Shown piece after piece: positions 1 to 64,000 of a stretch of 64,000 bases of DNA. The stretch covers positions 276,101 through 340,100 of the forward strand of contig JAVXUO010000985.1 in the NCBI GenBank assembly GCA_033065855.1, read 5' to 3'. The translations under genes were made by a program, and so were the position numbers. The stretch's first letter is position 1; each line of letters begins with the position of its first letter. The DNA is from Escallonia rubra. Its lineage: Eukaryota; Streptophyta; Magnoliopsida; Escalloniales; Escalloniaceae. The notes below the pieces were generated by a model. It ran no database searches and had not been told where the DNA came from. It worked only from the letters and a program-made list of their open reading frames with translations.

Positions 1-295
1 TATTAGACAATAGACATTGATGTCAAATGCGAACGTTTGGTTTGGGATGTGATTTAGAGCTCTGATTACTTTTTTGAGTTTATAATTTTGGTAAAATGCT
101 TTGGGTATTATATTTCTCGTAAGCAGGAATATGTTGAAATAGTATGTGAAGGTCTGTCTCCGGGTCCTGGGCGTGACGTTGTTGGTTCCATCATATCAGC
201 TTGTTTTCAGTGAAATTGTTTAAGTTTTATTTTTGCTGCGGTCTTTAATAGTACACGTTGTCAGAGTTCCTCATTATTTTGATTTGATTTTGCAG

Positions 296-3200
296 TGTGC
301 AACCTGGATGACAATCATTGTCCCAACTAGCATGACGGCATATCTTTATCTTTACTCTCATGGAGAAGTTTCAATGGCTGCATCCCAACCAGTGTAATAG
401 ATGCCTCCTCCCCATTAGTTGGTGACAGTTCTCTCATCTGCTTAATACTTTTTTTTGAACAATAAGTTGCTGACTAGGATTTTGTTAGCTAACTTGCTTC
501 TGAACCTTTTACAATTTATGGTCGTTTTATTTTTACTTTTTTGTACTCATAAATTTAGGAATACATTAGACATATATACAAGTATCTCTGTAAGATTGAT
601 ATTTTAAAATCCATTAAAGGGGCCAGATATATCTCATATACATATTTCTTTGTGTTGGAATGTTGGAAATAGCTCCTACATGAGCATTATATCACTATTG
701 ACGTTCTTTTAAGCATCAATACTTGAAGTTTAACGATCATTGTGTTCACTCTCGAGTCTCGTCACATTTTGCTAATAGTCCTTTTCGATGAAAACAAAGT
801 TTTCTGGTTGTCTGTGTCATTTCTGATAGAAAACAAGTTAAAGGAAAAAAAGAGAGGAAAGAGTCAAGAATTTCCCCCACTTCCTTCTTCTTAAGAGAAC
901 TTTATTAAAGAAGCAAGAAAATGGAACAGCTTCCGGATAACCAAAAATACTTGGAATATAGGGATATCTGTTAGAAAACAAAAACATATACAATAAGTTG
1001 CATTAAGATATGGTCTATGCCGTACTAATTGATACTTTAGTTGGAGCGTCTTGTATATTAATGACGGTCACTATATGCTGTCTGATATTTCTACCTCAAT
1101 GATGAATATGCACGTTGATGTAGGTAAAAGTTTTCTCTCTCATAAGTTCTCTGCCCTTTACTCTAAACTCCCACTCCCACTCTCACCCGAGATCTTGCCT
1201 CGCCTGGATGGGGGTTCCCTAAAGCTCTCTCTCCCCTTTCTTTGTTACTTTTTTGCTATAATAAGCTGGTTTCCTGTAGCCCTCTCTCCCCTTTATTTGT
1301 TTCTTTTGTGCTGTACTTAGCTGCTTCGCCACTTTGGGCCATCATTTAGTTTGGTCCCTTTCAAGTGTAGATCTTCAACCTTTGGCTGGATCTTTAATAT
1401 TTGGGTCTCCGATCTACCTTTTGAGACTCAAAAGCTTCTTTTAATGCGGTTGAAGTTGCCGTCTCCGTCTTTGGATTCTTTTCATTTTTTCGGCAAAGGC
1501 CTTTCTACTCGAAATTTCATGAACATCGTTTTTGCTTTTAATCTATCTAGCATCAACTGATCATGACGAGGTGTTTTTTCCCGTTTTTATTTTTCCGGCA
1601 CTTTGTTTAGTTTTGCAATTTATGTGTGGCGGGACTTTTTCCTCTGGCTCTCTTGGCAAAAGTGCCTGGGTTGTGTGATGTGTTCCTTTATGGTGGTTGT
1701 TAGGCGTCACTTTTAGTACCGGTTGAGGTTTTGCTTGTAGGCTTGAATTTGATGGATGTGATACTTGTGGTGGTTCCTTTCTTTCTTTTCCCCCGGCCCA
1801 TCCTTTCTATCCCTCTTTTCCTCTATCCTTCGACTCGCAAGTTTGTTGAGGTTGTGATGTGTTTAAGCTTTCTCCCTCAAGTATTTTCTCCCCTAGCTGT
1901 TGGCAGGGCTTTCCCACCCTGTCTATCCCTTCCCTTTCTTCCCTACAAGGTGGTTTTTCCCCCTCCTTCATTTATTGGAGTTGCTCCTTGTTTGTTGTAC
2001 TTGTTATATGGTGGTTTGTGGATCTAGGTTAGTTGTTTTGGCAAGGTTGTTGTGTTAGGTGTTGGTGGTTATTTGATTCATTTTGAGTTGCGTTCATGAT
2101 ATTTTCGGCGGTTTATGAGTCCCTCCGGGCCTCTCGTTTGTGGATTTCCTGTGATTTGGTGGTAGTTATGGCTACCAACTGGCACTTTGTTGACGCCTAG
2201 GACCTTTGTTTCTGGTCAAGTTGTTGCATCGACAAACACACGCGTCCGCGTTAGAGTGGATGCTTTAAGGATTTTGACACCAGACCAGATGGCTGTTACG
2301 CCCTTTTGGTCAATTGACGGAAGAACTAAGGTGTGAGCCGTGAGGGCAAGGGATTGGGCAAGGAAGCTAGCTCATGTATGGTTTTCAAACTGTTTGGGAA
2401 AAAGCAAAAAGGGTTAGGTGTTTGAGTTGATTAATCTGGATCCACTATGGTAAACCTTGGTGTTATTTTCTGCTCTTTTTTGGATTTAATGGGTTTCTGG
2501 TCTTACTTGTAAACCTCTAGGTCTTATGCATGTTAGGCTATAGTGTAGGATATGCTCTGCTTTGGTTTGATTGTAATATGTCTGTGACCTATTAGGTATC
2601 CTTTATCGATTTGACCTCTACGGTCATGTTCAGCTGTTGTAACTTTGTTACATAGGGTCTCGAGCATGTCCTGAAATACAATCTGTTTGTATTGCCCTAA
2701 GGCAACTGGAAGAACTGCAGTCTCCTATTTACCTAAAAAAGATGAACATGCACGCCTATAAGTGCGCTGTTTTGTGTTCTTACGCTAACCATAAGATTTG
2801 TAATAAATGTTAATGCAGGATTTTGTATGCCGCTGTTGCAATGGTTCTAACTTTTCCCTTTGACATATTCTATCTGTCATCTCGCTACTTTTTGTTGAGG
2901 ACTCTTTGGCGGATAGTGTTCCCCTTACAGGCAAGTTTTTAACGTTGACAAGTTTTTAAAAGTGGGTACTTAGTGGATCTTATTACATTACCAACACTTC
3001 TTGCGTCTGTGGATCCTGGAACCTTGGAAAATGAAGTAAAATGTCTTACTTTTCAGTTTAACATGGATGGTGGACTCATTTGTCAAGTTTGGAATGGTGG
3101 TCAGGGAGAGATAATATATAACTTGTTTCGGCTTGGCAAGTTCTGCTTTTATCTGGTTTAGACATTTTTTTGGCATGTGTCAATCTTAAGGTCTGTATCG

Positions 3201-6200
3201 TGCCTTCCTGTCCCACAAAAAGCAAATAAAAAGCATAAAGAAGAAAACAAAACGAGAATAATTATAACACCCGCAAGGTGCTACTTATCTCGTTGAGTTA
3301 GGTTAAACATATTGGTTTTAGTTGATCCCACCAACTTTTAGATGTCAGACATGCCATGGATCTTGTTGCTGTTTGTGCTTGGGCATAATTTGCATACATA
3401 TTCTCATCGATGTGTTTTTGGGTCTTGTATACTGTTGTAAATACTCTCTTAATGTATATTTGGTTTATTCAGGCAATAACATTTGCTGATTTTTTCTTGG
3501 CTGATATATTAACGTCTATGTCAAAGGTATGCTTCCAGTTCTCTATGGTACATTTTTTTACACCATCTTTATTGTCTCATGTTAAGATAATAGCAGTATT
3601 TAGATTTCTTGCAATGTCCCAGACTCCCAGCTCAAGCACATCGTGTTAGACTTATCACTGTGTGTGAACTATGATCAGTTAGCCAATAATAAACTCAAGA
3701 GCTGAGCTTGTAAGACTCAAGAGGTCAACGGGATTTGTTGTGTAATACAAGGCAGCCTCTAGTTCAGCTGAACCTACTTATGTTTTTTGTTAAGTTTACT
3801 TGGACTTGACTAATATAAGATACCTGGAGGTCATCAACAAGTTCTATTCTTGTTTCTATGCCATAACCTCCGAGAAAAGGTAATGGAGTTGCACCTCAAC
3901 CCTCAACAGAATCCAGCAACTTTGATTATACAATATACTCTAGTCGTCAAACTGGATAGCGTTCTTATTCTTACGGTTTCATCTTGTGATGCTGCTCTGC
4001 TCCAACGACTCCTGGGTCTGGAAAGGTTAGATGCATGCAGCATTCGTGCCTTAGTGGAGAGGTTGTTTCCTTGCAATGGAATTATATATAACTCTAATGA
4101 AGCGAATTCCTTCATAACAACCCTTAAAGTCTGTTGACTTTGACATTGTTGAAACCTGGCTTCCCCTTGTCAAAGTCCCATGGTAACACATTTGCAAGGC
4201 TGAAAGAGAAATTGGCAATAAAGTTTTCCCAGATAAGTAATACATTTAATACAGTGGTACAATTATCTTTGCTGTAGAGACTCAAGCAGCTTTAAGCTTG
4301 CACTTAATCTTAGATCACTATGTACACATTTTTTGATGAATCCAAGCATCTACTTCGGATAAGCATTGATGATGTGCTTGTAACTAGCTTTAACGCAGGT
4401 GTTTTCAGATATGGAGCGCTCAGTTTGTAGAATGCTACATCGACAGGTGAGTCATTCTTTCTCTATCTTAGTTCTTGCTCATTTCAATAGATCATGTTGA
4501 ATATACGGTGAACGTTAGGATTATGTAACATCCCATCTTTATGGCAACCATACTTGGAAGTGCATTTACAGCTGGCACAAAAATTACAGCAGGGGTTCTG
4601 CTTTTTGTTGCTAAAGAAATTTTGGCGGTGAAAGAGGTCTATCATTTGTCAATATAAAGACGATCAATTGCTAATTTGCTATTTTAGTGGCAAATTTTAA
4701 AAATTTCTTTGTGCAAGAAACTCGTTTGCCAGTAGCCATGTATGGTAGTCTTCTGTCAAATTTTTAAATAGCTGAAGTCTGAATTTGCTGAAGTTTGGAC
4801 ATAGAAATTGGACTAAGTTATGCTTAATTTTGTGATTTTTCCTCATTGATATCTTTCTCCGGAACAATTAAGTTGGAATATCACTCACTAATACTGGTAC
4901 ATCTTGGATACATCAAAGTGTTAAGATCTTTTGGCTGCTTGTTTGAAACCAAAGATGGTAATACATTGGTGTCAACATGAAGCCTCAGCATCACAATTCT
5001 TTTTATGATGAACAGTCATAACTCATCATTCACAACTTTATCTGAGAGAGTAAGATATTTTTTTACCGGTTCAAAACGCGTTGCAGAACGACCTAAAAGC
5101 CAATTCATATTGATGTTTTTTCTTGATACCTGGTCTAAGAAACGATTTAATCCTATCACATTATATGCTGGCTAACATAAGTTTCTACAATTTTCCTAAA
5201 AGGTTCATAATCATTTTGAGTATAAATGTCAAGCAATGATTAATCCTCTAAGGAGGGCTTTTATGATATTCGCGGACACTTTTGAGTTGAATTGCCTTTC
5301 TCTTTCATCTTTTATAGCAGACCTGGTTTATTGCATGGTAGTTTGTCTTTTCTCTCTAGCTTATGTTCTTTTTGCTCTTGTTCTTGAAGGCCATTTTTTA
5401 CCTTCCACCTGAGTTTCTTCATTTTTGAATGCCATCTCAAAGTCAAATTTGGTAGTAATCATGGTGGTTGCATTCTTTGAAAGTGATATGAATTGTTTTC
5501 TCATAGGTCAAAGTTTGACTGAAATTCAGAGCATGTAGATTTGCTATTTTCTTTAGTCGAAATATTAGGTTTACTTAGTTTTGATGCATGCGCTCCTTGG
5601 GATAACTTAAAAGTAAGTATACGAGTCTTTGTGAATCGACATTCTTCCTTCCAGTGCATAATGAGGGACACCTAACACGGGGACCATATTATTGGAAGTA
5701 GAGATCCTTTGTCCTCTAGGGTCCTCGGGGCTTGATGAATAGAAGATTAAATCAAGAATGGAGCCTAGAGATGAGACTGCATTTGGACGATATGGTGGAA
5801 GTAGAGATTCTTTGTACTCTATGCTCAGTGGGAATCCAATAATTAGAGGTTAAATCATAATAGAACCTGGAGATGACTCTGAAACAAGTGGAGATGAATT
5901 TCTGAAGCCTTTCCTCATCAGTGAAACTTATGTTTGGTGCAGTCTCTAGTGGCATGACTTGTACGCTGTAACGTACTTTTTGGTTGAGATGGATAGGTGA
6001 CAACGAAACTAGTATACTAATAAGCCCGTCCTTACCCTATGCAAACTTGCTTTTGCTACGGCTCCAGTTGCCGGACGAAACCAAGAAATAACCCCTCAAG
6101 TGAGAAATTATAAAGGATCTTTCTTAAATGTGGTTGGGGAGCCTGTTGATAATTTAGGACCAGTAGACACTCGCAGATTTTTCGCTCAGATTTTTCTACA

Positions 6201-8170
6201 TCTCAAATATGCCCTTCTTCGACATGTGCAACTGTGAATATTTTCATGGAGAAGTATTCTGCTTCTGTCTTAATGTGAGCATAAATTTGTGCAGGTTGCC
6301 ACTATAGCATGGTTTGAAGCGGATTCTGTTTGTGGGAGTCATGCTGTTGCAATACCTATTGTTCTTGTTTTGCCCTATATTTTCCGCCTCTTTCAATGTC
6401 TCCGTCAATACAAAGATACTGGGGAAAGGATTACTCTTTTGAATGGTACGATGTATTGATAGATTTTATTATCTTTTTGTAGTGATTAAGAGTTGTTGAT
6501 TTTCCTTAATTTTCTTGATGCCGAAATTGTTTAAGTCTGTAGTCAGGAAAACTTACCTGCGAAATTCTGCAGGTGTGTTTTTCCTATGTACAATTAAGTA
6601 ATAGTTAGGGAAAGATCCCAAAGTCATAGATATTCTGCTCGTATCGGTTCTGGCACATGTTATTGACATACCGGTATGCCTTTGCTGTGGTATTGTCTTT
6701 TACAGTACCCACCCTCGCGGATCAAATTTAGTTCTTCTTTCTGTGCTATTTTTCCTTTAGTCATATTTGAAAATGATTGGCTACTTCCTTATTATGGATA
6801 TATCTTTGCCATGTATCTCCAACTTCTATTCCTTTAAGTTTAACCCCTCCATATATATGAATACTAGAATACATAAAGCCTGTTTCCTTGATGGCCTAGC
6901 CTTGCATACTTCTAACTTTATTTTTTGCGGCTTCAGCTTTAAAATATTCAACAGCCGTACCAGTGATTTTTCTCTCGGCACTCAAGTATCATGTCTTCCC
7001 AGATAGGTGGACGAGCATATATCGTCCTCTGTGGCTTATCTCGAGTTTTTTGAACTCTTCGTACTCGTTCTATTGGGATGTGAACCGAGATTGGGACTTG
7101 AGGTACGTGGCATACAAACTGATGTTTCATGCTATGAAGAAGTGAAATTGTCACCCGATGTCTTGAACTAATTCTTGTTTCTGGGGTAGGGTTCTTCTTT
7201 TTTCTTTTGGTTTTAAATCATTGATTTGAGTTAGATCACTTTTTTCCTGTTCTGCAACTATTGTCCTTGTATTTGAATTTTTTTTTTTTTTTTTTACGGC
7301 TGTGCTGAGGACCTTTTTTGCACGGTTGGACCTGCACTCTCATTTGAATGCTTTAGTAAATCTTAACTTTGCAGTATTACTGTGGAAGCATCTGTATACA
7401 CGTGACTTAATAAGTAGTTATTAACTCATAATCTTAACTGAATTTAAAATGCTTAACACAAGTTTAGACTTTACTAACCCATGTTTAGCCTTGCTAGTCT
7501 TCTTGAAAATCAGTTGTTTTAAGTAGAAAATATTTCTTCTTCTTTTATTGCAGCGGCTTCACTCGGATTTTCAAGTTCAGCAAACCGCATTTCTGCTCCC
7601 ACATGCTACATGGACAAAATTGGGTAAGGTTACCGCAGCTATATCATGACTCGGATTTGTGTTTCCGGGTTTTCCCTCCACTCACTCGTTTGTACAACCT
7701 TTCAATGAAAGACCCCTTCCTCCCAAAAGGGCAATGAGCTGTTTTGGGAACCATCCTGTCTTCACTTGAACATTTTTTAAATGGTTTCACATGGTGCAGA
7801 AATCTATTTCACCTAGACCGGCATGGAAGTTTAGGATGTGCCTATGGGGCACAGTAGTGTCTTCCCTGTACTATGCAGAAAGTAAAAAGTTTCTGTATAT
7901 GGATTAATGCAGGTTTATGTGTGGGCAATAGGAAGCAATCTGATACTGCGATGCACATGGACATACAAGCTGTCCGCCCATCTCCGCCATAATTACCTCA
8001 CCGTCTTCATTATAACTGCATTGGAGATTTTCCGGCGCTTCCAATGGGTATTCTTCCGCGTAGAAAATGAGTGGAACAAAATGAACTCCAAAGCGAACAT
8101 TCAGCTATCAGCAATCGACATGTCAAATGAGGAAGAAAAATTACTCAATTCCAATCATCACAATGTATAG
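296..8170 (+). CDS. EXS-domain membrane protein (ERD1/XPR1/SYG1 type), 3' part of gene
   Basis: Eight exons join in frame: 296-393, 2819-2930, 3473-3526, 4399-4446, 6295-6445, 6937-7102, 7554-7623 and 7913-8170, giving 318 residues to the stop. The first seen exon starts in phase 0 after an AG, and no initiator is visible, so the N-terminus lies left of the window. The product has hydrophobic segments (ILYAAVAMVLTFPFDIFYLS), then FADFFLADILTSM, ERSVCRMLHRQ, WFEADSVCGSH, YRPLWLISSF, FYWDVNRDWDL and a C-terminal RRFQWVFFRVENEWNK. These are hallmarks of the EXS domain. From memory the exon order and sequence match the small Arabidopsis EXS proteins that lack SPX. In PHO1/XPR1 the EXS domain takes part in phosphate export and Golgi targeting; the role of the SPX-less proteins is less settled, so transport here is inference. 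The intron after 2930 has a GC donor (CAG|GCAAGT). The last exon ends in an acidic, Asn-rich tail. Confidence 0.9.
394..2818 (+). other. 2.4-kb intron of the EXS gene, probably carrying degraded inserted DNA
   Basis: This is the largest intron of the EXS gene: donor GTAATA at 394, acceptor TGCAG ending at 2818. Between about 1100 and 2700 the composition differs from the flanks, with C-rich and CT-rich stretches and several modest open frames such as 1731-2027. That suggests a decayed insertion, possibly a retroelement. I could not recognise a domain, terminal repeat or target duplication. Confidence 0.35.
5693..5880. repeat. Imperfect direct repeat within an EXS-gene intron
   Basis: Two related segments of about 85 bp begin near 5693 and 5797. 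Both contain GGAAGTAGAGAT.CTTTGT near the start, then AGATTAAATCA or AGGTTAAATCA, and end in GAGATGA.TCT. They lie in the intron 4447-6294. The match is imperfect, so this is an old local duplication. Confidence 0.5.
6127..6174 (+). other. Plastid-like atpB fragment (candidate NUPT)
   Basis: In one frame this stretch reads NVVGEPVDNLGPVDTR. That differs at one position from the chloroplast ATP synthase beta segment NVLGEPVDNLGPVDTR as I remember it. It lies in the intron 4447-6294, about 120 bp before an EXS exon, and the flanking bases do not continue the match clearly. It is best read as a short nuclear plastid-DNA insertion that has since diverged. Confidence 0.5.
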
Positions 8171-9395
8171 CAGATGCCATTTACATCTATAGGTTGCGTT
8201 CCTCCATTTCTTTTGATCTTTCACCCATTGTTACATTTTTTTGTATTCATAGTACTATGGTAGATCACTCATGGTGGCTGTCTCCTCCATGTTATACGAC
8301 GTAGTCAGAAATTTTTGGTATCGCACAAGTTTTACGTAAATAATGAATCACCTATTTCTTGCGTTCCAACTTTCAAATGCAAATGCAGGGGATCCTTAAA
8401 ACTACCTATTTTCTTTTTTGACCAACCCAAGGAAAGGTTGGGTCTTAATCAACTCAACACACGGAGTAGCAAAAATGGGTTAGGTTGCGTTGGTTCAATA
8501 TAAAACAGAGTTAAGCTTGTAATCCATTTCACATAAATTCTTCTAAACAATCGTGTAGTATTTTTTACAGATGCCATAACCACCACCGCTAGTCAACAAT
8601 GAACACCGACAACAATTACCGCTAGTCAACAATGACCACTGACAACAATCACCGTTGCTGCCTACCAATGCTAGCCAATAGCCACCACATCGTCGTCCAC
8701 ATCACCGTTGTCCACCACCGCCAGTCATCACCGCAAACCACCATCACCCTTCACCACTACCAACGACCATTCATCATCACTAGTTTTTATGTTTAAATAA
8801 CTTTTCATTTTTGTGATTTTGTCATCAACCCAACCGATCCTATCAGTCGACCGCAAACTCAGCCCAATCAATTCAACTTTTTCATGAGTTAGCTAGGTTT
8901 GAGTTTCTTTAGTGCATGAGTTTACTTGGATCCGATAAAAACCGATTCAACGTAATAAGTTGCACCCCTTATTTTTTTTTCGGCTATTCATATATTTTTA
9001 CCCGCCGTAAAAAACAGGAAGAGAAAATTTTGGTCTTGGTCTCCGAGTTGAGCCCAATCTAAAGTGGGAACCCACTGGGCCTGTAGGTCTACCCCAACAT
9101 CTTCTACCGCGTTAAGGCGCTATCCTCTCTGTCACCCGTCCCTCAGCCGGAATCGGAAAATTTACCATTTTTGGGGTAAATTTACAGTACACCCAGAGAA
9201 ACACACAACTATGTGTTCGCAGACAGATTAGGAGAGAGCGACATCTGAATAAAGTAACTTGTATCATTACAATTTGGCTTTATGAGCAAGTAGTATAATA
9301 GAGTCATAAGTTAACGAAACGAAGCCCATTAGATCTAGATCCAATTCCAACCTCAACCTCCCGGACTCAGCTCCCTGCTCGCTTATTCATCTCAG
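8171..9395. other. 3' flank of EXS gene, intergenic DNA and 5' leader of CGR3-like gene
   Basis: No coding gene is seen. A trinucleotide-rich block of ACC/CAC type (about 8576-8780) resembles degenerate simple sequence. From about 9180 the DNA becomes leader-like, and a donor CTCAG|GTACC at 9395/9396 starts a 5'-UTR intron that ends at 9750 (TTGCAG). The start of transcription is not resolved. Confidence 0.5.
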
Positions 9396-9771
9396 GTACC
9401 TCTCGTCGATTCCTCTGTTTGTGTGCGCGCTTGCTTGCTTGCTTAGTCCATATATGTCAATTTACATGCAAATTGTAAATTATTGCTGATAGATGTATCA
9501 TTTTCAGTGAAAACAAATTGCAGAAAGTTACAATGCCAGTTTTGTTGGTTGGTTGTGCTGTTATTTCTAAATTATGTCTTGGAATTATGAATTAGTACGC
9601 AATCTCGAAGAATCGTGTTTAAAGGGTCATCAGTGCATTTCCTTTGTGGGAAGACAAGTTCATTGCCGTTCCTTCAGAGTTTATGAGATATGGCCTTATG
9701 GGTCTGTGTCTATGTGTTTGTACTGATCTAACTAATGCTTGGACTTGCAGACTTGTTAGAAGTACATAACG

Positions 9772-12158
9772 ATGTCAAGGAGGCCTGCGAGTACCACTCG
9801 ACGCTTTGCTGATGGCGGGGGCATTCCCCTTGTGGGCTCTTTGCACCCAAAATCACGCCCATCGCCTTTATTGTCCTTAGGGCTAGTGGTTGTGGTAAAT
9901 CTCTTTTCCTTCTTGAGTCCGCACTCAGATTTTCCTTTTCTCTCGTATCTCATGTTGGTCAATGCCATTTTAACAGAACGTTAACAAATAGTGTCCCACT
10001 CTCAAGATAATGAAACCAATATGGCTTACCCACCATAGTTTTCTAAATGAACTTTGTCCGAGTAGTTAAAATACTGAATTATGATTTTTTTTTCTGGATT
10101 TTCAGGGTGCGTTCCTCATAATTGGCTACTTATATAGTGGTTCAGGTCTGTACACGGTCAACTTCAATGCTCGCTAATAGAAATGTTCTATGCTTTCTTG
10201 TCCGTAAGTTGTGTTGCACTATTCTTCTTGCTGCAAAAGGACACCGAGGGTGAAGGGAGTTGTTGTAACTGTTCAGCAGCACTAACTTAAATTGTACCTT
10301 TTGGTGCTCTTTTATGGAAGGTTATTTATCTGCAACTGCAATGCATGCTTAACTTGAACTCTTTCCATGACAGGAGGAAGCAGTGGCAAAGAGGCATTAA
10401 GTAGACTTGAAGGTAAGCATGTATGATAGCGTGTTATAACTCCTTATTTTGCTTCCCATGCTGCTCCTCTAACTGATTGTAATTGCTATAGCTAACTACT
10501 TGTCCTTCACAAAAAGGAATGTCACCAATCAGCAAATGAACTGTCTTTTGTGTAGAAACATGTTGAGTGAAAGGGATACACTGAGATGGGATACCAGGTG
10601 ATAGGAGTTTTGGACTTGTTATCTTGTCATCATCTATTAATACTTGCTTTATCCAATACGAATCGGGACCTATTCCCTGACACATCGCACCCGCCGACAC
10701 CCACATCAGCACCCACTTTAACACACTGCAATTGATGCTGTTAGAATGGAAATTATTCACTTAATTTTTCTTTGCCTCCATATGGTACATTGATATTGGA
10801 AACGTGGCTAAACTATTTTTTGGAAATTCATACCTTAGATTTCAACTTTTCCTTAAAATTGAAGTTGTTTGACTAAAAGAACTCTTCCTTCCAATTGCTG
10901 ACGTATGAAATTCTTGAAATATCATTTGTATGAAGCATATGTGTGTGGAGGTTAAATAACCTGATTTAGTCAGGACAAAAGACTGCCATGCCATGCTTTT
11001 AAAGGATTGCGGTCTTACTTGTTCTTATACCTACCTGTAACAGTTATCTGCGTGGTATGATACTTTTGTCAACAAGTCTTCAGATAGGAAAACCTTTTCC
11101 TAACTCGAAACAAACAATGTATGCACTTGCAGGTGGTGTTTCCTGCTCATTAGAAATTCCAAAAGCACTGCCTATTTTGAAGAAAGCATACGGTGACAGC
11201 ATGCGAAAAGTATTACACATCGGCCCCGACACGTGTTCAGTCGTCTCTATGTTATTGAAGGAAGAGGATACTGAAGCCTGGGGTGTGGAGCCATATGATT
11301 TGGATGATGCTGATAGCAGCTGCAAGAGTCTTGTACGTAAAGGCATTGTTCGTGTGGCTGATATCAAGTTTCCATTACCCTACCGTCAAAAATCATTTTC
11401 TCTTGTCATAGTATCTGATGCGTTGGATTACTTGTCCCCAAAGTACCTTAACAAGACTCTCCCTGAACTGGCAAGGGTATCTGCTGATGGCTTCGTTGTT
11501 TTCTCAGGTGAATTCCTTGGAAAACCATTGGCTATCTGTATTATGTAACAGTTCTGCGTATCTACTCCATGATCGTATAAGTGACCCGGATATTTGAGTC
11601 CGCTTGCTTTTTCCTACGGGTTCTGATCAATGGAGACCATGTTTTTGTGGTTCTATTACGAAGTATTACATGCATGTGCATCAACTCAACGTTCGAAATC
11701 TTTGGGTGTCGGAATGTAGCTGACATGTCAATTGTACGCATACAGGTTATCCAGGTCAGCGTAGAGCTAAAGTGGCCGAGTTATCCAAGTTTGGTCGTCC
11801 AGTAAGTGCTCAAGTTATTGTTGGATTCAATTTCGTTCTTCAGTTATTGTTTTCACCCTCTGTTGCATTGCTTACTTGCTAACTCTGAACCAAATTGATT
11901 GGTATTTTCAGTCTGACAAATATATAGGTTTTGAAAGAACTAACATACAGCTTTACGTATTAAAACAAGAACTAACGTACTGCTCTTTTTCTTAACCCCG
12001 TGAAGGCCAAAATGCGGAGCTCAACTTGGTGGATCAGGTATTTTGTTCAGACCAACTTAGAAGAGAACGAAGCCGCCTTGAAGAAGTTTGAGCAAGCTGC
12101 AGCCAAGAGATCGTACCAGCCAGGGTGCCAAATTTTCCACCTCAAATCACATCACTGA
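9772..12158 (+). CDS. CGR3: CGR2/CGR3-like Golgi pectin methyltransferase
   Basis: Six coding exons join in frame: 9772-9894, 10106-10145, 10374-10412, 11133-11507, 11746-11801 and 12006-12158. They encode 261 residues, which fits the family. The start MSRRP follows a 5'-UTR intron (9396-9750). The product is a type II membrane protein. It has a basic N-terminus with a hydrophobic stretch SPLLSLGLVVVGAFLIIGYL (about residues 31-50), then a methyltransferase-like domain with KKAYGDSMRKVLHIGPDTCS, EAWGVEPYDLDDADS, VADIKFPLPYR and VSDALDYLSPKYLNKT. The end reads WWIRYFVQTNLEEN...CQIFHLKSHH. From memory this closely matches Arabidopsis CGR2/CGR3, Golgi proteins linked to homogalacturonan methylesterification. 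Whether it corresponds to CGR2 or CGR3 is not decided here. The acceptor before exon 6 (GTGAAG) is weak, but frame and homology support it. Confidence 0.93.
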
Positions 12159-13115
12159 AAATTTGGGGGGCGTGCATGCTTCTTGGTTAACACTCGAAGA
12201 ATTAAATTATATAGAAAAAAAAAATGTGTTTTTGGTATGTTCAAGTTACATTAAGCTGATATTTGTTGGTTGAAAGTTTTGTTGGGGATGGTAAGACCTG
12301 TCACCCTGCACTAGGATGTGTTGTTATAAGTTAGGAGCTTTGCTGCCTGATGAACAGCCCTTCAATTTCAAAATGTTCAGACCCACTATTGATTCTTGGT
12401 AATTGTAAAAAAGGAAAAGAAAAAAACTAGATCATTGCTGCTGCTTAATTATGTTTTTTGCTGAAGTTGTTTCTTGATATACCTGCTTAGTTTCTCTCTA
12501 CTTCTAGCAAAAAGTGATCTTAACCTTGCAGAAAGGAAGTAACATTAATTTCCTGACCAACAAGGATTTTTCTTTGGGGTCCAACTTCAAGTTTGATTGC
12601 ACTAAATTCTTTGTTACAAATCCAACTGGTCAGTTATTATAGTGTTCAAGTTATTACCATGAACAAACTTTATGTTTTGGTTGGTAGTTGATCAAGGGTT
12701 TTACTTGAACGCAAGGAATAGTTATACGTTCAAATAGTAATTTTAGAACGATAATTGGGATGATCTGAAATAAATAAAAACTGTAACATCTTTTGACAGA
12801 ATAATGTATAACAGATTGAATTAAATAGTACAATCATTTAAAAGCTGACATTGTTTCGGCAAGAGCCATTTCAAATTTGACAATAATGCAACGACATTTA
12901 AGAAAAGCTCATTTGAGAAAGGAAGAGGCCATAAAAAGATTCAAAAATCTAGGGCTGGCCATTTGTAGAACTCATTTAAGGAAGGAAGAAGGCAAGAGGC
13001 CATAGAAAGGAAAAATAAAGATATAATGAGGGGTCTTTCTGTAATTTTGAGTATTTCGCTACGCAGCTAAGGGGCGAGCGCTAATTTGCGCTGGGTCTGA
13101 GACTCGGCAACCGCC
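12159..13115. other. Intergenic region with 3' end of CGR3-like gene and promoter of TBL gene
   Basis: AT-rich DNA with no coding gene. Around 12867-13010 two related short segments (GAGCCATTT...CTCATTTGAGAAAGGAAGAG and GGCCATTT...CTCATTTAAGGAAGGAAGAA) form an imperfect direct repeat just upstream of the TBL start. No clear TATA box was identified. Confidence 0.45.
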
Positions 13116-16100
13116 ATGGCCGGAAAAGACCACCGCCACCACCACCACTCGAAGAAACACACGTCCAATATCTCCTTCCTCCTCCTCTCTCTACTCTGCC
13201 TTGCCTCCCTCGTCGCCGTCTTCTCCCTCTTCAAAACCTCTTTCTCCACTCCACGCCGCCACCGACACACCGGAACGGACCACAAAGCGTCGAACGCAAC
13301 TTGCGATTACTCGGACGGCAGGTGGATCTACGATCCGACGGTCAGATCCGCCCGCTACGGCAGCACGTGTAAGGAGATTTACAAAGGCTGGAATTGCATG
13401 GCGAGTAACAAATCCAACGCTCTCGAAATCGTCAAGTGGCGTTGGCAGCCCAACCACTGCGACCTTCCTCAGTTTGATCCTCTTCACTTCTTACAACAGC
13501 ACAGAGATACCAATATTGGTATATATCTCACTTGTGAAACTAGTTTAGTCACAAAATTTTGTCGTAATCCTCGGTTCATAATTAATTTTCCCTTAGAATT
13601 TTGTTCAGGATTCCTAAAAAATTTGTTGCGAAAAGGTACTTTAGCATGATATACAGTATACCAAACAATTGTTTGGGACCTATTAAAAGAAGTTCTTACC
13701 GCCTACGGGGAAGCCTAATATGCTACAAACATATTGCACTGAGACCTTATACATTCTCATATTACTGTACTTACATTGAATTTATCATCAGGACTGTTCG
13801 GCTTAGTATGATGTATAGAGTGTTATGATGCTTTTGTAGACCTTATGAATCTTTTTAAACAGCACAGGATTCATCGGTGATTCCTTGAATAGGAACATGT
13901 TTGTTTCTCTTTTCTGCACTTTGAAACGAGTGTCGGGGGAAGTTAGAAAGTGGCGCCCTGCTGGAGCTGACCGAGCGTTCACCTTTCTTCAGTATAACCT
14001 CACTATTGCATATCATCGGACAAATCTTTTGGCGCGTTATGGTAGGTAAGCTATGTTTGGTGTGGTACCAAATTTATGTAATTCTTTGTGCAATTGTTCT
14101 GGAGACAGGTTATTGTTGTCAACTACAATACATGAACATTTTTTTTTTCCTCGTTCATGTCCCTCGAGATGAAAATGGCAATTATGTGGCATATGTTTTG
14201 TGCTTGCTCTTCGCCAAATATTTGGCTTTCTCCCTTCGCCTCAACCCCTTGAAGGATTGGGATTTCGTGAAGGACCCTCCGATCACAGTCATCTTACACA
14301 CCCCACTAGATGATGTCAGGGAAGTCGCCAAGATTGGAAGAGCTTGGCGTAGCTTAAGAATCTGACTTGCTAACCATATTGCATTTCTTTCCCTTGGCTG
14401 GACTTCAGTGGGAAGTGGAACTGCCGATTTCTGGAAAGTCTATAATGGTTCGTAGACTGGATTATGTAGCACTTGACTATCAGGTGCTCAATAAATGGAG
14501 GTTTTTTTTATGTTAGTTCATGCAGTTGGTGTGTTATTCCTTTTTGGGATGAGGTGGGCCTTTTCTCTAGAGGTCATGGTTTTCTGTATGGTTTTCTGGT
14601 TTCTGTTTTGTGGTGGTTTTATGATGCATATATTTTTTTTTATCAATAAATCCCATTATTGGTTCAAAGAATGTGCATAATACGAAGTTGAAAGGAAACT
14701 CTAGCTTCCTTCTTATGAAAAGCTTTTGTTCTATAATGAATATTCCAGTAAGCAACCTCCTAACTGCAGGTGTACCAATGTGTTACCGTGATGGTATTGT
14801 GTGATATATATGACATGTTATATGGTTTTTATCTTTGTGTTATTCTGACTAGAGGGTAGAGTCAAAGATTACAATGGTCAGTATCGGTCATTTAATGTTT
14901 GAGTCAAATACATCTTCGTTCATTGCTTACCTTATTAATGGATGCTTGTTTGTTCCTATATTATGTAGGTGGTCGGCCAATCGTAATGGTGGTGTGCTTG
15001 AATCTCTTGGATATAAGGAGGGTTATAGAGTTGATGTTGATTTACCTGACGGAACTTGGGCAGAGGCTCTGAGTTTTCATGATATTCTCATCTTTAACAC
15101 AGGACACTGGTAATGTATCATTCCACTTGGAGCCCTATGCCATATAGACTGCATTGTCACATGGTAGTTTCTGATTCCTTCTTTCTTTGCTTATGGGGAT
15201 GGCAAATGCATTCCTTTCTCGCTTATAGCTTGCGTCTTGAGTGTTGTAAACGTTTGCTAAAGTACCTTGTGAGTGTGACACAAGCAGCTTGTGGCAATTT
15301 CAACACTTTGTTAGTTATGAACTGCCTGTTAGTTGGGCTGCATATCCTCCCTTATCTAGAATGTTACTTGACAACAACAAACTGTTAGTAGAAAAGACCT
15401 GAGACCCATAAAGGGTATAAGAGGGGCTAACACAGAGACACATTGGTTAGTACATATCTTATAGACATTAACATCCACCATAAATTGTTCATGTTTGTAT
15501 TTTGAAGGACTAAGATTTTTTTTTTATGTTATTTGGCATTTTGTTTTTTTAGGTGGTGGGCTCCTTCAAAGTTTGATCCTGCAAAATCACCCATGCTTTT
15601 CTTTGAAAAGGGTCAGCCACTGGTGCCCCCAGTCTCTCCTGATGTCGGCCTCGATATCGTCTTAAAACGGATGGTATGTCTTTTATTTTTCTGTAATCAA
15701 AGAATTTACTAATTAGTTGGAGGAATAACTGCGCATTGACTCCCTTTTTGTTTGAACGACGAGTTCTGTTATATAAAGACTTCGTCTCAGGCCTATCTAC
15801 TCTTTGTTAATCAATAAATTCTGACTTCTCTCATACCCGAGTAAATTTGTCGATTATTGGGGGAGTGACGAAGTTGGATGTGCTATCCAAACCAGAGCAT
15901 ATGGTTGAGTTGTGTAGTGTTGACTTGTTAATACATCTGAAATTAATGTGTAGTGGATGAGATATTATGGACCATTTGTTTCATTATTATTTTTTTCAGA
16001 AACACTTCCTACTTTATTTGACATATGAAAAAAAGTTGGAAGTCAACTGAGTAAAATATGACTGTTATCTACTAGGTAAATATTATCACAGAATTATGCC

Positions 16101-17398
16101 AGAAGCAACAAACCTCTGTACATAATCATAACACCTGAACAGGCTTCACTGGAGTTGGCATGCTTATACTCCATTCTTCGATCCCAATCACAAATGTAAC
16201 CAATTGATTAACCAATTGATGATACTAGTTTGTTCATATATAGTTTTTTGTGATAATTGTCAACAGCACCATAGATGAGATCCAATTCCATTAAAAATTG
16301 TCTTGACTCTTAAGTTATTATTGGGAGACGATGGTTGATTGATAGGATGTGAAGGCGGTGGTGGGTTGGTGGTGGAATGGCAGCAATTGTGATGATGGCA
16401 GGAGCAGGACCAGATTACATCTTTCACACAATCCACACACCCAACAAAACAAAGCCTTGTCAAATCAGAAGATCACAATCCTGTTGTCTTAGTGATCACC
16501 ATTCGCCATATGAGCTCTTACGTGGCTGTCTGTTCAGTTTTGTAGTTGATTGTGTTGAGATTTAGGTTTGCCTTGTTAAGTTCTGAACACTTATGTTACT
16601 TAAATGGAAGCAACAAAAGAAATTTGATCTTTTATATATAAAGTGCTTGATCTGATACGATATTGGTAACTCGTGTAAGAACATGATATAAGGCCGTCCA
16701 TAACAATCAGAAATGAAGATGTGTCTCACTTTACGCGATTAAAGTCACCCTCCCTATTTTCTTCCTTTTTTTTTCTACAAATATGCTAGTTTTGTAAATT
16801 CTGAGTTTGTAACGCTGCCAAATCTGGAGTTGAAATACGGATTTAAAAATAACTTGCCTATTATTTGTTCATCCTAAATACTTTATTGTGCATATTTACT
16901 CACTTCTTATGTGTATGTGATTAGATGTCATATGTAGAGGAAAGAATACGACCGAGTGCAATCATATTCTTCCGCACACAATCCCCTAGGCATTTTGAAG
17001 GAGGTGACTGGGACCAAGGTGGTTCCTGTCAGCGTTTACAGCCTTTGTCGCCAGAAATGGTAGGACCCCTTCTATGTGCTTCTCTTATTCGAACGAACTT
17101 CCTATGTGCTTCTGAGTTTCTGCATTATTTGCAGGTAGAAGAATTTTTCTCTGTGAAAAATAATGGAACCAACGTGGAGGTTCGTCTTGTGAACCAGCAC
17201 CTGTATAAGGCCATCAAGGGCTCTCCTTTTAGTTTGTTGGACATCACTCGAATGAGCGAGTCCAGAGCAGATGCACACCCATCGACAGCTGGTGGAAAGA
17301 AACACGATGATTGCATGCACTGGTGCTTACCAGGAATTACGGATACTTGGAATGATTTGCTCCTTGCACATCTTAATGATATTGAAGTTCGGACCTGA
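13116..17398 (+). CDS. TBL13: TBL13-like protein (TBL/DUF231, PMR5-type polysaccharide O-acetyltransferase family)
   Basis: Six exons join in frame: 13116-13518, 13868-14045, 14969-15109, 15553-15673, 16925-17059 and 17135-17398, giving 413 residues. The N-terminus is His/Lys-rich, followed by a membrane anchor (about residues 19-40, ISFLLLSLLCLASLVAVFSL). A TBL domain begins at CDYSDGRWIYD. The PMR5-type GDS motif is GFIGDSLNRNM and the C-terminal DxxH motif is DDCMHWCLPGITDTWNDLL. These are the paired esterase motifs of the family, whose studied members O-acetylate wall polysaccharides in the Golgi. The assignment to TBL13 rests on remembered similarity of the last 150 residues. The donor at 14045 (TATGGTAG|GTAAGC) was chosen because it restores YGRWSANRNGG. 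The last intron is only 75 bp and has no stop in frame, so retaining it would add 25 residues. Confidence 0.92.
14102..14365 (+). other. Possible relic of a retroelement RNase H tail in a TBL intron
   Basis: Inside the intron 14046-14968 an open stretch reads VHVPRDENGNYVAYVL followed by DWDFVKDPP. This resembles the end of RNase H domains in plant non-LTR retroelements (VHVPRDxNxVAxxLA, then a W/D...PP tail). It is short, no reverse transcriptase is present, and no target duplication was found. The call is tentative. Confidence 0.3.
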
Positions 17399-20300
17399 AA
17401 ATTTACTCCTTCCATCTTACTTCAGAATTGCTCTCATTTTTGTTTGAAACTTTTCTTTCTTGATCATTCGTTAATTTCGTCCACGCCCGGGTCTCTGTTG
17501 TATGCTTGCTTGCTTACCAGCAACATCGTTGCAAAATGTTAGGTTGTATAAGAGAAGATTAGTATGTTATTATAAACAGGGAACTGTTGAACTTTTTAGC
17601 CTTTTTATCGATGACAATTTATTCATTTAGGAGTAATTCCTTTAAATGAGTGATGGTGCCTGTTTACTTATTCGACAATTTTGCTTATGTGCCGTGAAAT
17701 TCCCCTCTTTGTTTTTGGTCCTTTCATGCCCTCTTGCCTCTTCTACCCCATCACAAGGACCATGTCTTCAGTTTTCATTCCATGGTACTAAATCGTACTC
17801 TATTTTCAATTACAAATCTCTCTCTCTCTCTATCTATCTATCTAAATCCGCTCTTCGAACCGTGTGTAGATTTCTTGTTTACTCATGGATGCTTATATTC
17901 CACGAAAGGGAGAGCGTTGCGCGAAGCTCCATTTTCTAAAGGTAGTTGACTCGAACCTCCATGTTGTCGGATCATCTGTTCTTTTTGCTGAAAAGGGTTA
18001 CAAAATTACTGGCACCAGCCCCCTTTGCAACTAACAACTGCCGCAGGTCGCAAGATCAAACTCGTCACCAAATGGTTTGCTCTAGATAAAGGTACTTTCT
18101 TTCTGCTTCGTCCTGAAAATTGCAAGATCTTGGGAAAAACAATTCATTTTGGAGTGTTCCTTGTCATCTATACTTCACAACATTGATAGGAAAGAACGCC
18201 TCCTCCCCTAACGCCTCTTGCATTAGTGAGACTATGGCCATGTCGAACGGTCGGGATTGTGGATACACCATTCCGCCTCATGTACGTGGGGCAATCTTTT
18301 TTTTTTTGTTGGTAAAATGTCCTTTATTCTCATTCAGCTCAAAACATTCTTCTTACATGTCTTCTTTATATGCAAAATTTAAAAATAACAACAAAATTCT
18401 CAATGTTGCAAAACTGTGGGAGGCAGCTTCCAATTCTGACATAATTGTTGGTTGGTTGGAGAGTTTTGCACTTTATTCCAGCTCAGTATTCTGAACGTGG
18501 GACAATCTTTGCAGGGCTTGTTTGGTAGAGCAGATAATAAAATACTAAAAGGATGAAAAAATTTATTCCATTGCAAGGGGGCTTGTCTTTTCCTTGCGTT
18601 GTTTGGTTGAATAGGAAGAAAAAAAGAAGAGGGAAAGAGAAGATCTTGACAAATTTGCCTAGGGCGTTCGTGACAGATTTCTATTAGTCATATGTGCGAG
18701 AGACAAACTTTTTGCACGAACTTTATGACAAAACAGACGGAAAAATCAGCCACAATGATACCAACTTTGGGATCAAGTACCATTTTTATTTTTTTTGCAC
18801 AGCCTCCTATATTTAGATAATTGTGGGAGGGTCACACCACGTTGTGCCTCAAACTCTTGTCTAAGTAAATAATAAAATCTCTATGTTTTCCCAAGAAGAA
18901 AAAGATAGACGTTTAATGAGATTAAAAAGTCAGAAAAGTTAGCTACATTCATTTCCTGCCCTCGTTTTACCAAAATTACCATTGCATGCTTTTCGTTCTT
19001 TCACTTTCCCTTCATTCTTTTCATCCTTAAGCTTTCACTTTACCATCTCAAATTAAAGTTATATACCGAATCATCAATTTCTCTACCGTGGAATGGGGCC
19101 ATTATAACGACTTTCTGCATTTTTCTTGAAATTGGGGCATCCAACGCAGGTCATTACAGGAGAAACGCCCTGTTGGGAAGGCAGTTGATATCCATAAATT
19201 CAACCCTACGCTACAAGAACAGAAACAAGCCAGACTGCCTGGTGCAATATGATAATCTTTCCCCTGTTAATTTCTGAAATCTAGGGTACGGCCAAATTTA
19301 CGCATTTCATACTAAGTCGATGTTCCTATTTCACTTGAGGAATAGACGTTAAAATGCGCCATTACACAACCTTTTAGCGACGAAAGAGTTGCAAATTTTG
19401 CAAAAATGTCTCGATACAAAATTGACGATGAAATTTTTTTCTCAGAAACTTTTAGCCGACATGACGATCACCCAGTCAAAAACCACTTTCATAATTTACA
19501 GTGTTGTCCATGCAACATCACGATTCTGTTTCTACTTTTGTCAACTGCTAATAAGTAATCATATACTTCTGCTGATATTATTCCGTTGATTGCGTGACCT
19601 TCCTTATCACCATCAATGGCATGTATCAAGGAGGATTCAGAGTAGCTGGGTCCTGATACAAAGTATTACAAAGGAATATACATATTTTACTGGAAGCGAT
19701 AGTGCGCAAAGGTAACAAATTATGGATGATGCTCCAGCAGATAATGTATAGAATCGGAATGGTTCTCCCCGTTATAAACCCCGTTTATGTCAAGAGTTAG
19801 GACCCGTGACTCGGTGAGTCATAAAGGGAAGTGATCCTCCCATTGCACCGGACACCTTTCATAGTGTTGAGTCATAAAGGAAAACCTGATCCTTCCATTG
19901 CAATGGACACCTAATGTTTAGGGTGGTGACTCAACGATATGAAAGCCATATCACTACAGAGATGACCAGTTCACTGGGAGGAGCAGAATCTTGCTTGTGC
20001 TAAAGGAGAACCCGTGCGTATGGGGCAGCAAGTGGGAATCCTCTAATTTCTACACGTAGCTTTTGAAATTTCAGTTCATAAAACTGGGCTTGTGGTGTTG
20101 TGAAATTGGATTAACATGGTAGGCCATTGTCCAAAGACATCGCTCTCACCTTTTGCACATGGAGTGGCACTGTGGGGTTCCTGTCACGACTCCAATCCAT
20201 CCCTTTGCTGGCGACAAAGTTCGATGTATTCTTTGACAATTCGTAACCTTCTCTCACATATCCGGCATGTGAACCTCCGTCATTTTCATGTCCAATTCTT

Positions 20301-20468
20301 AACTTAATATTATCCTCGAAGAATTTGCTAGTCACGCATCAAACATATCAGGCATGTGAACTTTTTCTTAGATAAATTATATTGCAAGAAAATTTCACTC
20401 TGTTGTTCCAAGATAGATATATACATTCTTCTTTATGTTGGGTAGCAATTATGCAACTTGTGTTCGAC
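17399..20468. other. 3-kb intergenic region between TBL gene and PR-1 array
   Basis: I find no gene that I can support. Open frames of 60-124 codons (for example 17646-17939 and 18120-18494) have no recognisable motif, are low in complexity, or overlap each other. The region is moderately AT-rich. It contains a CTCTCT/CTAT microsatellite near 17819 and one short direct repeat (listed separately). Confidence 0.5.
19814..19914. repeat. Short imperfect tandem repeat upstream of PR-1 array
   Basis: Two copies of about 48 bp begin at 19814 and 19866. Each carries GAGTCATAAAGG, then TGATCCT.CCATTGCA and GGACACCT. A third partial GTGACTC phrase follows near 19924. They lie about 600 bp upstream of the first PR-1 gene, and no function is evident. 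Confidence 0.55.
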
Positions 20469-20475
20469 TATAAGT
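20469..20475 (+). promoter_or_regulatory. TATA box of first PR-1 gene
   Basis: TATAAGT lies 64 bp before the chosen ATG at 20533. It also lies downstream of an in-frame ATG at 20458, which therefore should not be in the transcript. This decides the start in favour of 20533. The same TATAAGTACC context occurs before the neighbouring pseudogene at 21775. Confidence 0.65.
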
Positions 20476-20532
20476 ACCCTGCCTAAGACTACCTCTTATC
20501 ACACTACTCCATTAGCCCATCTGCAAAACGAG

Positions 20533-21015
20533 ATGTGGCTGCCTAAGATTTCCCTAGCCATAGTTTACATAATGTCCATAACCATGTGTGGTCACTCCGT
20601 AGCTCAAAGCTCTCCAGAAGACTTCCTTTATCCCCACAATAAGGCTCGTGCACAAGTTGGGGTCCAACCTCTCACATGGAACTACACCATAGCAGCCTAT
20701 GCTCAACACTATGCAATCCAAAGGTTTGCTGACTGCAACTTGGAGCATTCGGGAGGACCCTATGGTGAAAACCTAGCGGAAGGCTACGGCGAGCTTAAAG
20801 CGGCCGACGCCGTGAGCATGTGGGTAGGGGAAAAGCAGAACTACGACTATCATTCGAATTCTTGCGTTGGTGACGAGTGCTTGCACTACACTCAGGTTGT
20901 TTGGCGCGACTCCGTTCATCTTGGCTGTGCTAGAGTTCCTTGTCGCAATGGTTGGGTGTTCGTTATTTGCAGCTATGATCCCCCTGGAAATTACGAGGGT
21001 CAACGCCCTTACTAA
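20533..21015 (+). CDS. PR-1-like secreted CAP protein, copy A
   Basis: An intronless gene for 160 residues. The start at 20533 gives a signal peptide of about 24 residues ending HSVA before QSSPEDFL. The CAP domain follows with HNKAR, the acidic motif GPYGENLA, a CAP1-type motif [12 protein letters not shown] and a CAP2-type motif CSYDPPGNY, ending EGQRPY. All six conserved cysteines are present. PR-1 proteins are apoplastic defence markers with sterol-binding CAP folds. Copy A is the most diverged intact member of the array. Its CAP1 motif has Leu where the others have Gly (CGHYTQ), and its CAPE-type C-terminus starts after CSYD rather than CNYD. It is the first member of the array, all on the same strand. 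Confidence 0.93.
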   Translation: MWLPKISLAIVYIMSITMCGHSVAQSSPEDFLYPHNKARAQVGVQPLTWNYTIAAYAQHYAIQRFADCNLEHSGGPYGENLAEGYGELKAADAVSMWVGEKQNYDYHSNSCVGDECLHYTQVVWRDSVHLGCARVPCRNGWVFVICSYDPPGNYEGQRPY

Positions 21016-21774
21016 TATGAGCATCTGGATGTTCATGTAATCCAGTTTTAGAATAATCTACTCCATAGGCTAGCTACTTGTAAGAAAACTGAAGCTGCTA
21101 CATTCTGGAACGGCATCAGCTAAATGTTAACCATCCAAGCAAACATGAAATTAAGCTTATGTATAAGGAGTTTAGCCACTTATAAAAGGCTAGGCAGATG
21201 TGGAATTACGAAATATAGTTTTGAAGATGCAGATTATGTACTGTGCGAAATTGCTATAACTACCGGGAGTACTTTAGCGACTTACAGAATTATTTTAAAG
21301 CTACCCGGTCACTCCACCAAAAGTAATTACCAATTGATCCATATGATATTGACCTTTGTTATGCTAATAAAATTTGTATCTATAGATGGAAATAACCTGA
21401 AAAATATGAGAGGGTCCTTAAGGCTTTTCTTGTTTGGCCTGAAAAAGAAAGTGAAAAGGCTCTGAATAAAATTTACATGTAAACGGTTGTTGACCGAAAA
21501 CAAAAAGAGTTTTTATTAAAAAGCTCATCATTATTAGAGATAGGAAAATAAATAGGCACCTCATTCTAGCGATAAAACTCCAGTAAAATGGGCATATATG
21601 AACAACTTGTTACCATTCGAGAAAATAAGGGGTCAAGTATGTAAAATCCTCTTTTCTCGTCTGAGGTTCTTAAAGAATAAACGTCAAATAATCCAAAACC
21701 TCTCAACTCATCCACATTAATACTGTCACAAAAACAAATCTTGGGCGTTATAGGAATCTTCCTTCAACAAAACT

Positions 21775-21780
21775 TATAAG
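21775..21780 (+). promoter_or_regulatory. Relic TATA box of PR-1 pseudogene
   Basis: TATAAG at 21775 lies 46 bp before the ATG of the pseudogene at 21821. It sits in the same TATAAGTACC context as the TATA box of copy A. The pseudogene therefore arose by DNA duplication that included its promoter, not by retroposition. Confidence 0.5.
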
Positions 21781-21820
21781 TACCTCTAAGAAGTTCACCC
21801 CAATAGAGAGAAAAACCAAG

Positions 21821-22109
21821 ATGGGGTGGTCCGACTGTAACAGTATGGCAGGTCTGATCTGTGTGCTGCTAGGGTTAGGGTTAATGCTGCATTCATCTCA
21901 AGCACAAAACTCGCCACAGCCCGTGGTGAGGTGGGCGTCGGGAACCTGAGGTGGGACAACGCCTTGGCGGCCCACGCGCAGAGCTACGCCAGTGAGAGGA
22001 CGAGAGACTGCCTGCTCAGTGAGAGGACGGAGTCCAGCAAGGGCAATTTCCAGTTGCTTGCAGCTATGATCCTCCGGCCAAGTTAGACGGCAAGCAGCGG
22101 CCTTACTGA
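21821..22109 (+). pseudogene. PR-1 pseudogene with two internal deletions
   Basis: The start MGWSDCNSMAGLICVLLG, a signal-peptide region and AQNSPQ are intact. The segment corresponding to DYLDAHNAA is then missing. The following bases encode, in another frame, a GEVGVGNLRWDNALAAHAQS-like segment. Most of the middle and the CAP1 motif (HYTQ) are absent. The end again resembles CSYDPPAKLDGKQRPY before TGA. The two deletions and frame changes rule out a normal PR-1 product. The GC-rich coding-like stretch stands out from its AT-rich surroundings. Confidence 0.85.
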
Positions 22110-22764
22110 AAGAGTCTGTATTGCCAGCCTTACATAAATAGGCATGTTTGCTACCCATATTTTGTTTTTGTAATTTGGAAAAGTTTTGTGAGTTTTGAGT
22201 AAATACAGTGAAAATACGGTGACCAAATTCATATGCAACGAAACTAACATCTGGATCTAATTGGTTTCCTACGGTAATGCACCCCCTTGCGATTGTGGAT
22301 CTGGCGTTCTTCGATAGCTTTAGTTCGTTATAGTTTGGTGGTCGAGGTCTATCCCTTGTATCTGAGAGTTGGTGTCTCTTTCCATTGGACAATGGTTGAC
22401 TTGATGTCCAAAAAAAGAAGAAGAAAATAGAACGGTTGGTTTGGTTTCTACGTCTCAGTTATAGCCAAGGAGATTTGGGCTTGAAGATGCTGATTATGTT
22501 AATGCTTCTTGATGGTTTCTTTGCGTACTCCTTTCATATAGCAGTTTAAGGAATTTGTTTCGGCGAAGATTTGCATTTGAGGGGTACGCAATGAACCCAT
22601 CGAAATTTGGAGAAATCGTGAACAAGCCAACCTGCTACGTAGCTCTCTGATTTTAGCCTCAATCATTCGTATCGTGAGTTTCTCTCTAACTTCATTACAA
22701 TAGGGGCTATTACATCATGTATACACACACATATATGCATATATGACATTGTAATCCATCTTAA
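22110..22764. other. Intergenic spacer between PR-1 pseudogene and duplicon unit 1
   Basis: No gene is seen. The minus-strand open frame 21898-22392 overlaps the pseudogene and is an antisense shadow. The right end becomes TA/CA-rich (TACACACACATATATGCATATATG near 22722) just before unit 1. Confidence 0.45.
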
Positions 22765-23287
22765 TTACTTGATGAAGTTCTTAAGTTTTACTAAAAAAAC
22801 AAATCTATGTATATACATACATATTTTGTCTCTTAAAAATCCGTCTATAACCTTTTTTGTTGATATGTACTAGTAAAATTGTGCTTATTTTTCTGTTCCC
22901 ACTCTCTTTTCTTAGATGATTAGCCTTCATTCAATAAATTAGAAATTCTTCTTTATATATATGTGCCTAACTAGGGCTGCCTGTTTTCCCTTTTTCTCTT
23001 ATTGAACTTGTATAAATCACAAACCTAATGGGTCAATCCTATACACGGTCTATGCTTGTGCATAAATTAACTATAAACAAACCCTGTCATTAATCCTTTT
23101 TTTTGTGATAAATTACCTAAGAACTTTATTAATAAACAAAATACATACTACAAGAAAATATAACTTTATTTAAATTAAAGAGCTAAAGATAACAAAACAG
23201 TGTATAACTTAATTATCTCCACCCCTAATCCTCAAATGGGATCCTATCGAAGAGTCGACTGAAAAAAAGAATAAAGCCGTAGGGCTT

Positions 23288-23532
23288 TTACCTGGATTCA
23301 CGGTTAGTCTGTCTTCCCATAAATCATGACCACTGATGGCGTTGCCTTCATGTTCAGGGTATGAAGGCCAGGACAAGTTTGACGATTGTATTGTGGGAAT
23401 TCCTAGGAGGAGCAAAGTCTCTGGCCCCAAACAACAAATTAATAGGGTCCAACTTTGCAACTTGAAACGTTGAGGAACGTAAAACACATGGAACCATAAT
23501 TTGGAGCAACATCTAGACCGGAGGTGAAATGA
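23288..23532. repeat. Highly conserved island shared by the three duplicons (unit 1 copy)
   Basis: About 245 bp beginning TTACCTGGATTCACGGTTAG is nearly identical to 34398-34637 in unit 3 and very similar to about 28770-29020 in unit 2. The flanks on both sides are clearly more diverged. In unit 2 one frame is open for 98 codons (28689-28985) and contains FEDCIVGIPRRSEVSGPKQQ. I do not recognise the protein. It may be a captured exon fragment; frameshifts break it in units 1 and 3. Confidence 0.6.
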
Positions 23533-24602
23533 CGTCGTGCTTATATTCAATGGCCAAGTTAGAAATTATGTTTAAGCTGGGCATTGAAATATAAAGGATA
23601 AACCTGCAAAATTATATTTGAGCTCTATTTTAATTGTTTGAATTATACTTTTGTTCTTAAAGTAGTTACATAGAGACATTTTTAAGCTGTTTATAGTTTA
23701 TCGCTAAAGTGGCTATATGACAGCACTGTTAAGGCCTTCAGCGTTAAAAGTGAAGCTCAAATATCACTTCTCCTTATTTTTGTGAGTTATGCAAAATGAC
23801 TTAAAAGGGACATTCTCTTCTCAGAAATTCGTACTTTTTAGGTGGGCATTTTCTTCAATATAGTCTAGAATGCCTAATACCCAGGAAAGAAAAATGCGAG
23901 CAACACATGGTCATGTGCCCACCGATGCCGCTTGCTGCCTCCACCACTAAATGTCGCATGAAAATTCCTATCGCGTAGTATATGTTCACTATAGATCTTG
24001 GAAGTATGTCGCGTGGAAATTAACTACCGTGTAATATACGTTCACTATAGATTTTTGAAGAGTTTCTTCGAAATTTATTTAGTACCCGCGGTCCAAACAT
24101 TACATCGAAGTATTGACATCTATGGCATCTTCTGGTTAGGCCAATTGTTTTTTGAGTCTATATATGATCCGTCCCATGCACGTTATATTTACTATTTGAA
24201 TAGTCTTATTAGCATTTTCTAAACAATTGATGACATTTACTGGCTATGATTTTATGCGAGTAACTAGTCTTCTGATCTTTATAGAAACGATTAGTAGTAT
24301 ATTCTTCTGGTTTTTCTTTTTCTTCCGTTTCCCTTTTAGTTGGGGGTGCTCTTCAACTTTTTTAACTGATTTCTTTAAACTAACGTATCCAAACATATGA
24401 CCATTCTAGCCGAGACTACCCGCATACAATTGTTTTTACACACTCTTTCAATTGTACCTTATTAAAGCACAAAGGATATGAGATTTACGTAGTCCAGGGA
24501 TTCATAGATTGCTGCAAAGTGTATTTATCATCGACATTTAGCCTAAAAGAATAGAGTTCCCTTTAATAAACGGGTTATCACGATGTTCCCAAACCAAGAA
24601 AA

Positions 24603-24608
24603 TGACGT
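24603..24608 (+). promoter_or_regulatory. TGACGT motif conserved upstream of PR-1 copies
   Basis: The phrase AAGAAAATGACGTGCCCGA, with TGACGT at 24603, lies about 450 bp before PR-1 copy B. The same phrase occurs before the unit 2 pseudogene (TGACGT at 30255) and copy C (35813). TGACG is the core bound by TGA bZIP factors, which act with NPR1 at PR-1 promoters. Conservation may simply reflect the recent duplication, so regulatory use is inference. Confidence 0.45.
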
Positions 24609-25000
24609 GCCCGACAATAGGTAGTCAAGGTTTTGCATTCGATTATATTACGTCACATCTATCTCCATTGTAGCGAATATTTTTGTGTCCAATTGCACCC
24701 GTCAAATGGCCATTACGAATCGTTGATAAATAAAGATTCTTTTTGTTCCTGCTTTTGTATTTGAGGATTGTGTTAGATATGATATTTTCTTAAATTAGAA
24801 AAGATTAGAAGATCGAGTTGCATTATTGAACAAAACATGAAACACGAACCTTATCATCTTTTAACTTTCTCCCGAGGTTAACGCCAATCTAAGATCCATG
24901 GGGAAGACCATGCTAGTCTACTTTGGTCCTCTTGTGTATTGACAATAACGTAAACAAAAATGTAGAAAGGACTGAGAACTTTCAACAGTATTCTTGCACC

Positions 25001-25008
25001 TATAAATA
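25001..25008 (+). promoter_or_regulatory. TATA box of PR-1 copy B
   Basis: TATAAATA followed by CCCCTTA lies 55 bp before the ATG. An identical box and context precede the unit 2 pseudogene (30703-30710) and copy C (36207-36214). Confidence 0.75.
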
Positions 25009-25055
25009 CCCCTTACACAGCAAGCCTAATTTTCCATCAACCATCAAATAAAAAA

Positions 25056-25544
25056 ATGGGGTGGTGTAACATGTCAGTAGCATTCCTTGGTGTCCTAGGG
25101 TTAATAATGGTTCATTCCACCCAAGCCCAGAATTCCCAACAAGACTACCTCGACGCGCACAATGCGGCTCGTGGCGAGGTGGGCGTTGGGCCTCTCACAT
25201 GGGACGACGCCGTGGCAGCCTACGCTCAGAACTACGCTAATCAGAGAATCGGAGACTGCGCCCTTATGCACTCGCAGAACGGACCGTATGGTGAGAACCT
25301 TGCGATTGGCAGCGGTGACTTGAGCGGCAAGGCGGCCGTGGATTTGTGGGTAGGAGAGAAGCAATACTATGACTACAATTCTAACTCTTGCGCATCTGGG
25401 CAGATGTGCGGGCATTACACTCAGGTGGTTTGGCGCAACTCCGCCCGTGTCGGGTGCGCTAGGGTTCAGTGCAACAATGGTTGGTGGTTCATCACTTGCA
25501 ACTATGATCCTCCTGGAAACTATGTTGGCGAGCGTCCTTACTGA
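25056..25544 (+). CDS. PR-1-like secreted CAP protein, copy B
   Basis: An intronless gene for 162 residues. The signal peptide is about 24 residues ([15 protein letters not shown]... ending HSTQA), with mature start [15 protein letters not shown]. The CAP domain carries [33 protein letters not shown] and CNYDPPGNY, ending VGERPY. The full set of six cysteines is present. The C-terminus fits the CAPE signature CNYx/PxGNxxxxxPY known from tomato PR-1b, so release of [11 protein letters not shown] is possible. It lies in duplicon unit 1, with the TATA box at 25001. It is very close to copy C. Induction in defence is expected from the family but not shown here. Confidence 0.95.
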
Positions 25545-27079
25545 AACTATACATCAACAAGAAGAATAAATAGCTAAAAAGCACAACTAGAAGATGTGCT
25601 GGGCCTATGTATTGTGTGTTTGGACTTTGGCCTTTGGTCTCCCTTCCCTGATTTACGAGAAAATAAAACAAGTGTGTTCAGTATATCTTTCATTTATTCG
25701 ATGCAGTCATTTGTGATGAATGTTTTTCTTCTACTTGAATCTCCTTGCTCTAAATTTTAAGACATGCAACATGACGCTGAACAACATTGCGATGGTGATA
25801 CCCATTGATGGTACTCAGTAAGCCACTTTAATAGCATTTAGTAACTATCAGCGAGACCAGATCTGAGTCAAAGTGGCCTTAAATTTCATCAATGAACAGT
25901 ATAACCTCTCATAATGTTCCGTTGCTTTCATCAATATGTATATGCCCCTACTCCCCCTTGGTAGAGGTAAGAATAAGGAGTCCATTGCCCACATATATAG
26001 GTTGACTTATGCTGACAAGACTTGGTTCGATCCATGCACGTGTAAATTTATCTTTCGCACTTACTTGATGTGGGGCTAACACAACTCCACACGTGAACCT
26101 CAATAATTTTCGTGGTACGTGTGAATCCACCGGCCATCAAAGTTCCCCCCTGAGTTCTGCCAAGAACCACCATTATTCCAAGAGTTTGGACACGAGTGGA
26201 AGCCGTGGGTACCCAACCATGGGATCTGATTTCATGTTAGGGGACATAACTCGGAGCCCAATATTGTCCACCAAGATGCCCCATATATATAGGATAATCT
26301 CCAACTTAACCTAACAGCTTAAGCCTGTAGAACTTTGTCTCCGTCCATAAGTATATACATCCAAAACTTATTTTTCACACCAAGTTGACTGATTCGATAT
26401 GATACCAACACAACTTCATACTTGAACCTCAACACCCCTGTATACCCTCTTATATGTGGTGAATCGTGTCGTCAAAACTTGTAGACCCCTTTACCCTCGG
26501 CATATGGTGCCTAGCGTTAATCGATATATTCATCATCTGTTCTATAACATTGTCAACATGTTTCATGCTCATTGAAAAGAAAAAAATTAAAAAATACGAT
26601 GGCATCTATATAGACACAAAAATGGGGCCGCGTAATTAAGAGCCACTGGTGCAGAACCAGTAGTACATTTTACATATGTGGAACTGCAAGAATAGCACAC
26701 ATATAGCACATTGATGACCAAAAGAAGAGGTTCTAAAAGGAGTTTGCAAATGACATATGTAGGAAAGGTACTGTGATATTTGAATCTTGAACAGTTAAAG
26801 GCTTTTAATGAAAATTGAAGTGTTAACATATATAACAATTTGCAATAAAACCGTGCAGAGTAAATTCTAAGAGAAATTAATCTTAGTTGCTACGAAGAAC
26901 CAACAACAAAGCTAACCTACAAGTGCGTTTATTTTATTAAAGATAGCCAATGCTTGGATATAGTTATAATCTCTAAAAAGTCAAGTTTTTGGGACTTAGG
27001 TTCTTAATTAAGTATTAGTTACGTGCATAATGAGGAATGCAATGAACCCTCTAAGAGGAAGGGTTTTTCCTTAAACAAA

Positions 27080-27581
27080 ATGAGGTGGTGTAACTGTAAC
27101 ATTTCAGCAACTCTGGTATGCGTCTTGGGGCTATCAATGGTGCGTTATACTCTAGCCCAAAACTCACAGCAAGACTACCTCACTGCACAAAATGCCGCTC
27201 GTGCTGGTATGGGCCTCACGCCTATGACGACATGGGATAACAAGGTGGCACCGTAGCGCGGAAGTATGCTAACCGGAGGATGGCGGATTGAATGCTTGTG
27301 CACTCGCAGGGGGACCCCTATGGTGAGAATGTTACGATTGGTAGCGGTGACTTGATGGGCAAGGAGGCCGTGGACCTGTGGGTAGGAGAGAAGGCCATGC
27401 TATGATTAGGATTCCAACTCCTGCGAGCTGGGGGGAAATGTGTGGGCACTATACTCAGGTAGTGTGGCGCAACTCGGTTCGGCTTGGGTGTGCTAGGGTT
27501 CAGTGCAACAGTAGTGGGTGATGGTTCATCACTTGCAACTATGATCCTCCGGGCAACTATATTGCGCAGCGTTCTTATTAA
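27080..27581 (+). pseudogene. PR-1 pseudogene in duplicon unit 1
   Basis: Starts MRWCNCNISATLVCVLGL, keeps a signal-peptide-like region and [16 protein letters not shown] (His of HNAAR changed to Gln). A TAG follows WDNKVAP near 27254. More stops follow: TGA in GCGGATTGAATG and TAG in TATGATTAGGATTCC. Small indels also disrupt the frame near GGGGGGAAATGTG and GTGGGTGATGG. The end still reads [15 protein letters not shown]. Two of its stops are shared with the pseudogene at 38078, so it was already broken when the duplicon copied. Confidence 0.9.
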
Positions 27582-28529
27582 AGAAGCTCGTTATATATTC
27601 ACCTCCAATCCAAATTCTCTGTATTCCCCTCTCCTCTTTTCCTACTGATACCCAGCAACAAATCAATATATACTGTCAGGTGAATTTTTGGTCAAAATAA
27701 TCTGGTGTTCTAGCTTTGAACAAAACTACATTGTGTGTGTGAGAGAGCGTGAGACCAAATTGGTATTCTGTTCTTATCTATCTACATGTTTGAGCCGAGC
27801 TTAAAATAGAGGTTTGCACAAAAATTGGGTATATGTCCACTTTTTCACAAAGCCTCGTCTCAATTAATCGTGGATTATAACATATAGTCATCACTTACAA
27901 CGAGTATCCATATTAAATAGCCTCTGAGAACTTAAATAAAAAAGTTGTGTCTAAACGAAAGGGCCGTATTCATTGAGAAGTTTCGCAATGTAATTTTTCG
28001 TCGATATACATGAGATTAGACAATTTTTATAGTACTGGATGCAAGTTTTAACATAACCATCTGAAATCTGAAAAAAGTATTACACCATGAAGGCTTTCGC
28101 ATTACCAAAGAGATCTATGATATATTTCGATTCCCGTTTTTAGCAAAAGCGCCAACAATTTTGAGATCGATGTAATGCTAAAGATTCATGCATAGTAAGT
28201 AGTATTTATGGTAATTCGAAAGATTTATTTGGCCAAGGAAGGTGGATATTAATAGGTGATCAATGTAATGATAAGATCAAAAGCGAACAACCTAAACCTT
28301 GATACTATATGACCATATTTATTCAACTTCAATTCTTGATTTTACTCATTATTATTCTAAAAGATGGAGATGCGTAGCGACCCAATGTTATATGACATTT
28401 TTATACATCTTTCAATTCTTGCAAATATTAGAAAGCAAAAAATAACTAACTAAAGTAATTTATCTGGCCACTTTTACATGCAAAGTACGATGAGTGCATC
28501 TGATGACCGGAGTTGTCCAGGAGTAAATT

Positions 28530-28611
28530 GTCACTAGAGATATTTAACGACTATTAATTGTCACTATATATGAGGTTGAAGGAAGATTCCTACAACGAGG
28601 GTAGCAGCCAA
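28530..28611. mobile_element. Half copy of foldback MITE at the unit 1/unit 2 junction
   Basis: GTCACTAGAGATATTTAACG...GGTAGCAGCCAA matches only the right half of the complete foldback element at 47437-47664 (its bases 47583-47664). The left half is absent. It sits exactly where homology of unit 1 to the other units ends and that of unit 2 begins. Confidence 0.75.
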
Positions 28612-30758
28612 AGTTTGTTAAAAATATAATACATAATACAAGAACATATAACTTCATTTAAACTAAAGAGCTACAGATAACAAAAACAATGTATAACTTA
28701 ATTATCTCCTCCCCTGATCCTCAAATGGAATCCTGTCGAAGAGTCGACAGGAAAAAATTGAAAAAAGCCGTAGAGCTTTTGCCTGAATTCACGGTTAGTC
28801 TGTCTTCCATGAATCATGACCACTCATGGCGTTACCTTCATGTTCAGGGTATTAAGGATAAGTTTGAGGATTGTATTGTGGGAATTCCTAGGAGGAGCGA
28901 AGTCTCTGGCCCCAAACAACAAATTAATAGGGTCACAACTTTGCAACTTGAAACGTTAAGGAACGTAAAACACATGGAACCATAATTTGGAGCATACAGG
29001 TCTAGACCGGAGGTGAAATGATATCGTGCTTATATTCCATGGCCAAGTTGGGCATTGAATAGAAAGGATAAAAACTGTAAAATTGATATTTGAGCTTTAT
29101 TTAAATTATTTGAACTATACTTTTATTACTAAAATAATTATATAGAGACACTTTTAAGGTCTTTAGAGTTCAACGCTAAAGTGGTTATACGACAATATTT
29201 TAAAGTCTTTAGCGTTGAAAGTGAAATTCAGATATCACTTTTCCTTATTTTTTGTGAGCTATGCAAAATGACTTAAAAATGACATTCTCTTCTCAGAAAT
29301 TTAGAATTTTTAGGTGGGCGTTTTCTTCGATATAGTCTAAAATGCCTAATACACAGGAAAGCAGGTGGTCATGTGCCCACCGATGACACTTGCTGCCTCC
29401 ACCACTAAATGTCGCATGAAAATTCATATCGTGTAGTATACGTTCTTTATAGATCTTTGAAGTATGTCGCGTGGAAATTAACCATCGTGTAATTATTATG
29501 TTCACGATAGAGTTTCTTGGAAATTTGGTACCTGCACACCAAACATCACATCGAAGTATTGACATCTATGGCATCTCCTGGTTAGGCCAATTGTTTTGGA
29601 AGTCTATAAATTTAGTCCACTTTTTTTTTTATGCTTAAAACTGTAATTACATATGACCCGTCGGTATAGGGAATGGAACTCGGGACCTCGAGGTCATTCC
29701 TTAATCCACTTAAGAGGTCTATATATGATCCGTCCCATGCATGTTATATTTACTATTTGAATAGTCTTATTAGCATTTTCTAAACAATTGATGACATTTA
29801 CTGGCTATGATTTTATGCGAGTAACTAGCAAAGGTACAATCACAAGATGCAAGCAGGGTGTGCCAATAGTCTTTTTGGAGGGCCAATGAAAACTAACCTT
29901 GTTAAGTCAAGGTAACTAGTCTTCTGATCTTTATAGAAACGATTAGTAGTATATTCTTCTGGTTTTTTCTTTTTCTTCCGTTTCCTTTTTAGGTGGGGGT
30001 GCTCTTCAACTTAATTAAGTGATTTCTTTAAACTAATGTATCCAAACATATGACCATTCTAGCCGAGGCTACCAGCACACAATTGTTTTTACACACTCCT
30101 TCAAGTACCTTATTAAAGCACAAAGGAAATGAGATTTACGTAGTCCAGGGATTCATAAATTAGCTGCAAAGTGTATTTATCATTGACATTTAGCCTAAAC
30201 GAATAGAGTTCTCCTTAATAAACGGGTTATCACAATGTTCTCAAACCAAGAAAATGACGTGCCCGACTATAGGTAGTCAAGGTTTAGCACTCGGTTATAT
30301 CACATCACGTCTATTATATAGCGAATATTTTTGTGTCCAATTGCACCCTTCAAATGACCATTAAGAATCGTTAATAAATAATAAAGATCCTTTGTTTTCC
30401 AGCTTTTGTATTTGTACGTGGTTGTGTTAAGATATGATATTTTCTTAAATTAGAAAAGATTAGAAGATCGAGTTGCATTATTTTTGTGTTTTCGATTGAG
30501 TTAGATATGATATTATCTTAAATTAGAAAAGATTAGAAGAGTTACATTATTGAACTAAACTTGAAACACGATCGCCAATCTAGATCCATGGGGAAGACCT
30601 TGCTAGTCTACTTTGGTCCTTCTGCGTATTGACAATAGCGTAAGCCAAAATTTACACAAAAAAAAAAAAAAAACTGAGAACTTTCAAGAGTACTCTTGCA
30701 CCTATAAATACCCCTTATACTACAAGCCTAATTTTCCACAACAACATCTAAATCCACA

Positions 30759-31099
30759 ATGGGGTGGTGTAACATGTCAGTAGCATTTCTTGGTGTCCTA
30801 GGGTTAATAATGGTTCATTCCACCCATGCCCAGAATTCCCGTACGGTGAGAACCTCGCGAAAGGCAGCGGTGACTTCACCGGCAAGGCGGCTGTGGATTT
30901 ATGGGTTGGAGAGAAGCAATACTATGACTACAATTCTAATTCTTGCGCATCCGGGAAGGTGTGCGGGCATTACACTCAGGTGGTTTGGCGCAAATCGGCC
31001 CGTGTCGGGTGCGCTAGGGTTCGGTGCAACAATGGTTGGTGGTTCATCACTTGCAACTATGATCCTCCTGGAAACTATGTTGGCCAGCGTCCTTACTGA
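30759..31099 (+). pseudogene. PR-1 copy with 148-bp frameshifting deletion
   Basis: The promoter (TATAAATA at 30703), ATG and signal peptide through AQNS match copies B and C almost exactly. Compared with copy C, the bases equivalent to 36345-36492 are missing. The join reads AATTCCC|GTACGG, and the two ends share CC. 148 is not a multiple of three, so translation from the ATG leaves the PR-1 frame and ends at 31112 after 117 residues. The C-terminal part (30893-31099) remains open in the correct frame with [12 protein letters not shown] and [16 protein letters not shown] normal CAP protein cannot be made. The secreted out-of-frame product is probably meaningless. Confidence 0.92.
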
Positions 31100-32027
31100 A
31101 ACTATACATTAACTAGAAAAATAAAGAATAAAAAGCACAACTAGCTAGAAGCTGTGCGGGGGCTATGTATTGTGTGTTTGGCCTTTGGTTTCCCTCTCTT
31201 GATTTTCCAGAAAATAATACAAATGTGTTAGATATGCAGTATATCTTTCGTTTATTCGGTGCAATTATTTGTGAGAATTTTGTACTTCTACTAGAATTAC
31301 CTTGCTCTAAATTTTTAAGACATGCAATGACGCTGAACAACATTGCGATGGCTATCTGAGTCAAAGTGGCCTTAACTTTCCTCAATGAACTGTATAACCT
31401 CTCATAATGTTCCATTGCATTCATCGATATGTATTTTCCCCTACTCCCCCTTGGTAGAGGTAAGAATAAGGAGTCCATTACCCACATATATAGGTTGACT
31501 TACGCCAACAAGACTTGGTTCCATCCATGCATGTGTAAACTTATCTTTCACACTTACTCGATGTGGGGCTAACACAACTCCGCATGTGAAACTCAATAAT
31601 TTCTGCCTCACATGTGAGCTAGTCCACCAGCCTTCGAAGTTCCCCCTCGAGTCATGCCAAGAACCACCATTCTTCCAAGAGCTACGGACACTAGTGGAAG
31701 GCGTGGTTAGCCAACCATGGGCTCTGACATAACATGAAGCCCAATGCCCATCAAGATGCCCCATATATGTAGAATAATCTCCAACTTGACCTAAAAGCTT
31801 ATACCCGTAGAACTTTGTCTCCATCCGTCTACATATGTGCAAAACTTGTTTTTCACACTAAGTTGACCAATTCGATACGAGACTAATACAAAATCACACT
31901 TGAACCTCAACACCCTGTAGACCCCTCTCCTCTTTTCATGCTGATAGCAACAAATCAATATTTACTGCCAGGAGAATTTTGGTCAAACTCGTCTGGTGTA
32001 TTCTAGCTTTGGACAAAACTAACATTT

Positions 32028-32028
<1 letters not shown>

Positions 32029-32068
<40 letters not shown>
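32029..32068. repeat. GT/GA compound microsatellite
   Basis: About ten GT units followed by about ten GA units. The equivalent places in unit 1 (near 27732) and unit 3 (near 39138) have only short, interrupted runs, so the expansion is specific to unit 2. Confidence 0.85.
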
Positions 32069-33312
32069 CCAAATTGGTATTCTGCTTTAGCTATCTACAT
32101 GTTTGAGCCGAGCTTGAAAGAGAAGTTTGCACAAAAATTGGGTATATATCCACTTCTTCACAAAGCCCCGTCTCAAGGATTATAACTTAGTCATCACTTA
32201 CAACGAGAATCCATATTAACTAGCCTCCAAAAATTTAAATAAAAAAGTTGTGTCTAAACAAAAGGGCCGTTATCCATTGAGAAGTTTCACAATCTAAACT
32301 TAATTTTTCGCCAATACACAGGAGATTAGACAATTTTTATATTAGTGGATGCAAGTTTATATCACCATGAAGCCTTCCGCATTACCAACGAAAGTATATT
32401 TCGATTCCCGTTTTTTAGCATAAGCGCCAACACTTTTGACATTGCCGGGGAAGGTGGATATCAATAGATGATTAAAGGCAATGATAAGATCAAAAGCCAA
32501 CAACCTAAACCTTGGATATATGACCATATTTATTCAACTTCAATATCTTGATTTTACTCATTATTGTTCTACAAGACGGAGATGCGCAGTTGGCGGCGAC
32601 CCAATGTTACAATGAGATTTTTATTCAAGTATACCTTTTCAGTTCTTGCAAATATTAGAAAGCAAAAAATGATTGAGTAAAGTAATTTCGCTGGTCAATT
32701 TCACATCCAAACTACGATGAGCGTTTCTAATGACCGGAGTTGTCAGGAATAAATAAATATAGAGATCTAGGCTTCTAGCTTTGTGAACGTAGAGAGTGTT
32801 AACTCCAGTTTTCTAAAGCACAGTAGACTTTATGGCTGAGATGGCTATAATCTATAAAACTCTTAAACTTATGAAATATCTCTACTATTAACCCCCAAAA
32901 AAAAAATTTATTTTTGCATTGCATTTAAGAGCTAATTAATTTGGACCAAATACTTTTAACTAAGGGCTTGTTGCAATTCCGTATCTTCGAATTAAAAGAT
33001 CGTAAAGTTTGCTTTGTTAATGTGGATTTTTTTAGCCTCTTCCGGTCCTTTTTTCTTTTTAGAAATTTACAAACCTTCTTAATTGCGTTATACATTTTAT
33101 AACTAATTATTTGGGTTTTATAATTTTGAAAGAAAGAAAGTAATGTTTCTAATTTGAAGGGGAACTCAATGGCGGTTTAGACTTTATTATTTTTGTCGTT
33201 TTAGAAAATTATTACTGGTACTTTTGTCGTTGCAAAAAAATTGATCGATTTAAGTAGCACAGTTTTGAAGCGAAACTCGCAGAAGATTTTGCAAAGCCAT
33301 AACAACATGTTA

Positions 33313-33345
<33 letters not shown>

Positions 33346-33348
<3 letters not shown>

Positions 33349-33835
33349 AGCTGATCCGTTGAGAGCGTGGGCAAAATAGGAGAAGTTGCAAGCGCGATCT
33401 GACCGTCCATCCCGAAAGATGGACGTGCCAGATCGCGCCTTTTTCGAAAGCTGTCAGTCGTCCGCCATACAGTATGGCGGACGGGTTTTTTTACCAAATT
33501 GCCCCTTTGCGCCTGTCCGCTAAACTGTATGGCGGAGGACATTAAATTCCTGATGGGAGACAGCCAAAAGACGTCCGCGATACTGTATGGCGGACGTCCC
33601 CTAGGCTGACACCTGTCCTTAGGCTGACACCTTTTTGCCCCAACACTTAAAATTTTTTTTTTTCGACCCTATTTACGTCCGCTATACTATATGGCGGACA
33701 GTCAAGGAGAAGGAAGCCTCCCCAACACTTAGTTTTTTTTCGGCCCTATGTACGTCCGCTAAACTATATAGCGGACAGTCAAGCAGAAGGAAGCCTCGGC
33801 TAAACTATTTTGCCCACGCTCTCAACGGATCAGCT

Positions 33836-33837
<2 letters not shown>
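33346..33837. mobile_element. 492-bp non-autonomous TIR element with five palindromes
   Basis: The ends are inverted repeats of 33-34 bp: left 33346-33379 begins GGGAGCTGATCCGTTGAGAG, and right 33805-33837 is its complement ending CGGATCAGCTCC, with one base fewer. Both sides are flanked by long TA runs (33313-33345 and 33838-33886), so insertion was into TA repeats and the target duplication cannot be read. Inside lie five 23-bp palindromes at 33460, 33515, 33573, 33677 and 33754. Each has GTCCGC at the left arm and GCGGAC or a one-base variant at the right. A larger hairpin lies at 33392-33438. A 77-bp tandem repeat covers the last two palindromes. It codes for no transposase. The superfamily is unknown to me. 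It sits at the unit 2/unit 3 junction. Confidence 0.85.
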
Positions 33838-33889
<52 letters not shown>

Positions 33890-36206
33890 CTTGATGAAGT
33901 TCTTAATTAATTTGTAACTTAAAAAAAACATATAAGCATACACATATTTTGTCTCTTAATGATGCGTCTAATCTATTTTTGTTGATATATATTGGTGGAT
34001 TTTGTTTATTTTTCTGCTCCTACTCTCTTTCTTAGATGATCATTAGCCTTCTTTCAATTACAAAATTTTCTTTGTTTGTGCCTAGGACTGCCTATTTGCC
34101 TTTTCTCTTTTATGGAACTTACAAAAATCATAAACCTGATCGGACAATCCTCTACAGGCCAGGCAATATGCTTGTCCAAAAATTTACCATATACATATTG
34201 TGTTATTACTCTTTTTAACGGTTTAAAATTTTCATTATTGAAAGAGAGTATATAATACAAAAAAGTATAATTTTATTTGAAATCCAAACCTAAAGACAGC
34301 AATAACGACTCATAACTTAATTATCTCGACTCCTAATCCTCAAATAAAATCCAATCGAAGAGTCGGACGGAAAAAAAAAAAAAAAACCGTAGAGCTTTTA
34401 CCTGGATTCACGGTTAGTCTGTCTTCCATAAATCATGACCACTGATGGCGTTGCCTTCATGTTCAGGGTATGAAGGCCAGGACAAGTTTGACGATTGTAT
34501 TGTGGGAATTCCTAGGAGGAGCAAAGTCTCTGGCCCCAAACAACAAATACGGTCCAACTTTGCAACTTGAAACGTTATGGAACGTAAAACACATGGAACC
34601 ATAATTTGGAGCAACGTCTAGACCAGAGGTGAAATCATATCGTTCTTATATTCAATGGCCAAGTTAGAAATTATGTTTAAGCTGGGCAGATACAATTTTA
34701 AAATTGGTAATTGAGTTCTATTTTAATTAGTTGAATTATACTTTTATTCTTAAAGTAGTTATATAAAGACACTTCTAAGGTCTTTAAAGTGGGCTGATTT
34801 GAACTATACTTTTATCTTAAAGTGATTGTATGATAGCACTTTAGAGGCTTTACTGTTGAAAGTATAACTCAAATAGTGAGAAGTGAAGTTGAAATATATG
34901 TCACTCATCCTTATTTGTATATATGAACTATGCAAAATGACTCAAAAAAGACATTCTTGTTTCAGCAATTCAGAATGTTTAGGTATACATTTTCTTCGAT
35001 ATAGCTTAGCCAAGTCTACACGATAGAAAAACGGGAGCAGCAGGTAGCCATGAGTCCACAGATGCCGCCTACTTCCTCCACCACTAAATATGTCGCATGG
35101 AAATTCCTATCGTGTAGTATACGTTCATTATAGATTTTTGAAGTTTCTCGCATGGAAATTTCTACCGTGTAGTAGACGTTCAATGGAGAATTTTTAAGAG
35201 TTTCTTGAAAATTTGGTACCTGCAATCCAAACATTACATCGAAGTACTGACATGTATGGCATCTTCTGGTTAGGCCAATTGTTTTGGAAGTCTATGAACT
35301 TAGTCCACTTAAGACCACTGTATATTATCAGCCCAAGAACAGTATATTTACTATTTGAACAGTCTTATTAGCATTTTCTAAACAATTAATGACATTTCAA
35401 TAACTGTGCAAGTAACTAGGAAAAGTACAATCACGCGATGCAAGCAAGGTATGTCGATAGTCGTTTAAGGAGTGCCAATGAAGCTAACATTTTCTAAATC
35501 TAGAGAACTAATCTTCTTATCTTTATACAAACGACTAGTAGTATTCTTCTGGAATTTTTTATTTTTCTTCCGTTTCTTTTTAGGTGGGGTTGCTCCTCAA
35601 CTTAATTAACCGATTTCTTTAAACTAATATATCCAAACGTATGACCACTCTAGCCGAGGCTATTTATACACTCTTTCAAGTACCTTATTAAAGCACGAAG
35701 AAGATGAGATTTAGGTAGTCCAATAGGATTTATAAATCGCTGCAAAGTACATTACTCACATTTAGGCTAAAATACTAGAGTTGTTTATCACGATTTTCCA
35801 AAATCAAGAAAATGACGTGCCCGATAATAAGTAGTTGAGGTTTTGCATTTGGTATTACGCCGCATCTATCTCCATTGTAGGGAATACTTTTGTATCCAAT
35901 TGCACCCGTCAAATGGCCATTAAGAATCTTTACTAGATAAAGATCCTCGGGTTTTTCTATTTTTGTATTTTGGATTGAGCTAGATATGATATCTTCTTTC
36001 TTATAGAAAAGATTAGAAGAGTTACATTATTGAGGAAAGCATGAAACACGATCCTTATCTAATCAGCTTTTAACTTTCTACCGAGTTTAATGCCAATCTA
36101 AGATCCACGGGGAAGACCATGCTAGTCTATTTTGGTCCTCTTGCGTATTGACAATAACGTAAGCCAAACTCTACTAAAAACTGAGAACTTTCAACACTCT
36201 TGCACC

Positions 36207-36214
36207 TATAAATA
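36207..36214 (+). promoter_or_regulatory. TATA box of PR-1 copy C
   Basis: TATAAATA in the same CACC...CCCCTTAT context as copy B, 56 bp before the ATG. The TGACGT motif at 35813 lies 450 bp upstream. Confidence 0.75.
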
Positions 36215-36262
36215 CCCCTTATGCTACAAGCCTAATTTTCCACAACTTCTTCTAAAACTAAA

Positions 36263-36751
36263 ATGGGGCGGTGTAATATCTCAGTAGCATTTCTTGGTGT
36301 CCTAGGGTTAATAATGGTTCATTCCACCCATGCCCAGAATTCCCAACAAGACTACCTCGACGCGCACAATGCGGCTCGTGCTGCGGTGGGCGTTGGGCCT
36401 CTCACATGGGACAACGCCGTGGTAGGCTATGCTCAGAACTACGCTAATCAGAGGATTGGAGACTGCGCGCTTATGCACTCGCAGGGTGGACCGTATGGTG
36501 AGAACCTCGCGATTGGCAGCGGTGACTTCACCGGCAAGGCGGCTGTGGATTTATGGGTTGCAGAGAAGCAATACTATGACTACAATTCTAATTCTTGCGC
36601 ATCCGGGCAGGTGTGCGGGCATTACACTCAGGTGGTTTGGCGCAACTCGGCCCGTGTCGGGTGCGCTAGGGTTCAGTGCAACAATGGTTCGTGGTTCATC
36701 ACTTGCAACTATGATCCTCCTGGAAACTATGATGGCGAGCGTCCTTATTGA
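36263..36751 (+). CDS. PR-1-like secreted CAP protein, copy C
   Basis: An intronless gene for 162 residues, very close to copy B. The signal peptide starts [15 protein letters not shown] and ends HSTHA; the mature protein starts [53 protein letters not shown] and CNYDPPGNY are all intact, ending DGERPY. Differences from B are scattered, for example VAEKQ for VGEKQ, NNGSW for NNGWW, and Asp for Val in the C-terminal peptide. Like copy B it fits the CAPE signature, with peptide [11 protein letters not shown]. It is the only intact PR-1 gene of duplicon unit 3. The frame shows no disruption, and the TATA box is conserved. Confidence 0.95.
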
Positions 36752-38077
36752 AACCATACCTCATCAAGAAGAATAAATAGCTAAAAAGCACAACTAGAAG
36801 ATGTGCTGTGGCTATGTATTGTGTGTTTGGCCTTTGATTTCCCTCTCTTGATTTTCCAGAAAATAATACAAGTGTGTTAGAAATGCAGTATATCTTTCAT
36901 TTATTCGGTGCAATTATTTGTGAGAATTTTGGACTTCTACTAGAATTACCTTGCTCTAACTTTTAAGACGCGCAGCATGACGCTGAACAACATTACAATG
37001 GTGACAACCATGGATAGTCAGTAAGCCACTTTAATTGCATGTAGTAACTACTAGGGAGACCAGATCTGAGTCAAAACGGCCTTTGATTTCATCAATGAGC
37101 TGTATAACCTCTCATAATGTTCCATTGCATTCATCTATATGTATATGCCCCTACTCCCCCTTGATAGAGGTAAGAATAAGGCGAGTCCATTGCCCACATA
37201 TATAGGTTGACTTACGCCAACAAGACTTGGTTCCATCCATGCATGTGTAAACTGAACCCCGATGTCCACCAAGATGCCCCTAAAAGCTTAAGCCTGTAGA
37301 ACTTTTCTCCATCCTATATATATATGGACACACACACGCCCAAAACTTATTTTTCACACCAAGTTGACTGATTCGATATGAGACCAACATAACTTCATAC
37401 TTGAACCTCAACACCCCTGTATACCCTCTTATATGTGGTGCCTTGTGTCGTCAAATCTTGTAGACCCCTTCGGCATATGGTGCCTAGCGTTAATCGATAT
37501 ATTCATCAAATGTTCTGTAACATTATCAACATGCTTCATGCTCAATGAAAAGAAAAAGAAAAAAAAAACACTTTGGCATCTTAAGTGCATATAGACACAA
37601 AAATGAGGCCGCGTAAGAGCCACTGGTGCAGAACCAGTAGTACATTTTACGTGTGTGGAACTGCAAAAATAGCATACATATAGTACATTGATGACCAAAA
37701 GAAGAGGTTCTAAAAGGAGTTTGCAAATGACATAGAAAAGAAGAGGGTGCTGTGATATTTGAATCTTGAACAGTTAAAGGCTTTTAATGAAAATTTAAGT
37801 GTTGTAACATAACAATTCGCAATAAAACCATGCAGAGTAAATGCTTTGTTGTTGGTTCTTCTTACTTGCTAAGAAGAAGAACCATCAACAAAGCTAACCT
37901 ACAAGTACGTTTATTTTGTCAAAGAGATCCATTGCTTGGATATAGTTCTAATCTCTAAAAAGACAAGTTTTTGGGACTTGGGTTCTTAATTAAGTACTAG
38001 TTACGTGCATAATGATGGGTATTAAATCATAGGAATGCAATGTACGCTCTAAGAGGAAGGGTTTTTCCTTGAACAAA

Positions 38078-39004
38078 ATGAGGTGGTGTAACTGTAACAT
38101 TTCGGTAACTCTTGTATGTATCCTGGTGCACCACTGTAACTGTAACCGTCAATGGTGCACTACTCTCACAGCAGGACTACCTCACTGCACACAACGCCAC
38201 CCGTGCTGAGATGGCCCTCTCTCCTATGACATGGGACAACAAGGTGGCAGCCTAGCGCATAAGTATGCTAATCGGACTGAGGATGGCGGAATGAATGCTT
38301 GTGCACTCGAAGTGAGGCCCCTACTGTGAGAATATTGCAATTGGTAGCGGTGACTTCACGGCCAAGGCGGCCGCGGACCTGTGGGTAGGAAAGAAGCCAT
38401 ACTATGATTAGGATTCCAACTCCTGCGAGCTGGGGAGATGTGTGGGCATTATACTCAGGTAGTGCGGTGCAACTCGTTTCGGCTTGGGTGTGCTAGGGTT
38501 AGTGCAACGGTGGGCTGTGGTTCACCACTTGCAACCAGTGGCGGAGGGAAGGGGGTGGCATAGTGGGCACGTTCCCACCTCCACTCTTTGGCATGAGGTA
38601 AGTTTTTTACTATGAGTTTTATATTAATGATTTTATTACTTTGATGCCCCTACGAAAATTTAAAAATTTCAAGAACTTTTTTGAAGTCATTGTTCTTTTT
38701 TAACAATCAAGAAATTCTAACACTTGAATTTAATTTCACTTCTATCGCTATAGATCTATTGTAATACGTCTAATCCTTTTAAGAATACTTTATTGATTTT
38801 AATTCATTAGCATAGTGCAAGTACAAGAAATAGAATGCTAATTTTATTTCTCAAAACATAATTGTAAGTTTCATCTTTATTTATTTTGAACAGAACACGG
38901 GAAGATACATTTAAAACCTTAGTGTCTACTTTATACAAGATTTCTGACTCCGCCACCGCTTACAACTATATGATCCTCTACGATCTGGGCAGCGTCCTTA
39001 TTAA
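38078..39004 (+). pseudogene. PR-1 pseudogene of unit 3, split by a hAT-type element
   Basis: Starts MRWCNCNISVTLVCI like its unit 1 partner (27080). The signal-peptide region is altered by an insertion/deletion (GCACCACTGTAACTGTAACC). TAG stops occur at GCCTAGCGC and TATGATTAGGATTCC. The CAP1 region reads as TGTGGGCATTATACTCAGG. At 38536 a 423-bp element interrupts the CNYDPP codons, and the end resumes at 38959 with CTTACAACTATATGATCCTC. Without the element the order of PR-1 blocks is complete. Two of its stops are shared with 27080. Confidence 0.9.
38536..38958. mobile_element. 423-bp non-autonomous hAT-type element
   Basis: The ends are CAGTGGCGGAG on the left and CTCCGCCACCG on the right, an 11-bp inverted repeat with one mismatch. 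The element is flanked by CTTGCAAC (38528-38535) and CTTACAAC (38959-38966), an 8-bp target duplication with one change, which is the hAT hallmark. The target is the ACTTGCAACTATGATCC phrase of PR-1, so the pre-insertion site is known from copies B and C. The inside is AT-rich, with no transposase. CAGTGGCGGAG ends are familiar from plant hAT-derived elements. Confidence 0.88.
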
Positions 39005-40544
39005 AGAAGTTCATAATTCACCCCCAAGCCAAATTCTCTATGATCCCCTCTCCTCTTTTAATATTCATACCCAGCGTCAAATCACTATTTACTGCCAGGT
39101 GAATTTTGGTCAAAATCATCTGGTGGACAACAACATTGTGTGCGCGTGGGGAAGAGAGACCAAATTAGTATTCTGTTTCATTTATATACATGTCCGAGCC
39201 AAGCTTAAAGGAGAAGTTCGCCCAAAAATTGAGTATTTTTACACTCTGTTCGCAGAGCCTCCTCTCACTTAGTAGTTGATTGTAACTTCATCATCACTTA
39301 TAATGAGTACAACTAGCCTCTAAAAACTTAGATAAAAAAGTTCTATCCAAATGAAATCACCATTATTCCTTTTGGAAGTTTCACAAATCTAAACTTAATT
39401 TCCCGTCGGCATATAGGAGAGTAGACAAGTTTTATATTAGTCGATGCAAGTTTTAATATCACCATATGAAAGAACAAGGAAAATCGATAATAGATTTCGG
39501 TTCCCCCTTTATTATGCGCCGAGAATTTTGAGATCTCCGTTATGCTAAACATTTAGAAAGCAACATATGATCTCCGTCATGCATGGTATTCGAAACAGGT
39601 ATTTGGCCAGGGAAGGCGGATGTTAATTGATGATTAAAGGCAATGATAAGCTCAAAACTCAACAACGTAACCTTGGATTCAACCATATTTAATCAAGTTC
39701 AAAATTTGATCGTATTCATCACTCTAAAAGATGGAGATGTGCAGTAGGCGACCCGATATTATTTGATATTTTTACATACAAGTATGTCTTCCAATTTGTG
39801 CAAACATTTAGAAAGCAACATATGACTGGCTAAAGTAATTTCTTTGGCCACTTTTACATACAAAGTAAGATCTGCGTGTCAATGTAGATAGTGTTATCTA
39901 CATCTATATAAATTAAATTCAGTTTTATGGCTGAGACAGCTATTATAAAAAACGCGATCTTGAATTCATGAAATATATCTACTATTAACAAAAAATTAGA
40001 AAAAATTAGTTTTGCATTGCATTTAAGAGCTAATTCGTTTGGACCAAATACAGATTTAAGTACTAAAGGGCTTGTTGCAATTCCATATCTTTGAACTACA
40101 GGATCGTTCGCTAATCTGGATTTATTTCCTCTTCAGGCCCTTTTTCTTTTTAGAAACTTGCAACCATTCTGATTAAGATATATACTTTATAATGAATTAT
40201 TTTTTAAAAAAAAAATTTGAAAGAAGGAAATTAATGTTTCTAATTTAAAGGGGAAGTTTTGTCATTTTAGAAAATTATTAATGGTACTTTTGTCGCTGCA
40301 TGGCTCCAAAAGTTGATTTAAGTAGCGCAGTTTTGAAGCAAAAGTCACGGAAGATTCTGGAAAGGCATAACAACATGTTAGTTCCTAAATCTAATAGGAT
40401 TAGCAGGAGAGTAATCCTACTCCTACTACGTACAAATTTCAAAGAAGCAAAAGAAAAAAGAACGAGCAATCCAAATTCGATTATAGTTTGAGATTGATTA
40501 CTACCCACAATTCATAATGGAAAAGGATTCCTCCCACCCAACTC

Positions 40545-40552
40545 TATATATA
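40545..40552 (+). promoter_or_regulatory. TATA box of the unrecognised gene at 40610
   Basis: TATATATA lies 65 bp before the ATG at 40610 and downstream of the in-frame ATG at 40517. This favours the later start. Confidence 0.55.
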
Positions 40553-40609
40553 TGTAGCCAAAGCTTGGTTATAACCCATTGTAAAAGAGAGAGACTAGCA
40601 GACCCTAAC

Positions 40610-41419
40610 ATGGCTAATCTTTCTGCCGGACAAGGTAAGGAGCGCGCGGTGCCTGTTGGCGGTGGTCACGTCGGTAACACGACTACGGATCCACTGGAGA
40701 AGTTCAGAAAGAGGAGGGAGGAAGCTTTCGAGGACGTGAAGAATGCAATCGGTAATGCTTTCAAAGCTTTCGATTATCTCATCGGAAAGCTGGCCGTGGA
40801 GTATCGTTGTAGGGGGTGTAACAACATGCTTCCCAAGTGCCGTGTATTCGACTACGATGGATGTAACATCATCTTCCCCAGAGGCCGCGGTGCCTACAGT
40901 GGTAAGTCCGAGGAGGTCTGGGAATTCCGGGATGCCTTACAAGCTGTGCTGAACCTCCGCGACTTGTTGTACGCCGAGCAGCTCTTGGAGTACGACATGG
41001 AGGATTCCCAAGAAGAAGAAGGAGCTGAGGAGGAGGAGGAGGAGGAGGGAGATCCCGTGATTCGGAAGCTGACGACAACGCTCCAGCAACTCTTAAAGGA
41101 CGAGATTCGTGACGAGAAACCATTGCACTACTTTTACAAGCGCTCGAAGCATCAACATGGGGAGAAGTTGGCACTGAAGAATGCTGTGCTTTGCTTGTTG
41201 AAACATCGTCCCAGATTGGGTGAAAAACTCGGCCCATTGTTGGAGGGGGATGATCTGAACGTAGAGACTCTGGACGTAGAGGTTGGCTCTGCCAGGAAGG
41301 ATATCGAGAACTTTGAAGACATAATCGAGCTCAAAGATGACATCGACTTTTTATTTCTAAGACTTCAGTGGGAAGCTCATTCTCTCTTGGACCAGCTGCT
41401 TCCATGTTCATGCCCCTAA
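40610..41419 (+). CDS. Unrecognised intronless gene, 269-residue acidic protein
   Basis: I do not recognise this protein. The start at 40610 (ACATGGCT context) is preferred because a TATA box at 40545 lies between it and the upstream in-frame ATG at 40517. The product has no signal peptide or membrane segment. It has a flexible Gly/Val-rich start, then a charged helix-like region (DPLEKFRKRREEAFEDVKNA), and a small cysteine cluster YRCRGCNNMLPKC. A second helical block (VWEFRDALQAVLNLRDLLYA) follows, then a run of Glu (about residues 136-149) and a Lys/Leu-rich C-terminal half with alternating charge. The end CSCP is short and Cys-rich. Base composition is more GC-rich than the flanks and the frame is clean for 270 codons, which argues for a real gene. 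It sits just outside duplicon unit 3 and has no copy in units 1 or 2. An orphan or lineage-specific protein is likely. Confidence 0.7.
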   Translation: MANLSAGQGKERAVPVGGGHVGNTTTDPLEKFRKRREEAFEDVKNAIGNAFKAFDYLIGKLAVEYRCRGCNNMLPKCRVFDYDGCNIIFPRGRGAYSGKSEEVWEFRDALQAVLNLRDLLYAEQLLEYDMEDSQEEEGAEEEEEEEGDPVIRKLTTTLQQLLKDEIRDEKPLHYFYKRSKHQHGEKLALKNAVLCLLKHRPRLGEKLGPLLEGDDLNVETLDVEVGSARKDIENFEDIIELKDDIDFLFLRLQWEAHSLLDQLLPCSCP

Positions 41420-44400
41420 GTCAAGTAGTACCAAGTTGTTGTAGTATTCGTACTTTAGTTTCTCTTTTCTAGTTAAGTTTTGTAGTCAAGAACCTGCTTT
41501 ATTACTACCAGAAATTCTCACACAAGGACACTGTTCTGCCTTAAAGCAATGAAATCTGTGCGTAACCATTAGAGTAATCTCTCCTTCCCAGTTACAGGAA
41601 ATATGTGTTGGAAAATATAGGCTTTGATTTGTATTTTCTACAACAAAATATTAGCAACATTAGGTAATTAAACATAGCAAAATAATAATAAATAATTAAA
41701 AGTAATTCTATATGAGCTCTTGAAAAAATTGCATAATCTAGGTTAATAAAAGGATATAAAATAGCTCGTCTGTGAAGTCGTGACAGAGTCACTGTAAAGA
41801 CGTTATCACCTCCCTACGTGCAGGTGTTGACGGCAGATAAAATTTCCAAGATAAAACCCATTGACGCAGCTATGTCTCCTCCATGTGCACGTCCACATGA
41901 AAACGGTATGAACCAGTCCACGATCACGTTACCCAAGTATAAAATAGATACAAAAGAAAAAAAATTGTGATAATAGTAGAAAACACTAACTTTGGAAGCA
42001 TGGTAGCTTCTAGTCTTCTATGTCACACCCCATGGCCTTATATACTTGGCCTATCATAATCCATCTATTGACCACATAAGTAAGCTTATAAAAGCTTTTG
42101 TAACTCATGGAATAATCATAACCATTCCCAATAATACCAAATAATAAAGTATATTATATACACCATAAACACATTTGAGTTAATAATACTTATGATTGCA
42201 TTTGTAACTCATCCATAATTTACATGTAAGTAAATACCATAGAGCCATAAATTGCAATATAATTATAATGCCATAATGTACATTTTATTTTATTAAAATA
42301 TTTCAACAATATGCAAGTTATTGCATTGCGATAATCCCTATTTATCATCGAATTCTTCAGCATTAGGCAATCCATCTATGTATGACTACTACCCGAATTT
42401 TGCTCGGGCAGTTAACAGATGACCATAAATTACCAAAATTTTTGTTGATGAAGAATGATAAGACACGTATCGTTGATCGTAAAGACGCTTTATTTGAACC
42501 CTAAGTTTACTTTTTTTGTTGTTGTATTTTATGTTTACTTTGATTTGTGTATGTGCTTCTGAATACCAATAAACAATTCAATACAGTATGTTTGTTTAAC
42601 AATACTATTATAGAATAGTATTCTTGGGTGGGGTTACATTTAACACTTTGATAAGTTTTTTGGCTAAATTCGCATCCATTATTATAAGGAATTAAAAGTG
42701 TTACTGAAGTATCTTTTTAGACGAGCAAAGGCTGTGAATTCAATAAAAGTTGCTTTAGTAACACTTGTTAATTCCTTAGTAACAAGTGGGTGTGGAAAAA
42801 GAGGGTGTGGATTTAGTCAAACACTCCATATATCAAACTCTTAAGAAAATTGATAAAAATACTTTTTAACATTAGATGTTTGTTTCTCATTATGTTAAGG
42901 AGAAATACATTAAAAGATAGATAATATGACGTTTTAATTAATGATTATCTGTTCAAAATTGAGAAAAGAACAGCTTATGATATGCATTTTAATCCAAGTA
43001 ACGCTTTACAATTATATCGAAATCGAAAAAAAGTTTTATTCTCCTGCCGTTTTCTGAAAATCCTTATGCATAATCAACTAAAATTTTAGAGACAAATGAT
43101 TACTCGAAGATTTGTAGCATATGGGTTAGCGAACAAAATGACTTTCTGTCAGAATATATGCATATCTTTTATGCATTTCCGACATTGTAGTAGCACCACT
43201 CTTATATAATCGTCTATATATACACACAGTTTTATCCTTAAATTCTGATATTTATGTGCACTTCTTAGTTGCTGTATTCATTTCTAAAGTTATTAATCAT
43301 ATGAAGTAATACAAACTCAGCCATCTCGCGACCAAATTTTACTTAAAATCTACAAAGTGAAAAGAGTTCAACAAATGGTGTTTTATAAAGAAGGCGGGGT
43401 TAAGTTACCTTGTTTGCTATATTATACTTCTGCATTAACTTTTCCTGTATGGTGTGTAATGTTTTGTCACCTAATTATATGTATTTGAATTGTTTTTCCT
43501 AGCAATATTAAGCTGTATACTCGAAAAGTTATAAAATATGTCTTGTTGACACATCCAAGTAGCAAATATTTTATTGTAGGCACGTGCCTTTGCCGCAATA
43601 TATCGTGTGGCCACCAAAACAGTCTTTAAGTCACTAAAACTTAACTTTAATATGTTATATACTTTTACGATTAAAATTAGGACAAAATATTCACATTGAT
43701 AGCTACAAATTCTACAACCTTGAACAGATGGACCTTATTTTTACATCCTTTTGGTTGACGGTGATTAGGATATATGGACCATGAAAAGATAGTATAGCTG
43801 AGAAAATTAAAATCAGAACTCGCTCCCATCATTTCTTGGTCACATGTAGGAGGGTTCTGAGATTGAAGCACCAGCCACCAAGCGCAGACTGCATTTGGCA
43901 TGCCTCACTAGCTAAGCCCAACTTTCCAGGCAAACATGCTTGCATGATCTCAACTCTGCTACCATTATGTTGATCTTCTCACTTCAGTCCACTTAATTAG
44001 CAAACTTAATCAAATGGCTTCCAAGCATAGGTACGTATAGCGGCGACGAATTCTAGCATACCCATATTCAAGCATAAATGTGCTGATATACCATTGAATA
44101 TGTGTATTCCATGCATTTCTATAGAGTAATCTGATGACATTTCCTCCTTCTCAAGTTTTTGTTTAAATATTCTTCGCACAAATGTTACAAATTAAGTCCA
44201 ACCAGAAGTTAATCATCATTCATATGCCGAAAATGGAAAAATGGACTAGCCAGGAAGAATAGAATGCTTGATCCTTAAGCATAGGTAATTTCTTCTTTCA
44301 GAAACGTTATCTTGGTCCAAGCTCCCAGTGATTTATTTTTTCAGCTGTGAAGTTGCACGCAGTTGAACGCAAAGGCTTCACATTAAGGGGGATGTTTTGA

Positions 44401-44465
44401 TGACTAAGGGTTACTTAAATTGGTCAATGTGCACTTTGCACATGCCAACCAAATCTTTACGTTCT
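41420..44465. other. 3-kb AT-rich intergenic region before the last PR-1 gene
   Basis: Apart from one hairpin-forming segment (42687-42776) I see no gene and no recognisable element. The open frames here are short and AT-driven. The region lacks homology to the duplicons, so the last PR-1 gene belongs to an older copy. Confidence 0.5.
42687..42776. repeat. Foldback segment (MITE candidate)
   Basis: The arms AGGAATTAAAAGTGTTACTG (42687) and CTTTAGTAACACTTGTTAAT (42753) are inverted copies with few mismatches. Outer parts (AAATTCGCATCC near 42666; GGGTGTGGATTT near 42803) also pair roughly. Together they suggest a small palindromic MITE of about 160 bp whose ends I cannot fix. Confidence 0.45.
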
Positions 44466-44472
44466 TATAAAT
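44466..44472 (+). promoter_or_regulatory. TATA box of PR-1 copy D
   Basis: TATAAAT lies 44 bp before the ATG of copy D. The surrounding bases differ from those of copies B and C. Confidence 0.65.
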
Positions 44473-44509
44473 GTCCTGATAGCCATGCCATGTAGTTATC
44501 AAACTGAAA

Positions 44510-44986
44510 ATGAAACTCTCAGCAGCTGTTGTCTGTTGCATTAGCCTAGCATTTCTCCATCTCTCCCACGCCCAAAACTCGCCCCAAGATTACCTCGATG
44601 CACACAACTCGGCTCGTGCCAACGTTGGTGTTGGAGCAATGACATGGGACAACACCGTGGCAGCTTACGCGCAGAACTACGCGAATCAGAGAATCGGTGA
44701 CTGCAACCTGGTGCATTCTGGAGGGCCCTACGGCGAGAACCTGGCCAAGGGCAGTGGTACTTTCACAGGTACAGCTGCAGTAAATCTGTGGGTCGCAGAA
44801 AAGCCTTATTACAACTATACCGCAAATTCTTGCGCATCTGGGCATGTTTGTGGGCACTACACTCAGGTGGTTTGGCAAAACTCGGTTCGTCTCGGGTGCG
44901 CTAGGGTCCAGTGCAACAATGGTTGGTGGTTCGTCATCTGCAGCTACGATCCTCCTGGCAATTATGTTGGGCAGCGACCTTACTAG
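44510..44986 (+). CDS. PR-1-like secreted CAP protein, copy D
   Basis: An intronless gene for 158 residues. The signal peptide is about 21 residues ([21 protein letters not shown]), with mature start [20 protein letters not shown]. The CAP motifs are [33 protein letters not shown] and CSYDPPGNY, ending VGQRPY. Six cysteines are present. Like copy A, it has CSYD instead of CNYD before the C-terminal peptide. A possible N-glycosylation site NYTAN is unusual among the four intact copies, where this place reads DYNSN or DYHSN. It lies outside the duplicons, 3 kb beyond the unrecognised gene, with its own TATA box. Confidence 0.95.
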
Positions 44987-45629
44987 TGTGAAGCAACTTG
45001 TAGTAAATAAGAGCAAAGGGTAGATGGAGAAATAAGTCAGATCTCTCTACTAAAGTTTTGGCACTTAAAAGTAATCTATCCTGGACTTGCATGAACTTTA
45101 ATATCTCCTCTTTAATAATATGGGAAGTTTCCCACCTCTCTCTCGCTCTCTCTCTCTCTCTCTCGTATCTACATGAACATTTCGCCATGCACAACCAAAA
45201 CACAGTCAAGCAGAAGAAACATCGGTTGCAAATTTTTTTGTACCGAAAGAAGAAAAAAGCAATTGGAGAGCTTTACACCAATCAAAAAATTAGGGTGGTC
45301 CTTTGAGCCCTGCTCTTGTAGCTAAACGTCTTTATCATGTCTATTTCAAGAAGTTGGATATAAACAAAAGAAAACAATAATCGTTGATTGCTTTGCACTA
45401 GAAATGAGCTATCAACACCTAGCTAGCAATAGATCTTGCAGAGTTTTTTGTACCAAAAGAAGAAAAATTAATTGGAGAGCTTTAACGAACACTAACTGGG
45501 TCTTTACAGCTTACTAATCCCTAAAATTCCATTAAGAAAGCTGGTCCTTTCCTCGATATATCTTTCTTTCATCTGATTCAGTTTATATCAATACTGTGAA
45601 CCAATACCGCCTTTCAATGCCTTTTCTAA
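44987..45629. other. Intergenic region downstream of PR-1 copy D
   Basis: No gene is seen. It holds a CT-rich microsatellite (about 45139-45165). Two related phrases of about 40 bp also occur, one near 45233 and one near 45447. They share TTTTTTGTACC.AAAGAAGAAAAA and AATTGGAGAGCTTTA. Confidence 0.45.
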
Positions 45630-46425
45630 GGGGTCGTTTGATAAACTAAAATTTAAGTGTTGAAAAAGTCAAGCACTGAATTCGTAAAACTGAAAATTTT
45701 AAGCGACTGAATTTCTACTGAAAAATAAATTAACTTGTTTGGTAAACCAAAAGCATATATCTGAAAATTATTTATTTACAAATTTATCCATTTTACTAAA
45801 ATTATGCATTTGTTTATGTACTTTATAACTTTTTTTAGGGGATGCTAAAATCGTGTTGGTGGTAGTGGTGGCAGTGATGAAGTAATGGTGGTAGTGGCGG
45901 CAGCAAAAAGGTGTCAGTGGTGGCGGCAGCAAAAAGGTGTCAATGGCGACGGTAATGGTGCATGAAGACATGGTGTTGGTAATTGTGATGATAGCGATAA
46001 GCGGCGACATGGTGGTCATTACAGTGGTTGTAGTATGGTGGATCTTTAGATGATTTTGACGGAAATGGAGGTGGTGACAACAACGACAATATGGTGGAGG
46101 TGGCGGTGTCCTTGTGGTGGTGTTGGTGGCGGTGGTGTTAGTGGTTAGGTCGTGGTTATTGTGGTGGTGGTAGCAAAATGAAATAATGATTGTGGTGGTG
46201 GTTGTATTGTGGCGAAGGCGGTGTTGTCAGCAAATTAACTGAGGTGGCATCATGGTGGTAATTTTTTTTTTAAGTAAAAATATGTTAAATAATTTTTAAC
46301 TATCTCACTTAGAATTAAGTGATCAGCATTAAATACGTCCACTTCTACTTAAAATTTTAGTTTATTTTTTGTAAGAATTAATTTTTTTTAAAGGGATATA
46401 AGGTTTAGCGTTATCAAACACACTT
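45630..46425. mobile_element. hAT-like MITE candidate with GGT-rich core
   Basis: The left end GGGTCGTTTGATAAACTAAA and the right-end phrase TTTAGCGTTATCAAACACAC are imperfect inverted copies. Both have AT-rich inner flanks with TTAAGTG/CACTTAA phrases. The core (about 45850-46250) is a degenerate GTG/GGT trinucleotide array. The right end is uncertain because a second similar phrase (TTGCGTTATCAA) follows at 46471. No target duplication was established. Confidence 0.5.
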
Positions 46426-46979
46426 AATTAAAAATCATTGAAAATTTTAAATTTTAAATACTTAATTTAATTGCGTTATCAATTTGATCAACAGGAGGAA
46501 TTAGTTTTTCCCCTTGTACAAGTGATTGTTTTCCGACATCACGACATGCTTGTCCCCTTGAACTTCAGTGAATCTACAAGTAGAGGGAAGAGTGTGTTTG
46601 GATGCAGTACAATGAGGACTACTTACATGAACCCAAAAACATTCCCTTCTCCTTTTGTTCAACTTTATATTTTCTCAGAAGTAAAGAAAACCAAAAGTGA
46701 ACTGGTTCCGATTAGGATCAAGCGGATGAGAGAAAGAAGACATGTAATTAGTTTTGTCTAAACACGCTTTCAAGGACAAATTAAGACATGGTCCCAACGA
46801 CCATATATCGACTTTTTTTGTTTTTCAAGAAAAATCGCAGTTCTATATTTCTATCACACACATGACTGAAACTGGCGGTGGGTTGAGGCCTTTTGTGGTT
46901 TTGTTTAAATCCTTTGAGGCCTTTTTTGGTTTTGTTTCGATAATTAAGAAAGAAGACCTGTAATTAGGGGGTTGCCTAC
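46426..46979. other. Spacer between MITE candidate and XTH relic
   Basis: No gene is supported. The open frames 46471-46761 and 46754-46963 have no motif. A short direct repeat (GAGGCCTTTTGTGGTTTTGTTT and GAGGCCTTTTTTGGTTTTGTTT, near 46883 and 46917) is visible. Confidence 0.4.
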
Positions 46980-47172
46980 ACGTTGTGGTAGATGTTCTAG
47001 AGCACGGAGTACGTACGTGAATCCTCAATCAGATAGAACCACAAGCTGATTCTCTCCTCTCTCGCATCATATCCATCTACATGAACGTTGGTCTGATTAG
47101 CATAAGGTTGCCAGTCATATTGCCAAGGACTTCAAAGTCGATCTCATCGTGGTTTGGTTGATTGGATTGAAG
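46980..47172 (-). pseudogene. XTH exon-3 relic
   Basis: Reading leftward from 47172, the sequence encodes LQSNQPNHDEIDFEVLGNMT, including the XTH catalytic motif (HDEIDFE). After a frame shift it continues PYANQTNVHVDGYDAREERI and SLWFYLIEDSRTYSVL, then a TAG and NIYHN. The block is 193 bp, against 194 bp for exon 3 of the intact XTH gene 1.9 kb away on the same strand. The 3' splice site is AA instead of AG, and the other exons were not found. It is a remnant of a second XTH copy. Confidence 0.88.
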
Positions 47173-47436
47173 TTGCAATATCACACAGAGAGTTGCTTTT
47201 AGCATGTACACCTGAGAAGAGCAAGGGTTGATCTTTAGTCCACTACATAGGTGTAAAGCAATACATCAAGGTGTTAGGCCGTCACGTCTATTATTAACTT
47301 GTGTTAACAGTTGAATAAGTTTTAGCAGCTACTTTATACCCTCACAGATTTGCTGGAAAATCGCCTTCTTAATTGTCAAACAACCCCTAACTCAGAAATG
47401 CAACTCAACAATCAGGCAGGGAAAAAAGGAAAAAAA

Positions 47437-47664
47437 TTGGCTGCTACCGGGGTTGAAGGAATCTTCCTCCTACCCCTCATGTATAGTGACGATTAATGGT
47501 TGTTAAATCTTTCTAGTGACTTTTATTTAGTGACGCTAAAAAAGTGTTGTTAAGAGTTGTCGTTAAAAGTGTTAACAGAAAAGTCACTAGAGACATTTAG
47601 TGACTATTAATTATCACTATATATGGGGTTGGAGGAAGATTCCTACAACCGGGATAGCAGCCAA
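47437..47664. mobile_element. Foldback MITE, complete copy (228 bp)
   Basis: The left half begins TTGGCTGCTACCGGGGTTGA and GGAATCTTCC. The right half ends GGAAGATTCC and TACAACCGGGATAGCAGCCAA. The arms pair over about 80 bp, including AGTGAC and TCACTA blocks. There is no coding capacity. A half copy lies at 28530-28611. The superfamily and target duplication were not resolved. Confidence 0.8.
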
Positions 47665-48398
47665 AGTTTATTCGGGAAAAAATGGTGCTAACGTAAAATG
47701 TGGCGACTATGCCAGCTAGCCGAGTTATGCGGCACTAGCTTGATTTCCATATCAAACTGACCGAATAGTACTTGTCCCTTGAAATGAGGCTAGAGCCTGA
47801 GATAATAGCAAATTTCAGATTGGTGAAACAAGATAGTTGAGGGGTTGAAATGTGATTACCCCTTGATATAGGTTCATCGGTTAAGAACCATAATCTACCC
47901 GCGTAGAAGGAGAGAACTGCAGGTATAGCTACTTCACTTTTGCAGGGTCACATGCTTTCTATCTACTTTACCACACTAAAACATTACCAAACACCTTCAA
48001 ATTGAACTTGATGTTTGGTTGAACTCCCTCTCAGACGGATATTGCCCACGACATTAATTTGCACTAAATCACCATTTGTTCCGAAATTAACTTATCAAAG
48101 CTCTAACATCACAAGCCCTTTAGTACCAAGCCCAGCTCAGCTTAACCGCATTGCTTTTGCTGTTGAAGAAATTTTTAGATAAACCATGTGACTGACCATA
48201 AAAGTTACATAATTTTACTTGACATGATACGGCGGCCATTTTGCTTATAATTACATATTAAAAAAGATAGATATGCTTTGCTTCTAAGGAGGCAAATGCT
48301 TGACCAAATTAGTTTCGAAAGCCTTTGATTTGGTCCACAATCAGAGTAACAAGTAGAAATCTTCCAAAGGGAGAAAGTATATGCCATTCCAAATTTTT
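47665..48398. other. 3' flank of the XTH gene
   Basis: No gene is seen. This is moderately AT-rich DNA; its last part is probably the 3' UTR of the minus-strand XTH gene. Confidence 0.45.
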
Positions 48399-49762
48399 TC
48401 AGTACTTGGGAAGAGAGCACTCCTTTGGAAGGTTGTTCTGAAACCTGTTGTTATCTTGGCAATAGTCATATATCATGTGATACTTCCTAGCCCATTTGAA
48501 CCACCTTCTCTGCGTCCATGTTAACGAGTTATATCTGTCCTTGTTCCACCAATTGGACTCGCTACCTGCCCTACAAAGTCTTGCATTTCCTTTCCAAACA
48601 CAGGCATCAATCTTGTAGTTCATGAATGAAGCTATGAAAGGCCCTCTGGACCAGTCAATCTTGTCTTTACCACCATGTGTCGCCCAACTTTCGCCGTTCC
48701 ATATGCTGATTTTGATGCTCATTGGCTGCCACCTAGGAAATGCCACTCCTTTGTCTGCATGATTTCTGTATGTCCTTATGGGAATCCAATCCACCATGAA
48801 TCTGCAACAGAAATTTTTTTCACGTAAGTCTCCATTCTTTAAGAGTTCTATACATAAGTTCAAGAAATAAAGAAAACTTTTAAAAGAATTAATCATTTCG
48901 AAGCAAGTCATACATTCATTCGTACAAAAAATCAATGCGTAATAAACATTGCATTCTGTCTATAGGTAAACCGTAAACATATACAAGTGTGTCTGTGAGC
49001 ATGGGTGTGTGCGTGTGCGAGTGAGTGTGTGTGTGTGTGTCTTTAAAATCCACATATCAATTTGTTTGAAAAATTAACCGAAACATAAAAAAATTGTTTG
49101 AAGATGGCTTACACAAGCTGGTAAAGGTTCCATAGTATCGAATAGGTATGGAAATCCTTTGTTGGATCAAACCATAAAGATATCCTCTCTTCTCTATCAT
49201 CAAAACCATCAACAAAAACATTTGTCTGAAGAATATAAGGCTCGCCAGGCACAGTGCCAAGAAACTCAAAGTCTATCTCGTCACGGTTTGGTTGATCAGA
49301 TGTTAGCTGCATTGACAAACAACAATATCTAATAAAGCATTACGCGCAAAAATACACTTTGAAGAGGGAGGAAGATTTTTCTTACATAAAAGGCCATGAC
49401 TGTTCCTGCAGAATAGCCCGGTATTAGTTTAATGGGCATGTCGATTTGCCCAAATAAGAACATGTCGTTTGATGCAAAACCAGAACCTGCAGATGTTTCA
49501 CGAAGAAAAGGTTGACTGACTGCATAGAATAACAAAGCCACAATTATGCTTCATAATCTGTGGAAGGAAACAAACCTGAGTTGTTGTCGAGCTTCAAGCT
49601 TCTTGCTGTACCATCGATAGAAGTATTCACATGGCTAGGAGACCAAGTAAGAAAAAAGTCCTTGTTGAAATCTCCTGTTGAAACGACAGACGCTCGTGAA
49701 ATACAAATCAAATTCGCGATTAAGATCCCAATTACGAGAAAAACTCTGAAGTTGTTCTCCAT
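48399..49762 (-). CDS. Xyloglucan endotransglucosylase/hydrolase (XTH, GH16)
   Basis: Four exons on the minus strand join in frame: 49762-49576, 49486-49386, 49306-49113 and 48801-48399, giving 294 residues. A signal peptide ([20 protein letters not shown]...) is followed by the GH16 domain. The catalytic motif is [10 protein letters not shown] (exon 3), with both glutamates and the aspartate intact. It reads NRDEIDF where most XTHs have HDEIDF. The usual N-glycosylation site just after the motif is absent (LGTVPGEPY). The C-terminal XTH extension has [12 protein letters not shown], a cysteine pair and [14 protein letters not shown]. XTHs cut and rejoin xyloglucan in the wall; which activity dominates here is unknown. 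Introns are 89, 79 and 311 bp. A TATA box lies at 49810-49817. An exon-3 relic of a sister copy lies at 46980-47172. Confidence 0.94.
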
Positions 49763-49809
49763 TGTTAATTATATTATATACCTTTTGAAACACGAACAAG
49801 GAAGATGAC

Positions 49810-49817
49810 TATATATA
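49810..49817 (-). promoter_or_regulatory. TATA box of the XTH gene
   Basis: TATATATA on the minus strand, 48 bp upstream of the ATG at 49762. Position and sequence fit a core promoter. Confidence 0.5.
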
Positions 49818-50769
49818 GATTCTGCTAGGTAGGATGGTGGAATTATGTATGAGGAGAACATAGGACGTTTGTCAAGCAAGAATATCTTTAGAAGGAAGCA
49901 AAGGAATGCTTGGTTGTTAGGATCTTCGTTCTTTTGTTTTTATGAGTTAATTAGGGTCCCCATTTTCGATGGGATCAGATGTAAAAATTGTCAAACACTC
50001 AATCTGAAGTCATAGATTTAGGCTTATTCAGCTGCTGATTTGACTAAACATGTACTAAGTTTTGATGCTTGGAGGCACAAACATTGTCTGGCAGGGCCAT
50101 TTATATTCCAAGCTTTATGCATACACTAAACCCCTAGGCTTTATCTGGAAGAGGCCTTTCTTGTATCTCTTTGGGAGAAAATTGGCAGAAAACTGAGAAA
50201 GGTGATAACTGACAAGGGAGTTCCTTTTCCTTCTGCTTTCTTTTCAGAATAACTTGATCTTTCAATTTTCTTTCTCACAAAATACCTTGAAAATCTCCCA
50301 TTACTCTTTTCCTTTTTTTGCTTCTTTTCTTGGACTTGCAGACTGGAACTGCATTGATTTGTTCTTCTTTTCGGCGACAAAGAACCCCCAACACTTCAGG
50401 TACATGAATGCATGATAAGTCCAGAGACCACGATTTATGTCTACTCTAAACATGATTTATGTCTAACTAGAATTCTCGGAAACCTTGCGGGGGGGAGATC
50501 AAAATGCCAATGAAAAAAAAAGGCAGCTCTCTAAGCATAAAATGTACCGCGTTGTCATACGTTATGATTTGAAGATTGTACGTTATTTGGCTTGAATTAT
50601 AGCTACTGTTGCGTTGTGATAGCTAACTAAGTATCTTTGTGAGGAAGCAGGCATTAGATTATCTAAAATCTCTTTAGGAAAACGTACGATATGATTAGCC
50701 TGGGATACTTCTGTTTTTAGATAATTAGCAATGATATTGGAAGCTAACTGTAGCTTTAATCAAACTTCA

Positions 50770-50938
50770 TATCATTATCTGCCCAGGTTGCCCAGTAACT
50801 TTTATGCAACTGGGCTTGGGCTTCGTACATTTCCCAGGAAAAGGTTTGCCCCGTATCATTATCTGCCCAGGTTGCCCAGTAACTTTTATGCAGCTGGGCT
50901 TGGGCTTTCGTATACTCCCTAGGAAAAGGCTGCTCCTC
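50770..50938. repeat. 84-bp tandem direct repeat
   Basis: Two adjacent copies start at 50770 and 50854, each beginning TATCATTATCTGCCCAGGTT and containing CTGGGCTTGGGCTT. They differ at a few positions in the right part. This is a recent local duplication. Confidence 0.85.
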
Positions 50939-51071
50939 TCGGGCCCGTTGGCCAACTAAGAGCCACCCCTTCATAGAGTAGAAATGGGCAACGTCATTTT
51001 AGGCCCATTTCTTATCCTATTCCTTTTTCTTTTTCCAGGGTAACTGGAAAAGTGATTAAAGTCAATAACCC

Positions 51072-51214
51072 ATGGTAAACATCATTATATGAGAACTAAG
51101 TGATGTTGCACATTGCCCCTGACTAATTTTAACCCGGTACTCTAAGCTGTTGGGACCTGGCTTCAAGTTGCTATGGACTATGGTAAACATCATTATATGA
51201 GAACTAAGTGATGT
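51072..51214. repeat. 35-bp direct repeat, 108 bp apart
   Basis: ATGGTAAACATCATTATATG and the following GAGAACTAAGTGATGT occur at 51072-51106 and again, identically, at 51180-51214. Confidence 0.85.
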
Positions 51215-52044
51215 GATGGCACGTTTTAACCCTTTAGTGACAAAAAAAATGTTGTTAAAAGAGTGTGAATTTAATAAAAAAGAGTGTGAGGTTAGTCTCA
51301 TCTCGGTTAAAAATTTGGGTGCGGTGCTACTTTCTTATGTTATATAGGGACTGGATTTATCTCCTTTCTTTCAATTACTATATTGCCTTCTAATTGCTCA
51401 CGGAACCATAAACAGTATTATTTGATAAATAGTAGCTATGTCAAGAGCTCGAGTTAAGAATCAAGTCGTCTTTTTTAAGTGCATTACTTTGTACTTTTCC
51501 GTAAAAGTAAATTATGTCAATTTTAAGCAACTAAAACACACTGGAATTGGTAACTAACTTCGAATGTCTTCATTTGTAGCGAAACAAAAAACTTTGAGGT
51601 ATCATTTTCTTCTGGCATCTCTCGAAGGCTCCATTCATCTATCCTGTAGATGCGAGAATCGTTCCCAAGTTTATTTATTTATTTATTTTGGGGTTTTGGT
51701 ATGATGCTACTCTAAACTCAACAAAAGTTTGGTTTTTACGATGCGGCGTCTCTTGTAAATCTTGGCGTTGTTGTCGACGAGGGGGGTGGTGGGGGGGGGG
51801 TTGGTTGATAAACACCCCCACACAGGTACAGTCAAAGACTCATAAAAGCCATGGCGGACCAAACCCAGCCCATTATTAGATGTCCCAACTCCTTTGTCCT
51901 TGTCTTTGGTTTTGGATCCACGAGAGTGATAGGTGTTAAATATCCCTACGCAATACCACAAGTCATCTCTCCTCTCCTCACTCCCTAGTGAAGAGAAGAC
52001 CCATTGACTTACTACATATATAGATTCTGTGATATCTGAGGTTG

Positions 52045-54083
52045 AAACCCAAACGCGCTCCTCCTACTTTCTCGTGTTCCTTTTACTCTCTAACCTTCTC
52101 CGGGTATGCTCTTCCTTAGCTTTTTTTTAGTACTTGCGGTGGTTTTAGGTAATTCAAACTATGAGTTTATCTGAATCATCATTGTTTCTGTGAAATTTTG
52201 GCCACCTTTGAGGCAAACTTACGATTAATCTACTTTTTCGACATGGGTAATGGGATATGATCAGAAATGCAATGCTGATGTTTGTTAGTTTGTATGTATG
52301 TGTCCGATTGATTTGTTAAGCTGCTATGATTGAAGATGGGTTTTGTGTGGTTTTCTGGGGAAGGTCCGATTCTGGTCTTACTTTTGTGGGTTTTTGCTTT
52401 TTCGTTTTGGACGTTACTTAACTAGTAATAATTGATCCAGGGTTTATTGTTGTTTGTTGCTTCAACTTAATTTAGGGTTCTTCTTTCAATTAGGGAAAAT
52501 GGATTGCTTTAATAGGAAGGAAGAGAGGGTTATAACTTGGGATATTTTGGTTAATTACGAATTTATTGTTGTAGCCAAAATTAACAGAGTTGAACGGCAT
52601 ATTTAGTATCTATGGTAGCTTTTTATGTTTTTTGCCAACCTGTTCTTCTCTTCTATTATGTTTTATTAAGCAGTACCCTTGGATCGATATGAGAAGTAAT
52701 CTTGTACATTTGTTACTTGTTTATTTACCTTATGAATATGAGCATACACACACATTCTTATCATTTAGAGCGATTGATTTGGTTATCTTATGTATAAGTT
52801 ATCATATTTTGACTTGGAAGTTCTTGGTTGAGCGATTATCGAGTGTGCATTTGTTGGCTTTGATTTATTTTTTATTGTTTTCCTACATTTGGAGAACATG
52901 GAGTTCTTTCCATAAGCAAGAAGATAGGGGCTTTAACCCTAGACTAGTTATGTTGGTTAGAGTTCACTTCAATGTGTAGTTATAAAGAGATCATGGTATT
53001 CAAGTAGCTATGTATAGCCTTTTTAATTTTTCCTGTATAGCATATGTTACATTGCATTTATTTTTATCTTTTTTGGGGCATTATGTTTATACAAGCTGTA
53101 TGTTGGTTTTTCTCTACATATGCTATTAATACGACTGATTTGGTTGTGTTACTTCAGTTTTGAGAGGTTAAACCTTGATTAATTAGAATGCATATAGAGA
53201 GGGAGACCTCCCATGTACATTAGGTCAAATTAGACAATGAATACCAATGAGCCCTGCTAGGGGAGAAAAATTTCTAACCAAAACAAAACCGGGAACATGG
53301 TAGACACAACTATGCTGCCAGAGAATACTCCCCTAGAATTTCCACAAAAGGATCCTGGTGATGTTTCGTCAACTAAACCAACAATTGAAACTAATTCTCA
53401 GATTGCAGATTTTGATAATCTTTTGTGTGGTCAATTAGAAGAAGTGGAAAATAGGTATATGGTATTTTGAGATTATATTAGTCGTGCCTCTTTTCAATCA
53501 AGTCGACAACAGGGTGAAGTGTCAGTAATACCATAGGCTCATGATGATACTTCCATAAGCAATGTTTGGCTGGGATTCTGTGATAACATTAATTTTTGGG
53601 CCTTGAGCCAAAGTTCAATTGAGTTGGCACTGCATTAGGTTTTGAGGTGGGTTCAGCTGGGTAACTGGAAGAGTTCAAATTTTGACCCAAAGTATATAGC
53701 AACATAAAGTTCTATACATCTCTAAAAACCTTCGAGCTGAATTTAAATTGGATCTTTAACCTGGCAAAGTTGTACTCGAGTTTTGTTGAAGGAGTATAAT
53801 GCAGAACATGAAACCATTGAACTGACTTGCTTGAAATTTGTGATAGTGCCTGATTTGCACTTTTAGTTAATTCTTACTGTGGTTGTGTGGTATCTAGGCA
53901 CAATTGTAGTGGCATTAACTCCTTAGTAAGTATAAGAAGTATTTCTTCAGGCTGCAGATGTGATTGCTTTGATCCTTTTGTACACTTCTCCACTTTTAAC
54001 ACGCTCTATGTCGCCAGGCAGGTTTCTCTCACTTGCTACAATATCAGGAGAGGATTAGATTAGTAATATCTGGAAACTGCAAC
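52045..54083 (+). other. Probable 5' leader with a long intron of the acidic membrane protein gene
   Basis: A leader-like CT-rich stretch ends with a donor CTCCGG|GTATGC at 52103/52104. The acceptor is uncertain; CTTCAG at 53950 or GCCAG at 54016 are candidates. The roughly 1.9-kb intron is T-rich. Its interior has one stretch near 53298-53460 with coding-like composition (MVDTTMLPENTPLEF...) but with a stop soon after, and I do not recognise it. Confidence 0.5.
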
Positions 54084-55577
54084 ATGTTAAAGCAGTCACC
54101 TAGTAGAGGCCAGAGATCCAAAGGAATCAAGCTCAAACACGTTCTACAAATTTGTTTATTGCTTGCTGTATGCTTTTGGTTGATCTACCAAGTTAAGCAT
54201 TCCCATGATAAGAAGAAAGAATTCAATGAACATGATGCAAAGATCTCACTAAATACACGGAGTGGGGACGAAGTCATAAAATTTGGAAGGAAAGATCTCA
54301 ATCCCCTTGTGGAGGAGGGAGAGAAGAAAATTGGGAAGCTTGACGAAGAAGAAGTGGAAGAAGAAGCAGGAGGAGAAGAGGAAGAGAACAACAAACACGA
54401 AGAAGAACAGCAAGATGAAGAGAACAGAACTGAGGAAAAAGAGGATGACGGGGGAGGAGGTGGAGATGATGAGATTGATGAACACGAACAAGAGAAATCT
54501 GACATGGATGTTGATCATGAAGAGGACTTCATAGATGACGAGAAAGAGAGAGAAGAGGGTGATGAGAAGGAAAGTAAAGAAAGAGATGCTGAAGATAATG
54601 ATGGCCAAACAGAGAAAGAGAGCTCTTCGGAGGATCGTGATCGTGATGGAGGTGCTAGGAACACTCATGAGGCACGTGAAGAACAGTATAAGGCGGATGA
54701 TGCTTCTAGTGCAGTGACCCATGATATGCAGGTTAGTAGTACTGAAGACGTAAACGGAGTCGTGGAGAACTCCGATGAGAATGCTGAAGTGAATATCTCG
54801 GAACAGGGAAGTGAAGTCAACAACATTGGGGAAATCAGTGTCGGTCAAAACAATTCAGGGGTAAATGTGGAAGATGATGAAGCAGTCAGTAATGGCAATT
54901 CTTCCACTGGAACAGTTGATGAGGTTAAGGGTTCAGAGACTGATTCCCAGGGTAGCTTGGTTTCAAAATCTTCAATAACGACAAATTCCAGTCAACCAGA
55001 ACTAACCAACAAGTCAACTGAAGTGAGTACAGAATTTCCTAGCTTATTAAAGCAAAATGGAACAGAGACAACAACAGACTCAAGTCAGCCTCAAAATGCT
55101 TCCGAAGGAGGTACTACCTCGGCAGAAGGTTCCAACTTGCAAGACACTGTTTCGAAACAGAACAACTCTACTGCAGCTTCTGATAGTCGTGAATCAGGTT
55201 CTAATTTAACAGTTTCCGTTGAAACTGAGAATGCCGGAGGGTCCTCAAACTCCTCTACCAGTGCAGAGTATGTTGCGTCAGAAAAGACCATAAGGTCTAA
55301 TGCATCTTCTGAAGCTGAAGATGGCTCCGACTCTTCAACAACAGCGGCAAACAGTGATGCAATTCCGGCCGAGAAGTTGGAAACCAGTAAGGAAACAGAC
55401 GAAACAGATGGCAGCTCAGCCTCCAAATCTGAGAATCCAGATGAAGTTCAACATGACCCCATCGATTCCTCTGATATATCCGTTGCCCTAGAGGAGAAAG
55501 AGGTTAGCATAGATCTAGATACTTTGCCAGATATCAGAACTGAGGGAAGCAACAGCGAAGATGCTGCAGCAGAATGA
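54084..55577 (+). CDS. Very acidic single-pass membrane protein (uncharacterised plant family)
   Basis: One coding exon for 497 residues from the ATG at 54084; an in-frame ATG at 54033 lies in a poorer context near the likely splice acceptor. The N-terminus is basic (MLKQSPSRGQRSKGIKLKHV), followed by one membrane segment (about residues 20-36, LQICLLLAVCFWLIYQV) and KHSHDKKKEF. The rest is low-complexity: a Glu/Asp-rich part (about residues 80-200) and a Ser/Thr/Asn-rich part with many NSS/NST sites. The motif DEVIKFGRKDLNP after the membrane segment matches, from memory, an uncharacterised plant family annotated as dentin-sialophosphoprotein-like. The signal-anchor arrangement suggests the long acidic tail is lumenal or apoplastic, and its N-glycosylation sites fit that. 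No enzymatic domain is seen. Confidence 0.85.
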   Translation: MLKQSPSRGQRSKGIKLKHVLQICLLLAVCFWLIYQVKHSHDKKKEFNEHDAKISLNTRSGDEVIKFGRKDLNPLVEEGEKKIGKLDEEEVEEEAGGEEEENNKHEEEQQDEENRTEEKEDDGGGGGDDEIDEHEQEKSDMDVDHEEDFIDDEKEREEGDEKESKERDAEDNDGQTEKESSSEDRDRDGGARNTHEAREEQYKADDASSAVTHDMQVSSTEDVNGVVENSDENAEVNISEQGSEVNNIGEISVGQNNSGVNVEDDEAVSNGNSSTGTVDEVKGSETDSQGSLVSKSSITTNSSQPELTNKSTEVSTEFPSLLKQNGTETTTDSSQPQNASEGGTTSAEGSNLQDTVSKQNNSTAASDSRESGSNLTVSVETENAGGSSNSSTSAEYVASEKTIRSNASSEAEDGSDSSTTAANSDAIPAEKLETSKETDETDGSSASKSENPDEVQHDPIDSSDISVALEEKEVSIDLDTLPDIRTEGSNSEDAAAE

Positions 55578-57596
55578 TGTATACTATAAAGACGAACTCT
55601 TATGCATTCACTCTTTAGATCAGAATGTTTTATTTTGTTGCAGTTCTGGAGCGGGTCTGCACGCAATCAGGTAAAATATTGGTCAATGTCTAGAGATTAG
55701 GTTTCGACTTGGTGCCAAAACGTAGGCTAGTCATATTTTGGGAAGGCTTTAATCTGTATAATATAGTTGTATGTCTTTCTTCTCTTCTTCATCTTTTCTG
55801 GTCGACCCTTTCCAACTTTTTTCTGGCTTGCTTATTTGGAATGAGAATTGTCTAGTCTGGTTTTGCAAGTATTACAAGTTTATGGCCTTCCTCCGCGAAT
55901 TTAAATGTAGTTGATCGTATGCACGTAGGATGCAGATTTATTGTATCGGTGTGATATTTTCCCACGCTAGAAGTTGACTGCAGAAGATGCCTCTGGGTAA
56001 AACTACAAACCTGTTGCCAATGGCTGTTACCTGCATCTTAGAAATCAATCTGTGGAGGACCTCCTCGTCAAACAAAACTATAGCGTAGCCTGTGTGCACA
56101 TTTTCATCTCTAGAATGTTGTCATAATGTCTGTCAACATTTGCGGACATTAGATTACGGACAATGATTACAAGAATTGAGAATTGAGTACTAGCAGGAGA
56201 CCCCGGATGTGGGAGGAACCGAACCTTATAGAGGCCAGGCGGAGAAGAGCCTGCTACCATCAGCCACCGTCCCAATGCCGTCATTCTCTGCTTCCACCCT
56301 CTTTCTTCTGTGTAGTTCACCGCGTAGCCAAAATGGATTGTCTTTCAGATTCAAGATCAGGATCAGAGGTGCGGTCCTTAAAATGTCACAGCAGCATTTT
56401 AACTGTCGTTTGTTATGCTCTCTCCGTTTGATGGGAATTCGAGATTGTGGTTTTCTTTGGTGGAGTATTAGAATGAATTTTGTGCACGTAAACATTGATT
56501 TAAAACCAAATAGCAATTGTGAATAAAATAAGTATCATTTGACAAGTAAAGTTAGTATAGAAACAATGAGTAATGTCAATGATAACATAGTACTATATCT
56601 ATCGTGCGAAACAGAGAGATTAGTTTGTGTAATCAGGATGCGAGGTCAAGGCTATGTAGCTTTGGACTTTGACGAGTATGGCCCGGCAAATGCTCGATTC
56701 ATACAGTACAAAAACTAAAGAATCGTGTGCTGCGATAATCTTATTCTGATAACAATTAGAACATAGCATATTTTTGCCGACAACTGCCTATATTATACTT
56801 CAGAGACGATTCTTATTATCATAAATTTCCAAAAATGTTTGAGCAACTTGTTGTCGTGAATTTTTCAAAGCTCATATCTAAATTTGTGTTAAAGTGATAA
56901 GGGGGCTAATATTTTGTCCACAAGTATGGGATTATAACCTGTTATTTACATAAAGTTTATTTCTGATTAAACTACTGGCAAAATCTGTAGAATAGGCTTC
57001 ATTGCCTACCTAAAAACCACATGCCACCTAGTGTTTGGTGATCTAGAAATGTACCTACATTGAAAGCACCACCAACATTGGATTCCCATTCACAATTCTT
57101 CTCAAGAAACAAACAAATGAAAGCTGTAAACTTGTACTATAACACTTCATACAACAAGTACAAACATAGGATTCCAACTCAGAATTCTTATAATTATAGA
57201 CATCCCTATGGACTCTAAATGAATGCAATAATTAGTAGACAAAATGAGTTGTTTTAGGCATCCTTTAGACAAAACATAAAACTGAATTTGACAACTAGCC
57301 CATCAAAATGCCTGTTGTCAACTACCATAGCCTGATAGCCAAAAAACTGAAAATCAAACTTGGAGCATTCTAATACCTCAACTGTCACACCAAACACCAG
57401 CATTCAACTTGAGAATTCATATCCTCATATAATCAGAAAATTTTTGCTCTTTTAACAAATGAATCAATTCGCAAATAACCAAAACTCTAAAAATAATAAA
57501 CCGTTGTTCTCGATCACTGTATACTTGAAAACCAGCCTAAAAAAACTGCTGGTCTTGTAATGCCTAACTGCAACTAAAACGACAATGGAAGCCGAA
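55578..57596. other. 2-kb convergent intergenic region
   Basis: It lies between two genes that point towards each other, so it holds two 3' UTRs. No further gene is supported. Small open frames at 56183-56526 overlap in several frames and have no motif. No repeat was found. Confidence 0.5.
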
Positions 57597-59321
57597 TTAA
57601 ACAAGATGCTCCTGACCGTCCTGCCTCAACTCCTTCCGCAGCTTCTGAGAGAACAACCTGCAGGCATCCATGCTCAGATCCATCGCTGCCGCCAATGCCA
57701 CAAACGCAGCTGCATCCTCCTTGCACGTGACGTGCTGCACCCCAACCTCCACTTCCGGCTTGCTACACTTGCCGCTTCCTGCCACCGTCGATGACATCAC
57801 AAATCCTCGATACAAGAGACTCGCCCACGACCCGTATCCCAGTTCGGAACTAGACACCGACCCAGTTCCGGAGTCGAAACTGCTGCTCGGAGTGGTCATT
57901 GGTGAGGGACCAGAGCTGATGTCTATCACAAACTTGCCACCATTTTTCGTGCTGATACTAGAACTGGCTAGCGGGACATTGTCAATGCCGCCGTTGGGGA
58001 GGAGTTCAAAGCGGTAACCGAGGCGGTCACCACTGCCGCGTTCACGCCAAGCCTCCAAGCGGCCCCATGGCGTCCATGTACCTTGGCCGGGCCGAAGAAT
58101 GAGCCAGGCACCCGGATTGGACTGGCTGACCCGGTTGCTGCCTGGTGAAGGAACAAATGGCGTCACCATTGACGCAGCAGCTACAGGTGATCCTGAGAGG
58201 TCGTGGATGGTAATTGACCATCCCTTTCGCTCTTTCAGAGTTTTCTCTTTATCAAGTCTAAGTGAACTCAGCCAGCTTCCGGAAGTACTTGGCTCTGATA
58301 ATGAACTGTATAACGAAATTGCAAAACCAATCAGATATCAAAAAATGCCAGATTTAACCTCTTTAAAAGCAACAAATTGGAAAAGACGCACCACCAGACA
58401 AATCAACGGAAGAAGCAAAAGATTTGCACAAATTGAAATTTCTACTGTTAGCAGAATCAAACCAGATCAGCTTCCCTTAATGAGAACGAAAAGCCATAAA
58501 AGTTCATAGAAGATTAAGAAATTTGGGTTCGAGGACTAAATTTCCAAAAGAAAAAGAAAAAAGAACTCAAATTTCTACTGCTAGCAGAATCGAAGTAGAT
58601 CAACTTCCCTTACTCAATGACCACGAAAAGCCATAGAAGAAATTAACAAACATGTGGTGTGCAAGCAACAAACACCCAAACTGAACTTAACTAATTACCT
58701 GGATCTCAAATTCCGCTCGCCGGCGTTTCTGAAGCTGAACGTGCAAGTAAACACCGCCTGCCGGACATTCCCATTCACCTGAAACACTTGCGGGCTACAC
58801 TCGGGCTCCCCATCAAACTGAAAGACGAACCTCGGGTCGGGCTCCGCCTTCACTCTCAAGTGCAACTTCGCCGCGGAGCCTTTAGAGCCCCGATCCCCGA
58901 GCCCGACCCACCCGTTTTGCGCCGTAACCCCCCGGCTCTCCAACCCCTTAAAATTCAACGGCACCGATACGCTCCCCAGAAGATTCCCACAGTCCAACCC
59001 GCAACTGCTCCCCATCCGACCCGTATAAATCTCAACCTTCAGACAAGAACCCTTCTTCGCCGCTAAAGATTTCTCCACAATTCTATCGAACTCCGACTTG
59101 TTGAGGTTGAAGCAAGCGTGAACTTGATCCTCGAACTGGTACCCCGATTCTTGAGCAACCAGAGGGATTGTCGCCAACTGGGTGGGGAAGTTCTTCAGCT
59201 TGATCTTGCAGTAGCACGGCGAGCATGACGGGTGAACGCCGGTAAAAGCCGGCTTCGATGCCACCGGGAACTTCAAGGCTAAGTTACCGACAGTGATCCG
59301 GACGAAAGGGCAGGGATCCAT
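57597..59321 (-). CDS. DUF1005 family protein
   Basis: Two exons on the minus strand, 59321-58699 and 58305-57597, join in frame (RNLRS|SLSEPS) and give 443 residues. The start MDPCPFVRITVGNLALKFPV, then CYCKIKLKNFPTQ, EIYTGRMGSSCGLDCGNLLG, VKAEPDPRFVFQFDGEPECS, ERKGWSITIHDLSGSPVAAA, SNPGAWLILRPG and WGRLEAWRERG follow the order of plant DUF1005 proteins. The end reads VQHVTCKEDAAAFVALAAAM, DLSMDACRLFSQKLRKEL. The molecular function is unknown, and I see no signal peptide or membrane segment. The intron (58306-58698) contains an imperfect direct repeat (near 58437 and 58571). A TATA-like TATATATA lies at 59419-59426, about 100 bp upstream of the ATG. Confidence 0.93.
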
Positions 59322-59522
59322 GAGCCCTGACCCAGATTAGAAAAAGCTCCCGAATAGGACTACTGCTTGGTTTTCGTTGTCACAAACAGAGGGATTAACA
59401 AGTGATTTGGGGAAATACATATATATACAAGGAAAGAGAGATGGATACAGAGAGAGAGAGGAGGACAGGCTGACAGGCTGGGGGATGTGAAGGAATAGGA
59501 ATTGCATGGGGATGGGGATGGG

Positions 59523-59631
59523 GCCATGCGTGCGGCTGATAAGGCGAATGAGCTGTGTGCACGTACGCATAACAGAGGTGCCAGCCATTGGCATCACTGG
59601 CAATTTAATACCACTGATTATTCCCGCTTTT

Positions 59632-59662
<31 letters not shown>

Positions 59663-59803
59663 CTTTTATAACTTTAAAAAAACTTATAAGAATGAGCCAT
59701 GCGGCTGATAAGGCGAATGAGCTGTGTGCACGTACGCATAACAGAGGTGCCAGCCATTGGCATCACTGGCAATTTAATACCACTGATTATTCCCGCTTTT
59801 ATC

Positions 59804-59835
<32 letters not shown>

Positions 59836-59866
59836 CTCTTTTAAAACTTTAAAAAAACTTCTAAGA
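59523..59866. repeat. Tandem duplication of about 172 bp upstream of the DUF1005 gene
   Basis: Two adjacent copies start at 59523 and 59696. They share GCGGCTGATAAGGCGAATGA, GTGTGCACGTACGCATAACA, a TA microsatellite and AACTTTAAAAAAACTT. They are near-identical outside the TA tract, whose length and interruption differ between copies. They lie 200-550 bp upstream of the minus-strand DUF1005 ATG. Confidence 0.9.
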
Positions 59867-62080
59867 AAAGAAATCGTTAATTTCCATCGCTTCATATTTT
59901 TGCGCTCTGTTGTTATCGTCAAGAGTTTTTAAAAAGTACTTATTAATGTCTTGAAACGATGTTATACTAGCTTTTAGTAACAAGTGAAAGATATTAATTT
60001 TTCAAAAGTAAAATATGGTTGTAAACCTCCTTTCATAATGTCATTAAAAATACGAACATGTGGTCGACAGTGATGACGGGTGGTTTGTTTTGTCATATGT
60101 GGGTGGTGACGACGATGGTGTTGGGTTAGCGACCGCGAGCAACGGCGTCAAGGTGGTTTGATGGGGAAAGAAAGAGAAGAACTGGATCAAAAACTAGGGT
60201 TAACCGGCTTTTAAGAGCAATTTTCGTGAAAAGTTAATACGTCAAAAAAAACTTTGAAGGGTAAATAGACACCCATTTATAACCCATGTAAACGAATGGA
60301 TTGGAAAGGTTGCAAAAGTTTTAATTGATATATACCCGGTTACATAAATGGAAAGTCCTGAATAACTTTTAATTTGACGGATTTGGAGGGACGAACGAGT
60401 TTGGTTTGTGATTGCTATCCTACGTATTTTAAGTAAGAAAGAAGTGGAGTGTGGACAAATATTGGGTGGTGAATGAATTTTATTTTATTTTTTATTTCTT
60501 GAAGAAGGTAGGTGGTGATTTATGCTTTTCTTTTTTAATTTTCTTTCTTGATTAGTCGTAGGAATGTTGTGTGATTGGGTTAGCTTAGGGTACAAAACAA
60601 CTGGTGAACAGCTGGCAGACAACCAGATCTGCGCCAGGTTGGAGCAAACTGGACTGTAGTTTGAACCTCTTTAACCAACTTTCATGCGCCTGGGTCCCAC
60701 ATGCCACCACATCTAGGCTTCCAGACTATTCTTCAATTGGTCTATGCTTACGGCAAATGCAGACCCGACCCAAAAAGAAGGGGAAAGCAATAGCTGTTGG
60801 ATTGGTTTGGTAGAATAATTTTGTGTACCACAACGGATCTTTTGTGATTTAGATTGGCAATTGGCAATTAAATCAGCTGTCACGTCTCTCCATTCGTGCC
60901 ACCTATCCAAAAAATATATATATATACTAGTTTTTTTTAGTTTTTTAAAAATAAAAGTTTCAAGCCAAAATATATCTTGTCATTGTTGTGTGTGACAATG
61001 CATAAAGGAAAAAGAAGGAACAAAATGGCATATTTGTTGGGCTTATCTTTTTTTTTTTGGGTGCTTAACATGTTGTTTGGTTGAACGCAAGAATTATATC
61101 AAATCAGCTAAACCCGTAGGTCTTAGAGCTTAGTCCTTCCAACCGTGAGATCAAATGAAATTGCCTTGAATGACGACTTTTTTCGATTGTCGAACACTCG
61201 AACCTCATCTAGCGTTCTTATCTACCTTCGTTAAATTATATCAGTAAGCATTTTACTTAAGAATCGTCGTTAGCATTACGGAAACTGTTGACTAAGGAAT
61301 ATGTGGTATATTTTTCTTACTTGTTGAGTTTATCCTAGTTTTGAGCATGAAATGTGTCAATGTATCACGGAAAAATAGTTGGGCATGTGTGTTTGTAACA
61401 TATTAGTTGTACAATGGAGTACTAAATGATTCATCTTAGTACTCCGTAATAGATAGATTCTCTCACTTTTGACTCCACTCACCCAAAAATACTAGAAAAG
61501 TGATACATTAATAATAACTTAATATGTCATCAATATGCTTTTTGTTTGTGGCTTCGTTAGGTGTATGAAAAATTTTAAAAAAAAAATGAATGTCAACTTG
61601 TGGACTTTGCAGTATTTAAAAAGATATACGTGTAATCAGTAATTTATTTAGACAATGTCTTCATTAAATTGCCAGTGCAAGTTCTTAATCTACGGAGTAA
61701 TTTATTGACTTTTGGCGGCAGCTTATTTGAAATGCAAGTTGGGCTCAGCTCGATGGGCCTTGACCTTTCGTGCAGAGTTCAAGCCCAAGCTTCGTTCACA
61801 GATGATTTTTGCAAATTTGAGATAAATTTATTTGCAACTTTGAAATTGTCACCTGGTGCATCCTTGGATGTCATAGTAGAAACATTACGTCCATCTTGAT
61901 GGATCTACGATGGTACTTGAACATGTAACCTTGAACAGAAAAAAGGAGATATCAATGTGATAGTTGAGTAGCGAAGGTTTCTCTCTTTTTTTATACAAAG
62001 TCATAAGTTTGAGTCTCATGAGTAGAATTTTTCAGATAAGAGAGGGAGCGGGCAACTTGAATATTGAGTAGCCCTTGCAT

Positions 62081-62115
<35 letters not shown>

Positions 62116-62900
62116 CATGATTGGCCCTTTTGCCCTAGTTTAAAGCCATCAAGCATTACGAGTACGTATTTCCTAGAAGGAAAGACCTTTGTATTTGTTT
62201 TCGGTACACCGAGGAGGTAGCAAAGTTTTCGTCTTGCATTTTGTGATGCAATTGTGTTTTCGGTACGACTTTGAGTGCGACGATTAGTGGACTTCTTATC
62301 ACAAGTCACAAGCTTCACCCCGTTATAACGTAGAACATGTGAGGATCTGAATCCAAACTTAATGACATCGAGATGAAGATATTATTATCTACCAAAAGTT
62401 GAAAGATTCGACAAATACTACAGGTCTTTTAGGTACAAGAATCTGAAGCCAATACAGAATGTACCAACCATTTTGTGTAGAAGTGTGTTTCATGGATGTA
62501 GACAAAGCAATTTAAGTCTGCATTAGAGTTCATAATACATAGGAGGGGGATCGTATTTTCAATTTAATTTATGTGACACGTTTAAATTTTGATAATTCAC
62601 TATGACTAAATAACATAGTTTATCATCCATAATGCATAACGAATTTGTTGTAGCATCCCATGATAAGAAAATTTTTGCAGAATCGTGTCAGTTAAACCAA
62701 CTTCTCTTGTGGTATAATTAACCATCAAAAAAATAAAATTCTAGGTTTATTACTTTACGTTTCTCTATAAACAAAGTCTCCCTCTTGAACTAAAATTTGT
62801 GCAATGTAAGAAACTTTTATCAGTCAAGAGTTCTTCCACTTTGATAAAGGACCATGCAATGAACAAAAATATTAAGTGCATAATTGTTAAGGCTAAAACA
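59867..62900. other. 3-kb intergenic region
   Basis: No gene is supported. It contains a GGT/GAC-rich stretch (about 60060-60170), a GA microsatellite (about 62087-62113) and AT-rich DNA. The open frame 61669-61899 has no recognisable motif. The right end is the 3' flank of the MADS-box gene. Confidence 0.5.
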
Positions 62901-63554
62901 TTAGCCTTGAAACCCGTGGCCATAGCCTAAAGCATATCCATGAGGTGTCATGGTAAGACCGAGGCCAGACTCCTTAGCCTCAATCTGTCCAACTTGTCCA
63001 ACCCTAGAACTCGAACCCACAAAATAAGATGAAGGTTTTGGTGCCTCCATCATCACCTTTTCTGCCTGCTTGGCTACGTTCTTCTTGAGCTCCTCCATTG
63101 CCACCTTCAACTGCTCAAGCTCTTGCAGTCCAATTTTTTCGATCGGAGCTTCCCACCAGCACCTATCTTGACTCGCTTTCCTCATTTTGGCAAGTTCTTC
63201 ACCGCGCTTTTTCTCTCCTTCCAGTTGGTTAAGAAGTTCGGTGAGCTGCACGTTGAGTTCACGAACGCTGGCGTTGCGATGAGCCTCAACGAGTTGCAGC
63301 GTGCCCGAGCTCGATGGAGGGTTGCGCGTGAGGAAGCGATCCACGACAGACTCGACGCAGGGGTGGCCGAAAGAGAACACCTTCTTGCCCGGAGAGAAGA
63401 CGATGATGGCGATGTCAGCGCCACATAGGGTGCAAAGCTCGCTTGCCTTCTTGAAAAGACCGGAACGACGTTTGGAGAAGGTAACCAGAAGGTTGCTTTC
63501 CTTCGACATTCTCGTCATCTCAATCTTTTGGCGACCTTTGCTCTTTCTAGGCAT
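62901..63554 (-). CDS. Type I (M-alpha) MADS-box transcription factor, AGL62-like
   Basis: An intronless gene for 217 residues. The start at 63554 (MPRKSKGRQKIEMTRM) places the MADS domain at the N-terminus in the usual way; an in-frame ATG four codons upstream (63566) is possible. The MADS domain covers about residues 5-62, with KGRQKIEM, FSKRRSGLFKKASELCTLCG and IAIIVFSPGKKVFSFGHP. The last three resemble the AGL61/AGL62/AGL28 group. A coiled coil follows (about residues 85-160), and there is no K domain. Relatives act as nuclear heterodimers in female gametophyte and endosperm development; that role here is inference. A TATA-like TTTAAATA lies at 63638-63645. Lack of introns fits type I genes. 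Confidence 0.93.
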   Translation of the reverse strand: MPRKSKGRQKIEMTRMSKESNLLVTFSKRRSGLFKKASELCTLCGADIAIIVFSPGKKVFSFGHPCVESVVDRFLTRNPPSSSGTLQLVEAHRNASVRELNVQLTELLNQLEGEKKRGEELAKMRKASQDRCWWEAPIEKIGLQELEQLKVAMEELKKNVAKQAEKVMMEAPKPSSYFVGSSSRVGQVGQIEAKESGLGLTMTPHGYALGYGHGFQG

Positions 63555-63637
63555 GGCTACAACCACAGCGAGGATACTGAAATTGAAATTGAAAAGGAAA
63601 AGAGCACAACTATGGCCAATGGAAGAATCATGGAGGA

Positions 63638-63645
63638 TATTTAAA
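63638..63645 (-). promoter_or_regulatory. TATA-like box of the MADS-box gene
   Basis: TTTAAATA on the minus strand, 84 bp upstream of the ATG at 63554. It is weaker than a canonical TATA box. Confidence 0.4.
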
Positions 63646-64000
63646 GGGGTTGTGAAATTAATTCACGTGTTTTGGCAAACTCGACGAGTATTTGATTTCA
63701 TCATTCATTGCGAGTCTGTGTTGTTAATTGCATGGCCGGCACTTTATGGTTTTAGCATCCATGACGAGCGTCACGTAGGTCCGATTATACTTGAGTTCAC
63801 GTGAAAAATTCTAATACAAAGAAGTTCAAAGTTTGTTAAACTATCACACGTGATATAGAAAACGTAAAATCATGTCTGAGACGGTTTACTTCACAATTGA
63901 CATTAATGAATTGATGGTCAATGACTAAAACTCTTAAATGTCATGTTAATTTCTGACATTCATGATGTGATCGATGCGAGACCAACTTATTCTCGGAGCA
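63646..64000. other. 5' flank of the MADS-box gene
   Basis: No gene is seen up to the window end. CACGTG-like phrases (TTCACGTGTT near 63662; TTCACGTGAA near 63796; ACACGTGATA near 63846) occur three times, which may reflect bZIP/bHLH sites; this is a weak observation. Confidence 0.4.

Follow-up and report, generated by a model that had tools for sequence, protein, structure and literature searches.

Arrays of a 23-bp dyad, candidate protein sites, in a microsatellite-targeting Mutator-like element family of Escallonia rubra

Introduction

What is the compact, palindrome-rich element that sits inside a (TA)n microsatellite of Escallonia rubra, and what might its palindromes do? The original prediction was made on a window of 64,000 nucleotides, the whole stretch of DNA that was analysed. 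It described a terminal inverted repeat (TIR) element at 33346..33837, did not recognise its family, treated the palindrome array as an unusual feature of this copy and offered protein sites and small-RNA precursors among its guesses. Microsatellite-targeting Mutator-like elements (MULEs) are already known (PMC4486113, PMC5907723, PMC8449440); these and the other published systems are cited here from the consulted sections of each paper. We follow the element and its palindromes through the genome to which they belong and weigh the functions that the arrays may have.

The window element and its setting

The element is 491 bp long and lies within a (TA)n microsatellite (33346-33837). Its features are as follows.

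33314..33345, no strand: left flanking (target) (TA)16 microsatellite
33346..33379, plus strand: left TIR, 33 bp perfect starting at 33347, with an extra terminal G at 33346
33392..33438, no strand: subterminal hairpin, arms GCGCGATCTG..CGTCCATC / GATGGACG..CAGATCGCGC, conserved in the family
33460..33482, plus strand: dyad P1, 11/11 pairs, the first dyad, at +114 from the element end
33515..33537, plus strand: dyad P2, 8/11 pairs
33573..33595, plus strand: dyad P3, 10/11 pairs
33602..33632, plus strand: short direct repeat TAGGCTGACACCT, two copies, 18 bp apart
33656..33797, plus strand: 77-bp unit, 1.8 copies, 89% identity to the internal 78-bp array of full-length elements
33677..33699, plus strand: dyad P4, within the first 77-bp unit, 9/11 pairs
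33754..33776, plus strand: dyad P5, within the second 77-bp unit, 9/11 pairs
33805..33837, minus strand: right TIR, 33 bp, lacking the subterminal part present at the other end
33838..33886, no strand: right flanking (target) (TA)24 microsatellite

The architecture originally described stands in nearly every detail. The TIRs at 33347-33379 and 33805-33837 are identical over 33/33 bp, the hairpin at 33392-33438 and the tandem duplication of the 77-bp unit are present, and the five palindromes start at 33460, 33515, 33573, 33677 and 33754 as predicted. The arms, given as GTCCGC and GCGGAC or close variants, match GTCCGC-N11-GCGGAC exactly in four of the five and with one mismatch in the fifth. 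To call them long perfect palindromes was too strong, since 11, 8, 10, 9 and 9 of 11 pairs are Watson-Crick and only one dyad is therefore perfect. Searched with up to 3 mismatches, the dyad pattern has 8 matches in the window where 4.6 are expected, and 12 of 100 shuffles reach 8; all five copies with 0-1 mismatch fall inside the element. The element contains 5 hairpins, compared with a mean of 0.27 and a maximum of 3 in 200 dinucleotide shuffles, in a count (11-bp arms, at most 2 mismatches) that covers the hairpin at 33392-33438 but not the weakest dyad. Its G+C content is 51% versus 37% in the flanks, and its CpG is not depleted (1.05 versus 0.73-0.79 in the flanks).

The window is plant nuclear DNA: the 10 frames scanned include PMR5-type esterase, PR-1/CAP, XTH, DUF1005 and MADS domains. 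A prokaryotic or viral origin of the palindrome was also considered and rejected, as the exact pattern has 0 matches in genome_contigs and 0 in viral_contigs, and the TIR 0 in viral_contigs. Positions 22767-40382 form a tandem array of about three units with a PR-1-like sequence in each, and the element with its TA tracts sits where the second and third units join (32444-33314 matches 39606-40382; 33889-35397 matches 22767-24238). A clean empty site was sought in the other units of this array; none is readable, because on the left unit homology reaches no further than the TA tract, and on the right it breaks off no more than 3 bp from the tract on that side. The window holds further repeats. 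Another small repeat element, short and built around a near-palindromic core (GGTTGAAGGAAGATTCCTACAACG and its variants), lies at 28530-28619, the first junction between PR-1 units, and near 47.5 kb (47437-47672), where it occurs in both orientations. At 59531-59867 a 169-bp sequence is tandemly duplicated; its copies match at 95%, and each contains an (AT)n tract.

A high-copy family in the Escallonia genome

Genome searches were run against the window's own assembly (566 Mb, 3222 contigs), and the match counts are lower bounds. A 30-mer from the TIR, allowing up to 3 mismatches, has 836 + 813 = 1649 matches genome-wide; the reversed control has 0. Twenty-seven complete elements were assembled: 26 with both ends placeable, drawn from 100 places listed or from the first 30 loci, plus the window copy. 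They were picked by TIR and not by palindrome and form a convenience sample, mostly from low-numbered contigs. They span 0.4 to 17.6 kb, and each of the 27 carries between 3 and 58 dyads. It had been suggested that the palindromes might be chance local repeats if other members lacked them; their presence in all 27 argues against chance, and the array is no oddity of one copy but a mark of a large family, found near both ends and between genes. Among 73 distinct ends, the first 260 bp hold three dyads in 63, two in 9 and one in 1, and in 60 of the 73 a dyad lies at exactly +114.

TA tracts, a few of them short or interrupted, flank 24 of the 27 complete elements on both sides, the window copy included, and one element on one side only. 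The two elements with no TA tract at either end both show a 9-bp target duplication (TACTTCAAA, AAGAAAGTA), which is readable in these 2 of 27 only and not in the 24 TA-flanked ones, the window copy among them. Five contigs (C77, C528, C815, C333 and C653) start or stop within about 30-320 bases of a family element; the assembly is probably interrupted at copies flanked by (TA)n.

Over its first 449 bp the window copy shares 98% identity with L057, an element of 1002 bp. At its far end L057 has a mirror-image subterminal part where the window copy has a bare repeat, and for this reason we read the window copy as a deletion derivative. We take the window element for a non-autonomous copy, shortened by internal deletion, within a Mutator-like family that is young, recently active and present in many copies.

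Large relatives and their genes

The original prediction recommended a search for an autonomous partner, and putative ones are present. Six large elements that end like the window copy, five of them 11.4-12.7 kb long and the sixth 17.6 kb, share a common plan: a FAR1/MULE/SWIM transposase gene, a conserved 153-aa frame and, antisense, a gene for a plant mobile domain (PMD) and an Ulp1-type C48 protease domain. The Pfam scan covered frames of C77, C512 and the 5.3-kb L041; frames of the other elements were matched by place and partly by translation. Transposase domains in L037:1288-3615 are assigned with E = 2.9e-32 (PF10551), 2.3e-13 (FAR1) and 3.8e-4 (SWIM). In C77 a forward 776-aa frame holds the FAR1, MULE and SWIM domains, an antisense region holds PMD in two frames and, in another two, the parts of a C48 protease (PF02902 positions 2-120 and 144-208), and the antisense 153-aa frame lies between the two regions. 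C77, C833 and C829 have the 776-/777-aa frame intact; in C815 a stop interrupts it, and in C528 and C512 it is divided into two frames. The counterpart of the 153-aa frame in C512 is only 27% identical and on the opposite strand. C829 (L055+L056), the 17.6-kb element, has two PMD-type genes, the second judged by sequence likeness, the most dyads among the 27 elements (58) and a 9-bp target duplication outside TA.

The gene copies are closely similar. Transposase copies are 97-100% identical and 54 of 59 lack an internal stop (59 scored of 4772 first-look candidates); copies of the 153-aa frame are 93-100% identical, with 147 of 150 free of stops (150 scored of 1357 candidates). Pairwise dN/dS is 0.17-0.54 at dS 0.01-0.05 for ORF1 (six pairs, four copies) and 0.16-0.52 at dS 0.01-0.15 for ORF3 (ten pairs, five copies, without C512), with few changes in either. 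The family looks young and its genes look to be under constraint, and the large relatives are putative autonomous members. The 153-aa frame has no Pfam or NCBIfam match at a useful E-value and nothing better than E = 0.38 in the PDB. Its AlphaFold model, of low confidence (mean pLDDT 58.6), has one long helix at residues 78-113; a bZIP-like reading of this helix was dropped, as there is no zipper.

The dyad across the family

In a profile built on 27 sequences, short flanks included, the family dyad GTCCGC-N11-GCGGAC has the consensus GTCCGCTATACTRTATAGCGGAC over 404 sites, 189 of them distinct. Positions 1-6 and 18-22 are at least 95% conserved, a figure favoured in the arms by the finding of sites through likeness to the motif, while 7, 9, 11-13, 15, 17 and 23 are variable; 66 of the 404 sites are perfect. 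The genome search with the palindrome that had been recommended gives, at up to 2 mismatches, at least 17,405 matches on the forward and at least 17,580 on the reverse strand, with 0 for the reversed control. Many sites match both strands, so that the number of sites lies between these strand counts and their sum.

In the large relatives the dyads form arrays close to either element end and in the stretches that separate the genes. Three repeat contexts can be told apart. Subterminal dyads are spaced by 53-59 bp in most cases and by 32 bp in some; the other two contexts are a 56-bp array that follows ORF1 and a 78-bp array. These contexts have the 23-mer in common while the DNA between copies differs. 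Between contexts, the spacers of C77 reach only the alignment scores of shuffled sequence, apart from a marginal case, the P1-P2 subterminal spacer against the 78-bp class, for which 14 and 10 of 300 shuffles score as high. Spacers within the 56-bp context and within the 78-bp context match strongly, and no match is seen between the two subterminal spacers. Array length is highly variable between elements. Eight stretches selected by the dyad (L063-L070) have other spacers, and two of them (L064 and L069) have different but related TIRs, one found by script and the other read from the printed sequence. The same dyad despite altered TIRs or wholly different spacers indicates that the motif extends beyond the TIR family to which the window element belongs.

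Conservation of the dyads exceeds that of their surroundings. In the 73 aligned ends, mean identity is 0.900 over all 69 dyad columns versus 0.824 in the spacers, and 1 of 163 circular shifts gives a difference as large; over 15 positions per dyad, chosen after the profile had been seen, it is 0.958 versus 0.824, with 0 of 163 shifts. In the six largest elements all 194 of 194 dyads fall outside the assigned ORF spans, which make up 33-48% of each element and run over frame breaks and likely introns. Two more open frames of at least 150 aa overlap dyad arrays (C528 7087-7815 and C77 10998-11498) and are taken as non-coding. The nearest dyad follows the ORF1 frame by 145-157 nt in four of six large elements and the ORF3 frame by 131 nt in three of five, ORF3-proximal dyads being missing in the other two; dyads also lie upstream of ORF1 and ORF2.

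Symmetry and covariation at P1

P1 was isolated genome-wide by a context pattern with the outer arms fixed and the inner 11 bases free, which has 699 + 748 exact matches, 100 of them listed. Among the matches listed, positions 7 and 17 form a Watson-Crick pair in 69 of 100 (T-A 32, C-G 23, G-C 14) against 31.7+-4.5 in shuffles, and positions 9 and 15 in 66 of 100 against 39.9+-4.4, with 0 of 5000 shuffles as high in either case. The 11/13 pair shows no excess among the same 100 (69 versus 72.5 in shuffles), as expected if pairing needs a three-base loop, and the 8/16 and 10/14 pairs are almost invariant. Reduced to 32 distinct P1 sequences, the counts are 19 against 9.4 for 7/17 (1 of 5000 shuffles) and 19 against 12.4 for 9/15 (44 of 5000); these shuffles, like those above, take the sequences as independent, and the relatedness of copies remains in the figures. 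Over 274 distinct sites, 7/17 and 9/15 are again in excess, and 1/23 and 11/13 are not. Mismatches at 9/15 of P1 are about equally T-G (7) and C-A (5), without an RNA-type wobble signal, so that the pairing looks to be at the DNA level. Among the five dyads of the window alone no covariation is seen.

Relation to known elements

Where does the family belong? It had gone unrecognised in the original prediction, and we assign it to the Mutator-like elements that target microsatellites. The putative partner has a MULE transposase domain, the 9-bp target duplication in 2 of 27 elements falls in the 9-11-bp range of MULEs, and TA on both sides in 24 of 27 is the habit of the (TA)n-targeting MULE/MITE class (MuTAnT, SaTar, Ac-mMITE). 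MuTAnT/AutoMuTAnT of Medicago truncatula (PMC4486113) likewise comprises short non-autonomous MULEs inside (TA)n. They duplicate 9 bp of target where they lie outside TA, their ends are G-rich and vary in length, four similar segments make up their foldback structure, and their larger partner has a Jittery-like transposase. The MuTAnT family differs in its TIR, which follows the mask GGGGTTTGCTAGAACA there and reads GGAGCTGATCCGTTGAGAGC here, and in its partner, which is 4.9 kb long with one ORF; no dyad array is described in the consulted part of that paper. SaTar of guayule and rice, including Micron (PMC5907723), and the pineapple Ac-mMITEs (PMC8449440) are also TIR elements in (TA)n of MULE origin, with 9-10-bp target duplications elsewhere, and TAFT is grouped with them as named in the same two sources. 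In contrast to our family, the string 'palindrom' occurs 0 times in the text of these two papers that was available, and no such arrays were found there.

The transposase domains, FAR1 N-terminal and SWIM C-terminal, fit the Jittery group, although a single ORF does not, as PMD-C48 and ORF3 are present too. In the consulted part of PMC6446971, an N-terminal FAR1 is listed for a Jittery subgroup, for two Phytophthora elements and for half of one Hop subgroup, and an antisense PMD gene for MUDR and related MULE groups. MULEs with antisense or captured PMD (PMC6446971, PMC5418596) resemble our family in having PMD beside a MULE transposase; they differ, as far as those sections describe them, from the combination seen here of an N-terminal FAR1 transposase, PMD beside C48 in one gene region, and dyad arrays. 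A search for the TIR and dyad strings in publications gave, among the matches listed, no title about transposons. In the open-access literature, a scope that mostly leaves subscription journals outside, no listed title or abstract opening describes the dyad or MULE arrays of this kind.

What may the dyad arrays do?

Based on these observations, we consider it probable that the window copy is a 491-bp, deleted, non-autonomous (TA)n MULE whose dyads are candidate sites of an element-encoded protein. Fixed outer bases, dyad symmetry, recurrence in several contexts, non-coding placement and dense arrays in short derivatives together lead to the protein-site reading, which was one of the guesses originally made. 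In the model that we propose, the dyads would be sequence-specific sites for an element-encoded, probably dimeric protein, and the candidate binders are the FAR1-domain transposase, the PMD-C48 protein and the 153-aa protein. By increasing its occupancy locally, the arrays would let the protein act on copies of its own family, and once bound it might mobilise these copies, keep their non-coding regions from silencing, or both. Short derivatives such as the window copy may have stayed mobile because they retained the ends and several dyads. Two observations speak against sites of this kind. The 7/17 and 9/15 pairs covary, and independent half-sites in plain duplex need no covariation; moreover, dyads lie shortly past stop codons, a position that would suit a 3'-end or insulator role as well. 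Tandem duplication and shared ancestry may also explain some of the dyad conservation.

The best reading is that the arrays may work, by analogy, like the VANC motif arrays of VANDAL elements. VANC binds short motifs tandemly arrayed in the non-coding DNA of its own family and induces methylation loss (PMC5735166, PMC10398659). The VANDALs of Arabidopsis described there are multigene MULEs with a dense short motif in non-coding regions, spread by tandem repeats, and the 194 of 194 non-coding dyads correspond to such an arrayed motif; the likeness is one of working and not of membership. The VANC21 motif is a 9-mer, YAGTATTAY, in one orientation and not a dyad, and VANC carries DUF1985 and DUF287 (PMC5735166, PMC10398659); in the frames given to our Pfam scan DUF1985 appears only at E = 0.04 and DUF287 is not reported. 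With a dyad as its motif and without a significant match to a VANC domain, the family is not filed here as VANDAL. VANDAL TIRs are absent or short and degenerate in the consulted sections of the same two papers, compared with a perfect 33/33-bp TIR here, a difference of little weight because some members of the clade have TIRs of 46-174 bp (PMC6446971). A bolder version of the model, which we advance only tentatively, is that the family has a sequence-specific anti-silencing or self-recognition system of its own, independent of VANDAL/VANC, in which the captured PMD-C48 (SUMO-protease-like) or 153-aa protein would be directed to the family's own dyad arrays, and non-autonomous copies would spread by virtue of their dense sites.

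Could the dyads instead act through, or be kept symmetric by, pairing of DNA strands? In one form of this explanation an extruded hairpin with a 10-bp stem and a 3-base loop is recognised; in the other, quasi-palindromes are repaired toward symmetry by template switching, a mutational bias that calls for no function, and such repair could give the same covariation pattern without selection. The Watson-Crick excess at 7/17 and 9/15 of P1, its absence at 11/13, a pair too near for a hairpin to close, and the balance of T-G and C-A mismatches, which points to DNA, are all as strand pairing predicts. Yet the outer positions 1-6 and 18-22 are fixed in sequence and not merely in pairing, perfect sites are few (66/404), and the covariation figures include the kinship of copies; we regard strand pairing as unlikely to be the main explanation.

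A role in RNA, through transcript hairpins 3' of genes that would end, stabilise or process messages or feed small RNAs, appears improbable. The distances of the nearest dyads past ORF1 and ORF3 would suit it, as would the T run that follows one site in the window and the strong predicted folding of the entire element (z = -16 as RNA and -15 as DNA, the TIRs and hairpins being part of the folds); a single terminator-like site lies in 33000-34200, where 0.7 are expected, and a bacterial terminator was rejected. Dyads are, however, present near both ends and upstream of ORF1 and ORF2 as well, the covarying pairs lack a G-U bias, and no Rfam family matches within the window, for which reason an Rfam RNA reading was set aside. 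Stems of 10 bp are also short for Dicer processing, and the small-RNA precursors of the original prediction find no support in this sequence analysis. The arrays could also recruit a host transcription factor or silencing factor in place of an element protein; that they adjoin the genes of one element family and persist amid unrelated spacers makes this a poor candidate too. Neutral by-products of tandem duplication in a foldback-type element, an explanation to which variable array length and the duplicated 77-bp unit of the window copy lend themselves, are already disfavoured and very improbable, given one 23-mer common to unrelated spacers, conserved above those spacers and placed outside the assigned coding spans.

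What would a protein-bound dyad array mean for elements of this kind? Ikeda et al. suggested that PMD proteins captured by MULEs serve in anti-silencing, and the consulted part of their paper names no target DNA (PMC5418596). PMD proteins of host genes have been linked to a promoter motif. The family described here brings together, in one genome, microsatellite-targeting MULEs, a putative autonomous partner and deletion derivatives, and nearly identical candidate binders accompany the dyad arrays in that same genome. It offers a concrete candidate for the targets of PMD anti-silencing: a high-copy 23-bp dyad, with some 17,000 or more sites, that lies beside the genes whose products may bind it.
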